64,000 nt of DNA from Rippkaea orientalis PCC 8801 (lineage in GTDB: Bacteria; Cyanobacteriota; Cyanobacteriia; Cyanobacteriales; Microcystaceae), in assembly GCF_000021805.1 (NCBI RefSeq), contig NC_011726.1:3690097-3754096 (forward strand), in the 5' to 3' direction. Shown piece by piece: positions 1-64,000 of this stretch (position 1 is the stretch's first letter; each line of letters begins with the position of its first letter). The position numbers were made by a program, and so were the translations under genes. A model generated the notes under the pieces. That model ran no database searches and had not been told where the DNA came from. It saw only the letters and a program-made list of their open reading frames with translations.

Positions 1-133
1 CCCCCAAACAATAGAAGATATTGACGTGGGGAGGAACGTATTTGCTGGTGATATCATCGGAAATCGCTTGGATTTCGAGGCGATTATCGAACCACTTGTA
101 GATAGGAGAGTCGGTAACTTGTTTAGAGAACAT
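1..133 (-). CDS. petB: Cytochrome b6, N-terminal part only (runs off the window)
   Basis: Reading leftwards from the ATG at 133 gives 44 codons that begin [15 protein letters not shown] and continue with [17 protein letters not shown], the highly conserved start of cyanobacterial cytochrome b6. This is the di-haem membrane subunit of the cytochrome b6f complex in thylakoids, which passes electrons from plastoquinol to plastocyanin or cytochrome c6. Only the stromal N-terminus before the first membrane helix is inside the window. In cyanobacteria petB is normally followed by petD, which would lie outside to the left. The identification rests on protein recall and is very strong for so short a piece. 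Confidence 0.93.
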
Positions 134-180
134 TTGAAGCTAGATAGGCTGTCGAATGAATAATTGAGGATGGGTTGGGT

Positions 181-220
181 TTGACAGGGGAAAACGAGAT
201 CCTAGGTTTTCCACTGTCAA
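181..220. other. Imperfect inverted repeat upstream of petB
   Basis: TTGACAGGGGAAAAC at 181-195 is complementary, with one mismatch, to GTTTTCCACTGTCAA at 206-220, leaving a 10-base loop. It lies about 50 bases upstream of the petB start, so it would fall in the petB leader if transcription starts further right. It could be a leader hairpin, a protein-binding dyad or a decayed repeat. No U-run follows the arm on the minus strand. Confidence 0.45.
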
Positions 221-392
221 GATTTGGCTATATATTAAGCGTACTATGCCGTTGCTTCCCTTGAAGAACCCCATGGGATTGTTCAACGGAAAGGTGAGAA
301 TCTCATTAAAAAATGTAACACATCACTGGGGTTGCTTTCATAGCGATCGCGCTAATATGATTAGAGAAGACTCCCACGGTAGCCAAGCAGCC

Positions 393-753
393 ATGACATT
401 ACAGACGATTATCTGGCGTATTGAAGATTATCATCCCATGATTGAGGCGGGTTTGCTTGAAGATCGTCGTGTCGAATTATTAAGGGAAGAAATTGTCACC
501 ATGTCCCCCGAAAGACCCGAACCCGCTCAATTAAGTACGGATACGGCAGATCATTTATGGAGAGTTTTAGGTTCAAAAGTACTTATCTTGTTCTTACAAC
601 AAAGGTGGGCATTGTTCCCCCTACCATTCACTCAATACAGCGGCCTATTTTCTTCGTCCTGGGACTCCTGCCGCACTGTGGGATAATCAATTAAGTGAAG
701 TGGTAAAAATTACCGAGGTTTGTGCCTTTAGTTTAACGGGTGAAATAGTTTAA
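393..753 (+). pseudogene. Broken Uma2/DUF820-type endonuclease-fold gene
   Basis: From the ATG at 393 the frame reads WRIEDYHPMIEAG, LEDRRVELLREEIVTMSPE and a following [13 protein letters not shown]. This is the typical N-terminal third of Uma2-family (DUF820, PD-(D/E)XK-like) proteins, which are extremely common in cyanobacteria. After about residue 70 the family resemblance stops and the frame closes at 686. A second frame (631-753) continues with a plausible protein-like tail ending GEIV. The usual length is about 190 residues with a catalytic PDI/V motif that is missing here. A degenerate GGTGGGCATTG-type palindrome at about 604-625 sits at the break. I infer a frameshifted, internally deleted remnant. 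Confidence 0.6.
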
Positions 754-777
754 AATCAATCCAATATAGCCCAATTT

Positions 778-1599
778 ATGAAGACTTTAAATCCCAGACT
801 AAAAATCAATCACCCCCTAAATATCGAGCAAGATTTTGCTCTGATTCTAACTGCTAGTATCGATATTAAAGGAATGCCAAAAGCCTATCCTACGGTAGCA
901 GAACAGCGACAAGAAGACTACTATAATAGTGTTAAATACTATGTTAATAATCAGCCCAGAATCCAAAAAATAATCTTCATTGAAAATTCAGGATGGCCTC
1001 TCGATAGAGTTCAAGAAGCCATTAAAGATAATCCCCATAACAAAAAAGTTGAATTTATCTCCTTAAATTGTAATGATTTTCCTCGACAATTAGGCAAAGG
1101 CTATGGAGAATGTTTACTCATAGAAAAAGGGCTAGAACAATCCAATTTAATTCAAACTGTCACCCATTTTGCTAAAATTACGGGGCGAATTTATTTGAAG
1201 AATATGACCCAAATTTTAGAAAGAACTGAGGAATATTATGACTGTTTATGTGATTATAAAGATCAAGGTTGGAGAATCAGAAAATTATGGGGAGAAAAGT
1301 ACGTCGGTCCTCATTGTGATACCCGATTTTTAGTGTTTAGTCGAGACTTTTACCAGAACTATATTAAACCCCTGCATCAACAACACCAAAAGGGGTGTTT
1401 CTATATTGAAACCCAATTTTATGACCAGATTAAAAGTTTAGAAGGAGAACAAAAGATTATTAACCGATTTGCTATTGAACCTGATTTTCAGGGAATTGCT
1501 GGACATTTTGGCGGCAAAAATTATAGCAGTAGAAAAGAAAGAACCAAATTTATGATTCGAGCATGGACTCGAAAATTAATACCGACTTTACATCTCTAA
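778..1599 (+). CDS. Conserved protein, possible sugar-transfer enzyme
   Basis: This 273-residue protein is not assigned with certainty. The N-terminal third has alternating beta/alpha character: FALILTASIDI near residue 20, IQKIIFIENSGW near residue 80 and VEFISLN near residue 110. A conserved-looking KGYGECLLIEKGL follows at about 126, then FAKITGRIYLKN at about 150. The pattern of a GYGE loop before a 'TGR-hydrophobic-N' strand resembles nucleotide-sugar-dependent transferases that make capsule or O-antigen, but no DXD motif is clear. There is no signal peptide or membrane segment. It stands alone between a decayed Uma2 gene and repeat DNA. The start is the ATG just after an AT-rich stretch with no strong ribosome site. 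Confidence 0.6.
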   Translation: MKTLNPRLKINHPLNIEQDFALILTASIDIKGMPKAYPTVAEQRQEDYYNSVKYYVNNQPRIQKIIFIENSGWPLDRVQEAIKDNPHNKKVEFISLNCNDFPRQLGKGYGECLLIEKGLEQSNLIQTVTHFAKITGRIYLKNMTQILERTEEYYDCLCDYKDQGWRIRKLWGEKYVGPHCDTRFLVFSRDFYQNYIKPLHQQHQKGCFYIETQFYDQIKSLEGEQKIINRFAIEPDFQGIAGHFGGKNYSSRKERTKFMIRAWTRKLIPTLHL

Positions 1600-1659
1600 C
1601 TACCCGAATATTCTATCCTTTATAGACCTAGCCCCCTCGGTCAGATGTTAATAATTTTA

Positions 1660-1756
1660 TTATAGTCATTTCAAGTAAGAATGCGACAAAGATTGATCTA
1701 CGAAAGCTATCACAACAAGAAAGTAGGTATCTCACTTTAAATTGAAATGACTATAA
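1660..1756. repeat. 97-bp miniature element with 15-bp perfect terminal inverted repeats
   Basis: TTATAGTCATTTCAA at 1660-1674 is exactly complementary to TTGAAATGACTATAA at 1742-1756. The outer TA and the length suggest an IS630/Tc1-type non-autonomous element. The interior encodes a short open stretch (ATKIDLRKLSQQE) that may be a transposase scrap, but this is weak. It lies downstream of ndhB, next to a GGTGGGCA palindrome. Confidence 0.6.
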
Positions 1757-1764
1757 ATCATAAA

Positions 1765-1781
1765 GGTGGGCATTGCCCACC
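1765..1781. repeat. REP-like palindrome GGTGGGCA-T-TGCCCACC
   Basis: This is a perfect 8-base inverted repeat with a one-base centre, followed by CTAC. It belongs to the dispersed family also seen at 4603, 28910 and 53503-53566. It lies just past the ndhB stop and could act as an RNA end-stabilising hairpin. Confidence 0.7.
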
Positions 1782-1787
1782 CTACAA

Positions 1788-3341
1788 CTATTTAGACTCG
1801 GTGGGGACTTGTGAAATTCGAGTATTGATGATCGCTGACTGTAAAATGGGAGTACTGGTTACCGAATCATTGGCTAAAGTAAACAAAGGATTCGATAAAA
1901 TTCCCGCCAGAGAAGTCGCAATGAGGGTTAAAACAATACCCACTTGTAGGGGACGCATTCCCGGTAAATTCCAACGAATTTGAGGGTAATTTTTCACCGC
2001 ATCGGACATCTCTTGAGGTTCTTTGACCACCATCATTTTTACGACACGGATGTAGTAATAAATGGATACCACACTGGTGACTAATCCTAAAATAACCAGT
2101 CCGTAGAGTTCTGCTTGCCAACCAGCCCAGAACAGATAAATTTTACCAAAGAAGCCCGCTAGGGGAGGAATGCCGCCTAAAGACAGTAAACAGATACTTA
2201 AAGCCAAGGTCAATAAAGGATCTTTCTGATACAGTCCCGCATATTCGCTAATTTTATCTGTTCCGGTGCGCAGGGAAAAGAGAATGATACAAGCAAATGC
2301 CCCTAGGTTCATAAACAAATAAACCAAGAGGTAGAACACCATACTAGAGTATCCTGCATCGGTTCCAGCCACCAGACCAATCATGACAAAACCCGCTTGA
2401 CCAATGGAAGAATAGGCTAACATCCGCTTCATACTAGTTTGTGCCAAGGCTACTACATTACCGAGTACCATACTCAGAATAGCCAACGCGGTGAAGACAA
2501 AATGCCATTCTTCGCCAACAGAAGCAAACGCAGTGACTAACAAGCGAATTGCCAAAGCAAACCCGGCCGCTTTCGACCCCACAGAGAGAAAAGCAACCAC
2601 AGGAGTGGGAGAACCCTCATAGACATCGGGAGTCCATTGGTGGAAAGGAACCGCAGAAATTTTAAAGGCAATTCCGGCAATAACAAACACTAGGGCAATA
2701 GCCAGTCCTAAAGATTCCCCACCATTAGCTGCGGCAATCTTAGTAGCAATGGCATCGAGGGCAGTTTCTCCTGCTGATAATCCATAGAGTAAGGAGACTC
2801 CGTAGAGGAAAATGGCGGAACTAGAAGCCCCAATTAACAGATATTTTAAGGCCGCCTCATTGGAACGAGGGTCACGCTTCATGTATCCCGTCATCAGGTA
2901 AGAGGAGATACTCAGCATTTCTAGGGAGATGAAAATCATCACCAATTCATTAGCCCCACAGAGGAACATTCCCCCTAGGGTTGCCGTTAGCATAATGGCG
3001 ATAAATTCCGCTAAGGATGTCCCTGTCTGTTCCACATAGCGAATAGACATTAAAATAGTAACGGCGGTAGAAAGGGCGATAATTGCCCGAAAAACAATGC
3101 TGAGGTTATCGCTATTGAAAGAGTTTAAGAACCCGATGGGGTGAGGGCTATCCCAGGCTAAATAGAGGGCTACAATCGAGGCTAATAACCCAATAATGGC
3201 CATATAGGGCAGCCAACTCTTAGAACTACGTCCAAAAATGAGATCGCCAACGAGAACGCCAACCAGAGTAATAATTACAATTCCTTCTGGCAGAATTGTT
3301 CCGGCGTTCAGTTGACTGGCAATGGTACTAGAAAAATCCAT
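1788..3341 (-). CDS. ndhB: NAD(P)H-quinone oxidoreductase subunit 2 (NdhB)
   Basis: NdhB is a proton-pumping membrane subunit of NDH-1, which drives cyclic electron flow, respiration and CO2 uptake in thylakoids. The 517-residue length matches the family (about 520). It is hydrophobic throughout with about 14 membrane segments. It contains proton-pump family features: [19 protein letters not shown] near residue 135, the [14 protein letters not shown] segment, a lysine-containing [20 protein letters not shown] at about 228, and [15 protein letters not shown] near 305. In cyanobacteria ndhB is usually a single gene away from the other ndh clusters, as here. The start ATG at 3341 gives the expected N-terminus MDFSSTIAS. 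Confidence 0.97.
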
Positions 3342-3523
3342 AGAGTTTCAAAATGAAGTCATCAAGTCAGAAATCAGACGTTAAACATCTGTCAACTCTG
3401 TTCTGGTTAGTTATATTCCTCTTGGATCATAATGGACAAGCGTAGTTTCAGGCTAGTCTTTAAGGTTGCGATCGCAGTTCTTAGACAATAGATAATAAGT
3501 ATTGATAAGTTATCCTAAATAAA

Positions 3524-3534
3524 GGGAGGTGATC
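3524..3534 (+). promoter_or_regulatory. Extended Shine-Dalgarno site deciding the mnmA start
   Basis: GGGAGGTGATC lies before the ATG at 3541. Ten of its bases (GGAGGTGATC) are complementary to the anti-Shine-Dalgarno end of 16S rRNA, and the spacing of six bases is good. This favours the ATG over the in-frame GTG at 3529, which overlaps the site itself. So long a match is unusual in cyanobacteria, where many genes have weak sites. Confidence 0.7.
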
Positions 3535-3540
3535 GAGAAA

Positions 3541-4590
3541 ATGAATAAAGTTGTTGTCGGTTTGTCAGGAGGGGTTGATAGTTCCGTTGCTGCTGCTGTT
3601 TTGCATCATCAAGGCTATGAAGTCATTGGGTTAACCCTATGGTTGATGAAAGGGAAGGGACAATGCTGTTCTGAAGGGATGGTAGATGCGGCCTTTATTT
3701 GCGAACAATTGGGCATTCCTCATCACATTGTCGATAGTCGAGACGTATTTCAAGCCAATATCGTTAATTATTTAGTGTCAGGCTATGAAGCGGGTATTAC
3801 CCCCCTTCCTTGTTCCCAATGTAATCGGGCGGTGAAATTTGGTCCGATGTTGAATTATGCTAGACAAGAGTTAGGGTGCGATCGCATTGCCACTGGACAT
3901 TATGCCCGCATTCGTTACGATGAAATAAGCCAACGCTATCAATTATTACGCGCCATTGATCGCAATAAAGATCAGTCCTATTTTCTCTATGATCTCTCCC
4001 AAGAAATGTTAGCCGGAACGGTGTTTCCTTTAGGGGATCAAACCAAAGAAGACACCCGACGCATTGCTGCGGAATTTGACTTAAAAACCGCCAGTAAACC
4101 AGAAAGTCAAGATTTATGTTTAATTGAAGCCCACGGTTCGATGAAGACGTTTCTTGACCAATATATTCATCAAAAAGAAGGCGATATTGTCGATCTTGAA
4201 GGGAAGGTTTTAGGCAAACATCAAGGGATTCATCATTATACCATTGGACAGCGCAAAGGTTTAGGTGTTGCTGCTCCTGAGCCTTTATATGTGGTAAAAC
4301 TTGATCCGATTATGAATCAAGTTATTGTAGCAAATCGGGCTAATGCGGGACGATCTGATTGTACCGTAACCCGTTTGAATTGGGTATCTATTGCTGCACC
4401 GTCTACTCCAATACGAGTAGAAACCCAAATTCGCTATCGTTCTTCTGCGGTTCCCGTTGATTTAATCCCTTTAGAAGATAATCGAGTTAAATTAGTCTTT
4501 GATGAACCAGAATTTGGCATTACCCCAGGCCAAGCGGCAGTTTTCTATGATGGAGAAATCCTATTAGGAGGGGGAATTATTGAACTATAA
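3541..4590 (+). CDS. mnmA: tRNA-specific 2-thiouridylase MnmA
   Basis: MnmA thiolates the wobble uridine (U34) of tRNAs for Lys, Glu and Gln using ATP and persulfide sulfur. The 349-residue product starts with the PP-loop motif GLSGGVDSS at residues 7-15. It has the two expected catalytic cysteines: Cys94 in [11 protein letters not shown] and Cys193 in [14 protein letters not shown] (117-123) and DQSYFLY (144-150) are also characteristic. The C-terminal beta-barrel reads [11 protein letters not shown] and ends with [10 protein letters not shown]. The extended ribosome site supports the ATG used. It stands alone, divergent from ndhB, with a REP-like palindrome just after its stop. Confidence 0.97.
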
Positions 4591-4602
4591 TTTTCCTTGT
4601 AG

Positions 4603-4619
4603 GGTGGGTAATGCCCACC
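4603..4619. repeat. REP-like palindrome after mnmA
   Basis: GGTGGGTAATGCCCACC, preceded by GTAG, is an imperfect version of the dispersed GGTGGGCAATGCCCACC palindrome. It lies 12 bases after the mnmA stop, where it may act as a 3' RNA hairpin. There is no T-run. Confidence 0.65.
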
Positions 4620-4662
4620 ACAACTTATTAGGATAATACTGAAATATTGATTAAGCAATCAA

Positions 4663-4929
4663 ATGTTATTAGCCCACGGCAACCATTCCCACACCAATCA
4701 TCAGGAAACTATTACCCCGTTTCCTACTCCTAAAACTCATTCTACCAATAATGATTCAACCCACAAATCAGGGGGAAAAACTGAAGTATTAACCCTCAGT
4801 ATTCAATTAAATGATTCTCCGTTAAAGTCTTCTATTAATTCCTTGCCAGGATTAGGAGAATTAATCTTTTTGATGATAGTAATAACACCAATTTTTTTAA
4901 CATTAATTAAGAAAAAAATACAACATTAA
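4663..4929 (+). CDS. Small His-rich single-pass membrane protein, unknown
   Basis: The 88-residue product begins MLLAHGNHSHTNHQ, with several more His, Thr and Asn residues before residue 40. It has one hydrophobic helix near the end (LIFLMIVITPIFLTLI, about 66-81) and a KKKIQH tail. The His cluster could bind metal, but nothing proves it. The layout suggests a C-terminally anchored protein with the His-rich tail outside the cytoplasm. It ends two bases from the convergent small gene at 4932. Confidence 0.6.
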   Translation: MLLAHGNHSHTNHQETITPFPTPKTHSTNNDSTHKSGGKTEVLTLSIQLNDSPLKSSINSLPGLGELIFLMIVITPIFLTLIKKKIQH

Positions 4930-4931
4930 TG

Positions 4932-5114
4932 TTATTTCGGTTTACATTTGCCAGAACGAATGAGTCCAACACGACGGTTAATCGCTTCGTCTTGGGAATT
5001 AAAAGGACCCCAAAATTGAGTCGCTTCGGAAGGTTTTTGGTGATCAATATTAACCGATAAAATTTGACAATAACCTTCAGTATTTTTAACGATGTAAAAT
5101 TTTTGACTCATCAT
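4932..5114 (-). CDS. Small conserved-looking soluble protein, unknown
   Basis: This is a 60-residue protein, MMSQKFYIVKN followed by FWGPFNSQDEAINRRVGLIRSGKCKP. The WGPF, 'eAi-RRVGLIR' and KCKP elements read like a conserved small domain with a beta-strand start and an amphipathic helix. I recall similar cyanobacterial hypothetical proteins but no function. Translation may begin at either of the two adjacent ATGs. It converges on the preceding gene with a two-base gap. Confidence 0.6.
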   Translation of the reverse strand: MMSQKFYIVKNTEGYCQILSVNIDHQKPSEATQFWGPFNSQDEAINRRVGLIRSGKCKPK

Positions 5115-5237
5115 GTTTCACCATTTATTATCATAAACTAAGACATAATTTTTAGCGTATGCTAAATGAGCATTGTTTAACTCAATAACTGCTTTTTATT
5201 GAACAACAACTCTATTTTCTACAGACTTCCTATATAA

Positions 5238-5290
5238 TACCAAATCCAGTTTAATTAGAACAATATCCCTTCTGATAATCAGATTTGGTA
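5238..5290. repeat. 53-bp miniature palindromic element (TACCAAATC ends)
   Basis: TACCAAATC at 5238-5246 is exactly inverted at 5282-5290 (GATTTGGTA). A further CTGATAATCAG sits just inside the right arm. A left-half relative, TACCAAATCTGGTTAT, occurs at 14904 at the end of a truncated gene copy, so the element appears dispersed. It lies in the leader region of the HMA_2 gene. Confidence 0.55.
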
Positions 5291-5374
5291 TAATTAGAGA
5301 GCCTAGGATGCTTCAACAGAAAATCAGACTAGCGATGATGAAAAAAATAGTAATCAGATGGGGAGAAAACACTT

Positions 5375-5911
5375 ATGCTTGATCAAATGTCAGGTTCAGT
5401 TACTCATCAACAAAAATTACCAGCAACAGAAGAACAGATTATTGAATTTTTAAAAGAGCATAATGAACTTGAAATGATTCTTCCTGTGCTTCTTGGAGTG
5501 ATTGTTACCAGTCGATTTCAACTGCGGGGAGCCTACGCTCTTTTGGTGAACTTAGCAATCGCTGCTATTTTTAATCAAATCTTTATTAACCTAAAAAAAC
5601 TTGATCCCTCTGCAACCGCTATTAGTGCTAGAGCAACAACCATTACCCCAGAACCTGATACTAATAGTAAATATACCATTGTTCATTCCGTACCCGGTAG
5701 GATTCGTTTAAAAATTCCCCAATTAAAAGAAGATCCAGATTTTGCTACTCGTTGCCAACAATTATTACACCAAGATAGTCATGTTATTCATGTTCGGGTT
5801 AATCGCGCTGCTGCCTCAATTGTGATTAATTATCATAGTCAAGGATTATCGGATTTTGACTTAGGATTACGTCTCCTAAGTATTATGAATAAAGCTGAGA
5901 GAGAAGAATGA
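5375..5911 (+). CDS. HMA_2-domain membrane protein
   Basis: The 178-residue protein has hydrophobic segments at about 33-72 (MILPVLLGVIVTSRFQ, ALLVNLAIAAIFNQIF). After a linker comes the HMA_2 signature VHSVPGRIRLKIPQL at about 105-120, then VRVNRAAASIVINY at about 145-160. HMA_2 domains have the ferredoxin-like fold of heavy-metal-binding domains but lack the CXXC pair, as here. In cyanobacteria such genes often precede a heavy-metal P-type ATPase and are thought to act with it. Here the ATPase has been lost except for its tail directly downstream. The protein may therefore have outlived its partner. Confidence 0.8.
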   Translation: MLDQMSGSVTHQQKLPATEEQIIEFLKEHNELEMILPVLLGVIVTSRFQLRGAYALLVNLAIAAIFNQIFINLKKLDPSATAISARATTITPEPDTNSKYTIVHSVPGRIRLKIPQLKEDPDFATRCQQLLHQDSHVIHVRVNRAAASIVINYHSQGLSDFDLGLRLLSIMNKAEREE

Positions 5912-6020
5912 ATTATATTTGGTATTATTTGCTACTTTAGTGCATAATGGAACGGCTATTATGGCTGGATTAAACAGTTTATGGCCGCTGTTACAACATC
6001 AAATTGAAACCCATGAATAA
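5910..6020 (+). pseudogene. C-terminal stump of a heavy-metal P-type ATPase
   Basis: The frame ending at the TAA at 6018-6020 reads LFATLVHNGTAIMAGLNSL and then WPLLQHQIETHE. The VHNG-hydrophobic-AGLN-L motif is the very end of the last membrane segment of heavy-metal-translocating P1B-type ATPases. No start codon, phosphorylation motif (DKTGT) or other ATPase part lies upstream. The HMA_2 gene abuts it directly in another frame. I infer an internal deletion that removed roughly 2 kb of ATPase gene. The next gene's ATG lies inside this stump. Confidence 0.75.
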
Positions 6021-6336
6021 TATTTTTCAGATTCCTTCTAACCTTGGTGATCAAGAAATCTTTGAAACGATTTTAGCTAATCCAACCCTAAAAGTTGAAC
6101 GAATTATTTCTAGTGGTCAAGTTACTGAAGCCGGGAAATGGTATGATCAACAACAGGATGAATGGGTTATCTTGCTACAAGGAGAAGCCCAACTATCCTA
6201 TGAAGATGGAAGGCAAATTAATCTCAAAAAAGGTGACTATTTATTAATTCACTCCCATCAAAAACACAGAGTTGATTATACTAGCAATAATCCTCCTTGT
6301 ATTTGGTTAGCGATTCATAGCAACCTTATGAATTAA
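6013..6336 (+). CDS. Single-domain cupin protein
   Basis: The 107-residue product has a cupin barrel core: EWVILLQGEAQLSYEDG at about 53-69 (motif 1), and LKKGDYLLIHSHQKHRVDY at about 74-92 (motif 2, with His residues that could bind a metal). The PPCIWLAIH ending is typical of small cyanobacterial cupins. The substrate is unknown. The ATG at 6013 is preferred over an upstream TTG. Its first eight bases overlap the ATPase stump. The last 11 bases overlap the convergent DUF1350 gene. Confidence 0.82.
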   Translation: MNNIFQIPSNLGDQEIFETILANPTLKVERIISSGQVTEAGKWYDQQQDEWVILLQGEAQLSYEDGRQINLKKGDYLLIHSHQKHRVDYTSNNPPCIWLAIHSNLMN

Positions 6337-7111
6337 TCAAGGCACTTTGACCCGGATTTAACCAACGTAAAACCTCTTGTTTAAGTCCATATAAATCACG
6401 AGATAAATTTTGTTTGACCCATTGTCCTACCGCATCTAAAGGGGTAAAAACTTCTCCCGCTTCCCAGTTTAATTCCTGTCCTAAAGGAGTGAGATGGTTT
6501 CCGGGTAAATTCAACAAGGAGATCATATTAGGAAACCGTTCTTCTAATAGGGGTTGTAAAATCAAGGTTTGATCAATGGTATCTTTTCTGAATTTAATCA
6601 ATAAGTTACGACGAATGTCATAATCTTTAGCAATAATTGTCTGGGTTTCTTCAGGACAAGGAGTAAACTCTAAATTCAAAGAATTATCAATATCAATCTG
6701 TTCGAGGAAAGGAATAGCGCGACGCACAGGATAATTATTAAAAGAAATTAAAATATTTCCTGCCCTTTCCACCTCAAAAAGACTACCAATCAAAAGGTGG
6801 ATTTTACAGCCTAAACTGTGTCCCATCCCGTAGATAGGCAGATAACGTTGTTTAATAATATTTTGAGTCTGAAGACGGTCTAAAATATTCTCAAAGCGGT
6901 TGAGAACACTGCGGGCGATCGCTAAATGATCGAGGGTATTGACAAACGGGGTAGCAATGATCGCATAACCCGACTGACCGAGTTGTTCAAGCAGCCAACG
7001 ATAGGTCAAATTAGGTGCGGTTCCCACAAATGCCCCACCAAGAAAGTGAATAATAGCAATGGGATACGGGGGTATTAAGATTGAACTACCAGAGATGTCT
7101 TGCCATTCCAT
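6326..7111 (-). CDS. DUF1350 family alpha/beta-hydrolase-like protein
   Basis: The 261-residue protein shows the DUF1350 pattern of cyanobacteria and plastids. There is an early strand and glycine loop (IAIIHFLGGAFVG, about 18-30), then YRWLLEQLGQSGYAIIATPF. A nucleophile-elbow-like GMGHSLGCKIH follows at about 114-124, then NILISFNNYPV. The GHSLG serine suggests hydrolase ancestry. The reaction is unknown. It overlaps the cupin gene tail-to-tail by 11 bases, so the two cannot share a transcript. Confidence 0.85.
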   Translation of the reverse strand: MEWQDISGSSILIPPYPIAIIHFLGGAFVGTAPNLTYRWLLEQLGQSGYAIIATPFVNTLDHLAIARSVLNRFENILDRLQTQNIIKQRYLPIYGMGHSLGCKIHLLIGSLFEVERAGNILISFNNYPVRRAIPFLEQIDIDNSLNLEFTPCPEETQTIIAKDYDIRRNLLIKFRKDTIDQTLILQPLLEERFPNMISLLNLPGNHLTPLGQELNWEAGEVFTPLDAVGQWVKQNLSRDLYGLKQEVLRWLNPGQSALINS

Positions 7112-7542
7112 AGCTTAGCTAAAAACACAGTTAATCTTATTCTAGTTTAGGCATTAACCCAAAGACAGAGAAATTGCCGTTTCTCTCAACACTCAGCCAT
7201 AAGTTCTCAGAAATTATACTTTTTAGCGAGTTTAACTGTTATGATTTCGGTGAAATTAGGGCATACTATCAGCATAGCTGTTAGTAGCTACCTCAACACC
7301 CACCCGTTCTAGCTATTAAAGTGTCATCGACAATCTGGATCAAACTTGTATGTTGGTTGTTCCTTTCTACTGGCTGCGTGGGGGTATATTGAGTGTATTT
7401 TCACTAACGGCAACCTATCTTGCTTAATGAATCCTTAGTTTAAGTCTGGTCAACATTGGTCTGGATATGTTGCAAATCAAGACACTCAACCCTGTGCACC
7501 CCAACAATAAAACATCCTAGTAAAACTATTTTGGATTGAATT
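7112..7542. other. 431-bp intergenic region before the pilin gene
   Basis: No open frame, RNA gene or strong hairpin was recognised. It should hold the divergent promoters of the DUF1350 and pilin genes. A long pilin leader is plausible but cannot be shown. Confidence 0.5.
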
Positions 7543-8076
7543 ATGTCTCGGTTTAATGGATTGTATCTAGCTTATTTGATCAGTTTATCAAAACACTCCC
7601 ATAAACTGACTAAAAATCCTAATAATGGGTTTACCTTGCTAGAATTATTAATAAGTGTTGTAATTATTGGGGTTCTAGCTGCTATTGCTATTCCTTCCTA
7701 TGTAGCAATAGTGGATAATGCTCGTTATGCCGAAGCCAAAATTCAAATGGGGTGTTTAAAGGGGGAATTAGAAGGGTATAGAATCGAATACGGATATTTT
7801 CCCGATGATGTCAATAATAATACAGTTCCTACCGGGATAGAATGTTTTTATCGCCAAAATAGTATGCAAGTTCCTTTTAATTCAAGATATGATTATGAAA
7901 ATTGGTCAGTGTCTGGGGGATGTGTTATTCAAATTACGTTTTTTGGAAAAAATGGGGTACGAAATACCCTCGCTAATACGAATGCTTATCAAGCACCCGG
8001 TTTTCATAAATTTACGACTAATGATGATTTAATCTTAAGCCTTGGGGTTCAAGAGCCTTCAGTTTGTAGCTCTTGA
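7543..8076 (+). CDS. Type IV pilin-like protein
   Basis: The 177-residue protein has a 29-residue leader ending in Gly, then the prepilin cleavage motif G-FTLLELLISVVIIGVLAA. The first mature residue is Phe30 and the conserved Glu is at +5 (Glu34). The hydrophobic helix is followed by AIPSY and a globular part with four cysteines (in MGCL, IECF, GGCV and SVCSS), which could form disulfides. This is a PilA-like major or minor pilin, assembled in the cell envelope for motility, adhesion or DNA uptake. The leader is longer than usual; the Met codons upstream of the Gly leave the exact start open. Confidence 0.9.
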   Translation: MSRFNGLYLAYLISLSKHSHKLTKNPNNGFTLLELLISVVIIGVLAAIAIPSYVAIVDNARYAEAKIQMGCLKGELEGYRIEYGYFPDDVNNNTVPTGIECFYRQNSMQVPFNSRYDYENWSVSGGCVIQITFFGKNGVRNTLANTNAYQAPGFHKFTTNDDLILSLGVQEPSVCSS

Positions 8077-8117
8077 TTTTTTAGTATCATAGAACAAAGT
8101 TAATTAAGCAGTCAATA

Positions 8118-8870
8118 ATGTCTAAATTACCGGTTCACAAAGATTATAAAGTTTGGCAAAACTCAGACATTTCTAAAACTTTTTTAGAAGGAGTTAGAGG
8201 AGCTATTCCTTTGGCTAAAGAGCAAATTGATGTTATGCTAAGACTCATTAATCTTACTCAGCCTAATGTCGATAAATTTCTAGATTTAGGTTGCGGCAAT
8301 GGAATATTAGGAAAAGCTATCTATCAAAATTATCCAACAGCAAAAGGATTTTTTATAGACATTTCAGACACCATGATAGAAGCAGCCAAAAATACTTTAA
8401 ATTCTGACTATGAATCAAAATTTATTATTGAAGATTTTAGTCAAAATACTTGGATTAATTGTATTATACAAGAAGCCCCTTTTGATGTGATCGTTTCAGG
8501 ATTTGCCATTCATCATCAACCTGATCACAGAAAACAACAAATCTATCAGGAAATTTATGATTTATTGAAACCAGGAGGATTATTTCTTAATCTAGAACAT
8601 ATTGCTTCAAGATCAAAACTCGGAGAAACAGCTTTTGATGAACTGTTTATTGACTCTCTTTATGCTTTTCATCAACACAATGGCTCCACTAAATCACGGG
8701 AAGAAATCGATCAAGAATATTATAATCGTGCTGATAAAACCGCTAATATACTCACTTTAGTAGAGATTCAATGTGATTGGCTCAGAGACATTGGTTTTGG
8801 TGATGTAGACTGTTTTATGAAATTATTTGAAATTGCTTTATTTGGAGGAGTTCGTGCTAAAATTAGTTAA
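8118..8870 (+). CDS. Class I SAM-dependent methyltransferase
   Basis: The 250-residue protein has motif I FLDLGCGNGILGKA at about 54-67, an acidic loop at the end of strand 2 (GFFIDIS, about 79), and the post-motif FDVIVSGFAIHH at about 120. LLKPGGLFLNLEH near 150 is the usual strand-5 region. It is most like the UbiE/trans-aconitate group. The substrate cannot be told. It follows the pilin gene by 41 bases on the same strand. Confidence 0.88.
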   Translation: MSKLPVHKDYKVWQNSDISKTFLEGVRGAIPLAKEQIDVMLRLINLTQPNVDKFLDLGCGNGILGKAIYQNYPTAKGFFIDISDTMIEAAKNTLNSDYESKFIIEDFSQNTWINCIIQEAPFDVIVSGFAIHHQPDHRKQQIYQEIYDLLKPGGLFLNLEHIASRSKLGETAFDELFIDSLYAFHQHNGSTKSREEIDQEYYNRADKTANILTLVEIQCDWLRDIGFGDVDCFMKLFEIALFGGVRAKIS

Positions 8871-8923
8871 TAATTAAGAGAAGTCGTGTTATTCTATGTT
8901 AAAAATAACTTTTGACTTTTTGA

Positions 8924-9841
8924 ATGAATCCGCCGATTGTTTACCATCCCCAATATGTTGCTCCTATCCCTGATGAGCATCGCTTTCCGATGCTCAAATT
9001 TCGACTACTTTATGAACTATTATTATCTGATAGTATTGCTGAACCTAAAAATATTTATACCCCAGAATTTCCAGAATTAGGTTTAATTGAATTAGTGCAT
9101 ACAGCCGAATATATTAATGCTTATTGTCAGGGAACTCTCGATGTAAAATCTCAAAGACGTATCGGTTTACCCTGGAGTCAAGAATTAGTTCAACGGACGT
9201 TAATTGCGGTAGGTGGGACAATTTTAACAGCAAAATTAGCCCTACAATATGGCTTAGCGAGTAATACCGCCGGGGGAACTCATCACGCTTTTCCTAATTA
9301 TGGCTCGGGGTTTTGTATTTTTAATGATTTAGCGATCGCCTCTCGTGTGTTACAACAATTAGGCTTAGTTAAAAAGGTTCTAATTGTCGATCTCGATGTC
9401 CATCAGGGGGATGGAACGGCTGTCATTTTTGAAAATGATCCGACTGTGTTTACATTTTCTCTCCATTGTGAGAGTAATTTTCCTGCGAAGAAACAACAAA
9501 GCGATCTCGATGTTCCTCTACCTGAAGGGTTAGATGATGACGGTTATCTGCAAATTTTAGCGCAATATTTACCCGATTTATTGTCTCATGTTAAACCCGA
9601 TTTAGTCCTATATGATGCGGGAGTCGATACCCATGTTAGCGATCGCTTAGGAAAACTCGCTTTGACGGATAGGGGGTTATACCGTCGAGAAATGCAGGTA
9701 TTAAGTACTTGTGTGGCCGCAGGGTATCCAGTGGCTAGTGTTATTGGAGGCGGTTATACTAAAGATCTAAAGAAACTGGTATATCGACATTCTTTGCTCC
9801 ATCGCGCTTCACGGGATGTTTATCAACAATACCGTCCTTAG
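8924..9841 (+). CDS. Histone deacetylase / acetoin-utilisation family hydrolase
   Basis: The 305-residue protein is a zinc amidohydrolase of the arginase-deacetylase fold. It carries GGTHHAFPNYGSGFCIFND at about 118-136 (catalytic His pair and Tyr-loop region). The zinc ligands lie in VDLDVHQGDGT at about 156-166, with the Asp in YDAGVDTH near 231. The final VIGGGY is also typical. Bacterial members remove acyl groups from small amines or proteins. Length and motifs are complete, so it should be active. Confidence 0.93.
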   Translation: MNPPIVYHPQYVAPIPDEHRFPMLKFRLLYELLLSDSIAEPKNIYTPEFPELGLIELVHTAEYINAYCQGTLDVKSQRRIGLPWSQELVQRTLIAVGGTILTAKLALQYGLASNTAGGTHHAFPNYGSGFCIFNDLAIASRVLQQLGLVKKVLIVDLDVHQGDGTAVIFENDPTVFTFSLHCESNFPAKKQQSDLDVPLPEGLDDDGYLQILAQYLPDLLSHVKPDLVLYDAGVDTHVSDRLGKLALTDRGLYRREMQVLSTCVAAGYPVASVIGGGYTKDLKKLVYRHSLLHRASRDVYQQYRP

Positions 9842-9874
9842 TTTTTAGTTTGGATACGTTGAAAAAAGATTTAA

Positions 9875-10459
9875 CTATTGCTTTAATCGGTGAAAAGTGC
9901 AATTTAAACTATCATCTATTGACCCAGAAGTATAGCTTGATGACTGTTGACTTTTTAAGCTTGAATGGGTAGCTAAATTATTAACTTGATGTTGATTTTT
10001 GCGCAAAGCTATCTTACTTAAAGCTTGTTGAATAACATAGGCTAAATCATTCCAAGTAAGGGACTGATTAGGACTGAGGAGATGATGGCGATAGAGCAAT
10101 TTTTCTAGCTTTTCTAGAGCCGTTTTTGCTAATTTATATTGAGCATCTACCGTCGAAACTAAAGGGGTTGACTTTCTCAGGGGATCTCGTTCTACGGCTG
10201 CTAAAGCACGACGCACTGCTGCAACAATTTCACTTTTGTATTTCTGTTGTCCTACTTTTAGTTGCTGTTCTTTTCCCGTTTCACTAGACGCATAAAGAGC
10301 CGGTAAACGGTTGAGAGCATAAGTGGCTATCTCAATTCGATTCAGATACGCTTTGATGTTAGAAGGATAAAATTTGAGTTGTTTCTCAATTTCTTGCTGG
10401 ACTAAAATTTCCATAACATTAAGATGGACTTGGGCTATTTGTTCTAAATTGTAATTCAT
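9875..10459 (-). CDS. ComFB family protein
   Basis: This product has 194 residues from the ATG at 10459, which is preceded by GAGG at good spacing; an upstream TTG is less likely. Residues 1-60 read LNVMEILVQQEIEKQL, then IEIATYALNRLPALYASS. This is the ComFB pattern (N-x-M-E-x-hydrophobic-V and LN-x-LP-x-LY). ComFB-family proteins are linked to late competence and, in cyanobacteria, to cyclic dinucleotide binding; that is family knowledge, not visible here. The cysteines often present in the family are absent. A basic helical middle and a Ser-rich tail follow. A type IV pilin gene lies 2 kb away, which fits a pilus or competence link. Confidence 0.75.
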   Translation of the reverse strand: MNYNLEQIAQVHLNVMEILVQQEIEKQLKFYPSNIKAYLNRIEIATYALNRLPALYASSETGKEQQLKVGQQKYKSEIVAAVRRALAAVERDPLRKSTPLVSTVDAQYKLAKTALEKLEKLLYRHHLLSPNQSLTWNDLAYVIQQALSKIALRKNQHQVNNLATHSSLKSQQSSSYTSGSIDDSLNCTFHRLKQ

Positions 10460-10984
10460 GTTCTTTTCCCTCGCTTTATCAATCAAATCATTTTATTCTG
10501 TCGATTCGTTATTGCTGTCAATGCAAATTAGTAGAAAACTATTAATTTTCCTCTCAATATTATTCAAAAGTAAATTTTTTAGATAACGCTTATTTGCATA
10601 GTTTAAGCAACAAGAAATATACGGATACTAAAAGCACGGTTCATTAATTGTCTTCCCTAATTATACGCAATAAATTTATTTTTGTCAAACCATTTTCCTT
10701 GAAAAATGATAACTTTATAAAAGCTTTAAGTAACTACTTAAGTAGATTATTCTTATTTCAAAATTAGTTGATTTTATCTCAGTATAATTGTGTAAATAAT
10801 CCATCAATTGAAGTGAACGAAGGATCAAGGCGGTTCACCCTTACGAGTGAGGTGAGTTTCTTTTGTTAGACAAAAATGCGATAATAAACCCTTGGTCAAC
10901 TCCCTTCGATCGAGGAAATTAGGGAACCCAGCATCCCTGTTGCCAGTTGTCTGTTGCCAGTTGCGTTTAATGAGAGAAAAACCC
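10460..10984. other. 525-bp AT-rich intergenic region with a 14-bp tandem repeat
   Basis: No gene or RNA was recognised in the AT-rich left half. At the right edge, CTGTTGCCAGTTGT (10937-10950) is repeated as CTGTTGCCAGTTGC (10951-10964), just before proS. Divergent promoters for comFB and proS must lie here. Confidence 0.55.
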
Positions 10985-12781
10985 ATGCGCTTGTCCCAAA
11001 TGCTATTTGTCACCCTGCGAGAAGATCCCGCCGAAGCGGAAATTCCGAGTCATAAGCTACTATTACGCGCTGGCTATATCCGTCGTATTGGTAGCGGAAT
11101 TTACGCCTATTTACCCCTTATGTGGCGAGTTTTGCAGAAAGTATCGCAAATAGTCCGCGAAGAAATGAACGCAGCCGGGGCACAAGAATGTCTACTCCCG
11201 CAACTCCAACCAGCCGAATTATGGCGCGAGTCGGGACGGTGGGAAACCTACACCAAAGCAGAAGGGATCATGTTTTCCCTCATTGATAGACGAGACACCG
11301 AATTAGGACTCGGTCCCACCCACGAAGAGGTGATCACCACGATCGCTAAGGAGATGATTCGATCTTATCGTCAATTACCCGTCAATTTATACCAAATTCA
11401 AAGCAAATTCCGTGACGAAATTCGTCCCCGTTTTGGCTTGATGCGGGGTCGGGAATTTATCATGAAAGATGCCTATTCGTTCCATGCGTCCGAAGACAGT
11501 CTCAAGGAAACCTATCAAGCCATGGATCAAGCCTACCGTAACATGATTACGCGCTGTGGGCTGGAATTTCGGGCAGTTCAAGCTGATTCCGGGGCGATCG
11601 GGGGTTCAGCATCTCAAGAGTTTATGATCCTCGCAGAAGCCGGAGAAGACGAAGTTCTCTATACAGAAGATGGGAAATATGCGGCTAACGTCGAAAAAGC
11701 CGTATCTTTGCCTCCTGATGCTGAATTATCGCCCTTTACTACCCCCGAAAAACGGGAAACCCCTAACACCAACACCATTGAAAAATTGTGTCAGTTTTTG
11801 CAATGTTCTGCGACGGCTATTGTTAAAAATGTCCTTTATCAAGCTGTTTATGACAACGGTAAGACGGTTTTGGTATTAGTTAGCATTCGCGGTGATCAGG
11901 ATGTCAATGACGTGAAGCTAACCAACGAATTAGTCAGACTTGCACCCCAATATCAAGCAACGACTCTTTTAGCGTTACAGGTTCCCGATGAAACGGCACA
12001 AGCTAAATGGGCAGCTAAACCGCTACCCTTGGGGTATATTGCCCCAAATCTTGAGGATAATTATATTAGTTCAATCCCAGATATTACGCCTAAATTCCTG
12101 AGATTGGTAGATAAAACAGCAGTAGAGTTGAAAAACTTTATTACAGGGGCAAATGAAAGCGGTTATCACCAAGTTGGGGCAAATTGGGGTCAAGAATTTG
12201 TGTTACCGTCCTTGGTGGTGGATGTCAGAAAAGCGATGGCTGGCGATCGCGCGGTTCATGATCCGATCCAAACCCTACAAACCGCTAGAGGGATCGAAGT
12301 CGGACATATTTTCCAGTTAGGGGTGAAATATTCCCAAGCGATGGGGGCAACCTTTACGAATGAGCAAGGGGAAGAAAAACCCTTAATTATGGGGTGTTAT
12401 GGGGTGGGAGTCTCTCGTTTAGCTCAAGCGGCGGTAGAACAGTCCTATGATAAAGATGGGATTATTTGGCCAGTTGCGATCGCACCTTATCATGCGGTTG
12501 TGGTTATTCCGAATATTAATGATGCTCAACAGGTAGAAGTAGCGGAAAAATTGTACACTGAGTTAAATAAAGTGGGGGTAGAAACGTTATTAGATGATCG
12601 GGATGAACGCGCTGGTGTGAAGTTTAAGGATGCCGAATTAATTGGTATTCCCTACCGAATTGTAACAGGGCGATCGCTGCAATCTGGTAAAGTAGAATTG
12701 GTTGAAAGATCGACTAAAAATTCTCAAGAAATTGCCATTGATCAAGTTGTAGAAACTTTAAAAAAATTGATCAATGTATGA
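10985..12781 (+). CDS. proS: Prolyl-tRNA synthetase, bacterial type
   Basis: ProRS charges tRNA-Pro with proline in the cytoplasm. The 598-residue product starts [19 protein letters not shown], the normal family start. It shows class II motif 1 ([20 protein letters not shown]), motif 2 ([21 protein letters not shown]) and motif 3 ([11 protein letters not shown]). Between motifs 2 and 3 is the roughly 180-residue editing (INS) domain expected for the bacterial form. The anticodon-binding domain ends the protein. An ATG at 10970 is an alternative start. It overlaps the next gene by eight bases, so the two are probably cotranscribed. Confidence 0.97.
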
Positions 12782-13604
12782 TTCTACCTGTAAGTTTATT
12801 GCTACTGAATACTCTAGAGAATTAGCAATTTGGTTGTTAGGTAAACCTTTGGAATTAACTGAAGTTAAGCCATCGGAGTTATCCTTAGAACCCATTAGAG
12901 CCGATAGTTTAATCTTTTTAGAGTCAGAAGATTTGGTACTCCATATTGAGTTTCAAACTGACCCTAAAGAGGATATTCCCTATCGAATGTTAGATTATGC
13001 TGTCAGACTCTATCGACGCTATGAACACAAAGAGATTTATCAAGTGGTCATTTATCTCAGAAATAGTCAGTCATTATTAGTACGAGAAAATCGTTATCAA
13101 CGAGGGAAAACTCATCATGAATTTGAGATAATTCGACTTTGGGAAAAGCCATCTAAACCCTTATTACAAGTGACGGGACTGTTTCCTTTTGCTATACTAA
13201 GTCAAGCGGAGGATAAAGAAAGTCTACTGCGGCAAATTAGTCAGCAAATTGAGCAAATAAGCGATAGTCGAGAACAAAGTAATATTGCAGCATCAACAGC
13301 GATTCTAGCTGGATTGGTGTTAAATAAAGATATCATCCAAAGATTATTGAGGACAGACATCATGAAAGAATCTGTTATTTATCAAGAAATCAAAGCTGAG
13401 GGACGACAAGAAGGACGACAAGAGGAGGCATTTAATTTGCTTGTCCGTCAATTAAATCGTCGTCTAGGTGCTATTTCACCTCAATTATCCCTAAAGCTTC
13501 AAAGTCTTGCTTTAGAACAATTGGAAAACCTAGGGGAAGCTTTATTAGATTTTGAGTCAGTACAAGATTTAGAACAATGGTTTGAAGATTTATCTTTGAA
13601 CTAA
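12774..13604 (+). CDS. Rpn/PD-(D/E)XK-family protein with DUF4351 tail
   Basis: The 276-residue protein has a nuclease-fold core with Asp44 (RADSLIFL) and the E-x-Q pair Glu59/Gln61 (LHIEFQTDP). [12 protein letters not shown] follows, typical of cyanobacterial Rpn/transposase_31-type proteins. After a short internal repeat ([11 protein letters not shown], about 211-221) comes DUF4351: [11 protein letters not shown], then [14 protein letters not shown]. Rpn proteins promote recombination by DNA cleavage; activity here is inferred. Its ATG lies inside the last codons of proS (ATGTATGA), suggesting translational coupling to a housekeeping gene. Confidence 0.8.
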
Positions 13605-13706
13605 AATTAAGGCAAGTAATGGCATAAGGAAAGATATTACTCTTCCTAGATTTAGGTTTTCTCTATCTTTTTTGAGTAAAATTAGACGAACTTTTAAAAA
13701 ACTAAA

Positions 13707-14828
13707 ATGACACTAATTGCACGATTGCCAAACAGTAGTGAAATAATACAACCAGCAGTTTTATTGAGAACAGGTAAAGCGTCTGCTAGAGAAATTGATC
13801 GAGAGTTCAAAGGTGGAAAGTATTATTGTCCATTATGTGAAGGATTTAGAGAACAGAAAAGGAGTGAATCCTTTGGTAGACTTACCGAAACTTTTGAAGC
13901 TTTGGAGTATATGGATTTTAAGGTAGGATATCGCTGTGCAAGTTATACAGAAATTAGTAGAGTCAAAAAACATATGCACTTTTCTCATCCAAAAGGAATG
14001 TCTAAGTTAATACAACAATTAGCTGGAATAGATATTCATGAAGGATATAATGATAACGAGCATGATTTAGCTGTTTTATCTTTTATTGAGTTATTCCGTG
14101 AACAATATCGTGAAGAAAATGGATATAAAATAGAAAAAGAAAAATTAATCAAATTAGATGTACCACCTATCCAACGTTGTCCAGATATTGCTATTTATGA
14201 ATCCAATCAAAACAACCCTGTTGTTGCTGTAGAAATCCAGCTTTCATTTCAGTCATTTCAACAATTTCAAGAACGCAATAATCATTTATTATTGATAGCT
14301 TCAGAAATTCAATGGTATATTAAGCGAAGTGTTTATGATAGGATGGGTTCTCATCGTCGTTGGCTATCTGACAGAGATATTCCTTACTTTAAATTTTGGG
14401 TAGATCAGTCAACAGGTAAAATTGTGTATGAATTGGGATCACCTCCGAAAAAATATATTACCTCAGAAAATAATCAAGTTCAAGAAAATAATAGTGAGGG
14501 GAAATGTACTATGGTTCATCAACTGGGTTTAAGTCGATATGAGTTAGAGCAAAAAGCTGAAAAAATCAAACAAAAACCTGGATCTAAAACTTTAACACAA
14601 GTACAAAAACCACAACGATTACAATCTAATAAAGTCAAACAAAGACATGAAAATCCTAACTTAATAACTTGTAAAATTGGAGATATTATTCAAGTTCAAA
14701 CTAGCAAAGGGTGGGAAAAAGGAGAAGTAATTAATTTTCAGGAAAATGGATTGCCTAAAGTTGAAATCAAGGGCAAATACCATCGTATTCATGATTGTTG
14801 GAGTTGGGATTTTGTTAAACTTATTTAA
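13707..14828 (+). CDS. CoiA-like nuclease candidate with zinc-binding N-terminus
   Basis: The 373-residue protein has three visible parts. Residues 40-95 hold CPLC (41-44) and a His cluster (His89, His91, His94), a possible zinc site. Residues 155-190 read RCPDIAIYE, then VAVEIQLSFQSFQQFQERN: Asp160 and Glu176-x-Gln178 match the D...E-x-Q core of CoiA-type competence nucleases, including the conserved S/F/R spacing after it. The tail (about 318-373) is an SH3-like strand set: GDIIQVQTSKGWEKGEV and WSWDFVKLI. CoiA proteins act in DNA uptake or recombination, but nuclease function here is inferred. A 48-bp copy of the gene start follows the stop. Confidence 0.6.
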   Translation: MTLIARLPNSSEIIQPAVLLRTGKASAREIDREFKGGKYYCPLCEGFREQKRSESFGRLTETFEALEYMDFKVGYRCASYTEISRVKKHMHFSHPKGMSKLIQQLAGIDIHEGYNDNEHDLAVLSFIELFREQYREENGYKIEKEKLIKLDVPPIQRCPDIAIYESNQNNPVVAVEIQLSFQSFQQFQERNNHLLLIASEIQWYIKRSVYDRMGSHRRWLSDRDIPYFKFWVDQSTGKIVYELGSPPKKYITSENNQVQENNSEGKCTMVHQLGLSRYELEQKAEKIKQKPGSKTLTQVQKPQRLQSNKVKQRHENPNLITCKIGDIIQVQTSKGWEKGEVINFQENGLPKVEIKGKYHRIHDCWSWDFVKLI

Positions 14829-14855
14829 TTGGGTTTAAAAATCCAAAAAATATAA

Positions 14856-14903
14856 TTAAAAAACTAAAATGACACTAATTCCACGATTGACAAACAGTGG
14901 TGA
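14856..14903 (+). pseudogene. Truncated second copy of the preceding gene's start
   Basis: Bases 14856-14903 match 13694-13741 at 45 of 48 positions, covering the A-rich leader and the first codons (MTLIPRLTNSG). Immediately afterwards TACCAAATCTGGTTAT, half of a miniature element, interrupts the frame, which stops soon after. This is the stump of a tandem paralogue or a duplication scar. Confidence 0.75.
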
Positions 14904-14994
14904 TACCAAATCTGGTTATGATAACCTGTTGTTCAGTTAAACGGCTTATTGTTGAAATTAATCAAGAATCTCAAGCCCGCTTCCCTTTTGCCTT

Positions 14995-15023
14995 GCTAAA
15001 ACGCATTTTAAATGCGTTTTAGC
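14995..15023. terminator. Perfect 14-bp hairpin downstream of gcvP
   Basis: GCTAAAACGCATTT and AAATGCGTTTTAGC are perfectly complementary around a single T. The hairpin lies 34 bases past the gcvP stop. On either strand it is followed by a modest T-rich stretch (TTATTTCTTG on plus, AAGG on minus). It may be a terminator or a dispersed repeat. Confidence 0.55.
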
Positions 15024-15056
15024 TTATTTCTTGCCTACCCTAACCTAATATTAATA

Positions 15057-18008
15057 TTAGGCTTGATAAGCCTCCATGCCTTCACAAGAACAGACCAAAT
15101 TTCTGTCCCCATAGGCATTATCAATACGTCCAACAACCGGCCAGAATTTATGTTCCTTAGTCCAGGGTGCAGGATAGGCTGCTTGTTCACGGGAATAGGG
15201 ACGGTTCCACTCACCACAAATCACCGTTTGCGCGGTATGGGGTGCATTTTTCAGAGGATTATTTTCGGGGTCAATAGACTCATTTTCGATCGCTTCTGCC
15301 TCTTTGTAAATAGCAATCATCGCCTCACAAAAACGGTCTAATTCCGCCTTATCCTCGCTTTCCGTCGGTTCTATCATCATCGTCCCAATCACCGGCCAGG
15401 ATACCGTAGGCGCGTGGAAACCGAAGTCCATCAACCGCTTAGCAATATCATCCACTTCCACCCCGGCGCGTTTTTTCAGGGGACGTAAATCAATGATACA
15501 TTCATGGGCAACACAACCCGAAGCCCCTTTAAACAGAATCGGATAGTACCCTTGAAGACGTTCTGCCATATAGTTAGCGTTCAGAATAGCTACCTTAGTT
15601 GCCTGAGTTAATCCTTCTGTGCCCATCATGGCGATGTACATCCAAGAAATGACTAAAATACTGGCACTTCCCCAAGGAGCCGCCGAAATTGCCCCAATGG
15701 ACTCATCTGTCTTATCATAGTTAGGGTTAGTGTATTTTTCCACCGCCACACTGGGTAAGAACGGCACTAAATGGGATTTGACCCCAATGGGTCCCATCCC
15801 TGGACCACCGCCACCGTGAGGGATACAGAAGGTTTTGTGGAGGTTGAGGTGACAGACATCCGCTCCAAAGTCCGCCGGACGACATAATCCGACTTGGGCG
15901 TTCATATTTGCCCCATCCATATAGACTTGACCGCCGTAACGGTGGATAATCTCGCAAATTTCGACAATTCCCGTCTCAAATACCCCGTGGGTAGAGGGAT
16001 ACGTTACCATCAATGCGCCTAGGTTATCGGCGTGTTTTTGGGCTTTCTGTTGCAAGTCTGGGATGTCGATATTGCCATCCTTATCGCATTTTACCGCAAC
16101 GACCTTCATACCACACATGACGGCACTTGCGGGGTTGGTTCCATGCGCTGACTCAGGAATTAAACATATATTGCGGTGTCCTTCCCCGCGACTGTGGTGA
16201 TAGTGAAGGATGACTTGCAACCCTGCATATTCCCCTTGGGAACCCGCGTTCGGTTGGAGAGAAATGCCGTCAAACCCTGTAATTTCGCCTAACCAGTCTT
16301 CTAACTGCTGGAAGAGAATTTGATAGCCTTCTGCTTGGTCTAAAGGCGCAAAGGGATGAATTTTGCCAAATTCTGGCCAGGTAACGGGGAACATTTCAGC
16401 CGAGGCATTCAACTTCATAGTACACGATCCCAAGGGAATCATGGAAGTATTCAAGGCTAAATCTTTTGCCTCTAGTTGATGCAAGTATCGGAGTAACTCG
16501 CTTTCAGAATGGTAACGGTTGAAAACGGGATCAGTTAAGTATTCTGTAGTACGCTGACAGAAGCGAGGTAAGTCAAATTTCACTGCTTGGGCGATTTCAG
16601 CGATGGTAAAGGGCAGTTCATCCTTAGCGGCGAAAATCTGCCATAAATCGATAATATCTTGGGGAGTAGTGGTTTCATCTAAACTAATACCGACTCCTCC
16701 TTCATCTAGCCAGCGTAGGTTAATTTTACGGCTTTGGGCTGCTTTAATGACGGCTTTGGCACTAGCATCTCCAACCCCGACTCGAATAGTATCAAAGAAG
16801 GGTTCGGGGTCAATGCTATAGTTCAGGCGTTTTAATCCTTCAGCGAGAATAACGGTTAATTGATGGATACGTTGGGCAATATTTTTGATGCCATCGGGTC
16901 CATGATAGACTCCGTACATCGAAGCAATAACGGCGAGTAAGACTTGCGCCGTACAAATGTTACTGGTGGCTTTTTCGCGACGGATATGCTGTTCCCTGGT
17001 TTGTAAGGCTAAGCGTAACGCGGGTTTACCTTGAGCATCCTTAGATACGCCAACAATACGCCCTGGAATTTGCCGTTTATAGGCTTCTCGCGTGGCAAAA
17101 TAGGCTGCATGGGGTCCTCCATAGCCTAGGGGTACACCGAAGCGTTGGGTACTTCCTACGGCGATATCTGCGCCAATTTCACCAGGAGGGGTTAATAGGG
17201 CTAAACTTAAGGGGTCGGCTGCGACGGTGACTAACCCTCCGACTTGATGAACGGTATCAATAAAGCTGCGGTAGTCGTGAATAACGCCATCGGTAGCAGG
17301 ATATTGGAGTAATGCGCCAAAAATAGGGGTATCAAATTCAAAAAAGCGATGATCTCCGATAATAATTTCTATATCTAGGGGGTTTGCCCTGGTTTTAATA
17401 ACTTCGATGGTTTGGGGATGGCAATGACTGGACACAAAGAAGGCATGGGCATCTTTATTCTTGCACAGTCCATAACTCATGGTCATGGCTTCGGCTGCTG
17501 CGGTTCCTTCATCGAGGAGGGAAGCGTTAGCAATTTCGAGCCCCGTGAGCTCTATAATCATGGTTTGGAAGTTAAGCAAGGCTTCGAGTCTTCCTTGGGC
17601 AATTTCGGCTTGATAGGGGGTATAAGCGGTGTACCAGCCTGGATTTTCTAATATATTACGTTGAATAACAGGGGGGGTAATGCAATCATAGTAACCCATC
17701 CCGATAAAGGAGCGATAAATCTGATTTTTAGAGGCAATTGACTTTAATTGGGCTAATGCACCGTATTCGCTTTGGGGTTCGGGGAGTTTTAGGGGTTGAC
17801 TAAGGCAGATACTTTCGGGGACAGTGGCATCAATGAGTTGATCAAGGGTGGAAAAGCCTAACACCTTGAGCATTTGGTCTATTTCGTTGCTATTGGGTCC
17901 TATGTGGCGATTGATAAAGGAATCTGTGGGTGCGAGGATGGTTTCGATGGTTTCTGACGATTGAGTGGGCGTTATTTCAAGGTTTTTCGTGATATCCAAG
18001 TTAGGCAT
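15057..18008 (-). CDS. gcvP: Glycine dehydrogenase (P protein of the glycine cleavage system)
   Basis: GcvP is the PLP enzyme that decarboxylates glycine and passes the aminomethyl group to lipoylated GcvH, part of photorespiration in cyanobacteria. The 983-residue length and N-terminus [17 protein letters not shown] fit the fused family. Visible blocks are [39 protein letters not shown] and, in the second half, [18 protein letters not shown] with the PLP-binding lysine (LHKT). [10 protein letters not shown] and [14 protein letters not shown] are also diagnostic. No glycine-riboswitch-like structure was seen in the 100-bp leader. It stands alone; other gcv genes are not in the window. Confidence 0.97.
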
Positions 18009-18112
18009 AGTTTGTTAAAGGGGAGTATTTATAGGGATGGCCTTGACCTGCTATTCTAATCTGTTGTTACATTACTTTGCAATATAGGGGGTCTTTCTCT
18101 TGGGATTGATTT

Positions 18113-18919
18113 TTAAGTAGCTATTTTGAGTTTATCTGGATGGTCTTGTTCTAAAATTTCTTGCATTGCATCTAATAGTTGGCCAACCGTATAATCTATA
18201 TAATATGTTCTTTCTTCGCTGCTAAACCATTGAATAGGCTTAGTAGATTTTAACCAGATAATATTATCACTTTGATCATCTGGAATTTCAATATTAAAAT
18301 GTTCTTCAAGTGACATCAAAAGTTCCATTCTGTCGAATTCATCACCGTCCAAATTACTATCTAAAGTAATTTTATCTAACTCAACTCGTAACTGTTCGCT
18401 AATTATTTTTTGGAGTTGTGAAAAAAGTTCTGATAACTTTTCATCTCTTCCTGATTCTTTGAGTTGTCTTGATAATTCATTTATTCGAGGTTGTTTTGCC
18501 AATCTTATAGCCTCTTGTTCTTGTTTTATTCTAGCTTCCTCAGCTAATCTTATAGCCTCTTGTTCTTGTTTTATTTTAGCTTCTTCAGCTAATCTTCGAT
18601 TTTTTTCGACTAATCTTATAGCTTCTATTTGGTTTCTTTCTATCTCTTCAGCTAATCTTCTTGCTTCCTCAGCATTTCTATCAGCGATGTATTGTTTTAA
18701 AAGTTCAATTCGATTATTAATAATATCACGAATCAGAGAAAATTCTACTTGATGACCAGTCTTATTATAAATATAAGTAGCGATATTCCAGACAAGATCA
18801 TCACATTGAGAGACAAGTATAGTTAACCCTTGTTCTGTCTTGGGTACATTTTGATCTAAGTATGATATAATTGCTTGTTTCAAGATGTTTGATGTATATA
18901 GAGGATCATTAGTAGTCAT
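18113..18919 (-). CDS. Coiled-coil protein with degenerate acyl-carrier-like C-terminus
   Basis: This 268-residue protein has three parts. Residues 1-70 form a helical domain nearly identical to the paralogue at 19084. Residues 75-145 are a charged coiled coil with two copies of IKQEQEAIRLAEEA-like repeats. Residues 165-265 resemble an acyl carrier protein: LQKIISEQLRVELDKITL, MELLMSLEEHFNIEIPDD, then YTVGQLLDAM. The DSL motif that carries phosphopantetheine is replaced by Asp193-Glu194-Phe195, with about four residues missing just before it. It therefore cannot be modified in the usual way. The family of the N-terminal domain is not recognised. Confidence 0.7.
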   Translation of the reverse strand: MTTNDPLYTSNILKQAIISYLDQNVPKTEQGLTILVSQCDDLVWNIATYIYNKTGHQVEFSLIRDIINNRIELLKQYIADRNAEEARRLAEEIERNQIEAIRLVEKNRRLAEEAKIKQEQEAIRLAEEARIKQEQEAIRLAKQPRINELSRQLKESGRDEKLSELFSQLQKIISEQLRVELDKITLDSNLDGDEFDRMELLMSLEEHFNIEIPDDQSDNIIWLKSTKPIQWFSSEERTYYIDYTVGQLLDAMQEILEQDHPDKLKIAT

Positions 18920-18945
18920 GGGTAACTCTCCGAGAATGGACTACT
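18911..18945 (-). promoter_or_regulatory. Possible start-codon hairpin of the first paralogue
   Basis: In the minus-strand RNA, AGTAGTC in the leader can pair with GACTACT, which begins at the G of the ATG start. The ribosome site GGAGAG lies in the 21-base loop. The same arrangement is exactly repeated in the second paralogue. This suggests control of translation initiation, but it rests on a seven-pair stem only. Confidence 0.4.
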
Positions 18946-19083
18946 TGTAATATTCCCCAATTTAACCATAAATCAACATTTATATGATAATCAATTTCAA
19001 GTGTGAAGAAACTGAAAGAATTTGGCAAGGTATTCGTTCGCGTAAACTACTATATGGGGGAGTTTTTCCGTTCGGATTGATTT

Positions 19084-19767
19084 TTAAGTGGCTATTTTGA
19101 GTTTATCTGGATTTTGTTGTTCTATAATTTTATAGACTTCATCTAATAGTTTACCGACCGTACAATCCATAATGTATTCTAAATTACCACACCATAACTC
19201 ACCTTTTTTATATATTAAATCAGTATTATTAAATGAGATTTCAATGTCAAAATATTCTTCCACCATCATTATGATTTCCAGGTTATCTAAACTATCGGCT
19301 CGTAAATCATCTTCAATATGACTATTCAAGGTAATTTTATGTAACTCAACACTTAACTGTTCGCTAATTATTTCTTTAATTTTTGAAAAAAGATAGCATA
19401 GATTTTTATTTCTTCCTGATTCTTTAAGTTGTTTTGATAATTCATTTAAGTATTCTTTTTTTATTTTAGCTTCTTGAGCTAATCTGTTAGATTCTTCTTC
19501 TTTTATTTTTATTGCTTTGACTTTAATATCATCAAATTGCTTTCTCAATGTTCTAATTCGATTATTAATAGTATCACGAATAAGAGAAAATTCAACTTGA
19601 TGACCACTCTTATTATAAATATAAGTAGCTATATTCCAGACAAGATCATCACATTGAGAGACAAGTATAGTTAACCCTTCTTCTGTCTTGGGTACATTTT
19701 GATCTAAGTATGATATAATCGCTTGTTTCAAGATGTTTGATGTATATAGAGTATCATTAGTAGTCAT
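19084..19767 (-). CDS. Coiled-coil protein with intact acyl-carrier-like C-terminus
   Basis: The 227-residue paralogue of the preceding gene shares almost all of residues 1-68. It has a shorter coiled coil (about 70-115) and a C-terminal domain that matches acyl carrier proteins well: KIKEIISEQL, then DDLRADSLDNLEIIM with Ser159 in the DSL phosphopantetheine site, and EEYFDIEIS. A loop of about 20 residues is inserted before CTVGKLLDEV. Known acyl carrier proteins hold acyl or peptidyl thioesters for fatty acid, polyketide or related pathways. What this one carries is unknown, since no synthase or transferase lies nearby. The two genes arose by tandem duplication, because their leaders and tails also match. 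Confidence 0.72.
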   Translation of the reverse strand: MTTNDTLYTSNILKQAIISYLDQNVPKTEEGLTILVSQCDDLVWNIATYIYNKSGHQVEFSLIRDTINNRIRTLRKQFDDIKVKAIKIKEEESNRLAQEAKIKKEYLNELSKQLKESGRNKNLCYLFSKIKEIISEQLSVELHKITLNSHIEDDLRADSLDNLEIIMMVEEYFDIEISFNNTDLIYKKGELWCGNLEYIMDCTVGKLLDEVYKIIEQQNPDKLKIAT

Positions 19768-19793
19768 GGGTAACTCTCCGAGAATGGACTACT
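19759..19793 (-). promoter_or_regulatory. Possible start-codon hairpin of the second paralogue
   Basis: The sequence is identical to 18911-18945. It is part of a 59-bp block (19753-19811 = 18905-18963) conserved without mismatch between the two leaders. Confidence 0.4.
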
Positions 19794-19912
19794 TGTAATA
19801 TTCCCCAATTTGATCATAAATTAACATTTAAGTTGTGAAAATTATCTCTTCCCTATTCCTCGTTCTCTTCTCCTCACCAGTCCGTTTACAATTTCAATAG
19901 ACTTACTATAGA

Positions 19913-20011
19913 AGAGGACGATACAGTATTCGTATCACTCAACAGTAACGACTTTGTTTGACTTAGCACAATGGAAATGCTTATGATGTCGAAATTCTTG
20001 ATTATCATTAG
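19913..20011 (+). pseudogene. HigB-type toxin remnant with two in-frame stops
   Basis: The frame ending TAG at 20009-20011 reads GRYSIRITQQ-stop-RLCLT-stop-HNGNAYDVEILDYH. This aligns with the end of RelE/HigB toxins (Y-SIRIN-QYR-CF-W--G-AYDVEI-DYH). The two stops sit where Tyr (TAA for TAT) and Trp (TAG for TGG) are expected. The N-terminal half is not detectable. It ends 11 bases before the antitoxin ATG, the normal higBA order. Confidence 0.8.
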
Positions 20012-20022
20012 GAGAAACTAGA

Positions 20023-20313
20023 ATGGAAACGACTTTACTCAATAATCCTCATGCTGGAGAAATATTAAAGTATGAATTTTTAGAAGAATTAGCGATTGAT
20101 GAAACAACCTTAGCTAATAGCATTGGAGTTTCAGTTATTACCCTTCAAGAAATTATTATAGGAAAAACCGTTATAACTGCTGAGATTGATTTACGGTTAT
20201 GTCGATATTTTAGATTATCAGAAGGATACTTTTTAAGACTTCAGAATGCTTATGAATTGATGGAAGCTAAAAGAAAATTAGGAGAAACATTAGATTTAAT
20301 TATTCCTCGCTAA
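20023..20313 (+). CDS. higA: HigA-type antitoxin (XRE helix-turn-helix)
   Basis: The 96-residue protein has the HigA addiction-module pattern: HAGEILKYEFLEEL at about 10-23, then a helix-turn-helix with ETTLANSIGVSVITLQEII at about 28-46, and ITAEIDLRLCRYFRLSEGYFLRLQNAYEL. HigA binds and neutralises HigB and represses its own operon. Because the toxin gene upstream is broken, this is probably an orphan antitoxin; it could still act as a repressor or protect against a related toxin. A ribosome site GGAGA lies close upstream. Confidence 0.88.
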   Translation: METTLLNNPHAGEILKYEFLEELAIDETTLANSIGVSVITLQEIIIGKTVITAEIDLRLCRYFRLSEGYFLRLQNAYELMEAKRKLGETLDLIIPR

Positions 20314-20399
20314 TTATCAAAGACTTTGGTAGCAATACTTAGATTTTTTTACTTAAGTCTCACTCATTTACCGATAATATCAGGATTTTTAGGATTATA

Positions 20400-20440
20400 G
20401 GAGAAAAATATTAAAGCATGAATTTTTAGAAGAATTAGAT
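20400..20440 (+). repeat. Partial copy of the higA 5' region
   Basis: This stretch (GGAGAAAAATATTAAAGCAT and onward) repeats higA bases starting at about 20055 with few differences, covering the codons for EILKYEFLEEL. It is too short to be a gene. It points to a former second higA copy or a duplication scar. Confidence 0.7.
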
Positions 20441-20464
20441 AGTCCTGAATTACTGATTACTATC

Positions 20465-22180
20465 TTAAACCATTACTTTAAGCGATCGCAATCGATTCAA
20501 AGCAGCCGCTAACTCAAACCGACGAAATAACACTAAATCCCCTTGAGGAAATTCAGTTAAAATATCTAATCCTTTCTCCGCAATATCAGCCATAATCTGA
20601 TCTAATATATCGGGTAAAGTTCGATTACAATCAAGATAATGAGTTTTGGCATAAACAATAGCTGCCGCGATCGCCCTTAATTGTCCTGGTTCAACAATCT
20701 GTTCTACAGCCGCTAAGTCAATATCTTCTGTGCCAAAGGCTACCTCATCTACGTCCCGAACTTTCACTTTCACTAATCGATTACCACGACTGGGATCAAT
20801 ACTTTCTGCTAAAGGAATCCTAGGGGTAATTTGACCAAAGGTTTCTCCCCCTTCTTGGAGGCGATCATTTAAGTGTTGTTGGGCGATCATTTTGGCTTGA
20901 TTTGTGACATCAAAAGGCTGAAAATTCTCCATAGCAATAACCGTATCCGCCACATCAAAATAATCTCCACTACCCCCCATCACTAAAATAGTGGACACAC
21001 CATAGTCCGTATACAGTTGACGAATTTTATCAATAAATGGAGTAATCGGTTCCTTATCTTTAGCGATTAATTGCTGCATTCGGCGATCGCGTATCATAAA
21101 ATTAGTCGCTGCCGTATCTTCATCCACTAATAACATCGTTGCCCCGGCTTCTAAGGCTTCGATAATATTGGCAGCTTGGGAAGTACTACCACTAGCATTG
21201 GTTGTAGAAAAATCTTGTGTTGAACGTCCTTGAGGTAATTGATTAATAAACGGAGAAATATCGACTCCAGCAATACTACGCCCATCCTCAGCCCTAATTT
21301 TAACCGCCCCTGGATCAGTCATCACAAATTCCCGTCCATCGCCTTGAATATGGTTATAAACCCCCAATTCAATAGCGCGTAACAGGGTAGATTTCCCATG
21401 ATATCCTCCACCAACAATTAAGGTAATCCCTTGGGGAATGCCCATCCCCCGAATTAGCCCAGAATTAGGACAATTAAACTCAACTTCTAGGGATTTGGGT
21501 GACTCAAAGGCGATCGCTTCTTCTGCTAAGGGACGGGGATCAACGCCACTGCGTCGCGGTAAAATAGAGCCATTAGCCACAAAAGCGACTAATCCTTTCT
21601 CCGCTAACTTTTGCCGTAGCCAGTCGGCATCTTCGGCAATTTCTACCTGGTTTTGTAGCGTTTTACCGTCAATCGCCCCATATTTCAAGGCACGATCCAC
21701 CAGTTCTGGCACATCTTCGCATAACATTTTTGCTGCTTGGCGACCTAAAATTGTCCGTCCTCGGGCCGGAAGTCCTACCCAAAAACGGGCTTCTATTTGT
21801 CCTTCATTGACAAAAATGGATGTACGGGGCAAGATTTCCTGTTTAACCGAAACAATGGTAATTAAGCCACTTTTCCCCGTTCCTCGATAGCTACTTAAAT
21901 TTTGAGCAACTTCAGCAAATTGACGGGTTAAATAGTCTCTGAGGGCAATTTCTCGACTGGGAGATTGGTAAAGACTGGGAGGAAATTGGGCGATCGCTTG
22001 AGGGACTTTGACGATGACTTTACTCGGTGAGGCGAAAGGATCACCCTGAACATGATCAATAATTAGGGTGAAATCACGGAATTGATAACTTCCCTTGATA
22101 TCTTTATAGGCTTTATAGCCTCGTCCATCTAATTGTAAGAGATTATCATATAAGTCCTTATGATTGAGCATGAGAGTCAA
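20465..22180 (-). CDS. ABC-class P-loop ATPase of unknown role
   Basis: The 571-residue protein belongs to the predicted 'ATPase of the ABC class' family (PF09818-type). It has an unusual Walker A, GGGYHGKSTLLRAIELGVYNH at about 257-277. The segment SGSTSQAANIIEALEAGA near 330 is signature-like, and Walker B is TMLLVDEDTAATNFMIRD with Asp-Glu at about 353. VMGGSGDYFDVADTVIAM is also characteristic. It lacks membrane segments, so it is not a transporter subunit in the normal sense. Function is unknown in the family. It stands alone. Confidence 0.88.
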   Translation of the reverse strand: MTLMLNHKDLYDNLLQLDGRGYKAYKDIKGSYQFRDFTLIIDHVQGDPFASPSKVIVKVPQAIAQFPPSLYQSPSREIALRDYLTRQFAEVAQNLSSYRGTGKSGLITIVSVKQEILPRTSIFVNEGQIEARFWVGLPARGRTILGRQAAKMLCEDVPELVDRALKYGAIDGKTLQNQVEIAEDADWLRQKLAEKGLVAFVANGSILPRRSGVDPRPLAEEAIAFESPKSLEVEFNCPNSGLIRGMGIPQGITLIVGGGYHGKSTLLRAIELGVYNHIQGDGREFVMTDPGAVKIRAEDGRSIAGVDISPFINQLPQGRSTQDFSTTNASGSTSQAANIIEALEAGATMLLVDEDTAATNFMIRDRRMQQLIAKDKEPITPFIDKIRQLYTDYGVSTILVMGGSGDYFDVADTVIAMENFQPFDVTNQAKMIAQQHLNDRLQEGGETFGQITPRIPLAESIDPSRGNRLVKVKVRDVDEVAFGTEDIDLAAVEQIVEPGQLRAIAAAIVYAKTHYLDCNRTLPDILDQIMADIAEKGLDILTEFPQGDLVLFRRFELAAALNRLRSLKVMV

Positions 22181-22522
22181 ACGTTGATTGATTCTTTCTT
22201 AATTATCATAGCTGTTTCGTTGATTATTTTACAAATTTTCATTTGACTGTTGATTGCTTGATTATTGTTTTAGAGACTTATTAAAAATAACTTTGAAATA
22301 ATTACTTTGTAATAATTGCTCTAAAAAATATTTTTAGTCATACACAGATAATAGAGAAATATTAGTCATTTTTTTAGAATTTTTCATATAGATTTTTGGT
22401 GATTTAGGTAAATTTGACTTGCAAGAAAAAATATTGCTAATATTTGCATTATCAACAAAATTGAATTGTCAAAATTTAGACATTTTCCAAGAAAAATACT
22501 TAAATTTATTTTGTTTAATGCT
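22181..22522. other. 342-bp AT-rich divergent intergenic region
   Basis: Very AT-rich, with no recognised RNA, repeat or open frame. It lies between divergent genes, so it should hold both promoters. A TTG at 22466 is in frame with the next gene but has no support as a start. Confidence 0.5.
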
Positions 22523-24109
22523 ATGAAAAAATATTTTATAAACGGGATAAATTCTATCTACAAGACCCATATATTCTTGATTATTATTGCTTTAATTTTA
22601 GGATTATTTTTTCGAGTAGTTAATATTGACAAAAAAGTTTATTGGAATGACGAAGCAGATACTTTATTACGCTTATCAGTCCACGAATATACTGAAATTT
22701 TTCAACAATTTTTTAATGATAAAATCATTACGGTAAAAGAGATACAACAAACCTATCAAAATGTTAATTCTGAAAGAACATTGATCGATATGTTTGACAG
22801 CTTATCTAAAGATGCTCATCCCCCACTATATTTTATCCTCAGCCGATGGTGGTTTCAGATTTTTAGCCCCTGGATGACACCTATAACAACCATACGAAGT
22901 TTTTCTGTATTTATCAGTTTGCTAGTCTTTCCTGCTGTTTATTGGCTTTGCTTAGAGTTGTTTAATTCTGCTTTCGTATCGGCAATAGCTTTAGCAATTG
23001 TTGCCGTTTCACCGATTCATGTTTTATATGCTCAAGAGGCGCGAATGTATAGTTTATGGACACTATTAATAGTATTATCGAGTGCAGCCCTTTTAAGAGC
23101 TATGCGCCTTAATAATAAATCAAATTGGATCATCTATTCATTGACTTTAACTGTGAATTTTTATACTTATTTATTTTCAGCCTTAGTTACTCTTGGGCAA
23201 GGAATCTATGTCATTATTTTGGAGAAATTTCGCTTAAGCAAAAGATTATTATCTTACTTGGCAGCTTGTTTATTAGGTTGTTTATTATATGTTCCTTGGT
23301 TGCTGGTACTTTTTGCTAATTACAATAATTTTAAGACTATAACATCTTGGGTTGAAGGCGGACAATCTGGACTTTTCTTCTTATTAACGACTATATTTAA
23401 TAATATTAGTAATAGTTTCATAGATTTCTGGTTTGTTTATAGTTACTTTCCGAATCTAAATTTACCCAATATTCGCTTTGGTCTATTTATTAAACCCTTA
23501 CTTTTTCTGATGATAGCTTACTCAATTTACTTCCTTTGTCGTCATACAGAAAAACGCACTTGGCTATTTATTTTAACACTAATAGGGACAACTCCACTGT
23601 TGCTACTTTTAAAAGATATTACGGGTAATTCAGGAGTTACAACCCAAGCAAGATACTTAATTCCATGTTATCTAGGACTTCAATTATCCTTAGCTTATCT
23701 TCTGAGTTATATTCCTATTAATCCTTGGCAAAACCGATTATGGCGTGTCATGACTATTTTTCTCTTATCAGGAGGAATCCTATCGATTTCCCTTAGTTCT
23801 CAAGCAAATACTTGGGCTAATAAATATCATAACAATAGCCATGAAGTTGCCCATGTAATTAATCAATCTTCTAATTCTCTGGTGATTAGTGATACTCATC
23901 CAGCAATCGTTTTATCCCTAGCTCACTATCTTAAACCAACCGTGTCCTTGGAATTACTAAAAAGTTCCCAATCTCCTCAAATACCGAGTAACAAACAAAC
24001 CATTTTTTTATTTAATCCTTCTCAACAACTCAGAGAAAATATTAAAAAACTGAATACCTTTCAGGTTCGTCGCGTTAAAGGAATAAGAAACTTATGGATA
24101 CTCCAATAG
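22523..24109 (+). CDS. GT39-like membrane glycosyltransferase
   Basis: From the ATG at 22523 the protein has 528 residues and about 11 membrane helices. The first lumenal/periplasmic loop holds YWNDEADTLLRLS, an acidic Asp-Glu pair right after helix 1. A later DAHPPLYFILSRWW is the classic GT39/PMT-type pattern (H-PPLYY). VLYAQEARMYSLWTLL is the second conserved block. Such enzymes move a sugar from a lipid carrier to a protein or lipid on the outer face of the membrane. Donor and acceptor are unknown. It begins the loose sugar-transfer region ending near 28.8 kb. Confidence 0.85.
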   Translation: MKKYFINGINSIYKTHIFLIIIALILGLFFRVVNIDKKVYWNDEADTLLRLSVHEYTEIFQQFFNDKIITVKEIQQTYQNVNSERTLIDMFDSLSKDAHPPLYFILSRWWFQIFSPWMTPITTIRSFSVFISLLVFPAVYWLCLELFNSAFVSAIALAIVAVSPIHVLYAQEARMYSLWTLLIVLSSAALLRAMRLNNKSNWIIYSLTLTVNFYTYLFSALVTLGQGIYVIILEKFRLSKRLLSYLAACLLGCLLYVPWLLVLFANYNNFKTITSWVEGGQSGLFFLLTTIFNNISNSFIDFWFVYSYFPNLNLPNIRFGLFIKPLLFLMIAYSIYFLCRHTEKRTWLFILTLIGTTPLLLLLKDITGNSGVTTQARYLIPCYLGLQLSLAYLLSYIPINPWQNRLWRVMTIFLLSGGILSISLSSQANTWANKYHNNSHEVAHVINQSSNSLVISDTHPAIVLSLAHYLKPTVSLELLKSSQSPQIPSNKQTIFLFNPSQQLRENIKKLNTFQVRRVKGIRNLWILQ

Positions 24110-24270
24110 ATTAAAAAACCTAGGATAGGTTGCCATATTCCTTGCACTTTTCCTTAGCGGCTGAACCAGTCTTAGGAATTTTGTTTGCGTCGATGGCATT
24201 AGCTAAATTTGAGCAAAATACAGAAACATTGCTCGGCCTAAATCTATGTTTATTCGCTATTTTAATGGGT

Positions 24271-24981
24271 TTATTTTTCTGATCCCAAATCAAATAACAA
24301 GAGTTCTGATTCATCAGATAGTGCAGTTAACGCGATACTTTTTTCGCTAGAAATTGCCACTCCATCCCCGGCGTAGAGTTGATAATTTTCTAATTGAAGT
24401 GAACCTTTAACCACTTGTATCCAGGCTTTCCTATTATTAACTAATGAATGTTCAACCGTTTCTCCATCCCTCAAAATACTGGCGTATAAATCAACGTCTT
24501 GATGAATGGTAACAGAAGTCTCTCGCCCATTTCTTGAGCCAATTAATTTTAGTTTTCCCTGTTTTTCTGCTGTTGAGAAATGTTTTTCTTCGTAGCTAGG
24601 ATTTAACCCCTGTGTATCAGGTAAAATCCAAATTTGCAGTAAGTGAACAGGTTCACTTTTAGAGGCATTATATTCACTATGTTGGATACCCGTTCCAGCC
24701 GACATTCGTTGTACATCTCCAGGCCGAATAATTGATGTATTGCCGACACTATCTTTATGTTCTAATGCTCCATTGATAATATAGGTAATGATTTCCATTT
24801 CTCGATGGCCGTGGGGAGGAAATCCCTTGCTTGGGATGACTTTATCTTCATTAATCACCCGTAGACTCGAAAATCCCATATAATTGGGATCGTAGTAATG
24901 ACCAAAAGAGAAAGTGTGTCTACTGTCGAGCCAACCAAAGTTAGCAATACCTCTTTCTTGAGCAGGACGTAATGTAATCAT
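24271..24981 (-). CDS. Pirin family protein (bicupin)
   Basis: The 236-residue product has the pirin N-terminal cupin: LDSRHTFSFGHYYDP near 19, GFPPHGHREMEIITYI at about 53-68, and MSAGTGIQHSEYN at about 93-105. The metal ligands His57, His59, His101 and Glu103 are all present. YhhW-type pirins can act as quercetin 2,3-dioxygenases; the physiological substrate in cyanobacteria is unknown. The C-terminal half forms the second cupin. About 150 bases follow its stop before the next gene. Another frame there reads NLANAIDANKIPKTG, a possible scrap of a lost gene. Confidence 0.92.
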   Translation of the reverse strand: MITLRPAQERGIANFGWLDSRHTFSFGHYYDPNYMGFSSLRVINEDKVIPSKGFPPHGHREMEIITYIINGALEHKDSVGNTSIIRPGDVQRMSAGTGIQHSEYNASKSEPVHLLQIWILPDTQGLNPSYEEKHFSTAEKQGKLKLIGSRNGRETSVTIHQDVDLYASILRDGETVEHSLVNNRKAWIQVVKGSLQLENYQLYAGDGVAISSEKSIALTALSDESELLLFDLGSEK

Positions 24982-25031
24982 AGGCTATCGATGTGATTTA
25001 ACTTTTATTTTAGCGACAAAATTCCCTGTTA

Positions 25032-26054
25032 TTATCCATCGTTACTACTCAGAGGATTTTTATACTCAATTAAGGTAGCTTGTTGACCTTGCCAGCGTGT
25101 AATCGAGTACTTAATCTGACCAATAATGTGGGGAAATTTAGCGAAGACACAAGTGATCGCATACAATCGACTATGAGAGAATAAATCTCCTTTGCGACGG
25201 CGATTTTGATAGATGCGCCATCCTAGGACGGGGTATCCTAGGAATAATAGTAGGCTTAATCCTGAAGTCAGCCAAGGGAACCCCAAGGCCATTAGAGGGA
25301 GAATCAGTCCCCAAAACCAATTACTATAGTATTGACGAACCATGTACCGTTCTGGTGATGCACCATACATCGCCACTCCCTGTGCAACCGCCCAACCTGA
25401 ACGAACCATACGAGTCCACCATTGACTAAACTGAGTCATGGCTGCGTCATGAACAGTCATATCCGCGTCTAAGCGCAGGATTTTCCAACCTTGACGGCGC
25501 AAACGGAAACACATTTCGGGTTCTTCGCCACAAATTAGGCTATCATTAAACCCGTTAACGGATTTAATCGCTTTAACGCGCATTAAGGCATCCCCACCGC
25601 AAGCCATTGCTTCCCCAACGGCAGTATTCCATTCCATGTCAGCTAAACGGTTGTAGGGGGTAGCATCAGGGAATTTTTCCCGTCTTCTTCCACAAGCGAT
25701 GGCTAACTGTTGATTTTCTTCTAAGGTTTTAAGTGCTAAACTAAGCCATCCTGATACCAGAATACAGTCACCATCAATAAATTGAACATAGTCTAGGTCG
25801 GGATGTTGTTGAATAAGCCACCAAAACCCCGTATTTCGTCCCCTAGCAGCCGTAAAAGGACGGGAAGTATCTAATTCAATTACATTCACCCTTAAGTCTT
25901 TAGCCGCTTGTATACTGTTGTCTGTAGACCCTGAGTCTACATAAACAATTGGGACATGATTTAGGGGAGTTACCTCTTTTATCAAAGATTGAAGACAATT
26001 AATCAGGCGTTCTCCTTCATTTCTGCCAATAATGACGATACCAAGATGATTCAT
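25032..26054 (-). CDS. Family 2 glycosyltransferase
   Basis: The 340-residue protein has a GT-A fold: LGIVIIGRNEGERL at about 4-17, VYVDSGSTDNS at about 37-47, and the DXD region FIDGDCI near 93. ICGEEPEMCFRLRRQGWKI near 175 is the conserved acceptor-side motif. Two or three membrane segments follow (FWGLILPLMALGFPWL). This is typical of enzymes adding sugars to exopolysaccharide or lipid on the cytoplasmic side. It is divergent from the GT4 gene at 26165. Confidence 0.9.
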   Translation of the reverse strand: MNHLGIVIIGRNEGERLINCLQSLIKEVTPLNHVPIVYVDSGSTDNSIQAAKDLRVNVIELDTSRPFTAARGRNTGFWWLIQQHPDLDYVQFIDGDCILVSGWLSLALKTLEENQQLAIACGRRREKFPDATPYNRLADMEWNTAVGEAMACGGDALMRVKAIKSVNGFNDSLICGEEPEMCFRLRRQGWKILRLDADMTVHDAAMTQFSQWWTRMVRSGWAVAQGVAMYGASPERYMVRQYYSNWFWGLILPLMALGFPWLTSGLSLLLFLGYPVLGWRIYQNRRRKGDLFSHSRLYAITCVFAKFPHIIGQIKYSITRWQGQQATLIEYKNPLSSNDG

Positions 26055-26164
26055 AGTCGATAGACGTTAATCAGTTGTTTTGAGTTTGATCATAAATGAT
26101 TCAGGTGATTCAGAATCAAATATAATAACATGAGAATAAAAGTAGTTAAAACTACTTAAAGTAC

Positions 26165-27388
26165 ATGAAAGTTGCTTACTTAATTAACCAATATCCTAAA
26201 ATTAGTCATAGTTTTATTCGACGAGAAATTCTCGCTTTAGAAGAGTTAGGGTTGCCGATTACGCGATTTTCTATTCGTTCGTGTGCAGAACCCCTAATTG
26301 ATGAAGCGGATCAACAAGAATTAGCCAAAACCAACATTATTTTAGATGCGGGAATCTTGGGGTTATTAATCAGTCTGCTGAAAGTGGCTATCACTAGACC
26401 TCAACGTTGGATAGAGGCTTTTATATTAACCTTGAAATTGGGTTGGAAGTCTGATAGAGGAATTTTGTTATACTGTGCTTATTTGGCGGAAGCTTGTGTT
26501 TTAATTGACCATTTTTCTGAACTACAGATATCTCATTTTCATGCTCATTTTGGGACTAATTCTACCATGGTGGTTTTACTCAATCATATTTTAGGAGGGG
26601 CTTCTTATAGTTTTACTTTACATGGTCCTAAAGAATTTGAAAAAGTAGAAGCGATCGCTTTACCAGAAAAAATTAAACAAGCTGAGTTTGTTGTGGGGAT
26701 TAGTTCCTATGGTCGCAGTCAACTTTGTCGCTGGTGTGACTATACTAAATGGGACAAAATCAAGGTTATTCATTGTGGTCTTGATCAGTCTTTTTTTTCC
26801 TTGCCTCGCCAACCTATTCCTCAAGAAAATACATTAGTTTGTGTTGGAAGATTATGTGAGCAAAAAGGACAATTATTATTAATTGAAGCAGCCAGTAAAT
26901 TAGTGGCGCAAGGCTTTAAATTTAAGTTGATTTTAGTCGGAGATGGACCTTTAAGAGAACCCATTGAACAAGCGATCGCTCGTTGGCAATTAAAAGAGAC
27001 GGTTGAGATTACTGGATGGGCAACTCAAGCAGAAGTTCAACAACATATTTTAGCCTCAAAAGCGATGGTTTTACCGAGTTTTGCCGAAGGACTCCCAGTG
27101 GTATTAATGGAAAGTTTAGCCCTTGGTCGTCCTGTTATTAGTACCTATGTTGCAGGGATTCCTGAATTAGTTATTCCTGGTAAGTCAGGATGGTTAGTTC
27201 CCGCAGGATCAGTTAATCCTTTAGTTGATGCTATGAAAAAGGTTTTAGAAACACCAATTTCTCAATTAGAGGATATGGGAAAAACTGGAGCTAACTATGT
27301 TAAAGAACATCATAATGTTTTGACTGAAGCCCAAAAACTCATGTTATTATTTCAAGAAGCAAAACATTCAAATAAAAGTCCAGTTTGA
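26165..27388 (+). CDS. Family 4 glycosyltransferase
   Basis: The 407-residue GT-B enzyme has an N-terminal YLINQYPKISHSFIRREI, common in colanic-acid-type GT4 proteins. The middle HFHAHFGTN is followed by the C-terminal nucleotide-sugar domain: LVCVGRLCEQKGQ near 221, FKLILVGDGPLR near 253, and the catalytic E-x7-E block FAEGLPVVLMESLA near 304. It probably acts in exopolysaccharide or glycolipid synthesis. It lies nine bases upstream of the next glycosyltransferase, forming a two-gene operon. Confidence 0.92.
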   Translation: MKVAYLINQYPKISHSFIRREILALEELGLPITRFSIRSCAEPLIDEADQQELAKTNIILDAGILGLLISLLKVAITRPQRWIEAFILTLKLGWKSDRGILLYCAYLAEACVLIDHFSELQISHFHAHFGTNSTMVVLLNHILGGASYSFTLHGPKEFEKVEAIALPEKIKQAEFVVGISSYGRSQLCRWCDYTKWDKIKVIHCGLDQSFFSLPRQPIPQENTLVCVGRLCEQKGQLLLIEAASKLVAQGFKFKLILVGDGPLREPIEQAIARWQLKETVEITGWATQAEVQQHILASKAMVLPSFAEGLPVVLMESLALGRPVISTYVAGIPELVIPGKSGWLVPAGSVNPLVDAMKKVLETPISQLEDMGKTGANYVKEHHNVLTEAQKLMLLFQEAKHSNKSPV

Positions 27389-27397
27389 AAAAATACT

Positions 27398-28318
27398 ATG
27401 AATAATCAAGAAAAAAAACGCATTGTGTTAATCTCTCCTGTTAGAGATGAAGAAGTTTTTATGCCATCAATTATTGAATCAATTACCCAACAAACGATTA
27501 CTCCCGTTGAATGGTTAATTGTCGATGATGGATCAACGGATAAAACGCCAGAAATTTTAGCAGAAGCAGCAAAAAAATATCCTTGGATTCATATCGAAAA
27601 TAAACCCGATCGCGGGGTTCGTTCTGTGGGTCCTGGTGTGGTAGAAGCTTTTTATTATGGCTATGAAAGATTGAAAACAAAAGAGTATGATTTCATCGGA
27701 AAATTAGATGCAGATTTGAAATTACCTTGTAAATATTTTGAGACATTATTAGACTTTTTTGCTAAGGATTGTTATTTGGGAGCAGCGAGTGGTAAATCTT
27801 TTTTAGAAGAAAATGATACGCTCATTGAAGAAAGATCATCTGATGAAATGGTAGCAGGACAAATTAACTTTTATCGTCGCAAATGTTTTGAAGATATTGG
27901 GGGATTTGTTCGACAAGTTCACTGGGATGGAATTGCTTATCACCGTGCCAGAATGAAAGGGTGGAGAACAAGAAGTATTAGGCATCCTGACCTCAATTTT
28001 ATTCATCAAAGACTAATGGGTTCGTCTTATAAAGGAGTCTTTACGGGACGACTAAGATGGGGAAGAGGACAATATTTTATGGGGACTCACCCGTTATACA
28101 TTTTTGCCATTGGTGTTTATCGAATGATGGAAAAACCTTTTATTATTGGAGGTATTTCAATTGTTTTAGGGTACTTCCAAGCTATGTTAGAATCTATGCC
28201 AAGATACGATGATCTTGACTTTAGAAAATCACTCCACGCTTGGCAAATGGCTAGACTAAAATTAGGAAAACCCTTAGAATCAATTCCTGATCCTCAACCT
28301 GATTTAATAGAAGGATAA
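27398..28318 (+). CDS. Family 2 glycosyltransferase
   Basis: The 306-residue protein shows a GT-A core: LISPVRDEEVFMPSIIESI, WLIVDDGSTDKTPEIL at about 39-54, and the DXD motif in GKLDADLKL at about 99. RLRWGRGQYFMG near 220 resembles the Q/R-x-x-R-W motif. A hydrophobic segment (FIIGGISIVLGYFQAML) near the C-terminus may anchor it. With the upstream GT4 gene it likely builds part of the same glycan. Confidence 0.9.
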   Translation: MNNQEKKRIVLISPVRDEEVFMPSIIESITQQTITPVEWLIVDDGSTDKTPEILAEAAKKYPWIHIENKPDRGVRSVGPGVVEAFYYGYERLKTKEYDFIGKLDADLKLPCKYFETLLDFFAKDCYLGAASGKSFLEENDTLIEERSSDEMVAGQINFYRRKCFEDIGGFVRQVHWDGIAYHRARMKGWRTRSIRHPDLNFIHQRLMGSSYKGVFTGRLRWGRGQYFMGTHPLYIFAIGVYRMMEKPFIIGGISIVLGYFQAMLESMPRYDDLDFRKSLHAWQMARLKLGKPLESIPDPQPDLIEG

Positions 28319-28341
28319 CTCAGTGATCTCTAAACATCACC

Positions 28342-28809
28342 TTAACGTTGCAATTCATGGTTCAGCCGATAAGACCCAGATGGTTTTAGTATTAAAGTAC
28401 CTTCCCTATTCACCCAATAATTATTGCCAACATAACCAGTTGCATCGTAGAGAAGCTGATGAATATATTGATCTAACTGAATTTCATCAGAAATTTGGGG
28501 ACGATAATAAGCTTTGATATCTTCTTCAATTCCCAATTCTTGCAAACGGTTATGGAGTTTATATTTATTGCCTAGAAAAAAAGCAGCTACAGCCGTAGGA
28601 TCTTGAAGAAATTTACCTATAATAAAAGCAGGAACCCCTCTAAATGTGACAAATCCACTAATAAAAAGAATCGTCCAACTCAGCATAAAAATGACCATAA
28701 ACCAAGTACCAATAATTACCCCTAAAAACTTTTTTCTCCCCGAATAGTTAGCTAAAGGAACATATCCTGTTTTCAAAAGCTTTCTAGATTTAGATGGTCG
28801 GTGTTTCAT
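28342..28809 (-). CDS. Unknown two-helix membrane protein
   Basis: The 155-residue protein has a basic N-terminus (KHRPSKSRKLLK) and two adjacent hydrophobic segments at about 28-55 and 55-75 (VIIGTWFMVIFMLSW, LFISGFVTFRGVPAF). A soluble tail holds YKLHNRLQELGIEED and YYRPQISDEIQLDQY. No family was recognised. It converges on the glycosyltransferase pair with a short gap, so its link to them is only positional. Confidence 0.6.
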   Translation of the reverse strand: MKHRPSKSRKLLKTGYVPLANYSGRKKFLGVIIGTWFMVIFMLSWTILFISGFVTFRGVPAFIIGKFLQDPTAVAAFFLGNKYKLHNRLQELGIEEDIKAYYRPQISDEIQLDQYIHQLLYDATGYVGNNYWVNREGTLILKPSGSYRLNHELQR

Positions 28810-28909
28810 GTCTACAATTTTACCTTTTATCGTGCCATAAACAAAACAACGCTGATTATATTTGACTAAAATAAAGCAATAGATTTTAATTGATAATGAT
28901 ACCTAATTT

Positions 28910-28926
28910 GGTGAGCATTGCCCACC
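28910..28926. repeat. REP-like palindrome upstream of lipA
   Basis: GGTGAGCATTGCCCACC, followed by CTAC, is one base off the perfect GGTGGGCA palindrome at 1765. It lies 37 bases before the lipA ATG, thus probably in its leader. Confidence 0.6.
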
Positions 28927-28962
28927 CTACTAAGGCATATTTTTAGATAAAGAGTATCTAAC

Positions 28963-29865
28963 ATGAATAAACAAACTTCAACTCAGGATCTAACCCCCTT
29001 ACCTCGATGGTTAAAGCGTTCTATCGGTAAAGCAAGTGAAATTTCAACCGTTCAACGTATTATTAAACAACGGAATATTCATACTATTTGTGAAGAAGGT
29101 CGCTGTCCTAACCGTGGGGAATGTTATGCTCAAAAAACCGCTACGTTTCTGTTAATGGGTCCAACTTGCACCCGTTCCTGTGCTTTTTGTCAAGTGGATA
29201 AAGGTCACGCACCGATGCCATTAGACCCCGATGAACCCCAAAAAGTGGCAGAATCGGTTAAATTGTTAGGATTACGCTATGTCGTATTGACTTCCGTTGC
29301 ACGGGATGACTTAGCGGATGGGGGTGCAGGGTGGTTTGTTAAGGTGATGGAGTCTATTCGTCAGCTTAACCCTGAAACGCAAATTGAAGTGTTAACCCCT
29401 GACTTTTGGGGGGGGAAAGAACGAGAAATTAGTCAAAAACAAAGAGTTAACACCGTTGTTGAGGCAAAACCGGCCTGTTATAACCACAATATTGAAACCG
29501 TTAGACGACTTCAAGGACCTGTCAGACGAGGAGCTAATTATCAGCGATCGCTCAATGTCCTAAAATGGGTTAAAGACCTTGATCCTTCTATTGCCACAAA
29601 ATCAGGGTTAATGTTAGGTCATGGGGAAACAGAAGCGGAAATACTGGAAACGTTGCAAGATTTACGGGGGGTTAACTGCGATCGCTTAACCTTGGGACAA
29701 TATATGCGTCCTTCCTTAGCTCATCTACCAGTACAAAAATACTGGACTCCTGAAGAGTTTGAAAAATTAGGGGAAATAGCGCGATCGCTAGGATTTTCTC
29801 AGGTGCGATCGGGTCCTCTGGTTCGTAGTTCCTATCATGCAGGGGAGCAAGAAAATGAGCTATAA
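28963..29865 (+). CDS. lipA: Lipoyl synthase
   Basis: LipA is a radical-SAM enzyme that inserts two sulfurs into octanoyl groups on lipoyl domains, such as those of GcvH and 2-oxoacid dehydrogenases. The 300-residue product has both clusters: the auxiliary C-x4-C-x5-C (Cys43, Cys48, Cys54 in [12 protein letters not shown]) and the radical-SAM C-x3-C-x2-C (Cys69, Cys73, Cys76 in CTRSCAFC). [17 protein letters not shown] and [11 protein letters not shown] are diagnostic. Its product is required by the glycine cleavage system, whose gcvP lies 11 kb away. Confidence 0.96.
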
Positions 29866-30085
29866 AAAGTTAAATTCATCTAGGGTATCTTAAGGATTTT
29901 TCCCATTTTAAGAAACCGTCCCTGATGTGTTCTTAATTTTGTTTAGGCTTAAGTAAGTTTATCACAATAAAGTTCAGAAATAAGAATTAGAAAACAAAGA
30001 ACCGTCAACAGAGAACAGCTTAGTTAACCCTTATTTTGTTACCCTAGTAAAGATAGCGATCTTCGGTCCAGGGAATCATTCAGTA

Positions 30086-32107
30086 ATGGGTATTAAAGAT
30101 AAATTTCAACTCCTTCCGATCCCTCCTGTGGGAAGTCTTCTGTTAGCCTCAGCAGGAGTCGTCGTCTTAGCCTCCATGTTGTGGCCGCGATCGCCGAAAA
30201 TTCCCCTAAAACCCTACAGTCAATTCCTTGATCAAGTCGAACAGGATCAGGTATCGTGTGTTCGAGTAGAACCCAATCGCATCATTTATCAGCTTAAAAG
30301 TCCCTTAGATGGACTAGGAACCGCCGAAGTCCCCCTTACTCAACCGAATACCTCTCCCTTAGAACCAAAATCTACTAACCCCTTCTATAGTAGTCCTAAT
30401 AACCCAACGGAAACTCCTGACCATCAAGTCACCAATCGCTGCGATCTCACCCAGTTAGACGGAGTTTTTAGTACAGTTCCCCTCAATGATCCCGAATTAC
30501 CCAAAATACTGCGACAAAGAGGCATTTTATTCGGTGCAGTACAACCAGAAGGGAACTTTATGATGACCCTGTTAGCTTGGGTTGTTCCTCCCTTAATCTT
30601 AGTCCTAGCCATGCAATTTTTGCTCTATCGCAACGAAGATCGCCATTCTTTAGCGTTTAGTAAAAGTAAAGCCAAAGTGTATGTCGAAGGGGAAGAAGCG
30701 CGAATTACCTTTAATGATGTCGCTGGTGCAGAAGAAGCCAAGACCGAATTAGTCGAAATTGTCGAATTTCTTAAAAATCCTGAACGGTTCAGTAAAATTG
30801 GGGCAAGAATCCCCAAAGGTGTATTATTAGTTGGACCCCCAGGAACAGGGAAAACCCTCTTAGCAAAAGCCGTCGCGGGGGAAGCAGGAGTAACGTTTTT
30901 TAGTATTTCCGCTTCCGAATTTGTCGAATTATTCGTCGGGACTGGTGCAGCTAGAGTAAGAGATTTGTTTGAACAAGCCAAAAAACAGGCTCCCTGTATC
31001 ATTTTTATCGATGAATTGGATGCGATCGGTAAATCCCGCAGTGGAGGGAATAGCCTTAGCGGTAGCAATGACGAACGCGAACAAACCTTAAATCAGCTTC
31101 TAACCGAGATGGATGGCTTTAATGCGGGGGATGCCACGGTTATCGTTTTAGCTGCCACCAATCGTCCAGAAACCCTCGATCCTGCCCTATTACGACCAGG
31201 GCGGTTTGATCGCCAAGTATTGGTCGATCGCCCCGATTTAGCCGGACGCTTAGCGATTTTAGAGATCTATGTCAAGAAAATTCAGCTAGGGGAAGGGGTC
31301 AACCTAAAGGATCTCGCTACCCAAACCCCCGGCTTTGCCGGCGCAGATTTAGCTAATTTGGTCAATGAAGCCGCTTTATTAGCCGCCCGTAATCAACGAG
31401 ATTATGTCACCCAAAGGGATTTTAAGGAAGCGATCGAGCGTGTGATAGCAGGTTTAGAGAAAAAAAGTCGTGTTTTGAGCGATCGCGAGAAAAAAGTCGT
31501 CGCTTATCACGAAGTCGGTCACGCTTTGATCGGTGCAGTAATGCCCGGAGGGGGCAAAGTGTCTAAAATTTCCATTGTTCCCCGTGGCTTATCAGCCTTG
31601 GGCTACACTTTGAAAATGCCCACAGAAGACCGTTTTTTGATGAGTGAGACGGAATTTCGGGAGCAAATTGCTATGCTATTAGGGGGACGGGCAGCCGAGG
31701 AGATTATCTTTGGCAGTGTGACCAATGGAGCTTCGGATGACTTGCAACGGGCGACGGATATTGCCGAACGCATGGTCAGTACCTACGGCATGAGTAAGGT
31801 TTTAGGTCCTTTAGCCTATGATAAACGTCAACAGAACAACTTTTTGGGCAATGGCGGCGAAAATTTACGCCGTATGGTCAGTGAGGAAACGGCTAAGGCG
31901 ATCGATGAGGAAGTCAAACAAATTGTTCAAGGGGGATATGAACAAGCTTTAGCAATTCTTAATCATAATCGGGAACTTTTGGAAAAAATCAGTCAAAATC
32001 TCCTAGAAAGTGAGGTCATTGAAGGGGAAGAATTACAAGAACTACTTGATCAAGTTCAATCTCCTGACCCTTCGTTACGCCCTCAACTATCAGAGCTGAG
32101 GGGGTGA
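30086..32107 (+). CDS. ftsH: ATP-dependent membrane protease FtsH
   Basis: FtsH is a hexameric membrane AAA+ zinc protease; in cyanobacteria it degrades damaged photosystem II D1 and other membrane proteins. The 673-residue product has two membrane helices (about 17-33 and 158-181) flanking a lumenal/periplasmic domain. The AAA module has Walker A GPPGTGKT at 250-257 and Walker B FIDELD at 307-312. The second region of homology reads ATNRPETLDPALLRPGRFDR, and the zinc site HEVGH is at 475-479. The domain between the helices carries a Pro/Thr/Asn-rich stretch (about 84-117). Which of the several cyanobacterial FtsH paralogues this is cannot be settled by eye. Confidence 0.96.
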   Translation: MGIKDKFQLLPIPPVGSLLLASAGVVVLASMLWPRSPKIPLKPYSQFLDQVEQDQVSCVRVEPNRIIYQLKSPLDGLGTAEVPLTQPNTSPLEPKSTNPFYSSPNNPTETPDHQVTNRCDLTQLDGVFSTVPLNDPELPKILRQRGILFGAVQPEGNFMMTLLAWVVPPLILVLAMQFLLYRNEDRHSLAFSKSKAKVYVEGEEARITFNDVAGAEEAKTELVEIVEFLKNPERFSKIGARIPKGVLLVGPPGTGKTLLAKAVAGEAGVTFFSISASEFVELFVGTGAARVRDLFEQAKKQAPCIIFIDELDAIGKSRSGGNSLSGSNDEREQTLNQLLTEMDGFNAGDATVIVLAATNRPETLDPALLRPGRFDRQVLVDRPDLAGRLAILEIYVKKIQLGEGVNLKDLATQTPGFAGADLANLVNEAALLAARNQRDYVTQRDFKEAIERVIAGLEKKSRVLSDREKKVVAYHEVGHALIGAVMPGGGKVSKISIVPRGLSALGYTLKMPTEDRFLMSETEFREQIAMLLGGRAAEEIIFGSVTNGASDDLQRATDIAERMVSTYGMSKVLGPLAYDKRQQNNFLGNGGENLRRMVSEETAKAIDEEVKQIVQGGYEQALAILNHNRELLEKISQNLLESEVIEGEELQELLDQVQSPDPSLRPQLSELRG

Positions 32108-32249
32108 CAAGGGGTTTAAAGTGTAGACAGGGTTTGGGGTGTCGTGAAAATCTAATCGAATACCCAAACTTCCCTCGACCTTAAATAACATTAGTGAGAA
32201 TCCATGAGCTTTTGTTGGCACAAAATTAGCCAGTTGTGTTCTAATTTTT

Positions 32250-32286
32250 CCCCACCCCCTACACACCTTACACCCCACACCCCATC
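32250..32286. repeat. C-rich simple sequence (CCCCACCCC/ACACCCC runs)
   Basis: This is a pyrimidine- and A-rich tract of CCCCAC-type units. A similar strand-biased tract lies inside hypF (50321-50372). Such tracts are spread in many cyanobacterial genomes and vary in length. Confidence 0.6.
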
Positions 32287-32374
32287 CACATTCGCCGCTT
32301 GCTTGTCACCCCATGAGCTATCAGAGTCTTGCTAATTATCTGTTGATGTGCTACGATAGTAAATCGGAGTATAA

Positions 32375-32455
32375 GCGGACGTGGCGGAATTGGTAGACGC
32401 GCTAGATTTAGGTTCTAGTGTCTTTGGCGTAAGAGTTCGAGTCTCTTCGTCCGCA
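32375..32455 (+). tRNA. tRNA-Leu (anticodon UAG)
   Basis: The 81-base gene has acceptor arms GCGGACG and CGTCCGC with discriminator A, a D-arm GGCGGAATTGGTAGACGC, and an anticodon stem CTAGA/TCTAG. The loop TTTAGGT gives anticodon TAG at 32409-32411. A variable arm TGTCTTTGGCGT as in type II tRNAs and a T-arm with GTTCGAGTC follow. CCA is not encoded. A TTTTT run comes directly after the gene. It reads CUN leucine codons. Confidence 0.97.
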
Positions 32456-32486
32456 TTTTTATTGAGGGATAAATAAACCGAGTATG

Positions 32487-32508
32487 GGGGTCAACGGCCA
32501 TTGACCCC
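32487..32508. repeat. Inverted repeat GGGGTCAA...TTGACCCC
   Basis: Eight-base arms with a six-base loop (CGGCCA) lie between the tRNA and the convergent SLH gene. The flanks (TA...TA) extend the symmetry. It could terminate the minus-strand SLH transcript or be a dispersed repeat; no T-run follows. Confidence 0.55.
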
Positions 32509-32559
32509 TACTTAAACTTTTCAGGTAATGCTATAGCTTTCCCCCTATGCTCAAATTTT

Positions 32560-33348
32560 CTAAGGAACAATCGGAATTTGTTGCATTCTGATATTAATTT
32601 CTCCCGGTTCTGGACTGGTTGTCCGTAGATAGGAGGGATTGCTTTGGATTGACGTATTAAAGGGATTAGGTAAGTCTGGTGTTAGGATTCTTGGTCCGGC
32701 AGTTTGCTGGTTGAGAGCATCCCGATAGACCGTTTGAAAGGTCTTACCATCGTTGGCAATCTGATTGTCAAAAAATGATCCAGGGGCATAGCGAACTCCA
32801 AAAATACCATTCACTTGTCCCGATAGATCAGTACTATCCCAAAAGGTCAAGGTTTCGTTAAAGAATGCCCGATTAAAGATAGTCTGAAGGGTATCACCCC
32901 TTTCTAGGGGAATCGCTTGGGTACTAGGTGGGAAAGGAGAGGTCCCACGGGATTGATTCCCACTTTGTACCTGAACCAAACGCCGTTCTAATTGTTCGAG
33001 ACAGGCATTTAATCCCGCCGCAAACTCATTCCGGCTTAAGGGGCGATCGCCTCGGTAGGTGCGATCAGGATACCCTACAATACAACCATAATTTTCCACA
33101 AGATTTCTTAAAGCCTGGTAAGACCAATCTACCGGAGAAACATCTCGCAATTCTTGAATACTTCTAATTTGTTGCAAAGTTGTTTCATAATCAGCCGTAG
33201 GGGCAGCAGACAAGTTAGCCTGTCCTGGATCTTTCTCAAGGACTGGTGCAGTCGTCGGAAGCGGTTCATTGGCTGTAGCGGGAGAAACCGTTAACCCTCC
33301 CACCAGTATCGCACCTAGCAATAAACTGTACTTAAAAAACCTAGACAT
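32560..33348 (-). CDS. Secreted SLH-domain protein, short (no porin barrel)
   Basis: The 262-residue protein has a signal peptide ending ATANE at about 27. It contains one S-layer homology domain at about 68-125: LRDVSPVDWSYQALRNLVENYG, then GYPDRTYRGDRPLSRNEFAAGL. These are the exact features of the N-terminus of cyanobacterial major outer-membrane porins (SLH plus OprB-type barrel, about 500-600 residues). In those, an LSGQVNGIFGVRY-like segment normally starts the barrel, but here the protein ends about 65 residues later. It probably still binds peptidoglycan-linked polysaccharide. It is either a naturally short paralogue or a truncated porin. Confidence 0.82.
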   Translation of the reverse strand: MSRFFKYSLLLGAILVGGLTVSPATANEPLPTTAPVLEKDPGQANLSAAPTADYETTLQQIRSIQELRDVSPVDWSYQALRNLVENYGCIVGYPDRTYRGDRPLSRNEFAAGLNACLEQLERRLVQVQSGNQSRGTSPFPPSTQAIPLERGDTLQTIFNRAFFNETLTFWDSTDLSGQVNGIFGVRYAPGSFFDNQIANDGKTFQTVYRDALNQQTAGPRILTPDLPNPFNTSIQSNPSYLRTTSPEPGEINIRMQQIPIVP

Positions 33349-33580
33349 AATTGATTATTCCTCACACATTAGAGTTAGGATCAGCTTAAATGCTCTAACC
33401 TTCAAGAAAATAATGGTTCAACTAAAAATAATGACCTTTTCTTGAAAGATTTCGCTTAAAGTTGTGGCTTAATTCTAGCGAAAATTTGTCCTGTGCCCCA
33501 TATAATATTAAGTTTTCTTCTGAGCTTTTTCTTCAACCTTGTACGCGGTTGTGTTCGTCGGTTTTCTCATGAGGTTTTTT

Positions 33581-34186
33581 ATGATATCTGATGCTTTTTC
33601 AACTCTCAACCTGGCTACGGCGGATTTATCCACATTGCGTTCTTATCTTCTAGGGTTATTGGTCGATCATGCCTACCAAGAAGGCAATTTTACCCTTTCC
33701 TCTGGACAACCGAGTTCCTACTATATCAATGGAAAACAAGTTACCTTGAGTGCCCCAGGTGCTCTGGCCATTGGTCGCTTATTCCTATCTATGTTACCCC
33801 AAGACACCCAAGCCGTTGCGGGGTTAACCCTAGGGGCTGATCCTTTAGTAACTGCTGTCAGTCTCGTATCTGCCCTAGAAAATCGCCCGATTTCGGCTTT
33901 AATTATTCGTAAAGAAGCTAAAGGTCATGGAACTCAAGCTTATATTGAAGGACCAACCCTTGACAAAGGCGCAAAAGTTGTTGTTCTAGAAGACGTGGTC
34001 ACGACAGGAAAATCAGCTATGTTGGCGGTGGAACGGTTGCGGGCTGTCGGTTATCAGGTTAACCACATTCTAGCCCTTGTTGATCGTCAACAAGGGGGAA
34101 AAGGGCTTTATGAGTCCGAAGGGCTAGACTTTCAGTCGCTTTTTTTGATTGAAGATATTAAAAAAATATATCAAAACAGAAAATAG
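33581..34186 (+). CDS. pyrE: Orotate phosphoribosyltransferase
   Basis: PyrE joins orotate to PRPP to make OMP in pyrimidine synthesis. From the ATG at 33581 (GAGG six bases upstream) the protein has 201 residues, the family size. The motifs are complete: GNFTLSSGQPSSYYINGKQ (orotate side), IIRKEAKGHGTQAYIEG (catalytic loop), and the PRPP-binding VVVLEDVVTTGKSA. An ATG at 33569 and an upstream TTG are less likely starts. A good terminator follows. Confidence 0.95.
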   Translation: MISDAFSTLNLATADLSTLRSYLLGLLVDHAYQEGNFTLSSGQPSSYYINGKQVTLSAPGALAIGRLFLSMLPQDTQAVAGLTLGADPLVTAVSLVSALENRPISALIIRKEAKGHGTQAYIEGPTLDKGAKVVVLEDVVTTGKSAMLAVERLRAVGYQVNHILALVDRQQGGKGLYESEGLDFQSLFLIEDIKKIYQNRK

Positions 34187-34245
34187 GTTAAAAAAGTTTT
34201 TAGGTTTTTTTAACAATTTTTCCATGACAATTTGTGCCTCAACCA

Positions 34246-34270
34246 AGAGTGAAGTATTTCACTCTTTTTT
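34246..34270 (+). terminator. Rho-independent terminator after pyrE
   Basis: AGAGTGAA and TTCACTCT form an eight-pair stem with a GTAT loop, followed at once by five more Ts. It is 60 bases past the pyrE stop. The remaining AT-rich sequence to 34499 holds nothing else recognised, apart from the promoter region of the next gene. Confidence 0.8.
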
Positions 34271-34499
34271 ATTGAGTTTTCTTTACAACAATTTACAAAA
34301 ATACCTAAAAATTTTTTTAAAACAAATAACTGTAAAGTTTTTGCTCTTTTAGTTACTTTTCTTTGTATTACTATTTTTTTCTTTAAAAGAATCTATAAAA
34401 ATTACTCAAAAATCTATAAAATTATTCAAAAAATAGCGATAGAATTGCCGATAGAAAGCGTGATTATGTAATAAGTTATTATTTAGTGAAACAACAGCA

Positions 34500-35219
34500 A
34501 TGCTTAAGAAAAAATTAATTATAATATCCCTAACCACTGGTCTTTTAATGACTTTCATGGGACAAGAACAAGTTCAAGCTGCCTCCTTGCAAAATACTGT
34601 TGGTATAGCTACTCCGATTCTTACGATTAACTTAAATGAACTGAGTCCGCCACCACCTAATTTCACTTCTATTACCAATCAATTTTCTACTGTTAATGGT
34701 CAAGCAGGAGTAATATTTTCTAATACTGTTATTCCGGCTCCCTCCAATGGTCTTTTCTATATTACTTCCCTGGCTTCTTTTCCTAATATTGGTCAAGAGG
34801 CTGTCAGTAATTTGAATGGATTTACGTCTTTTTCGATTAAATTTGTCGAAACGCAAACCGAAGCCGCTTTTTCTATGGTTACTGATTTGACAACAGCAAC
34901 CTTCACGGCTAAGAAGGGAGGAACAGTGGTTGAATCCTTTTCAACCACGACTAATTTAACTCAAACCAATAACTTTTTTGGGTTTACTGATGTACAAACA
35001 GGGTTTGATGAAATTCTGATCGAATTGAACAGGATTAATAATAATGCGATTCCTTCGGCCAGAATTGGTGCGATTCAATTAGGGGGAGGACAACCCGAAC
35101 CCGAAGAAATTCCTGAACCTACTTTCGTGTTTGGTTTATTAGCAATAGCACTTTTAGGCACTAAACTACCAAGAAAACCTTTGAGTACATCAGAAGTCAA
35201 AAGTTACCCACTAAAATGA
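34500..35219 (+). CDS. PEP-CTERM-type secreted protein
   Basis: The 239-residue protein has a signal peptide (KKKLIIISLTTGLLMTFMG, cleavage near AQA at about 28). The body is rich in Thr, Asn and Ser beta-strands. The C-terminus has the sorting signal: IPEP at about 207, a hydrophobic helix TFVFGLLAIALLG, then the basic KLPRKP. PEP-CTERM proteins are recognised by exosortase and often go with exopolysaccharide. The tail after the basic cluster is longer than usual (about 12 residues). The function of the body is unknown. Confidence 0.8.
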   Translation: MLKKKLIIISLTTGLLMTFMGQEQVQAASLQNTVGIATPILTINLNELSPPPPNFTSITNQFSTVNGQAGVIFSNTVIPAPSNGLFYITSLASFPNIGQEAVSNLNGFTSFSIKFVETQTEAAFSMVTDLTTATFTAKKGGTVVESFSTTTNLTQTNNFFGFTDVQTGFDEILIELNRINNNAIPSARIGAIQLGGGQPEPEEIPEPTFVFGLLAIALLGTKLPRKPLSTSEVKSYPLK

Positions 35220-35413
35220 GTTTCTAGAGATGTTAGTCCTGCAATAGTTTTGGGCAGTCTATATTTATAATCTGACTGTGGATCAATTAAGGCCATCACA
35301 GAACAAACATTCATGATCATGAATATTTTCCGTAAAATTGCCCTTATATTTCTTCCCACCTCCAGATTATTCTATAGAAGAGGTCTAGTCTGTGACGCTA
35401 GAGAACAAAAGAT

Positions 35414-36469
35414 ATGAACAAGATCACTCAAAACAAAACGTCTCTTGAACCAGAATTAAATAACCCAGAATCAGAAGTATCTATCTGGAAACGTCCAGTA
35501 TTTGGCGAAAAGAGCCTAGTAGACGATCTGTTTCAAAAATTCAATAAACCGGAAATCTCAGAAAGTTCTATCCTGATGCACAATCGGGAAATGATTGATT
35601 TGCGGGTTTTTGCGAAAACAGCAGAAGCGATTGATAATGAAAAATTTGGCAATGAAGAATTTTTGATCTTCGTCAAGATTAAATGTATGCTACGCAAAGG
35701 GTTAGATAACTATGCTGGACTCTACGATAGTATGGAACTCTTTAAAGTAGCGATTGAGGCTAAAGATAGTTTTATTGCTCTCGACCAAACAGAATTACGC
35801 TATCGTGGCTCTAAACAACAACAATTTTACAAATTTGTAGAGCAATTACTAGCCGATCACAAAGATAATGAATCCTTTCGTCAAAACGTACAAGCACAGT
35901 TATCCGATATTGTTGCTCAAATTAAAACCGAAGAAGGCAAAGAAGCCTTAGAATCCTACGCCCAAAACCTCGATAAAATTTCCAAACACGACTTAGGATT
36001 AAAACTTCTGTCCCTATTCAAAGCGCATCAACTGGCTGACTATTCTATCTTACGGGTTATTTCTGAAATTATTCAAGGTCTAAATAAACAAGACCTACGG
36101 GATTTTAAAAGCTTAATGTCCTTAGTCATGGTTAATTATCAGGTTTTTGAACAACTCAGAAAAATTATTGGACTGTCAGACAAACAAAATACCCCAGAAG
36201 TTTATGCTCGTCTCCTTCAATATACTGCCCTGTCTAATCGACATTCTATCTCTTACCTGAAGTTTGAGGAGTTAGTTAAAGTTCTGCGTAAGTGGTTTTA
36301 TCCTTATCAAGCGATTGTTGGTATTCGTCAAGAACATCCTGCTAAAGATTATAAACTGCCTAAAGAGTTCACTGAACCGATTCCTGGTGTTGAAGTTTAT
36401 GAAAAATACAAAAAATGGTTCACTGACAAAAAAACAGGAATCACCTATATTAATTTTGGTAAGTCGTGA
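35414..36469 (+). CDS. Conserved-looking helical protein, unknown
   Basis: The 351-residue soluble protein has no signal peptide and no family I can name. It is predominantly charged helix. Visible blocks are WKRPVFGEKSLVDDLFQKF at about 25-43, FLIFVKIKCMLRKGLDNYAG near 84, FRQNVQAQLSDIVAQIKTEEGKE near 154, and a C-terminal WFTDKKTGITYINFGKS. The last block looks like a small beta-hairpin. It stands alone with its own leader (35220-35413). Confidence 0.6.
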   Translation: MNKITQNKTSLEPELNNPESEVSIWKRPVFGEKSLVDDLFQKFNKPEISESSILMHNREMIDLRVFAKTAEAIDNEKFGNEEFLIFVKIKCMLRKGLDNYAGLYDSMELFKVAIEAKDSFIALDQTELRYRGSKQQQFYKFVEQLLADHKDNESFRQNVQAQLSDIVAQIKTEEGKEALESYAQNLDKISKHDLGLKLLSLFKAHQLADYSILRVISEIIQGLNKQDLRDFKSLMSLVMVNYQVFEQLRKIIGLSDKQNTPEVYARLLQYTALSNRHSISYLKFEELVKVLRKWFYPYQAIVGIRQEHPAKDYKLPKEFTEPIPGVEVYEKYKKWFTDKKTGITYINFGKS

Positions 36470-36520
36470 ACCTGATAGGGTGACAAATCAACTGATTGTA
36501 GATTTTTGATTTTAGATTGA

Positions 36521-36541
36521 CCCCTGTTTTTTCAACAGGGG
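36521..36541. terminator. Hairpin between convergent genes
   Basis: CCCCTGTT and AACAGGGG pair with a five-base loop, between the stop of the helical protein and the end of pdxA. The right flank lacks a T-run, so it is a weak terminator candidate or a repeat. Confidence 0.45.
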
Positions 36542-36609
36542 ATTGATCATTAAAGATTTTAAGGCTATCTTATGCCAATTTTCAAAAATAATGAGAGACT
36601 TCGATGATT

Positions 36610-37665
36610 TTATTTATAAGTTTTTAAATCTGAAGCTAATTGAATAGCAGCTTTCATACTAGCTTCTCTAGCAATTCCCTTTCCGGCAATATCAAAGGCT
36701 GTTCCGTGATCAGGAGAAGTGCGAATAAACGGTAAACCAATGGTGGTATTAATCGCTTGATCAAACGCCATTAATTTAACGGGAATTAACCCTTGATCAT
36801 GATATAATGCTAAATAACCATCTCCTGCAATATTATTGTTATCGTGATCTAATCCATACCAAGCTTGGGCGGGTTTAACCCACATCGTATCAGGAGGAAC
36901 TAAACCCACTAAACTAACAGTCGGATACTGTTTTTGTTGGCTTTTGAGCCAATCAAATAACCAATCTTTTTCCTCGGTTCCTATCTGTCCCTCTTCTCCA
37001 CTATGGGGGTTTAAACCCGCAATAATAATCTGGGGATTTTTGATAGCAAAGTCTTGTTGTAAACAGTTAATTAATAATTGCAACTTTAAGGTCATTAATT
37101 GCGAGGTTAATGTAGCTGAAACTTGATTTAGGGGAATATGGGTTGTCGCTAAGAGAGTCCGTAACGTCCAACCCGTATAGGGCGATCGCGCCACAAACAA
37201 CATCCCAAACTTATCAACCCCCGCTTTTTGCGCTAAGACCTCTGTTTGTCCAGGGTAATGATAACCTGCTGCCTTCCAGCAAGACTTAGCAATAGGGGCA
37301 GTGACAATACCCTGAAATTCCCCTGAAAGTGTTAAATTAATTGCCTCCTGTAAGTAAGCAAAACTCGCCTTACCACTGGCTGCATTGCCCCTTCCTAGGA
37401 TAATTTCGGCTTTTGTTGTGGTATCTAGGGGAATATCGACTAAATCGAGGGTATCAGGATGGGCTAAAGAGACTCCTTGACTGTGCAAACGCTGGTAAGT
37501 GTCTTGGAGAAGCGATCGCGTCCCAATAACGGTTAGACGGCAATTTTCCACCAATAAGGGATCAGCCAAGGCTTTCAGAATGACTTCTGGACCAATTCCC
37601 GCCGGATCACCCATCGTTACGGCTAAATGGGGAATCTTGGCCGGTCTTTCAACTTCTGACTTCAT
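36610..37665 (-). CDS. pdxA: 4-hydroxythreonine-4-phosphate dehydrogenase
   Basis: PdxA oxidises 4-phosphohydroxy-L-threonine in pyridoxal phosphate synthesis. The 351-residue product starts with [21 protein letters not shown]. Later it has [21 protein letters not shown] and the metal-site segment [30 protein letters not shown] and [13 protein letters not shown] are also diagnostic. Length and motifs are complete. It is divergent from petM with a 59-bp gap. Confidence 0.95.
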
Positions 37666-37724
37666 AAACTGTTACCTTTTTGTTTTATAATATTAAATAA
37701 TAAATCGTTTAAGGAGATAACAAC

Positions 37725-37838
37725 ATGACGGCAGAAAGTATGATGTTTAACGGGGCTGTTTTATTAATGGTTCTGGTTTTAGTTGGTTTAGCTTGGGGCT
37801 TTCTTCTCCTTAAAATTCAAGGGGGAGAAGCCGAATAA
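37725..37838 (+). CDS. petM: Cytochrome b6f complex subunit 7 (PetM)
   Basis: This 37-residue protein, [13 protein letters not shown] and then a single membrane helix ending [14 protein letters not shown], matches PetM. PetM is one of the small one-helix subunits at the edge of the b6f dimer. AAGGAG lies nine bases before the ATG. It is 88 bases upstream of the Psb28-type gene on the same strand. petB is also in this window, 37 kb away. Confidence 0.95.
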
Positions 37839-37926
37839 GCTTTTTTGGGGTTGGGGATGAAATTGGATTGACCATTTTCTTCCCTTCAACCCAATCGTTT
37901 TTACCTAATCATGAGGTAACTTTATT

Positions 37927-38301
37927 ATGACTACTGCAATGCCTTCGATTGAATTTTTTGTCGGTATTTCTGAAGAACTCAGCAATGTCAGTTTACGTCG
38001 GAGTAAAGAAACAGGAATCCGCAATGTTTTACTGATTTTTGATACCTTAAAATCCCTAGAAAAATTCAAAAGTTTCACCCAACAAACCTACGGCGATTTA
38101 CGGTTAATTGATTGTGAAGGCGAAATTAGCGTTAAACCTTCTTCCCTAAAAATTATTTGGGGAGGAGATGAAGGAGACGAGTTAAGGCAGGTTCGTTGTG
38201 GGTTTGAAATCGAACAAGACGACCACTGGGATCGTTTTATGCGTTTTATGAACCGTTATGCAGAAGCTAACGGGATGGGTTATCAAGATACTAACAAATA
38301 A
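37927..38301 (+). CDS. Photosystem II assembly protein Psb28, Psb28-2-like
   Basis: The 124-residue protein carries the Psb28 signature at the end, WDRFMRFMNRYAEANGMGYQ, and RLIDCEGEISV in the middle. The N-terminus SIEFFVGISEELSNVSLRRSK and the GGDEGDEL stretch fit the Psb28-2 paralogue of Synechocystis better than Psb28-1, which starts with a QFS-type sequence. Psb28 proteins bind PSII assembly intermediates at the cytoplasmic side near CP47 and cytochrome b559. The paralogue call is from memory of both types. Confidence 0.85.
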   Translation: MTTAMPSIEFFVGISEELSNVSLRRSKETGIRNVLLIFDTLKSLEKFKSFTQQTYGDLRLIDCEGEISVKPSSLKIIWGGDEGDELRQVRCGFEIEQDDHWDRFMRFMNRYAEANGMGYQDTNK

Positions 38302-38323
38302 TTTACTTGAGTTAATCAATTTT

Positions 38324-39247
38324 ATGAAAATTGCAATCACTGGAGCTACCGGATTTGTTGGCAGTCGCTTAGTTGAAAAATTAAACAACGAAGGACATCA
38401 ATTATTAATTTTAACCCGTAATCCCAACAAGGCACAGCGAATTTATCCAGCTTCAGCTTTCCCTAATTTACAAATAATTGGTTATCAACCCACCGCATCA
38501 GGAGAGTGGCAAAAAGCGATTTCAGGGTGTGATGGAGTGGTGAATTTAGCCGGAGAACCCATTGCAGAACGGTGGACTCCTGAACACAAAAAAGCTATCC
38601 TAGAAAGCCGTCAACTAGGAACGCGAAAAATTGTCGAAGCTATTGCTCAAGCTGAAGTTAAACCAACTGTCTTAGTTAACGCTTCAGCCATTGGGTATTA
38701 TGGCACCAGTGAGAGCAAAATTTTTGAGGAAAATAGCCCCCCAGGAGCGGATTTTTTAGCCCAAGTTTGTCAAGCTTGGGAAACCGAAGCCAAAGAAGTT
38801 AAACAAGCGGGAACTCGCCTCGTTATTCTGCGTATTGGCATTGTTTTAGGGAATGGTGGAGCTTTAGCAAAAATGATTCCTCCCTTTAAACTCTTTGCCG
38901 GAGGACCATTAGGAAATGGCCGTCAATGGTTTTCTTGGATTCATCGAGAAGACTTAGTTAATTTAATGATTCAATCCCTTAAACGGACAGAGATTGAAGG
39001 TATATTGAACGCTACTGCTCCTAACCCTGTACGCATGGTTAAACTCTGTGAAAGCCTAGGGGAAATTATGCACCGTCCCTCTTGGTTGCCTGTGCCTGAT
39101 TTTGCCTTAGAAGTCTTATTAGGAGAGAGTTCAAAAGTGGTTTTAGAAGGTCAACAAGTCTTACCCAATAAAACCCAATCAGTGGGATTTGAATATCAAT
39201 ATCCTGAGATCAAACAAGCTTTAGAAGATATTGTTCCTCAGATGTAA
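38324..39247 (+). CDS. TIGR01777-family NAD-dependent epimerase-like protein
   Basis: From the ATG at 38324 the protein has 307 residues and begins with the Rossmann motif MKIAITGATGFVGSRL. DGVVNLAGEPIAERWTPEHK at about 73-92 and NASAIGYYG at about 123-131 (with the YG-x pattern of this family) follow, then FSWIHREDLV. This matches the TIGR01777 group, relatives of cell-division inhibitor SulA-like or epimerase-type SDR proteins found in cyanobacteria and plastids. The reaction is unknown. It is 43 bases upstream of ruvB. Confidence 0.9.
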   Translation: MKIAITGATGFVGSRLVEKLNNEGHQLLILTRNPNKAQRIYPASAFPNLQIIGYQPTASGEWQKAISGCDGVVNLAGEPIAERWTPEHKKAILESRQLGTRKIVEAIAQAEVKPTVLVNASAIGYYGTSESKIFEENSPPGADFLAQVCQAWETEAKEVKQAGTRLVILRIGIVLGNGGALAKMIPPFKLFAGGPLGNGRQWFSWIHREDLVNLMIQSLKRTEIEGILNATAPNPVRMVKLCESLGEIMHRPSWLPVPDFALEVLLGESSKVVLEGQQVLPNKTQSVGFEYQYPEIKQALEDIVPQM

Positions 39248-39290
39248 TTAGCTTCTCAATAATATTACGCCCTTAATCCGATTCTCAATC

Positions 39291-40373
39291 ATGGCTATTA
39301 AACGCTCAGGTAATTCTGATCGCCCAGCTAAAAACCCTTCCTCTACCCCAGGGACTAACGCTCCCACCCTATTGTCACCAACACCCACCCATCAAGAAAA
39401 AGAAACCTCAGAGGAAAAGATTCGCCCCCATCGCTTAGAGGATTATATCGGACAGAAAGATCTTAAAAGTATTTTAGCGATCGCCATGGAGGCCGCCAAA
39501 ACCCGACAAGATTCCCTCGATCACTTGTTGTTGTATGGTCCTCCTGGGTTGGGAAAAACGACAATTTCTTTGATTTTAGCCTCAGAAATGGGGGTTAATT
39601 GCAAAATTACGGCGGCTCCTGCCCTAGAACGTCCTAGGGATATTACAGGACTTCTGATTAATCTAAAACCAGGGGATATTCTGTTTATTGACGAAATTCA
39701 CCGTCTTAATCGCTTAACAGAGGAATTACTTTACCCCGCGATGGAAGATTACCGTCTTGATATTACCATCGGCAAAGGCAAGGCAGCGAGGACTCAAAGT
39801 ATTCATTTACCGAAATTTACCTTAATTGGGGCAACAACAAAGGTAGGGGCGTTAACCTCACCGTTGCGCGATCGCTTTGGATTGATTCAACGATTACGCT
39901 TTTATGAAGTGGACGAATTAACGTTAATTGTGTTACGAACTGCCCAAATTTTAGATACTGCTGTGACGGAAGAAGGCGCAACAGAAATTGCTCGTCGTTC
40001 CCGTGGAACTCCCCGTATTGCTAACCGTTTATTGAGAAGAGTTCGGGATTATATGCAGGTGAAAAATGGAACAACCATTGATCAAGAATTAGCCTCCGAA
40101 GCGTTGGATATTTATCAGGTAGATAAGCAGGGGTTGGATTGGATTGATCGTCTCATTTTAGAAACTATGATTAATCAGTTTAAAGGGGGTCCCGTGGGGT
40201 TAGAAGCGATCGCCGCGTCAACGGGGGAAGATGCCAAAACGATTGAGGAGGTTTATGAACCCTATTTATTACAAATTGGCTTTCTTAATCGCACCCCTAG
40301 GGGAAGAGTCGTTAGTGCTGTTGCTTATCAACATTTAGGGTTGACTTCTGAGGAACAATTATCAATTTTTTAA
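39291..40373 (+). CDS. ruvB: Holliday junction branch-migration ATPase RuvB
   Basis: RuvB is the hexameric AAA+ motor that drives RuvA-bound Holliday junctions. The 360-residue product has Walker [10 protein letters not shown] at about 83-91, Walker [11 protein letters not shown] near 130, and sensor/arginine-finger segments [19 protein letters not shown]. The winged-helix end reads [18 protein letters not shown]. About 45 Pro/Ser/Thr-rich residues precede the conserved start [11 protein letters not shown]; such extensions are common in cyanobacterial RuvB. Confidence 0.97.
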
Positions 40374-40392
40374 TCTTGTCAAGAGAAGGTCA

Positions 40393-40893
40393 CTATTCCC
40401 AATTGGCTCGGTTTAAGCAATAAACAGAGCAATCATCCTCACCGAAGCGTCGGGCTTCAATAAATTGGAAGCCCAGACGTTCATAAAAACGGTGGGCGCG
40501 GGTATTGCTGGCAAGGGGGTCAACAAGTATCGCTGTCACAGCAGGGTCAGCAAAACATCGGGCGATGGCTTGCTGCATCATTTGAGTTCCATAGCCTTTG
40601 CCTAAATCGGTTGCTTCCCCAATCCAAATATCAATAGCACGAAGATTGTCAGGGACATCTCCCCAATAGTGGCTATCTTCGCGGGCTGGATCAATAATCT
40701 GAATAAATCCAATGGGACGACCTTCAATTTCAGCGATTAATTGCTCCCGCCAATTAGGGGTGCGGTTAAGTTCTACTTCCCAACCCCAGTCGTCATTAGG
40801 ATCTGAGGCAATTACATGAGGTTGAGTATCCCAGTATCGCAACAACTCTAAATCATCACGGGTGGCTGAGCGTAGGTTAATCTTGACACTCAT
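40393..40893 (-). CDS. GNAT-family N-acetyltransferase
   Basis: The 166-residue protein has the GNAT fold. INLRSATRDDLELLRYWD at the start, IGFIQIID near 61 and IDIWIGEATDLGKGYGTQMMQQAI at about 89-112 give the acetyl-CoA-binding Q/R-x-x-G-x-G/A loop. NTRAHRFYERLGF follows near 130. The pattern resembles AAC(6')-type aminoglycoside acetyltransferases, but the substrate is not known. Its ATG overlaps the tnpB stop (ATGA), so its expression may depend on the insertion sequence upstream. Confidence 0.88.
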   Translation of the reverse strand: MSVKINLRSATRDDLELLRYWDTQPHVIASDPNDDWGWEVELNRTPNWREQLIAEIEGRPIGFIQIIDPAREDSHYWGDVPDNLRAIDIWIGEATDLGKGYGTQMMQQAIARCFADPAVTAILVDPLASNTRAHRFYERLGFQFIEARRFGEDDCSVYCLNRANWE

Positions 40894-42254
40894 CCCGTTA
40901 AGCTCCTATCGTCGCTGTAACGGGAGATTCTTAAACTCACACTTAAGAGTTCCTGTTTCACAGATTCTTGACTAGGCAAAGCCCCCGTCAGACCATCTCC
41001 ACAGGCATTTTCTGATACGCTATGCCCTAGCGCGTCTTGATGCAGTCGCTCATGGGGGAAACCCCCAAGACCGCGCTGCATCGCATATTCTTCTACACCA
41101 CGATTTCTGATCACTTGTGCTGCCGCCACATCTCGATGGGTTTTGTATCCACATTCAGGACAATTATGTTCTCGTTCTGAAAGCAGTTTCTTGCCAGTAT
41201 GAAAACCACAATTAGGACAAATTTGTGAAGTGTAATTTTTATTAACCTCAGCCACAAAAACATCTCGTTTCCATGCCACCCATTTAAGAATGGTGACAAA
41301 TTGTCCAAAAGCAGCATCAAGACAATGCTTCGACAACATCCCTCTACCCCATGCTCTAAAATCAATATCCTCAATAAATATTGATTGAGATTGGTTACAA
41401 AGGCGATGAGCTAATTTAAAATGCCAGTCTTTTCTAGTATCAGAAATACGTTGGTGTAATCTAGCTATTTTCTGGTTTAGCTTGTGTCTGTTATTAGACC
41501 CCTTTTGCTTATTTCTTAATCTACGTTGCAGCAATTTCAGCTTGCGGTGCAGTTGATTTAAGAATCGGGGTCTTTCGACAAGCTCACCATCAGAAGTTGC
41601 TAAGAACTTATCCAAGCCTAAGTCAATGCCTAAAGGATGCCCATGAAAAGGAACATCAGGAATATTTACATCTAATTGCATTGACAGCATCACAAAATAA
41701 CCCGATGCTCTCCTTACTATTCGCGCTTGTTTTAATTCAAAACCATCAGGTATTTCTCTTGACTTTCTAAATTTAACCCATTCTAATTGTGGCAATTTAA
41801 TTTGATTACCTTTAACACAGTCTTTTAGCATTTGAGGATACACATAAGAACGCATCCTGTACTTATTTTTGAAGCGTGGAAAACCTAATTTTTTAGACTG
41901 CATATCAGCAAAAGCTCGGTCTAAAGTTCTTAAGACTTGCTGTAAGACTTGAGCGTTTACTGACTTGAGTATTTCATTAGTTTTCTTGGCTTCTGTTAAT
42001 GATTTAGCTTGATTGTGATAATTAGGATAAAGCGTATCAGAAGGGATGATATACTCCTGAATTAATGAACAAGCATTAACGGGAGATTTTCGAGACGCTA
42101 ACCAGTCCTTACGCTCCCTTAAAGCGTAGTTCCATACTGAACGACAAACATTTAAGGTGTGTTCAATTACCTCAATTTGCTGCTTGTCTGGGATTAGTTT
42201 GTACTCGTAAGTTAGGGTTAGCATTTTTCGACCTTGTGTTGATGCTTTTCTCAT
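40890..42254 (-). CDS. tnpB: RNA-guided nuclease TnpB (IS605-family)
   Basis: The 454-residue protein has the helix-turn-helix start LTYEYKLIPDKQQ and the RuvC acidic residues Asp211 (GIDLGLDKFLATS), Glu295 (FIEDIDF) and Asp375 (HRDVAAAQV). Its zinc ribbon has Cys346, Cys349, Cys365 and Cys368 (CPNCG/CPECG). All catalytic residues are present, so it should be an active omega-RNA-guided nuclease that keeps the element at its donor site. The usual family start is the ATG at 42224 (MLTLTYEY); the ATG at 42254 adds ten residues. The C-terminal 60 residues overlap the expected guide-RNA scaffold. Confidence 0.9.
   Translation of the reverse strand: MRKASTQGRKMLTLTYEYKLIPDKQQIEVIEHTLNVCRSVWNYALRERKDWLASRKSPVNACSLIQEYIIPSDTLYPNYHNQAKSLTEAKKTNEILKSVNAQVLQQVLRTLDRAFADMQSKKLGFPRFKNKYRMRSYVYPQMLKDCVKGNQIKLPQLEWVKFRKSREIPDGFELKQARIVRRASGYFVMLSMQLDVNIPDVPFHGHPLGIDLGLDKFLATSDGELVERPRFLNQLHRKLKLLQRRLRNKQKGSNNRHKLNQKIARLHQRISDTRKDWHFKLAHRLCNQSQSIFIEDIDFRAWGRGMLSKHCLDAAFGQFVTILKWVAWKRDVFVAEVNKNYTSQICPNCGFHTGKKLLSEREHNCPECGYKTHRDVAAAQVIRNRGVEEYAMQRGLGGFPHERLHQDALGHSVSENACGDGLTGALPSQESVKQELLSVSLRISRYSDDRSLTG
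40894..41050 (-). ncRNA. Predicted omega-RNA scaffold at the tnpB 3' end
   Basis: TnpB guide RNAs come from the end of tnpB and the right end of the element, and the guide is the flanking DNA. The last 50 or so codons here (from about LHQDALGH) and the right-end hairpin fit that location. The guide would be the first bases of the acetyltransferase gene. The extent is approximate and no transcript is shown. Confidence 0.35.
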
Positions 42255-42399
42255 TTTAACTTAATCTACACAAAACGTCAACTCATGTAAGGAGTCTCCC
42301 GTTGGTCGGTTTATTTATTGGCAAAAATTCATCTCACCGCTACACCGAAGGTTAGCGGGAGTCCTCTTTTTGCATTTAAAGATAGGCGGATTACCTAAA

Positions 42400-42843
42400 T
42401 TATTCAACTTCTGGAATTAGGGCTCCTGGCCGTTGTTGTCCCCATTCAATTAACTGATCAAGGATGGAACGGGAAACCCCAGAACGACGCGACGCACCTT
42501 CTAGTCCAGCCCCTCGACGTAATAGGTGGATAGCTGTTTGAACCTTCCGATACATTCGGGTTCCATGCTTAATTTGCTTATTTTGGTGGGCAACCACTAA
42601 ACCGTGGGCAATATCATTGGCCAGCTTAATAGACACTTCTTGTGCCATTTTACGGCGTAATGTTTCATCTTTATTCCTTGTTGAACGGGAGATCACAATG
42701 TTAGGAGTTGTTTTCAGAGGAACTTTATGGATCTCAGATGAGTCATTAAAACTGTCTAACTGACTAATAACGGTTTCTTTTGCCAACATAGGGCGGTCGC
42801 TCAATAGAGAACCAACCAATAAGAGCCAAGCTAAATATTTCAT
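42400..42843 (-). CDS. Secreted helical protein, unknown
   Basis: The 147-residue product has a signal peptide (YLAWLLLVGSLLS, cleavage near LAKE at about 22). The rest is basic and helical, with DETLRRKMAQEVSIKLANDIAHG near 58 and HLLRRGAGLEGASRRSGVSR near 106. The last part looks superficially like a helix-turn-helix, but an exported protein would not bind chromosomal DNA. No family was recognised. It was probably upstream of the acetyltransferase before the insertion sequence arrived. Confidence 0.6.
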   Translation of the reverse strand: MKYLAWLLLVGSLLSDRPMLAKETVISQLDSFNDSSEIHKVPLKTTPNIVISRSTRNKDETLRRKMAQEVSIKLANDIAHGLVVAHQNKQIKHGTRMYRKVQTAIHLLRRGAGLEGASRRSGVSRSILDQLIEWGQQRPGALIPEVE

Positions 42844-43081
42844 GGTAGAACGACTTAGCCGACTTGGAAAAGTCGGATATTTGTGTGCATGAACGTAGGA
42901 ACTTACTTGTTAGTTAATGTAGCGAATATACTGAGCTTTGTCGAAGACCCCTCTTATTAAGATTAACTGAGGATCATTCGCTCTCACGTTGGATTTTGCT
43001 GAAAAATCTTTCTTTTTCGTTTTCAGACTGCTATATTATTGTAGGCTAGAAATTAATAGCGATCGCCTCTTAAGAAAGCTC

Positions 43082-44800
43082 ATGAATCCCTATCGACTCT
43101 TTTCTCAAGGCTTAATGCGTCAATTGATACAAGGATTAACCTTAGCAACCCTTTCAGCCTCTTTAACTACGCTTCCGGTTGCCGCTTACCAAAGATTACA
43201 TTTTATCTATCCGCCTATCAATCGATCGCTAGGGATTGATTCCTTGACTTTGTTTGCTGAAGAAGGAATTGTTAATCGAGAATTAGAAGATTATTTGAAT
43301 TTAGCCGGGGTTAATGACCAGCAAAAAGCAGAATTTCGAGAAGCTTTACGCAAAAAAGCCCCTGTTGATCCCATCCAACTGTCCCGCTTTCTTAACTCTT
43401 CCCTTGGAGAATCTATCTTAGAACGCTTAGGAGTCCTCATTTCCATTCGCGGGGGACGCAATGGGAAATATGCCATCAGAGGGGCGATGGTTAAAGCTGC
43501 TTTAGATCCCCAAGAAGGACTGACGGTACTCAACGTCTTCCGAAACCTAGCAGTGGATATGCAGTTTAATTTAGATGATATCTTTATCACTGCTGACTAC
43601 ATCGATCTTTTAGGACGGGGAACCGATGGGGTAGTGGAGGAAATGAAACGCCTAGCAGCAATGGAAGCCAATAATGGAACCCCTGTTAATTTTTCCACAT
43701 TGCCAGATCTGCGCCAACCGGGAAGCTACGGGGTTGCTCCTGAGAGAATCTGGCAACTTAAAGATGAAAGCCGCGATCGCAATTTTGATGCTCTTGTAGT
43801 CCAGCCGCAACGCTGGCGTGAGGGCAAAATTCCCGTAGTTATTATATCCCACGGGTTAGCCTCTCGGCCGGAAGATTTTGCTGATCGTGCTAAACAACTC
43901 GCTTCCTACGGTTATTTAGTCGTCTTACCCCGACATATTGGCAGCGATACCCGACAACTGCAAGCTATGTTAGAGGGCTTTTCGCGGGAAGTCTATAAAG
44001 TCAGTGAATTTGTTGATCGTCCCCTCGATATTAGCTACGTTATTGATGAATTAGAAAGACGCAATAATCCAGAGTTTCAAGGACGTTTAGATCTGCAAAA
44101 TGTGGGCGTTATGGGGCATTCTTTTGGTGGTTACACCGCTTTAGCTGTAGCGGGTGCGTCCTTAGATTTTGCCACTCTAGAAAACCAATGCAGTCGTAGA
44201 ATTTGGGGTCCGAATCTTTCTTTATTGCTTCAATGTCAAGCTTTAGAATTGCCTCGAAAAGAGTATAATTTTCGGGATGAACGAGTGACTTCTATCTTGA
44301 TTATTAATCCGGTTACAAGTGCTATTTTCGGACAAAAAGGGCTTAATCAAGTGAAAATTCCGGTCATGATTGGGGCCGGAAGTAGTGATCCAGCAACGCC
44401 AGCGGCCGTGGAACAACTTAAAGCTTTTGTTTGGATTAATACTGATGATAAATATTTACTGTTAGTAGAAGGACAAGCTCATGTTAACTTTTCTAAGTTA
44501 GATGCGAGTACCAAAGCGTTAATTGATTCCTTACCGAATTTACAAGTTCCTAAACAAGAGATTATTGATAGTTATGGCAATGCTTTGTTACCCGCTTTTG
44601 CTGAGGTTTATGTTGCTAAAAACGAAGCTTTTCGTCCTTTTTTGACCTCAGCTTATGGAAAATATATTAGTGAACAACCTAATGCTTTGCATCTTGTCCA
44701 AGCTGAAGCCGATGTTCCTTTAAGTGAGTTATTTAATCGCTTAAAACCTGAACATTTTCCTGCTATTTATTCCCCTAGAATCAGTAATAGTAATCCCTAA
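43082..44800 (+). CDS. Secreted DUF1400 plus alpha/beta-hydrolase protein
   Basis: From the ATG at 43082 the protein has 572 residues and a signal peptide (LIQGLTLATLSASLTTLPVAAY). Residues 35-160 form DUF1400, the helical domain of cyanobacterial hydrolases: LTLFAEEGIVNRELEDYL, and PVDPIQLSRFLNSSLGE. The hydrolase domain has IPVVIISHGLASRPEDFADRA near 256, the nucleophile elbow MGHSFGGYTAL near 347, and AHVNFS near the end with a likely catalytic His. It is probably a periplasmic lipase or platelet-activating-factor-acetylhydrolase-like enzyme. An in-frame TTG upstream is not needed. Confidence 0.88.
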   Translation: MNPYRLFSQGLMRQLIQGLTLATLSASLTTLPVAAYQRLHFIYPPINRSLGIDSLTLFAEEGIVNRELEDYLNLAGVNDQQKAEFREALRKKAPVDPIQLSRFLNSSLGESILERLGVLISIRGGRNGKYAIRGAMVKAALDPQEGLTVLNVFRNLAVDMQFNLDDIFITADYIDLLGRGTDGVVEEMKRLAAMEANNGTPVNFSTLPDLRQPGSYGVAPERIWQLKDESRDRNFDALVVQPQRWREGKIPVVIISHGLASRPEDFADRAKQLASYGYLVVLPRHIGSDTRQLQAMLEGFSREVYKVSEFVDRPLDISYVIDELERRNNPEFQGRLDLQNVGVMGHSFGGYTALAVAGASLDFATLENQCSRRIWGPNLSLLLQCQALELPRKEYNFRDERVTSILIINPVTSAIFGQKGLNQVKIPVMIGAGSSDPATPAAVEQLKAFVWINTDDKYLLLVEGQAHVNFSKLDASTKALIDSLPNLQVPKQEIIDSYGNALLPAFAEVYVAKNEAFRPFLTSAYGKYISEQPNALHLVQAEADVPLSELFNRLKPEHFPAIYSPRISNSNP

Positions 44801-44903
44801 ACTGATCTATAAATATTAACTATGTACGGGCAGATTTTTGAGTTATTATTGTTACAAACAAATATCCTAAATAAACCTGTCCCTACTCAACTATTAACCA
44901 TCT

Positions 44904-46133
44904 ATGATTTCTGTTGCTGAAGCTGAATCTATTATCCTTAACTTAGTTACTCCCATTAAAGACACCGAAATTATTAGTCTAGAAGACTCTTTAGGGCGTA
45001 TTTTAGCCGAAACTGTTACCAGTCAATTAGACTTTCCTTATTGGGATAATTCAGCCATGGATGGCTATGCTGTTAAGTTTGAAGATGTTGCCCAATCGAC
45101 TCCAGAAAGTCCTACCATTTTAGAGATTATTGAAGAAATACCCGCCGGAATTAACCCCCAAAAATCCTTACAATCAGGACAAGCTTCCCGCATCTTTACG
45201 GGAGCTATGTTACCTAGGGGTGCTGATACAATTATTATGCAAGAAAACACCGAAAAAAAAGATAATCAAGTGGTTATTTTATCGAGTCCAGACTCTCCTC
45301 AAACCTTTGTGAGAAAGCAAGGAGAATATTATCAAGCAGGAAGTTCTTTATTATCCCCTGGAATACTCATTAATGCTCCAGAAATAGCTGTATTAGCAAC
45401 AGCACAATGTTCCACAATAAGGGTTTATCGTCGTCCTCGTGTTGCTATTCTTTCCACGGGAGATGAATTAGTGACTCCTTCTCAACCTCTCCAACCTGGA
45501 CAAATTGTGGATTCTAATCAATATGCTTTAGCTGCTTTTGTGAGTCGTTTAGGGGCAATTCCGATTAAATTAGGTATTGTTCCTGATGATAAAAATCAGC
45601 TATTAGAAAAGATGAAAGAAGCCATTAATTGTGCTGATTTTGTACTCTCAACCGGGGGGGTTTCTGTAGGAGATTATGATTATATAGAACAACTTTTGTC
45701 AGAATTGGGAGGAGAAATTTTAATTAATGGTATTGCTGTAACTCCTGGCAAACCTCTAACAGTAGTAAAGTTTACTAATAATGACTGTGTTTATTTTGGT
45801 ATTCCAGGGAATCCCGTATCAGCCTTAGTCAGTTGTTGGCGATTTGTACAACCAGCTATCAGAAAATTATCAGGACTTTCAGCAGATTGGTATCCTAAGT
45901 TTATTAAAGCAAAATCTTGTCAAACTTTGCGATCGCGTGGTCAACGAGAAACCTATTTTTGGGGACAATTGCAGTTAGTTGATAATCATTACGAATTTGA
46001 ATTAGCACCAGGAACTCAAAGTTCAGCCAATTTAATTAATCTAGCAGGTACTAATGCTCTCGCTATGCTACCTGTGGGAACAACTAATATTAACTCAGGG
46101 GAAGAAGTCTTAGTCATGTTCAATGTTATTTGA
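44904..46133 (+). CDS. moeA: Molybdopterin molybdotransferase MoeA
   Basis: MoeA inserts molybdate into adenylylated molybdopterin. The 409-residue product has LGRILAETVTSQLDFPYWDNSAMDGYA written as its first conserved block (LGRIL at about 28, then DNSAMDGYA). It also has IFTGAMLPRGADTIIMQE, AILSTGDELV near 181, the molybdopterin-binding STGGVSVGDYDY near 247, and GIPGNPVSALV near 298. The C-terminal domain IV is complete. It stands alone. Confidence 0.95.
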   Translation: MISVAEAESIILNLVTPIKDTEIISLEDSLGRILAETVTSQLDFPYWDNSAMDGYAVKFEDVAQSTPESPTILEIIEEIPAGINPQKSLQSGQASRIFTGAMLPRGADTIIMQENTEKKDNQVVILSSPDSPQTFVRKQGEYYQAGSSLLSPGILINAPEIAVLATAQCSTIRVYRRPRVAILSTGDELVTPSQPLQPGQIVDSNQYALAAFVSRLGAIPIKLGIVPDDKNQLLEKMKEAINCADFVLSTGGVSVGDYDYIEQLLSELGGEILINGIAVTPGKPLTVVKFTNNDCVYFGIPGNPVSALVSCWRFVQPAIRKLSGLSADWYPKFIKAKSCQTLRSRGQRETYFWGQLQLVDNHYEFELAPGTQSSANLINLAGTNALAMLPVGTTNINSGEEVLVMFNVI

Positions 46134-46215
46134 AACCATTGTTTTTACAAAATTTTAATAGTTTATCAACAAGATTTATGTTAACATTGGCTCATTAAAT
46201 AACTATCTTAGACCT

Positions 46216-47694
46216 ATGAATAAACTTATCAAAATTTTCCCTAAATTATTTTTAGTATTTATTATCATTGGATTACTCAATATCTGGGGAATTGGTTCTA
46301 AAACTTTAGCGGAACCCATTAATAATAATCAGCGAACGGAACAAATTGTTAAGTCTATTGAATCAGATACCGCGAAATTACTAGAAGGAATGCCTCAACA
46401 AGAACAAGATTGCTTGAAGGCTCAAAAATATTGTAAGATGGGAGAAGCTATTTTTCCATTTTATCGAGCTACTAATCATTTATTTTGGTCTGATTTTGCT
46501 CAAGATAGTCGCCTCAATCAGTTTGGCAATCCTAAAACCAAAACCTGGTTATCGGGGGATCTTCATATCGATAATTTTGGATCTTATGCTAATGATAAAG
46601 GGGAAGTTATTTTTGATCTGAATGATTTTGATGAATCGATGGTTGCTGATTATCAGTATGATTTATGGAGACTAGCAACCAGTATTATTTTAGCCTCAAA
46701 TCAAGGTAATCTTCTGAGCCCATCTGAACAGGAACAAGTCATTGAGGAGTTAAGCGAATCCTACTTAAATACCTTAGCTTCCTATCAAGGTAATGACGAC
46801 GAAACTAAAATATATTTTACTCAAAAAAATACCTCTAATCCAGTTAAAAAGCTTTTAGAAAAAGCCCAAAAACAAACCCAAGAAGAGTTATTAAATGAAT
46901 GGACAACAGTAGAAAATAATCAACGAAAATTTGATTTATCTAATTCTAAATTAGGATCACCTTGTGATCTACAGGACACGATTAAAGCTCAGATAAATGC
47001 TTATAGTCAACCCATTATTCAAACCCTAAACTATGACAAAACCTTCTTTACAATCAAAGACATCGCTCGACGATTAAATGCTGGTTTAGGTTCCCTCGGA
47101 ACTCCTCGTTACTATGTATTAATCGAAGGAAAAACCAGTAATTTAGATGACGATTTACTCTTAGACATCAAGCGTCAATATAAACCCATTCCTTACCAAT
47201 TCTTAGGATTACAAGATCAACAAAACTACGATCAAAATTTCGACAATGATGCTCAACGTCATGCTGTTGCTTACCGTGCTCTCATTAAAAAAGCAAATGA
47301 TTATTTAGGATGGATACAAATTGTTGATGACAATGTTACTAATGGAGATTTATCAGGATATTATTCTGTGCAGGAAATATCAGCTAAGGAAAAATCGCTC
47401 AAAACTGAAAAATTAACCAGTAAAGATGACTGGATAACCATGGCAAAATTATGGGGACAAATTCTGGCAACTGATCACGCAAGAGCCGATCAAGATTTCT
47501 CTGAAAAGTATGTTCCTTATTCCCTAGAAAAACAAGTAACTCAACTGACTGATGGGAAGCATAAACAATTCCTAGAATTAGTTAAAACAATTGCTTTTGA
47601 TTATGCAGCACAAGTTCAAGTTGATTATGATAGTTTTGTTAAAGAATTAAAACCTCAAAATTGTTCCTCTAGTGACTGTAGTCAAGGATGTTAA
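46216..47694 (+). CDS. Secreted DUF2252 protein
   Basis: The 492-residue protein has a signal peptide (LFLVFIIIGLLNIWGIGSKTLAEP). The DUF2252 body follows: AIFPFYRATNHLFWSDFA near 77, KTWLSGDLHIDNFGSYAN near 113, and FDLNDFDESMVADYQYDLWRLATSI near 133. The HIDNFG and D-x-NDFD motifs resemble the catalytic and metal-binding loops of aminoglycoside-kinase-like folds. ADQDFSEKY follows near 435. The last residues (CSSSDCSQGC) hold three cysteines. Export of a kinase-like fold is unusual, since ATP is absent outside the membrane. Its role is unknown. Confidence 0.85.
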   Translation: MNKLIKIFPKLFLVFIIIGLLNIWGIGSKTLAEPINNNQRTEQIVKSIESDTAKLLEGMPQQEQDCLKAQKYCKMGEAIFPFYRATNHLFWSDFAQDSRLNQFGNPKTKTWLSGDLHIDNFGSYANDKGEVIFDLNDFDESMVADYQYDLWRLATSIILASNQGNLLSPSEQEQVIEELSESYLNTLASYQGNDDETKIYFTQKNTSNPVKKLLEKAQKQTQEELLNEWTTVENNQRKFDLSNSKLGSPCDLQDTIKAQINAYSQPIIQTLNYDKTFFTIKDIARRLNAGLGSLGTPRYYVLIEGKTSNLDDDLLLDIKRQYKPIPYQFLGLQDQQNYDQNFDNDAQRHAVAYRALIKKANDYLGWIQIVDDNVTNGDLSGYYSVQEISAKEKSLKTEKLTSKDDWITMAKLWGQILATDHARADQDFSEKYVPYSLEKQVTQLTDGKHKQFLELVKTIAFDYAAQVQVDYDSFVKELKPQNCSSSDCSQGC

Positions 47695-47747
47695 GTGAGA
47701 CTTAAATAACCGTCTAATAATATACTGTAAATAGATCGAATCTTCTT

Positions 47748-49234
<1,487 letters not shown>

Positions 49235-49248
49235 TAGAACCCTTTTTA

Positions 49249-51582
49249 TTAAACCTCTTTACCTAACTCTAATCTTGTGACTGCTGCCATAATTTGTCCT
49301 AAAGAAATTCCTCCATCATTAGGAGGAACTTTTTGATGCCAAACTGGGGTAAAATTTTCTTGAATTAAACGCTTAATAGCCCGTTCAGTTAGATATTTAT
49401 TTTGAAAACATCCTCCAGTAACTATAACTTTTTTTTGTGATATTTTCTCGGCAATATTGATGATAATTTCTATCAAGGTATTATGAAATTTAGCAGAAAT
49501 TTCTCCTGGTTTTAAGTTATCTAAAAGATCAGCTAAAATTCCTCTAACAATGCCTTCCCAATTAATCACTAACGGTAAGGTTTCTTCTAAGATTTTATAG
49601 GGATAAATAGCATTAGTTTGAAGATCACCAATTACATATTCTAACGCGATCGCTCCTTGTCCTTCAAAACTGATGTCTTGACAGATCCCTAATAGGGACG
49701 CAACCCCATCAAATAACCGTCCTACACTTGAGGTTATAGGGGTATTGAGATTACGGGACAACATTTGTTTAATCAGATTCAATTCTCGAATAGAAAAGTG
49801 ATCGAATAATGGTAAATTTTCTAAGCCATCAAACGACTCAAAAATCTGATAAATTAAAGCTAAAGCAATACGTCTAGGTTCTTTAACGGCTCGATCTCCT
49901 CCTGGTAATTTAAAAGGTTCAAAATGAGCAACTCTTTGATAATTTCCTTCAGTTATTAACAAAAATTCTCCCCCCCAAATTGTCCCATCATCTCCGTATC
50001 CCGTCCCATCCCAAGCAACCCCTAAAACGGGAGATTTTACCCCTTGTTCTGTCATACAGGAGAGAATATGAGCATAATGGTGTTGGACTTTAATGACGGG
50101 TAAACCTTGGGACTGAGCAAATTGACTCGAAAGATAGTCAGGATGGGCATCACAGACGATTATCTGGGGTTCAAAATCATAAAGTCCCTTTAAACTGTCC
50201 ATTACTTGATAAAATGCCCCTAATGCTTCAGATGTGCTTAAATCTCCAATATGTTGACTAATAAATACCTGATTATCGCGTAAAATCGCCACTGTGTTCT
50301 TTAAATGTCCCCCCGTTGCTAGAAGAGAGGGGGAGAGAGGGAGAGGGTGGGGAGTGTGGGGAGGGTGGGGAGATATTTTGCCTTCTGACTCCTGTAACCC
50401 AATGGGAAAGGGTGCATAACCTCTCGCGCGACGAAGAATCATTTCCCGTCCTCCCATGATACGCACGACGGAATCATCAACTGGGCGTAAAATTGGGCGA
50501 TTATGCACTAAAAATAGGTCAGCAATTGGGCTTAATCTCTGTAAAGCTTCCCCTTCCTCAATACAGATAGGTTCATCGGACAGATTCCCACTGGTAGCCA
50601 CTAAAGGAAAATTCAAGTCTGAGAGTAGGAGATGATGTAAGGGAGTATACGGTAACATAACTCCCCAATAGGGGTTATTGGGCGCAATAAACGGCCATAA
50701 ATTGATTGTATGGGGTTTTCGCTTCAGCAGGACAATGGGGGCTTCAGGAGACGTTAATAACTGTTCTTCTAGGGGACTAATTTTACAATGGCTTTTCGCT
50801 GAGTCTAAGCTAGGATACATCAAGGCAAAAGGTTTATGGGGACGGCGTTTGCGTTGTCGGAGTTCCTCAACAGCAGTATGGTTACTTCCATCCACCATTA
50901 AATGAAACCCACCTAACCCTTTAATTGCAAGAATTTTTCCCTCTTTTATGGCATTTGCGGCCATTTTTAGAGCTAAATTTTGGTTAGCTAAGAATTCCCC
51001 GTGAGCATTCCATAAAGCTAATTGGGGACCACAACGAGGACAAGCGTTGGGTTGAGCGTGAAATCGGCGATCGCGGGGGTTTTCGTATTCCTGTTGACAC
51101 TCACAACACATCATAAAGCCTTTCATCGTGGTTTGGGGGCGATCGTAGGGTAAGGCTTCAATAATGCTATAACGCGGACCACAGTTGGTACAATTGGTAA
51201 AAGGATAGCGATAGCGTCGATTGTTAGGGTCGAAAATCTCGTTTAAACAGTCGGAACAAGTGGCTAAGTCCGGTAAAACAATAGCGGTTTTTTCGCCACT
51301 AACGCTATGGCGAATTTCAAAGGAATTATATCCAAGACAGTCTAACCAAGTAGTTTCAATAGATTGAATTTGCGATCGCGGTGGCTTTTCTGTTGGGATT
51401 TTTAATAAAAAGTTTTCCAGGTTTTCTAAACTTCCTTCTACTTCAATGAAAACTCCTGAAGCTGAGTTATTAACCCAGCCCGTTAGTTTTAACTCTGTTG
51501 CTAATCGATAAATAAAAGGACGAAATCCAACCCCTTGAACGGCTCCTGAAATAACTAATTTTAAACGTTTTTTGAGCATCAA
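49249..51582 (-). CDS. hypF: Carbamoyltransferase HypF (hydrogenase maturation)
   Basis: HypF makes the thiocarboxamide on HypE that becomes the cyanide ligand of NiFe hydrogenase. The 777-residue product has an N-terminal acylphosphatase domain (ISGAVQGVGFRPFIYRLA). Two zinc-finger pairs follow: CSDCLNEIFDP...CTNCGPRY and CCECQQEY...CPRCGP. The YrdC-like domain reads LAIKGLGGFHLMVD, and the Kae1-like C-terminal domain has VQHHYAHILSCM and VTGGCFQNKYLTE. Between the YrdC and Kae1 parts there is a low-complexity in-frame insert of His, Pro, Leu and Ser (about 395-418), encoded by a purine-rich repeat tract at 50321-50372. Other hyp genes are not in the window. Confidence 0.95.
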   Translation of the reverse strand: MMLKKRLKLVISGAVQGVGFRPFIYRLATELKLTGWVNNSASGVFIEVEGSLENLENFLLKIPTEKPPRSQIQSIETTWLDCLGYNSFEIRHSVSGEKTAIVLPDLATCSDCLNEIFDPNNRRYRYPFTNCTNCGPRYSIIEALPYDRPQTTMKGFMMCCECQQEYENPRDRRFHAQPNACPRCGPQLALWNAHGEFLANQNLALKMAANAIKEGKILAIKGLGGFHLMVDGSNHTAVEELRQRKRRPHKPFALMYPSLDSAKSHCKISPLEEQLLTSPEAPIVLLKRKPHTINLWPFIAPNNPYWGVMLPYTPLHHLLLSDLNFPLVATSGNLSDEPICIEEGEALQRLSPIADLFLVHNRPILRPVDDSVVRIMGGREMILRRARGYAPFPIGLQESEGKISPHPPHTPHPLPLSPSLLATGGHLKNTVAILRDNQVFISQHIGDLSTSEALGAFYQVMDSLKGLYDFEPQIIVCDAHPDYLSSQFAQSQGLPVIKVQHHYAHILSCMTEQGVKSPVLGVAWDGTGYGDDGTIWGGEFLLITEGNYQRVAHFEPFKLPGGDRAVKEPRRIALALIYQIFESFDGLENLPLFDHFSIRELNLIKQMLSRNLNTPITSSVGRLFDGVASLLGICQDISFEGQGAIALEYVIGDLQTNAIYPYKILEETLPLVINWEGIVRGILADLLDNLKPGEISAKFHNTLIEIIINIAEKISQKKVIVTGGCFQNKYLTERAIKRLIQENFTPVWHQKVPPNDGGISLGQIMAAVTRLELGKEV

Positions 51583-51679
51583 ATTTTTGGTTTTTTCTAG
51601 AAGTTATGAGAATTTAATAATAGAGGGTTTATCATGAATCTGTTAAGGTTAAGATACTTATTGTCTAATATCTGTTCAG

Positions 51680-51838
51680 ATGGCACGTCAACGCTTAAAA
51701 TCTAACCTACCCACTAAAATTTGTCCCGTCTGTGGTTTTTCCTTTACCTGGCGCAAAAAATGGGCCAAATGTTGGGATGATGTAAAGTATTGCTCTGAAC
51801 GGTGTCGTCGCCATCGTTCCTCTAACCAGCAGCCCTAA
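51680..51838 (+). CDS. DUF2256 zinc-ribbon-like small protein
   Basis: The 52-residue protein [19 protein letters not shown] continues with a [17 protein letters not shown] and ERCRR ending. It matches DUF2256: two CxxC-type cysteine pairs (CPVC and CSERC) around a W-R-K-K-W-x-x-x-W core. It probably binds one zinc ion. The function is unknown. It is 19 bases upstream of the asparaginase-type gene. Confidence 0.9.
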
Positions 51839-51857
51839 ACAAACCTTATTGTGATTC

Positions 51858-52796
51858 ATGACCCCAATACAACCTAAATTAATTCTTCATGGTGGAGCAA
51901 GTTCTTTAGCGGACAAAGGCGGCTTAGAAAGCGTCCGTCACTCCCTACATGATATTGTTCAAGAAGTCTATCAACTTTTAGAAAACGGTGGAACTGCTGT
52001 TGATGCAGTGGTTCTCGGTTGCCAACGTCTCGAAGACGAACCCCGTTTTAATGCCGGAACCGGATCAGTGTTACAGTCTGATGGACAAGTTCGCATGAGT
52101 GCCTCATTAATGGACGGCATCACTCAAACCTTTAGCGGAGTGATTAACGTTTCCCGCGTCAAAAATCCGATAGAATTAGCTAAATTTCTGCAAACTCAGA
52201 GCGATCGCATCCTATCTGATCTTGGTTCGTCGGAATTAGCTAGGGAATTACAAATGCCCATCTATGACCCCCTGACAGAATTTCGGGCTCTAGAATGGAT
52301 TGAAGAGTGGAAAGACAACTTTCAAAGCAAAATGGGGCGATTAATTGCCCAACCTTCCCCCGAAGCGCGGCGAGGGACTATTGGTGTGGTTGCCCTTGAT
52401 AGTCAGGGAAACATCGCTGCTGGAACGTCTACAGGGGGTAAAGGACTCGAACGGATTGGACGAGTCAGTGACTCCGCTATGCCAGCCGGAAACTACGCTA
52501 ATCCCCATGCAGGAGTTAGTTGTACCGGAATTGGGGAAGATATCGTTAATGAATGTCTGGCGGCACGAATTGTTATTCGGGTGACTGATGGTCTAAGTTT
52601 ACCCGATGCCATGGAAAAATCAATGAAAGAATCCCAAACCAATCAACGAGACTTTGGCGCGATCGCCCTCGATCATACTGGAGTGCTTTCCTGGGGCAAA
52701 ACCTGCGAAATTATTTTAGCGGCCTATCACAATGGGGCTACCATTGGGGATACTTTAGAATGGGACCCTCACGAATTAATGGGATATTGCCGTTAG
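51858..52796 (+). CDS. Isoaspartyl peptidase / L-asparaginase (Ntn hydrolase)
   Basis: The 312-residue precursor cleaves itself before a nucleophilic threonine. Thr174 in RRGTIGVVALDSQGN is that residue. The second conserved site, GTSTGG at about 189-194, is the substrate-binding loop. The N-terminal LILHGGASSL and FNAGTGSVL also match the type 2 asparaginase family. These enzymes degrade isoaspartyl dipeptides and, in cyanobacteria, beta-aspartyl-arginine released from cyanophycin. The latter role is inferred. Confidence 0.93.
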   Translation: MTPIQPKLILHGGASSLADKGGLESVRHSLHDIVQEVYQLLENGGTAVDAVVLGCQRLEDEPRFNAGTGSVLQSDGQVRMSASLMDGITQTFSGVINVSRVKNPIELAKFLQTQSDRILSDLGSSELARELQMPIYDPLTEFRALEWIEEWKDNFQSKMGRLIAQPSPEARRGTIGVVALDSQGNIAAGTSTGGKGLERIGRVSDSAMPAGNYANPHAGVSCTGIGEDIVNECLAARIVIRVTDGLSLPDAMEKSMKESQTNQRDFGAIALDHTGVLSWGKTCEIILAAYHNGATIGDTLEWDPHELMGYCR

Positions 52797-52872
52797 AAGG
52801 GAATAGGGAATAGCGAATAGGCAATAGGAATAATTGACTATTAACTATTCACTATCCACTATCCACTAATTT

Positions 52873-52992
52873 CTAGAGATCGCCACCGCGAAACGCCAGT
52901 AAAAAGATGACCACCGGACCTGCGACCATAATTAGACCGACAAAGGTCAATTGAAAAATAGGTTCTAAATTGAGGGCTGCTAATAATTCCAT
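52873..52992 (-). CDS. psb30: Photosystem II protein Psb30 (Ycf12)
   Basis: The 39-residue one-helix protein [19 protein letters not shown] continues through [19 protein letters not shown]. The LNxEPIxQLTF start and the AGPVVI...RGG(N/D)L end are the hallmark of Psb30/Ycf12. This is a small PSII subunit at the edge of the core near cytochrome b559. It is a short gene between larger ones, easy to miss. It ends near an AT-rich tandem of CTATCCACTATCCACTA. Confidence 0.93.
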
Positions 52993-53143
52993 GTTTTCTC
53001 CTGAATGGTTCCCAAGAAGTTAACTTTAGGGGCTAGAGGCTAAAAAACCATAGTCTATAATACCCTGCGAAGGCTTCAGTCTTTTTCAGTAACGACATAA
53101 AAATACATAAAGTTTTATTACAAAAAGGGAGGAAGGCTCTAAA

Positions 53144-53497
53144 ATGGGCATCTGGCAATGTGTTGAAGGGTGTGGTGCTTGTTGTCATCTCGATCCAAGC
53201 GATCGCCCTGATTTAGAAGACTATCTCTCTCCTGAAGAACTGACTCAGTATTTAAGCTTAGTTGGGGAAGGGGGATGGTGTATCAATTTCGATCACACGA
53301 CCCGCAAATGTCGCATTTATGAGGATCGGCCTCGGTTCTGTCGAGTCACACCAGAGACGTTTGAGGAGATGTATGGGGTTGATAGGGAAGAGTTTAATGA
53401 TTTTGCCATTGAATGCTGTCAACAACAAATAGCAGGGGTCTACGGCGAAGATAGTTCTGAGATGAAGGACTATAATAGGGCTGTTGGCGTATTGTAA
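53144..53497 (+). CDS. YkgJ-type cysteine-cluster protein
   Basis: The 117-residue protein has the CxxCxxCC-type cluster CVEGCGACC at about 6-14, a WCINFDHTTRKCRIYEDRPRFCRV segment written here as WCINF and CRIYEDRPRFCRV, and ECCQQQ. This is the zinc- or iron-chelating CxxCxxCC family. In cyanobacteria and plants such proteins are thought to handle metal or redox tasks. The ribosome site GGGAGG lies 15 bases before the ATG. Confidence 0.88.
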   Translation: MGIWQCVEGCGACCHLDPSDRPDLEDYLSPEELTQYLSLVGEGGWCINFDHTTRKCRIYEDRPRFCRVTPETFEEMYGVDREEFNDFAIECCQQQIAGVYGEDSSEMKDYNRAVGVL

Positions 53498-53502
53498 AGC
53501 CT

Positions 53503-53566
53503 GTAGGGTGGACAACTATGGATGATTAAGGTTAGGAAATCCATTGATAAAAGTTTCCCACCCTAC
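53503..53566. repeat. Inverted repeat GTAGGGTGG...CCACCCTAC
   Basis: Perfect nine-base arms are 46 bases apart, just after the YkgJ-type gene and running into the leader of the next gene. The arms match half of the GTAGGGTGGGCAATGCCCACC family. It may be a longer member with inserted sequence. Confidence 0.65.
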
Positions 53567-53594
53567 CATGACTAGCCGTGGGAGTGTCAACAAT

Positions 53595-54782
53595 ATGAAT
53601 AGACTATCATTAACCGTTAAACCAGTTTTCAACTCTGGACTCGGAGTGCTTATTTTTTTACTGCTAGGAGGATGTGTATTTAAAACCAATTCCACTGCCT
53701 CCCAACCGTCTCAAATCCAAGAATCCCAGAGAGAAGTCAATCAAGTTACTGTTGTTGAAGGATTAGAGCATCCCTGGAGTATGGCCTGGCTTCCCAATGG
53801 GGATATGTTGATTACAGAACGCCCTGGACGACTTCGGTTAGTGAAAAATGGGGTACTACAACCCACTCCTATTGCTGGCGTGATGGAGGTGCTTCAATTG
53901 GGACAGGGAGGGTTAATGGAGGTGTCATTACACCCTAACTTTAGCGAAAATCGCCTTGTTTATTTCACCTATGCCCATGGAACTGCTGAAGCTAATCGTA
54001 CCCGCATTGCTCGTGCTACCTTTGATGGACAAGCGTTACGAGACGTACAGGTGATCTTTGAAGTGACTCCCGCTAAACCAGGGGGACAACATTTTGGTTC
54101 TCGTTTAGTTTGGCTCAAAGACCAAACGATGTTGATTTCCATTGGAGATGGCGGAAATCCTCCGCTTTCTCTTGATGGTGAACTGATTCGTCTACAAGCA
54201 CAAAATCTCGGTAATCCTCTGGGTAAAATTATTCGCTTGAAGGACGATGGCAGTATTCCCGATGATAATCCCTTTGTTGGACAAAAGGAGGCACAAAAAG
54301 CCATTTGGAGCTATGGACATCGTAATATTCAGGGATTAGCGGTTAATCAAGCTACTGGGCAAATTTGGGCGACAGAACACGGTTCTCGGGGTGGGGATGA
54401 ACTTAACGCCATTAAAGGGGGTCAGAACTATGGTTGGCCGCTGGTGACGCACAGTGAAGAATATTTTGGGGGTGAAATTTCCAGTGAACGCTCCCGCTCA
54501 GGGATGATTGATCCTTTAATTGTTTGGACTCCTGCGATCGCTCCGTCTGGGTTAGCTATTTATCAGGGGACTCGCTTTCCCCAGTGGCAAGGTGATTTAT
54601 TTGCGGGAGGATTGGTTGGTAAAGAAGTTCGTCATATTGACTTGGATAGTTCTGGTCAAGTGATAGAACAAAAATCAATTCCCTTCTCTCAAAGAGTCCG
54701 TGATGTTAAACAGGGTCCTGACGGGTTTCTTTATGTTTTAACCGATGCTCCCAATGGCAAGTTAATCCGTCTTGAACCCTAA
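53595..54782 (+). CDS. PQQ-dependent sugar dehydrogenase-like lipoprotein
   Basis: From the ATG at 53595 the protein has 395 residues. A lipoprotein signal ends in LLGGC (lipobox), then a Ser/Gln linker. The six-bladed propeller of soluble glucose/aldose dehydrogenases follows: EGLEHPWSMAWLPNGDMLITERPGRL is the first blade (LEHPWSMAWLP, LITERPGRL). GGQHFGSRLVW, LGKIIRLKDDGSIPDDNPF and YGHRNIQGLA are also conserved. Members bind PQQ and calcium and oxidise sugars in the periplasm. Whether this strain makes PQQ is unknown. Confidence 0.88.
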   Translation: MNRLSLTVKPVFNSGLGVLIFLLLGGCVFKTNSTASQPSQIQESQREVNQVTVVEGLEHPWSMAWLPNGDMLITERPGRLRLVKNGVLQPTPIAGVMEVLQLGQGGLMEVSLHPNFSENRLVYFTYAHGTAEANRTRIARATFDGQALRDVQVIFEVTPAKPGGQHFGSRLVWLKDQTMLISIGDGGNPPLSLDGELIRLQAQNLGNPLGKIIRLKDDGSIPDDNPFVGQKEAQKAIWSYGHRNIQGLAVNQATGQIWATEHGSRGGDELNAIKGGQNYGWPLVTHSEEYFGGEISSERSRSGMIDPLIVWTPAIAPSGLAIYQGTRFPQWQGDLFAGGLVGKEVRHIDLDSSGQVIEQKSIPFSQRVRDVKQGPDGFLYVLTDAPNGKLIRLEP

Positions 54783-54905
54783 TTATTATTCATAGGTTTA
54801 AACAGTTGAGAGTTAATTGAGAAGATAACTATTAAGTCACAAAAAATAATTCTAAAGTATGTATTATAATTGAAATAGCACACCCTTGACTTTCATGGCT
54901 GAATT

Positions 54906-55265
54906 ATGACAAATCTTGAAGACTATTTCAATATTTTAAGTCCCAATGATATTCGACTAAAAAACTCACGCATTGGGATTGAAACCCTTTTATATGAGTA
55001 TATCTATCGAGCCAAAAATCCAGAAGATATTGCTCAACTTTATCCCAGTTTAACCCTAGAGCAAATTTATGCCACTATTCTTTATTATCTCCATAATAAA
55101 AAGACAATCACGAACTATATGACCAACTGGCTAGAATACTGTTTAAAGTCTGCTCAAGAACAGGATGAAAATCCCCCAGAACATCTTGTAAAACTTCGTC
55201 AATTAAAAGCAGAAAGAACAACTAAAATCAGTAATATTAATGAGTATTCAGTATCTACTAGATGA
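54906..55265 (+). CDS. DUF433-type antitoxin
   Basis: The 119-residue product has a DUF433 pattern: IRLKNSRIGIETLLYEYI at about 16-33, then NPEDIAQLYPSLTLEQIYATILYYLHN at about 38-64 (helix-turn-helix followed by the YYL helix). A charged tail follows. DUF433 proteins are the antitoxin partners of DUF5615 PIN-like toxins. The gene overlaps the toxin gene by 26 bases. Confidence 0.85.
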   Translation: MTNLEDYFNILSPNDIRLKNSRIGIETLLYEYIYRAKNPEDIAQLYPSLTLEQIYATILYYLHNKKTITNYMTNWLEYCLKSAQEQDENPPEHLVKLRQLKAERTTKISNINEYSVSTR

Positions 55266-55602
55266 AAATCTCCCTCATCTTTATCGAGAACAATTACTCC
55301 GTCTTAAATCAGACTTAACCGTATGGATTATAGGCGATCCTGGTGTTCCTCCCAAAAGCACCTTAGATCCAGAAATCTTGATTTGGTGTGAACAAAATAA
55401 GTTTATTTTAGTAACGAATAATCGCGCTTCAATGCCCGTTCATTTAGCTGATCATCTTTCTCAGAATCGTCATATCCCTGGCATTTTTGTTTTACGTCCT
55501 AAAGCAAGTATTGGAGAAATTATAGATGATTTAATTCTCATTGATGAATTAGGAAATCCACAAGATTATCAAGACTGTATCAGTCATATTCCGTTTATCT
55601 AG
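55240..55602 (+). CDS. DUF5615 PIN-like toxin
   Basis: The 120-residue protein has a PIN-like fold: YLLDENLPHLYREQLL at about 5-20 with the first acidic pair Asp-Glu, GVPPKSTLDPEILIWCEQN near 36, and FILVTNNRASMP near 56 with the T-N-x-x motif. The family is predicted to cleave RNA. All the usual residues seem present, so this pair may be intact, unlike the other modules in the window. It converges on the giant gene with an 11-base gap. Confidence 0.85.
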   Translation: MSIQYLLDENLPHLYREQLLRLKSDLTVWIIGDPGVPPKSTLDPEILIWCEQNKFILVTNNRASMPVHLADHLSQNRHIPGIFVLRPKASIGEIIDDLILIDELGNPQDYQDCISHIPFI

Positions 55603-55613
55603 GATTCAGAGGA

Positions 55614-58600
55614 TTAATTCAACAGTTGTTCTAAAATTGTCGGATCTTTAATCTCTTGATCTTTGGCTAATAATAATACTTTAGAAACCACTTCGGCGGT
55701 TTTGGGATCATCATCAGCAAAGGGTAAAAATAGTCGTCCTCGGTGTTGAGAATGGACGGGAATAATACACAATGATCCCCCTGGTTGACGGTGAACAATG
55801 GCTGATCCTAAATGAACGGAATAACTGCCTAATTTTCCTTCAATTAACACATGAGAGTTTTGTAATTGGACGTTAGTTAACTTCAATAACCGACAGGTTT
55901 CTCTAACTAACGCGCTTCGCATTTCCACGGTGGATAAACTCGCTTCGGGATCAACGCCGCCTTGATGGGCTACACTAACCAATAAGTCTAAATCCCGCAT
56001 GACTTCACTAAAGAGTCTGGGGGGTATTTCTTGGAGTTTTAAGGGTTTCCACTCTCCTCGTGGCGTAAATGACACTCCTTCTAAGGTTAACCCGTCTACA
56101 TCCGCAGGGGTATAAAATCCTTCTAAAAACGACACCCAGACGGATATTCCTTCTTTATGAAAGGTTTTTCTAACGCCTTCTTCGGGACAAGTTATCCATC
56201 CCCGTTTTCCTAATAAGGCTAATGCTTGACGCGGGTTGACTTGATGTCCTTCATAACGGTTAGAAAAGGTGTCTGTGGCTTTTTCTGCGGGAGTTAAAAG
56301 GTATAATTCCCTGAATACTTGTTTAAATGGCTGTTTTCGTTCTTTTTCAAAGCAGTCTTTTTGCCAGAGATGCCATTGTTGAGTGGTTAATAAGTCATGG
56401 GAATGGGCAATTCTGAGATAAGATGACTTAATTATTTTATTTTTGCCATTAAAACTTTGTAAAGCTTTCCCTCCTTCCACGGGATACCCAATTTCTTCGT
56501 CTCCGATAAAGACTAATTGGGTTAGCATGGGGGACAAAACCGGATGGTGACAGAGTTTTTCTAACTCCTCTGGGGTAAAACTATCCCCCCGACACATTGC
56601 CTCTTCTAAGGAGACTCGCATCCGTGAGCCTTGACGAGTAATATCCTGTTTTCGTTGTTTTAAAGCGATAATATCAGCATTTTTACTAATTTTAGCAGGA
56701 ATAGACTTTAGTGTTTTGCCTTGCTTTTCGACTGTAATGACGGGTTCTCCGTTAGTGATAGCTAGGGAGATATTAACGTCATCTAGGGTGATAGTTTGCG
56801 GTTTTTCGACTAAATCTGCCACTGTTTGCGCTTCCATTGCCCATTCTAACCGTTGTGGGTCCCGATAACCTGCCGTACGGGAGAGGTTTTCTAGCGCGAT
56901 GGTGGCGGCTAATTTTTCACTCGCTTGACGTTGTGAGCCAAATTTTCGGCTAGTTCGGATAAATTCTTGAATAATTTGGTATCGTTGTAATAAGTCTTTT
57001 TCTCGCTGTGTTCCTTTTCCTAAAGGTAATAATCCCAATGCGCGGACGGTATCTTGATGACGTTTTTCGGTGATGCGGGTGATCAGGGTTTGGGGTTCAA
57101 TTTCCCCTAACATTGCTTGTGCAAATAGCTGCGATCGCTTGTGTCCCCCTGAACTAGAGGCGTATTTGGCAGCATTGATGATTTTTTGCCATTTTTCGCC
57201 CTTTAAATCCTGATAAATGCGCTTAAACCAGTCTACATCCACTGCACCATCAACTAAGCTTTCTGCGGAGAGGGGGGTTCGTTCGGTAACTTGTGCTACC
57301 CAACTTTCACGGATTTCTGAGGGCACTTGCCAGTTATTATCTTTAGTATGGGCATGAATCCACCAAACAGCTTCGGTAAAGCTTTTCCACGCTAAGGCTT
57401 CTTCAACGTAGTTAGACCATTGAGGAGCATAAAAAGCGAGATCAATGAGTCTTTCTTGACTGATTTTAGCTGCTTTTGCTTCTTTTGCAAATTGCTGCGG
57501 GGTGTCTGCTTCTGCGGGGAAACTAACTCGAATGAGATGGCTAAAGACAGCAGATTTGCTCAAATTATCATAAGTATAACCCCTAACTAGGGTATTTTTT
57601 CCTAATCCTTGTAATAGCTGAATAATAGGAATAATTCCTTCGACTGAGGATAAGGCTAATGCGGGTTCTGATGCTGCGGTGGGTAAGTCCCCTCGGTTTA
57701 ATTCGATGTCTAAAATACGCTGACGAATTTGATGACTAATTTCTTTTAAAAGGAGATCAAGTTCTGTATGTTTGCGTCGTGTAATTTGAGATAAATCATT
57801 AAAATTATGTCGATACTTATAGTAGGAATGAGTTGTGGAATTGTCTTGAGATTGAATGGGTTTTCTGAGAATTAAATAAGCGGTTATGTCAGCTTTTGTA
57901 ACTCCTCCTGCGTGGTAAGTCGCTATAATTTCTCCAAGATAGTTATGATTGTAATATAAATGCTCCAGAGAGTTAGTTATCCATTGAATAATTTGCCAAA
58001 ATCGAATTTGATGCGATTCTTTCCAACTGCTAATAAAATAGGGACGTAAAGACTCAGTTAAGTGAACCCATCCTAATAAAGAATCATTGATAGTCCAGAG
58101 TAAGTTACGGTTACTTTTGACTTTTTTCCAATCAATAGCGTTAATTGTTATTACTGTAGCATCTAAGAGAAAATCAAAAAGATTGTCAGGAGGATAAAGA
58201 CGAATTAACCACATTAAAATGCTTTTGATAATAGAGGGATATTTTAATTGAGAGAGTTCGTTGACTTGATTTTCTAAAGAGTTGAGGACTGTTTGCAATT
58301 GACTGAGGGGATCACTCAAGTTAAAGTGGTTTTGATTAAGGTACAATTGGTGATTAAATTGAATAGCGATCGCTCTTACTAATTCTAAATTATCTTGCTC
58401 GTTTAATTGTTGATACCAATTTTCCCATAAATCTCTTAAGGGTAATCTTTCGAGATCTTTTTCTAAGGGAACTTCTGAATTAGGATTAGGAAAATTCCAG
58501 TTGACATTTCCTAATAATTCCTCTTGCTTTCCTTGATAATTTTCTACAATAATTGGGATTTGTCGATGTTCATGGATTAACTGATCTAGAGATACTAAAT

Positions 58601-60521
58601 AACCCATGGTTTTAGCTGAAACTAAAACGGGTGTCTGCTTAAGTTTAGGGGAAGTTATGGGGTTTAATTCCTCTAAATTAACTAATCCTAATCCATTTTC
58701 CAGGCTAGGTTCTTCAGTTTCTTGTGCTAAAATTAACTTTAACCGATTGAGTTCTGCTTCTGATAAGGTTTGATGGGTTTCTTGATAAGTTTTAGCATAA
58801 TGACGACAAGTTTCGATTTGTCGTTTTTGTTGGATCATTTCTTGTAGTAATTCTAACCCTGCTTGACGTTGTAACAGTTTTTTAGACTTGAGCAATCTTT
58901 CGGCTGCTACAATAGACTCTGTATCATCTTGGTTTAATAATAGGGTTAATATTCCCCGTCGTAAATCTCCTGATTTACGGTTTAATAAGGTTTCTAAATA
59001 AATTGCTTCTTCTGGGGTTATTTTAACTTTAGACAATTGTTGAATGACTTTTTCCCTTACCCACTGACTACTATCTCCAATTAAAGAAAATAGCGTCTCT
59101 CGAATTTCTTGATCCCAAGGTTGAATTTTAGCTAATTTTTCAGCAATATTAGCTCTTGTATAGGGTTCACATAAACTAAGATAGGGAATAAGAGACTTAG
59201 GAGTTCTTTCTCCTAAATTATTAACTAATGCTCCCGCAACAGTACGCTGAGATACTTTAAGCTTTATCCAATCCCAAACAATAGGAGGTAATTCTTTTTC
59301 TTTTTCAGGAAAATGGGATAAAATGCTTTCTAATCTTTCAAATAAATCACTATTTTTAATATCTTTTTCATGATGGGAATATATTGAAAGCAATGCTTGA
59401 GTTACCACCCGTAAGTCGGTATCCTCTAAAGCAGGAAACAAAGCAATTTTTGATTGTTTAAATCCTAGTTGAAATAGAAAATAAACTGCTACAAATCTAA
59501 TTTCTGGATTGGGATTATTTAAACAAGTTTCCGCATAGGGAATAGCGGACATTGCATCTTCAAATCCTAATGTCCAAAGCGCACAATATAACCGTTGAGG
59601 ATCATCACTATTGAATCCGTTTATTCTTGCTTCAGAGTCTTCTAAAAAAAGACTAATTTGTTCTAGTATTTGTTTAATTAACTTCTGATTACTAGACTCC
59701 CACCCTAACCCTAACCAAACATCTACTCCCCTTACAACCGCGCTAAAACGGGTTAAATTGTGTTCTAAAATTAAGCGTATCATCCGTTTAAATGCTTCAG
59801 GATGTGCTTCGTCAATGGTTTCTAGAATAACTTGACGTAACCCTTCTTGTCGTTGCGCTGCAAGCAGCATTTTTTCAATAAATTCCCATCCTTTTGCATT
59901 AGAAGAAACGAGTAATCCTCTGGTAACATGACGACCCATTGCACCGATTTCATGTTCCCCGTTTGCGGAAGCAATTAAAATACTAAAAATCTCTTGTCCT
60001 ATTTCATTATTTTCATTAATTGCTGCTGCGAATAAAATGCCTAATGTATCGGCTCCATAATACCCTAAATAGGGAGTCCACGCAGCAAACCAAGCTAAGG
60101 GTTGTTCATATCCTTCTACAACTTGTAATAACTGCATTAACCATTGATAGCGACGGTCACAAAAAAATTCAGGATTATTGGGTAAACGAAAGGCTTTCCG
60201 TTGATATCCTATTTGATAGGGAAGTTGAGTTAAAAGGTGCCATGCTTGTTCAACAGTTTGCCAAAATTGAGAAAAAAGAATCCTAAAAATTTCTAATCTT
60301 TCCGTTGAGTTTAACGCTTCAAATTTTTCAATATTTTTGTTATTATGTTGATAGTGGCGAATCGTATCAAGGGGTTTACCTTGGGTATCACATCCTAATA
60401 GCGAGAACCCAATTTCTGCTAAGGTTGTCGGTAAACCTTTTATCTGTTCAATACGAGTCGTTTTCCAGTTCTTAACTCGTAATTCTTGTAATTGTTTTTG
60501 TGCTTCTTCTCGGTTAATCAT
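55614..60521 (-). CDS. Giant HEAT-repeat protein with DUF4132-type C-terminus
   Basis: The 1635-residue soluble protein has no signal peptide. Residues about 180-640 show paired-helix HEAT/ARM-like repeats, for example NPEIRFVAVYFLFQLG, DLRVVTQALLSIY and SSQWVREKVIQQL. Residues about 1165-1400 match DUF4132: EKLAATIALENLSRTAGY, RQGSRMRVSLEEAMCRGD, then HPVLSPMLTQLVFIG. The last 150 residues hold SEVMRDLDLLVSVA, GSYSVHLGSAIVHR and FLPFADDDPKTAEVVSKVLLL. DUF4132 proteins occur with WGR, MoxR or VWA partners in other bacteria, but the function is unknown. Here the only partner is the small Gly-Gly protein 36 bases upstream. Confidence 0.82.
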   Translation of the reverse strand: MINREEAQKQLQELRVKNWKTTRIEQIKGLPTTLAEIGFSLLGCDTQGKPLDTIRHYQHNNKNIEKFEALNSTERLEIFRILFSQFWQTVEQAWHLLTQLPYQIGYQRKAFRLPNNPEFFCDRRYQWLMQLLQVVEGYEQPLAWFAAWTPYLGYYGADTLGILFAAAINENNEIGQEIFSILIASANGEHEIGAMGRHVTRGLLVSSNAKGWEFIEKMLLAAQRQEGLRQVILETIDEAHPEAFKRMIRLILEHNLTRFSAVVRGVDVWLGLGWESSNQKLIKQILEQISLFLEDSEARINGFNSDDPQRLYCALWTLGFEDAMSAIPYAETCLNNPNPEIRFVAVYFLFQLGFKQSKIALFPALEDTDLRVVTQALLSIYSHHEKDIKNSDLFERLESILSHFPEKEKELPPIVWDWIKLKVSQRTVAGALVNNLGERTPKSLIPYLSLCEPYTRANIAEKLAKIQPWDQEIRETLFSLIGDSSQWVREKVIQQLSKVKITPEEAIYLETLLNRKSGDLRRGILTLLLNQDDTESIVAAERLLKSKKLLQRQAGLELLQEMIQQKRQIETCRHYAKTYQETHQTLSEAELNRLKLILAQETEEPSLENGLGLVNLEELNPITSPKLKQTPVLVSAKTMGYLVSLDQLIHEHRQIPIIVENYQGKQEELLGNVNWNFPNPNSEVPLEKDLERLPLRDLWENWYQQLNEQDNLELVRAIAIQFNHQLYLNQNHFNLSDPLSQLQTVLNSLENQVNELSQLKYPSIIKSILMWLIRLYPPDNLFDFLLDATVITINAIDWKKVKSNRNLLWTINDSLLGWVHLTESLRPYFISSWKESHQIRFWQIIQWITNSLEHLYYNHNYLGEIIATYHAGGVTKADITAYLILRKPIQSQDNSTTHSYYKYRHNFNDLSQITRRKHTELDLLLKEISHQIRQRILDIELNRGDLPTAASEPALALSSVEGIIPIIQLLQGLGKNTLVRGYTYDNLSKSAVFSHLIRVSFPAEADTPQQFAKEAKAAKISQERLIDLAFYAPQWSNYVEEALAWKSFTEAVWWIHAHTKDNNWQVPSEIRESWVAQVTERTPLSAESLVDGAVDVDWFKRIYQDLKGEKWQKIINAAKYASSSGGHKRSQLFAQAMLGEIEPQTLITRITEKRHQDTVRALGLLPLGKGTQREKDLLQRYQIIQEFIRTSRKFGSQRQASEKLAATIALENLSRTAGYRDPQRLEWAMEAQTVADLVEKPQTITLDDVNISLAITNGEPVITVEKQGKTLKSIPAKISKNADIIALKQRKQDITRQGSRMRVSLEEAMCRGDSFTPEELEKLCHHPVLSPMLTQLVFIGDEEIGYPVEGGKALQSFNGKNKIIKSSYLRIAHSHDLLTTQQWHLWQKDCFEKERKQPFKQVFRELYLLTPAEKATDTFSNRYEGHQVNPRQALALLGKRGWITCPEEGVRKTFHKEGISVWVSFLEGFYTPADVDGLTLEGVSFTPRGEWKPLKLQEIPPRLFSEVMRDLDLLVSVAHQGGVDPEASLSTVEMRSALVRETCRLLKLTNVQLQNSHVLIEGKLGSYSVHLGSAIVHRQPGGSLCIIPVHSQHRGRLFLPFADDDPKTAEVVSKVLLLAKDQEIKDPTILEQLLN

Positions 60522-60557
60522 TGTTTGATCTCCCTAATTATTTAACTTCTAACTTTG

Positions 60558-60995
60558 TTAACCTCCAACCAAAGGAACTAAGCGTAAAAATAACAGTTGA
60601 CTGTCTTCTTTAAGTGATATCAGTTGTTCTAAACTCTCTATTTGTTGGTCATCTATAAAAACATAATAAAACCCATCTTCAAACCCTTGTAAGGCAGTCT
60701 CAATAGCTTCTGTTTCATCTACTACTTGCTGATAATCTTTTCCTCCCATATCAATTTTACCCCGTAACGCTCCCTCATTAATTGCTTCTTGGGAAAGAAC
60801 AGAAATTAATCTTCTTTGTTCTTGACGAGTCCGAAACGCTGACACTTCTGACTTAACGATATAAGTTAATAAGTCTGACAACGTTAATTTTTTATCTGGA
60901 CTCAAAGCGGTTGAATCTAAAGATAAATTCCAATCAGGAAATAATGATTTATTGCGACCTAAAATTTTACCAGAAATGGTGATATTAGATAACAT
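60558..60995 (-). CDS. Small protein ending in Gly-Gly, possible ubiquitin-like fold
   Basis: From the ATG at 60995 (TAGGAA upstream) the protein has 145 residues. It starts with a beta-hairpin (NITISGKILG, WNLSLDS). A helix follows (LTLSDLLTYIVKSEVSAF), then a charged helical insert (about 55-105). It ends with strands FYYVFIDDQQIESL and LLFLRLVPLVGG. The strand-helix-strand order and the terminal 'LxPLVGG' resemble ThiS/MoaD and ubiquitin-like proteins, whose C-terminal Gly-Gly is activated and linked. No E1, E2, JAB or cysteine desulfurase gene is nearby. It is the first gene of an operon with the giant DUF4132 gene. Confidence 0.65.
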   Translation of the reverse strand: MLSNITISGKILGRNKSLFPDWNLSLDSTALSPDKKLTLSDLLTYIVKSEVSAFRTRQEQRRLISVLSQEAINEGALRGKIDMGGKDYQQVVDETEAIETALQGFEDGFYYVFIDDQQIESLEQLISLKEDSQLLFLRLVPLVGG

Positions 60996-61397
60996 AGAAG
61001 TTCCTACCAAAATGCTAAAGTAGTGTAACAAAATTGTTTTGGGCAGTGTTTACCCTACATTTTTTGTAAGTAGGTTGGCATCATTAAACGAACAATATCT
61101 GTAGAGTGGGTAATTCCTACAATAATGTTTACATCAGTATTTCAGCTTTTTGGTAGGGATTGCCCACCTACCTTTTATTTATACCGACCTACTTATAATG
61201 AATTATAATTATTTACTTAGAGCTAAACTAAGTTAATATAATTGTATCAATTTAAAGAATTTTGTCAACTGTCCAATATTAAATTTTGTTATTTTATCTT
61301 AATCTTAGTTATTCTTAAAATTAACCAAAATTTCCGAGTTTATACGGTAGACACTAGGAGCAATTCATGAATTGCTCCTATATAATTGTAACAGATA
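60996..61397. other. 402-bp intergenic region rich in inverted repeats
   Basis: AAGTAGGTTGG at 61068-61078 is complementary, with one mismatch, to CCGACCTACTT at 61186-61196. Inside are GTAGAGTGGGTAATTCCTAC and GGTAGGGATTGCCCACCTA, decayed members of the GGTGGGCA palindrome family. Together this looks like a nested or composite miniature element of about 130 bp. The rest is AT-rich without recognised genes. Confidence 0.55.
61355..61380. terminator. Perfect 26-bp palindrome after the EamA gene
   Basis: The sequence TAGGAGCAATTCA is followed by its exact complement. It lies 18 bases past the stop of the EamA gene, as a terminator or a dispersed repeat would. No T-run follows on the minus strand. 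Confidence 0.5.
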
Positions 61398-62420
61398 TTA
61401 TTTAAGCTCACGATTAACTAAAACGGTACTCAGTTTAAGCTTTAGTTGATTATTAAACAAGATTAAAGACTGTAATTGTTCTCCAATAATTTCTCGTTGG
61501 TTAATCAAATAAATACTCACTAACGTTAAGCCAACTCCCATCCATTGAAAGGGAGTTAAAACCTCTGCTAAAAATAAATTCCCAAAAGTTAAAGCAAAAA
61601 CCGGAGTGAGAAACGTCAACGAACTTAAACTGGTTAAATTACCTTTAGAAGCTAAATAAAAGAAAATTCCATAGGCGATCGCACTACCAAAGATCGTCGA
61701 ATAACTCAAGGCAAACCATCCGCTTAAATTAATCTCATTCCATTGGCCAGACTCCCACAGTCCTGAAGCAAAAAATAGGGGAAGTCCTCCTAAAATCATG
61801 TGCCATCCCGTAGCGACCACTGCATCAGTATGACGACTGACATAACGAATACAAATGGTTCCAGCGGCCATAGAAAGGGAGGCTAATAACATCAATAATT
61901 CCCCACTATTCAAGACAGCTTGCCAATGAAAAGAAACGGCAATCTCTTGGGTTTCCCAGAAATGAAGAAACCATTCTTGAGGAAATCCTATTAAACTAAT
62001 ACCTAAAATACCGATTCCGAGTCCGATTCCTCCCCAAATTCCGATGATTTCGCCAAATAGCCAACTAGACATTAAAGCAACTGCGAGGGGTTGGGAGTCA
62101 ATGATTACCGAACCTAACCCGGCCCCCGTTTTCATCAACCCTGCTGCGAGAAACCCTTGGAACATTGTGCCATCTAATAAGGCAAATAATGCGATCCATA
62201 GCCAAGCTTTCAAGGTTTTGGGTTGAGAACGACCTAACATAGAAGCAGCGATCAAGACTAAAATTCCCGCAGGAACAAGACGAACTCCTGCCATAAATAG
62301 AGGAGTCGTGTGGGGAAGAACTCCTTTCATGGCAACCATGGATGTTCCCCAGAGGAAAAAAGGCGCGATCAAGACTAAAGAAGACTGTAGATAGGATGAT
62401 TTACTAAAACTCAAGTTCAT
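61398..62420 (-). CDS. EamA-family (DMT) transporter
   Basis: The 340-residue membrane protein has ten predicted helices in two EamA repeats. Characteristic segments are FFLWGTSMVAMKGVLPHTTPLFMAGVRLVPAG written as FFLWGTSMVAMKG near 18, then the repeat-2 parts LLMLLASLSMAAGTICIRY near 175 and SLTFLTPVFALTFGNLFLAEVLTPFQWMG, seen as LTFLTPVFALTFG near 268. The substrate is unknown; members export amino acids or other metabolites. The C-terminal 30 residues are a soluble tail. Confidence 0.9.
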   Translation of the reverse strand: MNLSFSKSSYLQSSLVLIAPFFLWGTSMVAMKGVLPHTTPLFMAGVRLVPAGILVLIAASMLGRSQPKTLKAWLWIALFALLDGTMFQGFLAAGLMKTGAGLGSVIIDSQPLAVALMSSWLFGEIIGIWGGIGLGIGILGISLIGFPQEWFLHFWETQEIAVSFHWQAVLNSGELLMLLASLSMAAGTICIRYVSRHTDAVVATGWHMILGGLPLFFASGLWESGQWNEINLSGWFALSYSTIFGSAIAYGIFFYLASKGNLTSLSSLTFLTPVFALTFGNLFLAEVLTPFQWMGVGLTLVSIYLINQREIIGEQLQSLILFNNQLKLKLSTVLVNRELK

Positions 62421-62612
62421 AAAGACGATTTAAACCAGTTTATTTACATATCTTAGCAAACTTTTTGAAAAGGGTAGAGATTCACTGAATTATTGCCCAA
62501 AAAAGTGTCATTATGGGATTAAATACACATCAGAAAAATAGTCAAATAAAACACAAAATTACTCAAGGTAAATCAGAAATACCAATAAATCTCGGTACAA
62601 GGATCTTCTATA

Positions 62613-63368
62613 ATGGTTCAAAATTCAGAATTGATACCCAATAGACACCGTACTATGAAACAAGTTTTTACTCCCCCCTATCGGCAGTATCCGCGCTTAA
62701 AATTGCTAATCGGACTGATGCTATCATTGATAGCAGCGATCGCCGTCTTTATCACTCCGGCTGCTGCAACAGGAGTCTATGATCTCCCCCAACTGAATGC
62801 GGGTTCATCCACTTGGGTTGTGGATCAAGCAGAAGTGATTAGTTTAGCCAACGAAAATAAATTAAATAATAGTTTGAAAAGCTTGGCTAAAAATACAGGA
62901 AATGAAGTTAGATTCGTTGCCATTCGTCGTTTAAACTATGGAGAAACTATCGATAGTTTAGCGGATAGTTTATTTAGTAAATGGTATCCTACTCCCGAAG
63001 AACAAACTAACCAAACCCTCTTAATTGTTGATACCTTAACCAATAGTACCGCTATTCGTCGTGGAGAAGCGGTTAAACCCGTCGTCAATGATGAAGTTGC
63101 TGATAGCATTGTCAATGAAAGTGTGGCGATTCCCCTGCGAGATGGGGGACAATATAATCGAGCTTTTTTGATTACCAGCGATCGCTTAGTTGCTATTTTA
63201 TCAGGAAAACCCGATCCTGGACCCCCCGCAGCACAAGAGATTAATATAGAAAGTACCTTTACCAGTGCCGAAGAAACGGATGATCAAAGTGCTACCGTTT
63301 GGGTTGTTGTTTTATTAGTATTAGCAACGGCTATTCCGATGGCTACCTATTTCTGGTATGTTCGCTAA
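62613..63368 (+). CDS. psb32: TPM-domain protein Psb32
   Basis: The 251-residue protein has a signal peptide (LLIGLMLSLIAAIAVFITPAAAT), then a TPM domain: WVVDQAEVISLANENKLNNSL at about 69-89, VRFVAIRRLNYGET and NQTLLIVDTLTNSTA. One membrane helix lies near the C-terminus (VWVVVLLVLATAIPMATYF). This layout is Psb32, a thylakoid protein that helps PSII repair and protects against photodamage. The ATG at 62613 has AAGGA upstream; an ATG at 62655 would also keep the signal peptide. Confidence 0.88.
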   Translation: MVQNSELIPNRHRTMKQVFTPPYRQYPRLKLLIGLMLSLIAAIAVFITPAAATGVYDLPQLNAGSSTWVVDQAEVISLANENKLNNSLKSLAKNTGNEVRFVAIRRLNYGETIDSLADSLFSKWYPTPEEQTNQTLLIVDTLTNSTAIRRGEAVKPVVNDEVADSIVNESVAIPLRDGGQYNRAFLITSDRLVAILSGKPDPGPPAAQEINIESTFTSAEETDDQSATVWVVVLLVLATAIPMATYFWYVR

Positions 63369-63396
63369 AAATAAGCAAGGGTGGTTATAAGTTTAA

Positions 63397-63415
63397 GGGC
63401 GTGGAAACCACGCCC
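63397..63415. terminator. GC-rich hairpin after psb32
   Basis: GGGCGTGG and CCACGCCC pair with an AAA loop, 28 bases past the psb32 stop and before the convergent ATPase gene. It is very stable for its size but has no T-run. It may serve both transcripts or be a repeat. Confidence 0.6.
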
Positions 63416-63508
63416 CTACTTTGTCCCTCACGAGCATAGGAATTGCTATACTTTCCACCCTATTGCCTTGGTTTCTCTCAACACAATTAAGGCGAATTTA
63501 ACAAAATG

Positions 63509-64000
63509 TTAAATTTTGCTAGGTATTCCTTGAGTAAACCGAATTTTTAAATAATCTTCCTCCATTTTCGCGCCTGAAGGTTTCAAGGCGGCTAAGGCTT
63601 GAGGTAAGACTAAATTACGGCGATGGTTGCCAATACGAATATTTAACTCATCTCCTGTTTTGTTGAGTTGAATTTGTTCTTTAGGAATACCCGGTAGATA
63701 CAACTCTAGACTATAGTGCTCGTCTTCTTTGACAACTCTTAGGGTATCTTCTTTATAGTAAACTTGGGCAGGATCTTCATCTTTATACAAGGTTTCTTTA
63801 AGCCGTTCTAAGGCTTCTATCCCACACATTTCTTCTGAATAAAGAGGGACTTCTTTAACGGGTAACGGATGGAAATTATCATAGATTTCTTGTTTGTAAA
63901 CCTGTTGATTTTCTTTCCATCGGTGGAAAAAACTATCCGTTACGGTTTCAGGAAGAATGCGGTTAGCGACAACTAAATCCGTAGACACATTGTACAAACT
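63509..64000 (-). CDS. ArsA/Get3-type ATPase, C-terminal part (runs off the window)
   Basis: The visible 163 residues begin [30 protein letters not shown]-hydrophobic-LP and the following [15 protein letters not shown] match the part of anion-transporting ATPases (ArsA/TRC40/Get3) beyond the P-loop. The end is a small beta-sandwich like HSP20: [26 protein letters not shown], seen as [14 protein letters not shown] and [16 protein letters not shown]. This C-terminal HSP20-like domain is typical of the cyanobacterial and plastid subgroup. The ATP-binding half lies outside to the right. The frame is open to the window edge, so no start is visible. Confidence 0.85.

Follow-up and report, generated by a model that had tools for sequence, protein, structure and literature searches.

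Co-variation of a ubiquitin-like Gly-Gly tail with a cysteine of DUF4132–DUF7737 giants suggests a bacterial protein-tagging or sulfur-transfer partnership

What does a small protein ending in two glycines do beside a giant of more than ten times its length? We examined such a pair in a 64,000-nt stretch of DNA from Rippkaea orientalis PCC 8801 (the window, to whose positions all coordinates refer). The same two-gene unit is found in bacteria of many phyla. In the copies compared, the Gly-Gly end and one cysteine of the giant, Cys1585, are kept or lost together, a sequence pattern that suggests that the two proteins are partners in protein tagging or sulfur transfer, in a way not described before.

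The gene pair and its products

Both genes lie on the minus strand, as do all features given below, in an operon-like arrangement. The first (60558–60995) encodes a ubiquitin-like/MoaD-like protein of 145 aa (hereafter Ubl), whose C terminus reads FLRLVPLVGG; the codons of Gly144 and Gly145 (GGA GGT, 60561–60566) are followed directly by a TAA stop. A 36-nt intergenic stretch (60522–60557), carrying a purine-rich agggaga 5′ of the next ATG, separates it from the giant (55614–60521; 1,635 aa), which consists of a HEAT-type N-terminal part, DUF4132 and DUF7737. Sizes, Gly-Gly end and spacing are thus as given in the preliminary description. Six further ORFs near the pair are CxxCxxCC, GSDH, DUF433, EamA and TPM types and one with a sub-threshold DUF5615 match.

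The window Ubl matches no Pfam family at E ≤ 1, and the ThiS model, run against 68 members of the family, found matches in two (best E 0.06), none above cut-off. Searching with a single sequence gave little (matches in 5 of the phylum's 386 genomes); alignments were needed. In the 68-row alignment, F136, L139, P141, L142, V143, G144 and G145 are invariant, all rows except the window's having been gathered with a tail pattern in which most of these residues are fixed. Length ranges from 129 to 154 aa (with chosen starts). Secondary structure is predicted as two strands, a short strand, helices and then four short strands, a richer order than the strand-helix-strand proposed earlier. An AlphaFold2 model (mean pLDDT 81, pTM 0.69) appears β-grasp-like, in keeping with the expectation of a β-grasp protein. 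Among the top Foldseek matches in the PDB are SAMP1, the small subunits of human and mycobacterial molybdopterin synthase, ubiquitin-like proteins and PI3K ubiquitin-fold domains. These are weak (probability up to 0.97, E 0.03–0.3), with TM-scores by query length of 0.24–0.46 among the matches listed, which besides the PI3K domains include the staphylococcal EapH1/SSL7 proteins.

The giant is differentiated into a DUF5724 region (residues 60–1229, 56835–60344; E = 1.9e-246) with a HEAT_2 match at residues 443–525 (E = 1.6e-15), a DUF4132 domain (residues 1268–1442, 56196–56720; E = 8e-48) bearing the conserved polar motif QP..KQ..RE.Y..T..E, and a DUF7737 domain (residues 1532–1633, 55623–55928; E = 2.7e-38). 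PF13569 and PF24879 score 163.2 and 130.5 bits, the cut-off being 27 for each. Conservation is concentrated C-terminally: 62 of the 64 columns conserved at ≥85% lie at residue 1218 or later. Foldseek with a whole-giant model (of the shorter relative from locus L090) matches the N-terminal half to HEAT/ARM scaffolds, with only solenoid-type and a few unrelated proteins among the matches listed. The giant's sequence found no match to solved structures below E 0.08, those listed being helical.

Pairing across phyla and the co-varying cysteine

Scanning bacterial genomes with the tail pattern gave 370 relatives, of which 80 loci were kept. A DUF4132 giant lies within the same stretch in 76 of these. 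The pattern fixed the two glycines but not a stop codon, and the stop nevertheless follows Gly-Gly directly in 80 of 81 matches (from the 80 loci outside the window), which rules out a chance Gly-Gly. Gene order is flipped with adjacency kept in three loci, and one Ubl sits beside two giants in another three (L084, L086 and L106); a search of the ORFs of the 80 loci found no Ubl–giant fusion. The proposal of a Gly-Gly-ending, β-grasp-like protein tied to a giant scaffold is supported.

We then compared the tail with the giant for the 105 giants at least 600 aa long. Each of the 86 full-size giants that adjoin a Gly-Gly partner, 65 of them from tail-pattern loci, has Cys1585 (codon TGT, 55767–55769) in its DUF7737 domain. 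This cysteine is missing from all six giants whose partner has lost Gly-Gly, being replaced by Ser (four), Ala (one) or Asn (one). The partners of these six end in GSYW (twice), GTYW, GAYW, GRLW and GSIW, a new shared tail of the form G-x-[YLI]-W. Two further Cys-less giants (L179 with Phe, L187 with Asp) have no Ubl in sight. The other giants with the cysteine are one with a non-Gly-Gly partner (L052, GGAV) and ten counted as having no Ubl in their stretch, although one of the ten, L091, does have an adjacent small gene that the distance filter missed. The cysteine column is gapped in 3 of 114 sites (L159, L164 and a 59-aa piece of L068); L172, a 56-aa DUF7737 fragment, was dropped before the count, and nine sites below 600 aa, six of them with the cysteine, were excluded from the conserved-column and clade analyses.

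An exact Gly-Gly end occurs at 90 of 91 cysteine-bearing sites with an adjacent Ubl, most of them found by a pattern that itself fixes Gly-Gly. The result is the same where a site was located by way of the giant or DUF7737: for 17 of 17 cysteine-bearing giants the adjacent Ubl terminates in Gly-Gly, with varied residues before it (PLKGG, TALAGG, TQLVGG and VALVGG). Left out of the 17 were the window, the draw centres L060, L063 and L072 (known from the tail pattern), the frame-broken tail-pattern locus L068, L163 (located via a genome that carries a tail-pattern locus), and L193 and L194 (both found by way of the small protein); the broken L068 piece apart, these too combine Cys with Gly-Gly.

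The six Cys-less, Gly-Gly-less pairs form one clade of Bacteroidota, and the double change therefore counts as one event. Neither outcome named beforehand as a refutation, a fold other than β-grasp or a Gly-Gly that is not conserved at the C terminus, came about in general, but Gly-Gly is lost in this clade (six of six members seen), where the giant's cysteine is lost as well. Could Cys1585 instead serve DUF7737 in redox chemistry or metal binding, its joint loss with Gly-Gly a coincidence in one diverged lineage? Restriction to a single clade would fit, as would the H2O2 phenotype of the Deinococcus protein (passages of PMC9650054). By a laxer count over 28 long giants only, the six all differ at 30 of 296 near-invariant columns, so Cys1585 is not unique. 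However, among 40 C-terminal columns near-invariant over long and short giants, Cys1585 alone is changed in all six (L179 and L187 having been put in their own class before conservation of these columns was counted), and it is also gone from those two giants with no Ubl in sight. We regard this reading as very improbable. What is new here is that Cys1585 of DUF7737 is singled out by co-variation with the partner's Gly-Gly, and the alignments make it the likely point of contact with the Ubl.

Activating enzymes, neighbours and the Deinococcus copy

The preliminary description saw no activating enzyme nearby, which the wider family supports. A linked, full-length E1 of MoeB type occurs in 1 of 121 stretches (L040, ~3.5 kb off), and two more (L049 and L062) contain weak partial matches. 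The window's genome encodes two ThiF-family proteins above cut-off; one is MoeB-like, includes a rhodanese domain and is unlinked to the pair. Service of several Gly-Gly carriers by one MoeZ-type E1 has precedent (PMC3227635). No third gene family lies beside the pair in more than 13 of 80 neighbourhoods.

One copy has already been met experimentally. The D. radiodurans pair (locus L180), identified by the exact RDR motif behind which it lies, corresponds to DRA0165 (SEP068184) and DRA0166, which are thus members of the two families. The two form a DNA-damage-regulon operon under DdrO, with DRA0166 noted as a DUF4132 protein (passages of PMC8533742). DRA0165 was published with a MoaD-like model, as a stress peptide believed to occur in Deinococcus alone (passages of PMC9650054). 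The passages of both papers leave its Gly-Gly end unmentioned, and the main text of PMC9650054 uses neither 'ubiquitin' nor 'covalent'. In passages of the same work, co-immunoprecipitation of the small protein, tagged at the C terminus as well as at the N terminus, yielded 157 proteins, and the knockout was more, not less, resistant to H2O2. The pair described here joins two published Deinococcus observations, the damage-induced DUF4132 operon and the stress peptide.

Is damage control general? Upstream of the small gene, three other Deinococcus loci have RDR near-matches with one, one and two mismatches; shuffles place their numbers within chance or mildly beyond it, and the evidence lies in their position. 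In the 300-nt stretches upstream of 78 loci, five strict patterns for LexA-type boxes gave 0, 0, 1, 1 and 0 matches against control means of 0.2–0.5. Damage control by such boxes is therefore not supported outside Deinococcus. The idea of a stress system thus holds for the published Deinococcus data on DNA damage and H2O2, but finds no echo in damage-type boxes elsewhere. As for the companion idea of a conflict system, there was no sign of phage defence: PADLOC models gave 0 families for either protein, the L090 giant had no match in 50,697 phage records, and the 37 stretches that the giant alignment picked out of viral contigs include no relative.

A candidate mechanism, its rivals and known systems

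We propose that the two genes function as a pair, one supplying a dedicated Gly-Gly Ubl and the other a giant that acts on the C terminus of the Ubl through Cys1585 after activation by an unlinked E1, and give this reading an even chance of being correct. The pairing, the β-grasp-like Ubl, the exact Gly-Gly end and the co-variation are what sequence comparison supports; E1 activation and transfer to Cys1585 are inferred from them. A housekeeping E1, for which the MoeB-rhodanese protein is the most likely candidate here, would activate the terminal glycine carboxylate, which would then be transferred to Cys1585 to give a thioester or acyl-(per)sulfide. Choice of the client may fall to the variable HEAT/ARM half of the giant and action on the client to its conserved C-terminal half. 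The giant would thus resemble an E2 and E3 combined in a single polypeptide, and during DNA damage or oxidative stress it would attach the Ubl (or its sulfur) to other proteins, its clients. The Bacteroidota clade would have lost the chemistry on both sides and kept the pair, presumably as a non-covalent complex. A bolder version, which we hold tentatively and think more probably wrong than right, makes the giant a single-protein bacterial Ubl ligase: a HEAT/ARM scaffold with a catalytic Cys1585 and no E2 of its own, supplied with its dedicated Ubl by a shared E1, modifying clients during DNA damage, its HECT-like layout having arisen independently. In the literature searched we found no report of a covalent adduct of the Ubl.

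Several observations sit uneasily with transfer: no linked E1, no recurrent third family, weak fold matches, a double loss that is one event, and the greater H2O2 resistance of the Deinococcus knockout. The cysteine could line a docking pocket without bonding. Possible, though unlikely in our judgement, is a non-covalent regulatory subunit, with the Ubl docking on the giant and its Gly-Gly tail lying in a narrow groove by Cys1585, switching DUF4132 activity on or off. Gly-Gly would be needed only since a bulkier tail would not fit, and the Bacteroidota clade would have re-fitted groove and tail together. The pair does persist in six members that have neither Gly-Gly nor Cys but share a new tail, which shows that it can be retained without the chemistry. 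Ubl tagged at its C terminus continues to pull down proteins (passages of PMC9650054), which a free-tail mechanism would not predict. Docking alone leaves unexplained, however, why Cys, rather than any small residue, is present in 97 of 99 giants of at least 600 aa outside the clade, and why the Gly-Gly end is exact at nearly every cysteine-bearing site with an adjacent Ubl, including all 17 found without the pattern.

Distinctly less probable is a sulfur carrier, in which the Ubl would be thiocarboxylated by the MoeB-rhodanese E1 and Cys1585 would hand the sulfur on, as a persulfide, to whatever DUF4132 binds (a small molecule, tRNA or protein), the giant being a sulfur-accepting enzyme as MoaE is for MoaD. 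The MoaD/SAMP1-like fold matches and the rhodanese domain of the genome's MoeB-like ThiF-family protein are consistent with this, and the conserved polar residues of DUF4132 could bind substrate. Yet no metabolic partner stands out among third families (≤13 of 80 neighbourhoods), and DUF4132 occurs without DUF7737 and Ubl in E. coli YehI, so its core job does not need a carrier. A molybdate or molybdopterin function, extended from E. coli MolR and the MoaD-like fold, raised in passages of PMC8533742 and PMC9650054 and favoured by a modA ~1.8 kb beyond the D. radiodurans giant on the opposite strand, is highly improbable given that moeA, moeB and other molybdate-metabolism genes showed no differential expression (passages of PMC8533742), that D. 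radiodurans has separate MoaD and MoaE (passages of PMC9650054) and that no third family recurs in more than 13 of 80 neighbourhoods.

Returning to the proposed Ubl–giant partnership, how does it compare with known systems? E. coli MolR/YehI has DUF4132 in common (65.7 bits to the profile built here) but ends before DUF7737 and has no Ubl; its neighbours are yehK, yehL (MoxR), yehM, yehP (VWA) and yehQ (SWIM). The WGR, MoxR and VWA link named in the preliminary description finds no support for the pair: the MoxR and VWA neighbours were seen beside YehI, a Pfam scan of the window giant and seven relatives found no WGR domain, and no third family is shared by more than 13 of the 80 neighbourhoods. 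HECT-type E3 ligases with HEAT/ARM solenoids are known from eukaryotes. Their likeness to the giant is an idea of layout, a repeat scaffold with a C-terminal cysteine domain, the same scan of the window giant and seven relatives giving no HECT match. The ThiS/MoaD carriers (with CysO, SAMP1 and Urm1) resemble the small protein in its β-grasp-like model and possibly share an E1 with it. MoaD has a Gly-Gly end after a hydrophobic strand, as does the small protein, which differs in being longer (129–154 aa against 74–99 aa for the matched MoaD and SAMP1 chains) and in having a giant scaffold as its partner rather than MoaE, ThiG or CysM.

Several settings are known in which bacteria use Gly-Gly carriers and Ubl modifiers, and the operons described with E1, E2 or JAB proteins, including CBASS Cap2/Cap3, encode their own E1 and often an E2 or JAB (PMC1779556 and PMC10097602). 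The pair here is widespread without a linked E1, and it ties a Gly-Gly protein to DUF4132, a domain that only 3 papers in an open collection of 5.39 million name. Its single-residue prediction, together with a tractable host, makes this pair of 'unknown function' directly testable. The passing of a C-terminal glycine to a cysteine enzyme, shown for Cap2 and cGAS (PMC10097602), is what we infer for the Ubl and Cys1585 of the giant.

The gene pair and its predicted folds

The small protein (145 residues, C-terminus FLRLVPLVGG; 60558–60995, minus strand) and the giant (1635 residues; 55614–60521, minus strand) are encoded 36 nt apart on the same strand, their coordinates and translations bearing out the pair named in the preliminary description. 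The giant matches the Pfam families DUF5724, DUF4132, DUF7737 and HEAT_2, its closest relatives in a tree are cyanobacterial, and the Rippkaea orientalis genome holds one copy of the pair. For the small protein, Pfam gave nothing at E ≤ 1, no NCBIfam model came close to its cut-off, and the PADLOC models gave no match. Convergent neighbours at 54906–55602 encode a DUF433 protein and one whose DUF5615 match stays below threshold, an arrangement often regarded as a toxin–antitoxin pair.

An AlphaFold2 model of the small protein (68 sequences; mean pLDDT 81, pTM 0.69) is beta-grasp-like, as had been proposed, with ubiquitin-fold proteins among the top entries of a list in which the matches are weak. 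Foldseek against the PDB ranked highly SAMP1, human and mycobacterial molybdopterin-synthase chains, PI3K domains, ubiquitin-like proteins and 1wgk (Urm1); the list also has some staphylococcal EapH1 and SSL7 entries. Given E-values of 0.03–0.3 and low TM-scores in its upper rows, the beta-grasp evidence is agreement across the list, and no individual match. The Deinococcus member likewise resembles MoaD/SAMP1, according to the accessible part of PMC9650054. A shorter, full-length relative of the giant (L090, 824 aa), modelled with AlphaFold2 from 37 sequences (mean pLDDT 85, pTM 0.67), matches chiefly HEAT/ARM scaffolds in the PDB, none below E 0.001. Across 73 aligned giants, whose N-terminal halves are very unequal in length, 62 of the 64 columns with at least 85% conservation lie from residue 1218 onward; DUF4132 has a conserved polar motif and DUF7737 contains cysteine C1585.

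Spread, pairing and activation

With a single protein as query, relatives turned up in 5 of the 386 genomes searched in the phylum (the window's own included); with an alignment, in 22 of the 388 searched in the order, one being a weak match with internal stops. Scanning genome contigs for the tail pattern F[LI][RK]L[VTM]PLVGG matched 408 stretches, 370 of them encoding relatives; the best 80 of these, retained for locus analysis, come from Cyanobacteriota, Chloroflexota, Planctomycetota, Pseudomonadota, Acidobacteriota, Actinomycetota, Bacteroidota, Nitrospirota, Armatimonadota, Verrucomicrobiota and others. Because the pattern includes Gly-Gly, its matches are no proof of Gly-Gly conservation. 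The stop codon lies outside it and comes directly after Gly-Gly in 80 of 81 matches among the best 80 of 370 relatives; Gly-Gly evidence independent of the pattern is given by sites reached via the giant.

In 67 of these best 80 loci, by a domain-based count, the giant starts no more than 400 nt beyond the small gene, and in 3 it lies directly before that gene. The giant is truncated, split or set back in six (L041, L055, L057, L077, L078, L102), a contig edge cuts off two (L042, L104), and the small gene is alone in two (L062, L099), whose genomes carry DUF7737 giants elsewhere. DUF7737 is present in 11 of 13 genomes searched through loci without a regular neighbouring giant, the exceptions being those of L042 and L104; among 146 cyanobacterial genomes, 4 have the small protein, 5 have DUF7737 and 4 have both. 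No third gene family (blastp clusters, E 1e-8) recurs in over 13 of these 80 neighbourhoods, and neighbour clusters 3, 4, 5, 10 and 11 are almost wholly from the same eight Hymenobacter genomes.

Two giants accompany one small gene in each of L084, L086 and L106, and genome G1354 and Nonomuraea each have one giant adjoining the small gene plus others without. One of the latter in G1354, a Cys-bearing giant (L175:3582–9637), adjoins, back to back, another DUF4132 protein (1221-aa open frame, no DUF7737 match). In genome G080 the small gene (in L125:3134–5618) and giant (in L124:280–2817) occupy separate contigs; transposase-like genes follow the small gene close to where its contig stops, and the pair may have been split by an insertion element or by an assembly break.

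The absence of a linked activating enzyme, remarked on earlier for the window, holds widely: a full-length MoeB-type protein occurs in just 1 of 121 stretches, about 3.5 kb off, with two weak partial matches besides. The R. orientalis genome encodes two ThiF-family proteins above cut-off, a 390-aa MoeB–rhodanese protein and a HesA-like one. Mycobacterial MoeZ (MoeZR) acts on MoaD1, MoaD2 and CysO (PMC3227635, accessible part), a precedent for a shared E1. What the data support is that a scaffold and a beta-grasp-like protein with a Gly-Gly end form a pair that is widespread and has no E1 linked to it.

The Gly-Gly end and cysteine C1585

Searches for DUF7737 independent of the small protein covered four phyla (5/146, 4/299, 8/247 and 6/246 genomes) and one extra order picked for its Cys-less case (4/125, three previously seen); the giant was also searched in a plasmid collection (11 records). 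At sites so reached with an adjacent small gene, a terminal Gly-Gly is present in 17 of 17 where the giant has the cysteine, the preceding residues varying, and is replaced in 6 of 6 where it does not. These six, of one Bacteroidota clade, end in GSYW, GSYW, GTYW, GAYW, GSIW and, on a Bacteroides finegoldii plasmid, GRLW (genes L168:8548–8979, L169:3392–3820, L170:8508–8921, L171:1790–2203 and L184:3304–3720; also L191), a new shared end G-x-[YLI]-W with the final Trp constant in all six. On the B. finegoldii plasmid (L184, 1542–10706) the pair has a rhomboid protease on one side and a GAF-domain protein on the other; CbpM and a J-domain protein are encoded just past these, on the opposite strand. 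Chaperones likewise occur among the co-purified partners of the Deinococcus small protein (PMC9650054).

Four Cys-bearing giants reached in this way have no small gene next to them (L124, L175, L195, L196), and a Gly-Gly small gene lies elsewhere in each genome or record. The same holds for the neighbourhood of two Cys-less giants (L179, L187); a search of the L179 genome found no small gene, nor did the 13 kb fetched around L187. Three such sites are fragments (L159, L164, L172). Across all 114 DUF7737 sites, the cysteine is accompanied by Gly-Gly in 90, by no counted small gene in 12 and by a different tail in one; sites lacking it show a different tail in six cases and no small gene in two, and the remaining three have a gap at this column. 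The 105 sites of at least 600 aa give 86, 10, 1, 6 and 2 for the first five classes, 65 of the 86 deriving from tail-pattern loci. In the sole Cys-bearing exception among 91 sites with an adjacent small gene, a Sphaerobacter MAG (L052:8007–8468), the small protein extends two residues beyond Gly-Gly (GGAV) and abuts the giant's start. This tail could be an assembly slip, or it could have to be trimmed first, as happens with certain ubiquitin-like precursors of eukaryotes.

Within the last 480 residues of the 105 giants, conservation among the 97 with the cysteine reaches 96% or more in 40 columns. Of these, C1585 alone differs in all six non-Gly-Gly pairs (Ser in four, Ala and Asn in one each), and six others differ in some. 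Against its uniqueness, 30 of 296 near-invariant columns change in all six when 28 long giants alone are taken. The six pairs form one clade in a quick tree (support 99), so the joint loss counts as one event; the two Cys-less giants without a small gene (Phe and Asp at this position) are long branches. Joint retention or loss of Gly-Gly and C1585 is supported within the sites examined.

An E1 would activate the Gly-Gly end, the small protein would pass to C1585, and client modification would follow. We give some covalent Gly–Cys step an even chance; that the giant is a true ligase, a case contained in that estimate, is a tentative proposal. Pure docking of the small protein on the giant is a less likely alternative than the covalent step. 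That the pair serves mainly to transfer sulfur to a substrate is less likely still. In the open-licence texts, as far as accessible, no account was found of a family formed by the two genes, of how far it extends or of the cysteine; the accessible part of a survey of prokaryotic ubiquitin-like beta-grasp proteins (PMC1779556) mentions no HEAT, MolR or WGR. Among the papers listed from the open-licence literature, none mentions DUF5724 or DUF7737, and that literature yielded nothing joining WGR domain, MoxR and bacterial ubiquitin-like proteins.

Deinococcus biology and other DUF4132 proteins

The suggestion of a stress system agrees with what has been published on Deinococcus. Upstream of the small gene of D. 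radiodurans DRA0165–DRA0166 (L180), the published motif GGTTATGCTATTTACATAAC occurs exactly (0 expected by chance). The accessible part of PMC8533742 tabulates it at −83 of DRA0165 in a DdrO map, places DRA0165 putatively in an operon with DRA0166, a DUF4132 protein, and reports a rise of DRA0166 protein with mitomycin C that the wild type shows and an irrE mutant does not. In the accessible part of PMC9650054 the small gene, studied as SEP068184, is induced by gamma rays and H2O2; its knockout is more H2O2-resistant, and its product binds thioredoxin DR_A0164 and co-purified in all four tag versions with 157 proteins, co-purified chaperones including DnaK, DnaJ and GroS. That text considers SEP068184 Deinococcus-only and outside RDR control, views with which the relatives in many phyla and the motif, respectively, disagree. 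LexA-type boxes are not enriched upstream of 78 other loci and so give damage control outside Deinococcus no support.

DUF4132 also occurs in neighbourhoods of another kind: an Iodobacter plasmid (L197:5077–12736) encodes two DUF4132 proteins, an AAA ATPase and a DUF5682 protein in that order, with no DUF7737 site. Deleting E. coli molR1 together with lepA, a translation GTPase gene, gives a synthetic growth defect (PMC4245954, accessible part), an unexplained phenotype for a DUF4132-type gene. Among 14 well-known control genomes, DUF7737 is found in none and DUF4132 in one, E. coli. Unlike the window giant, E. coli YehI has no small partner among its neighbours; it shares DUF4132 with the giant, but the protein stops before DUF7737.
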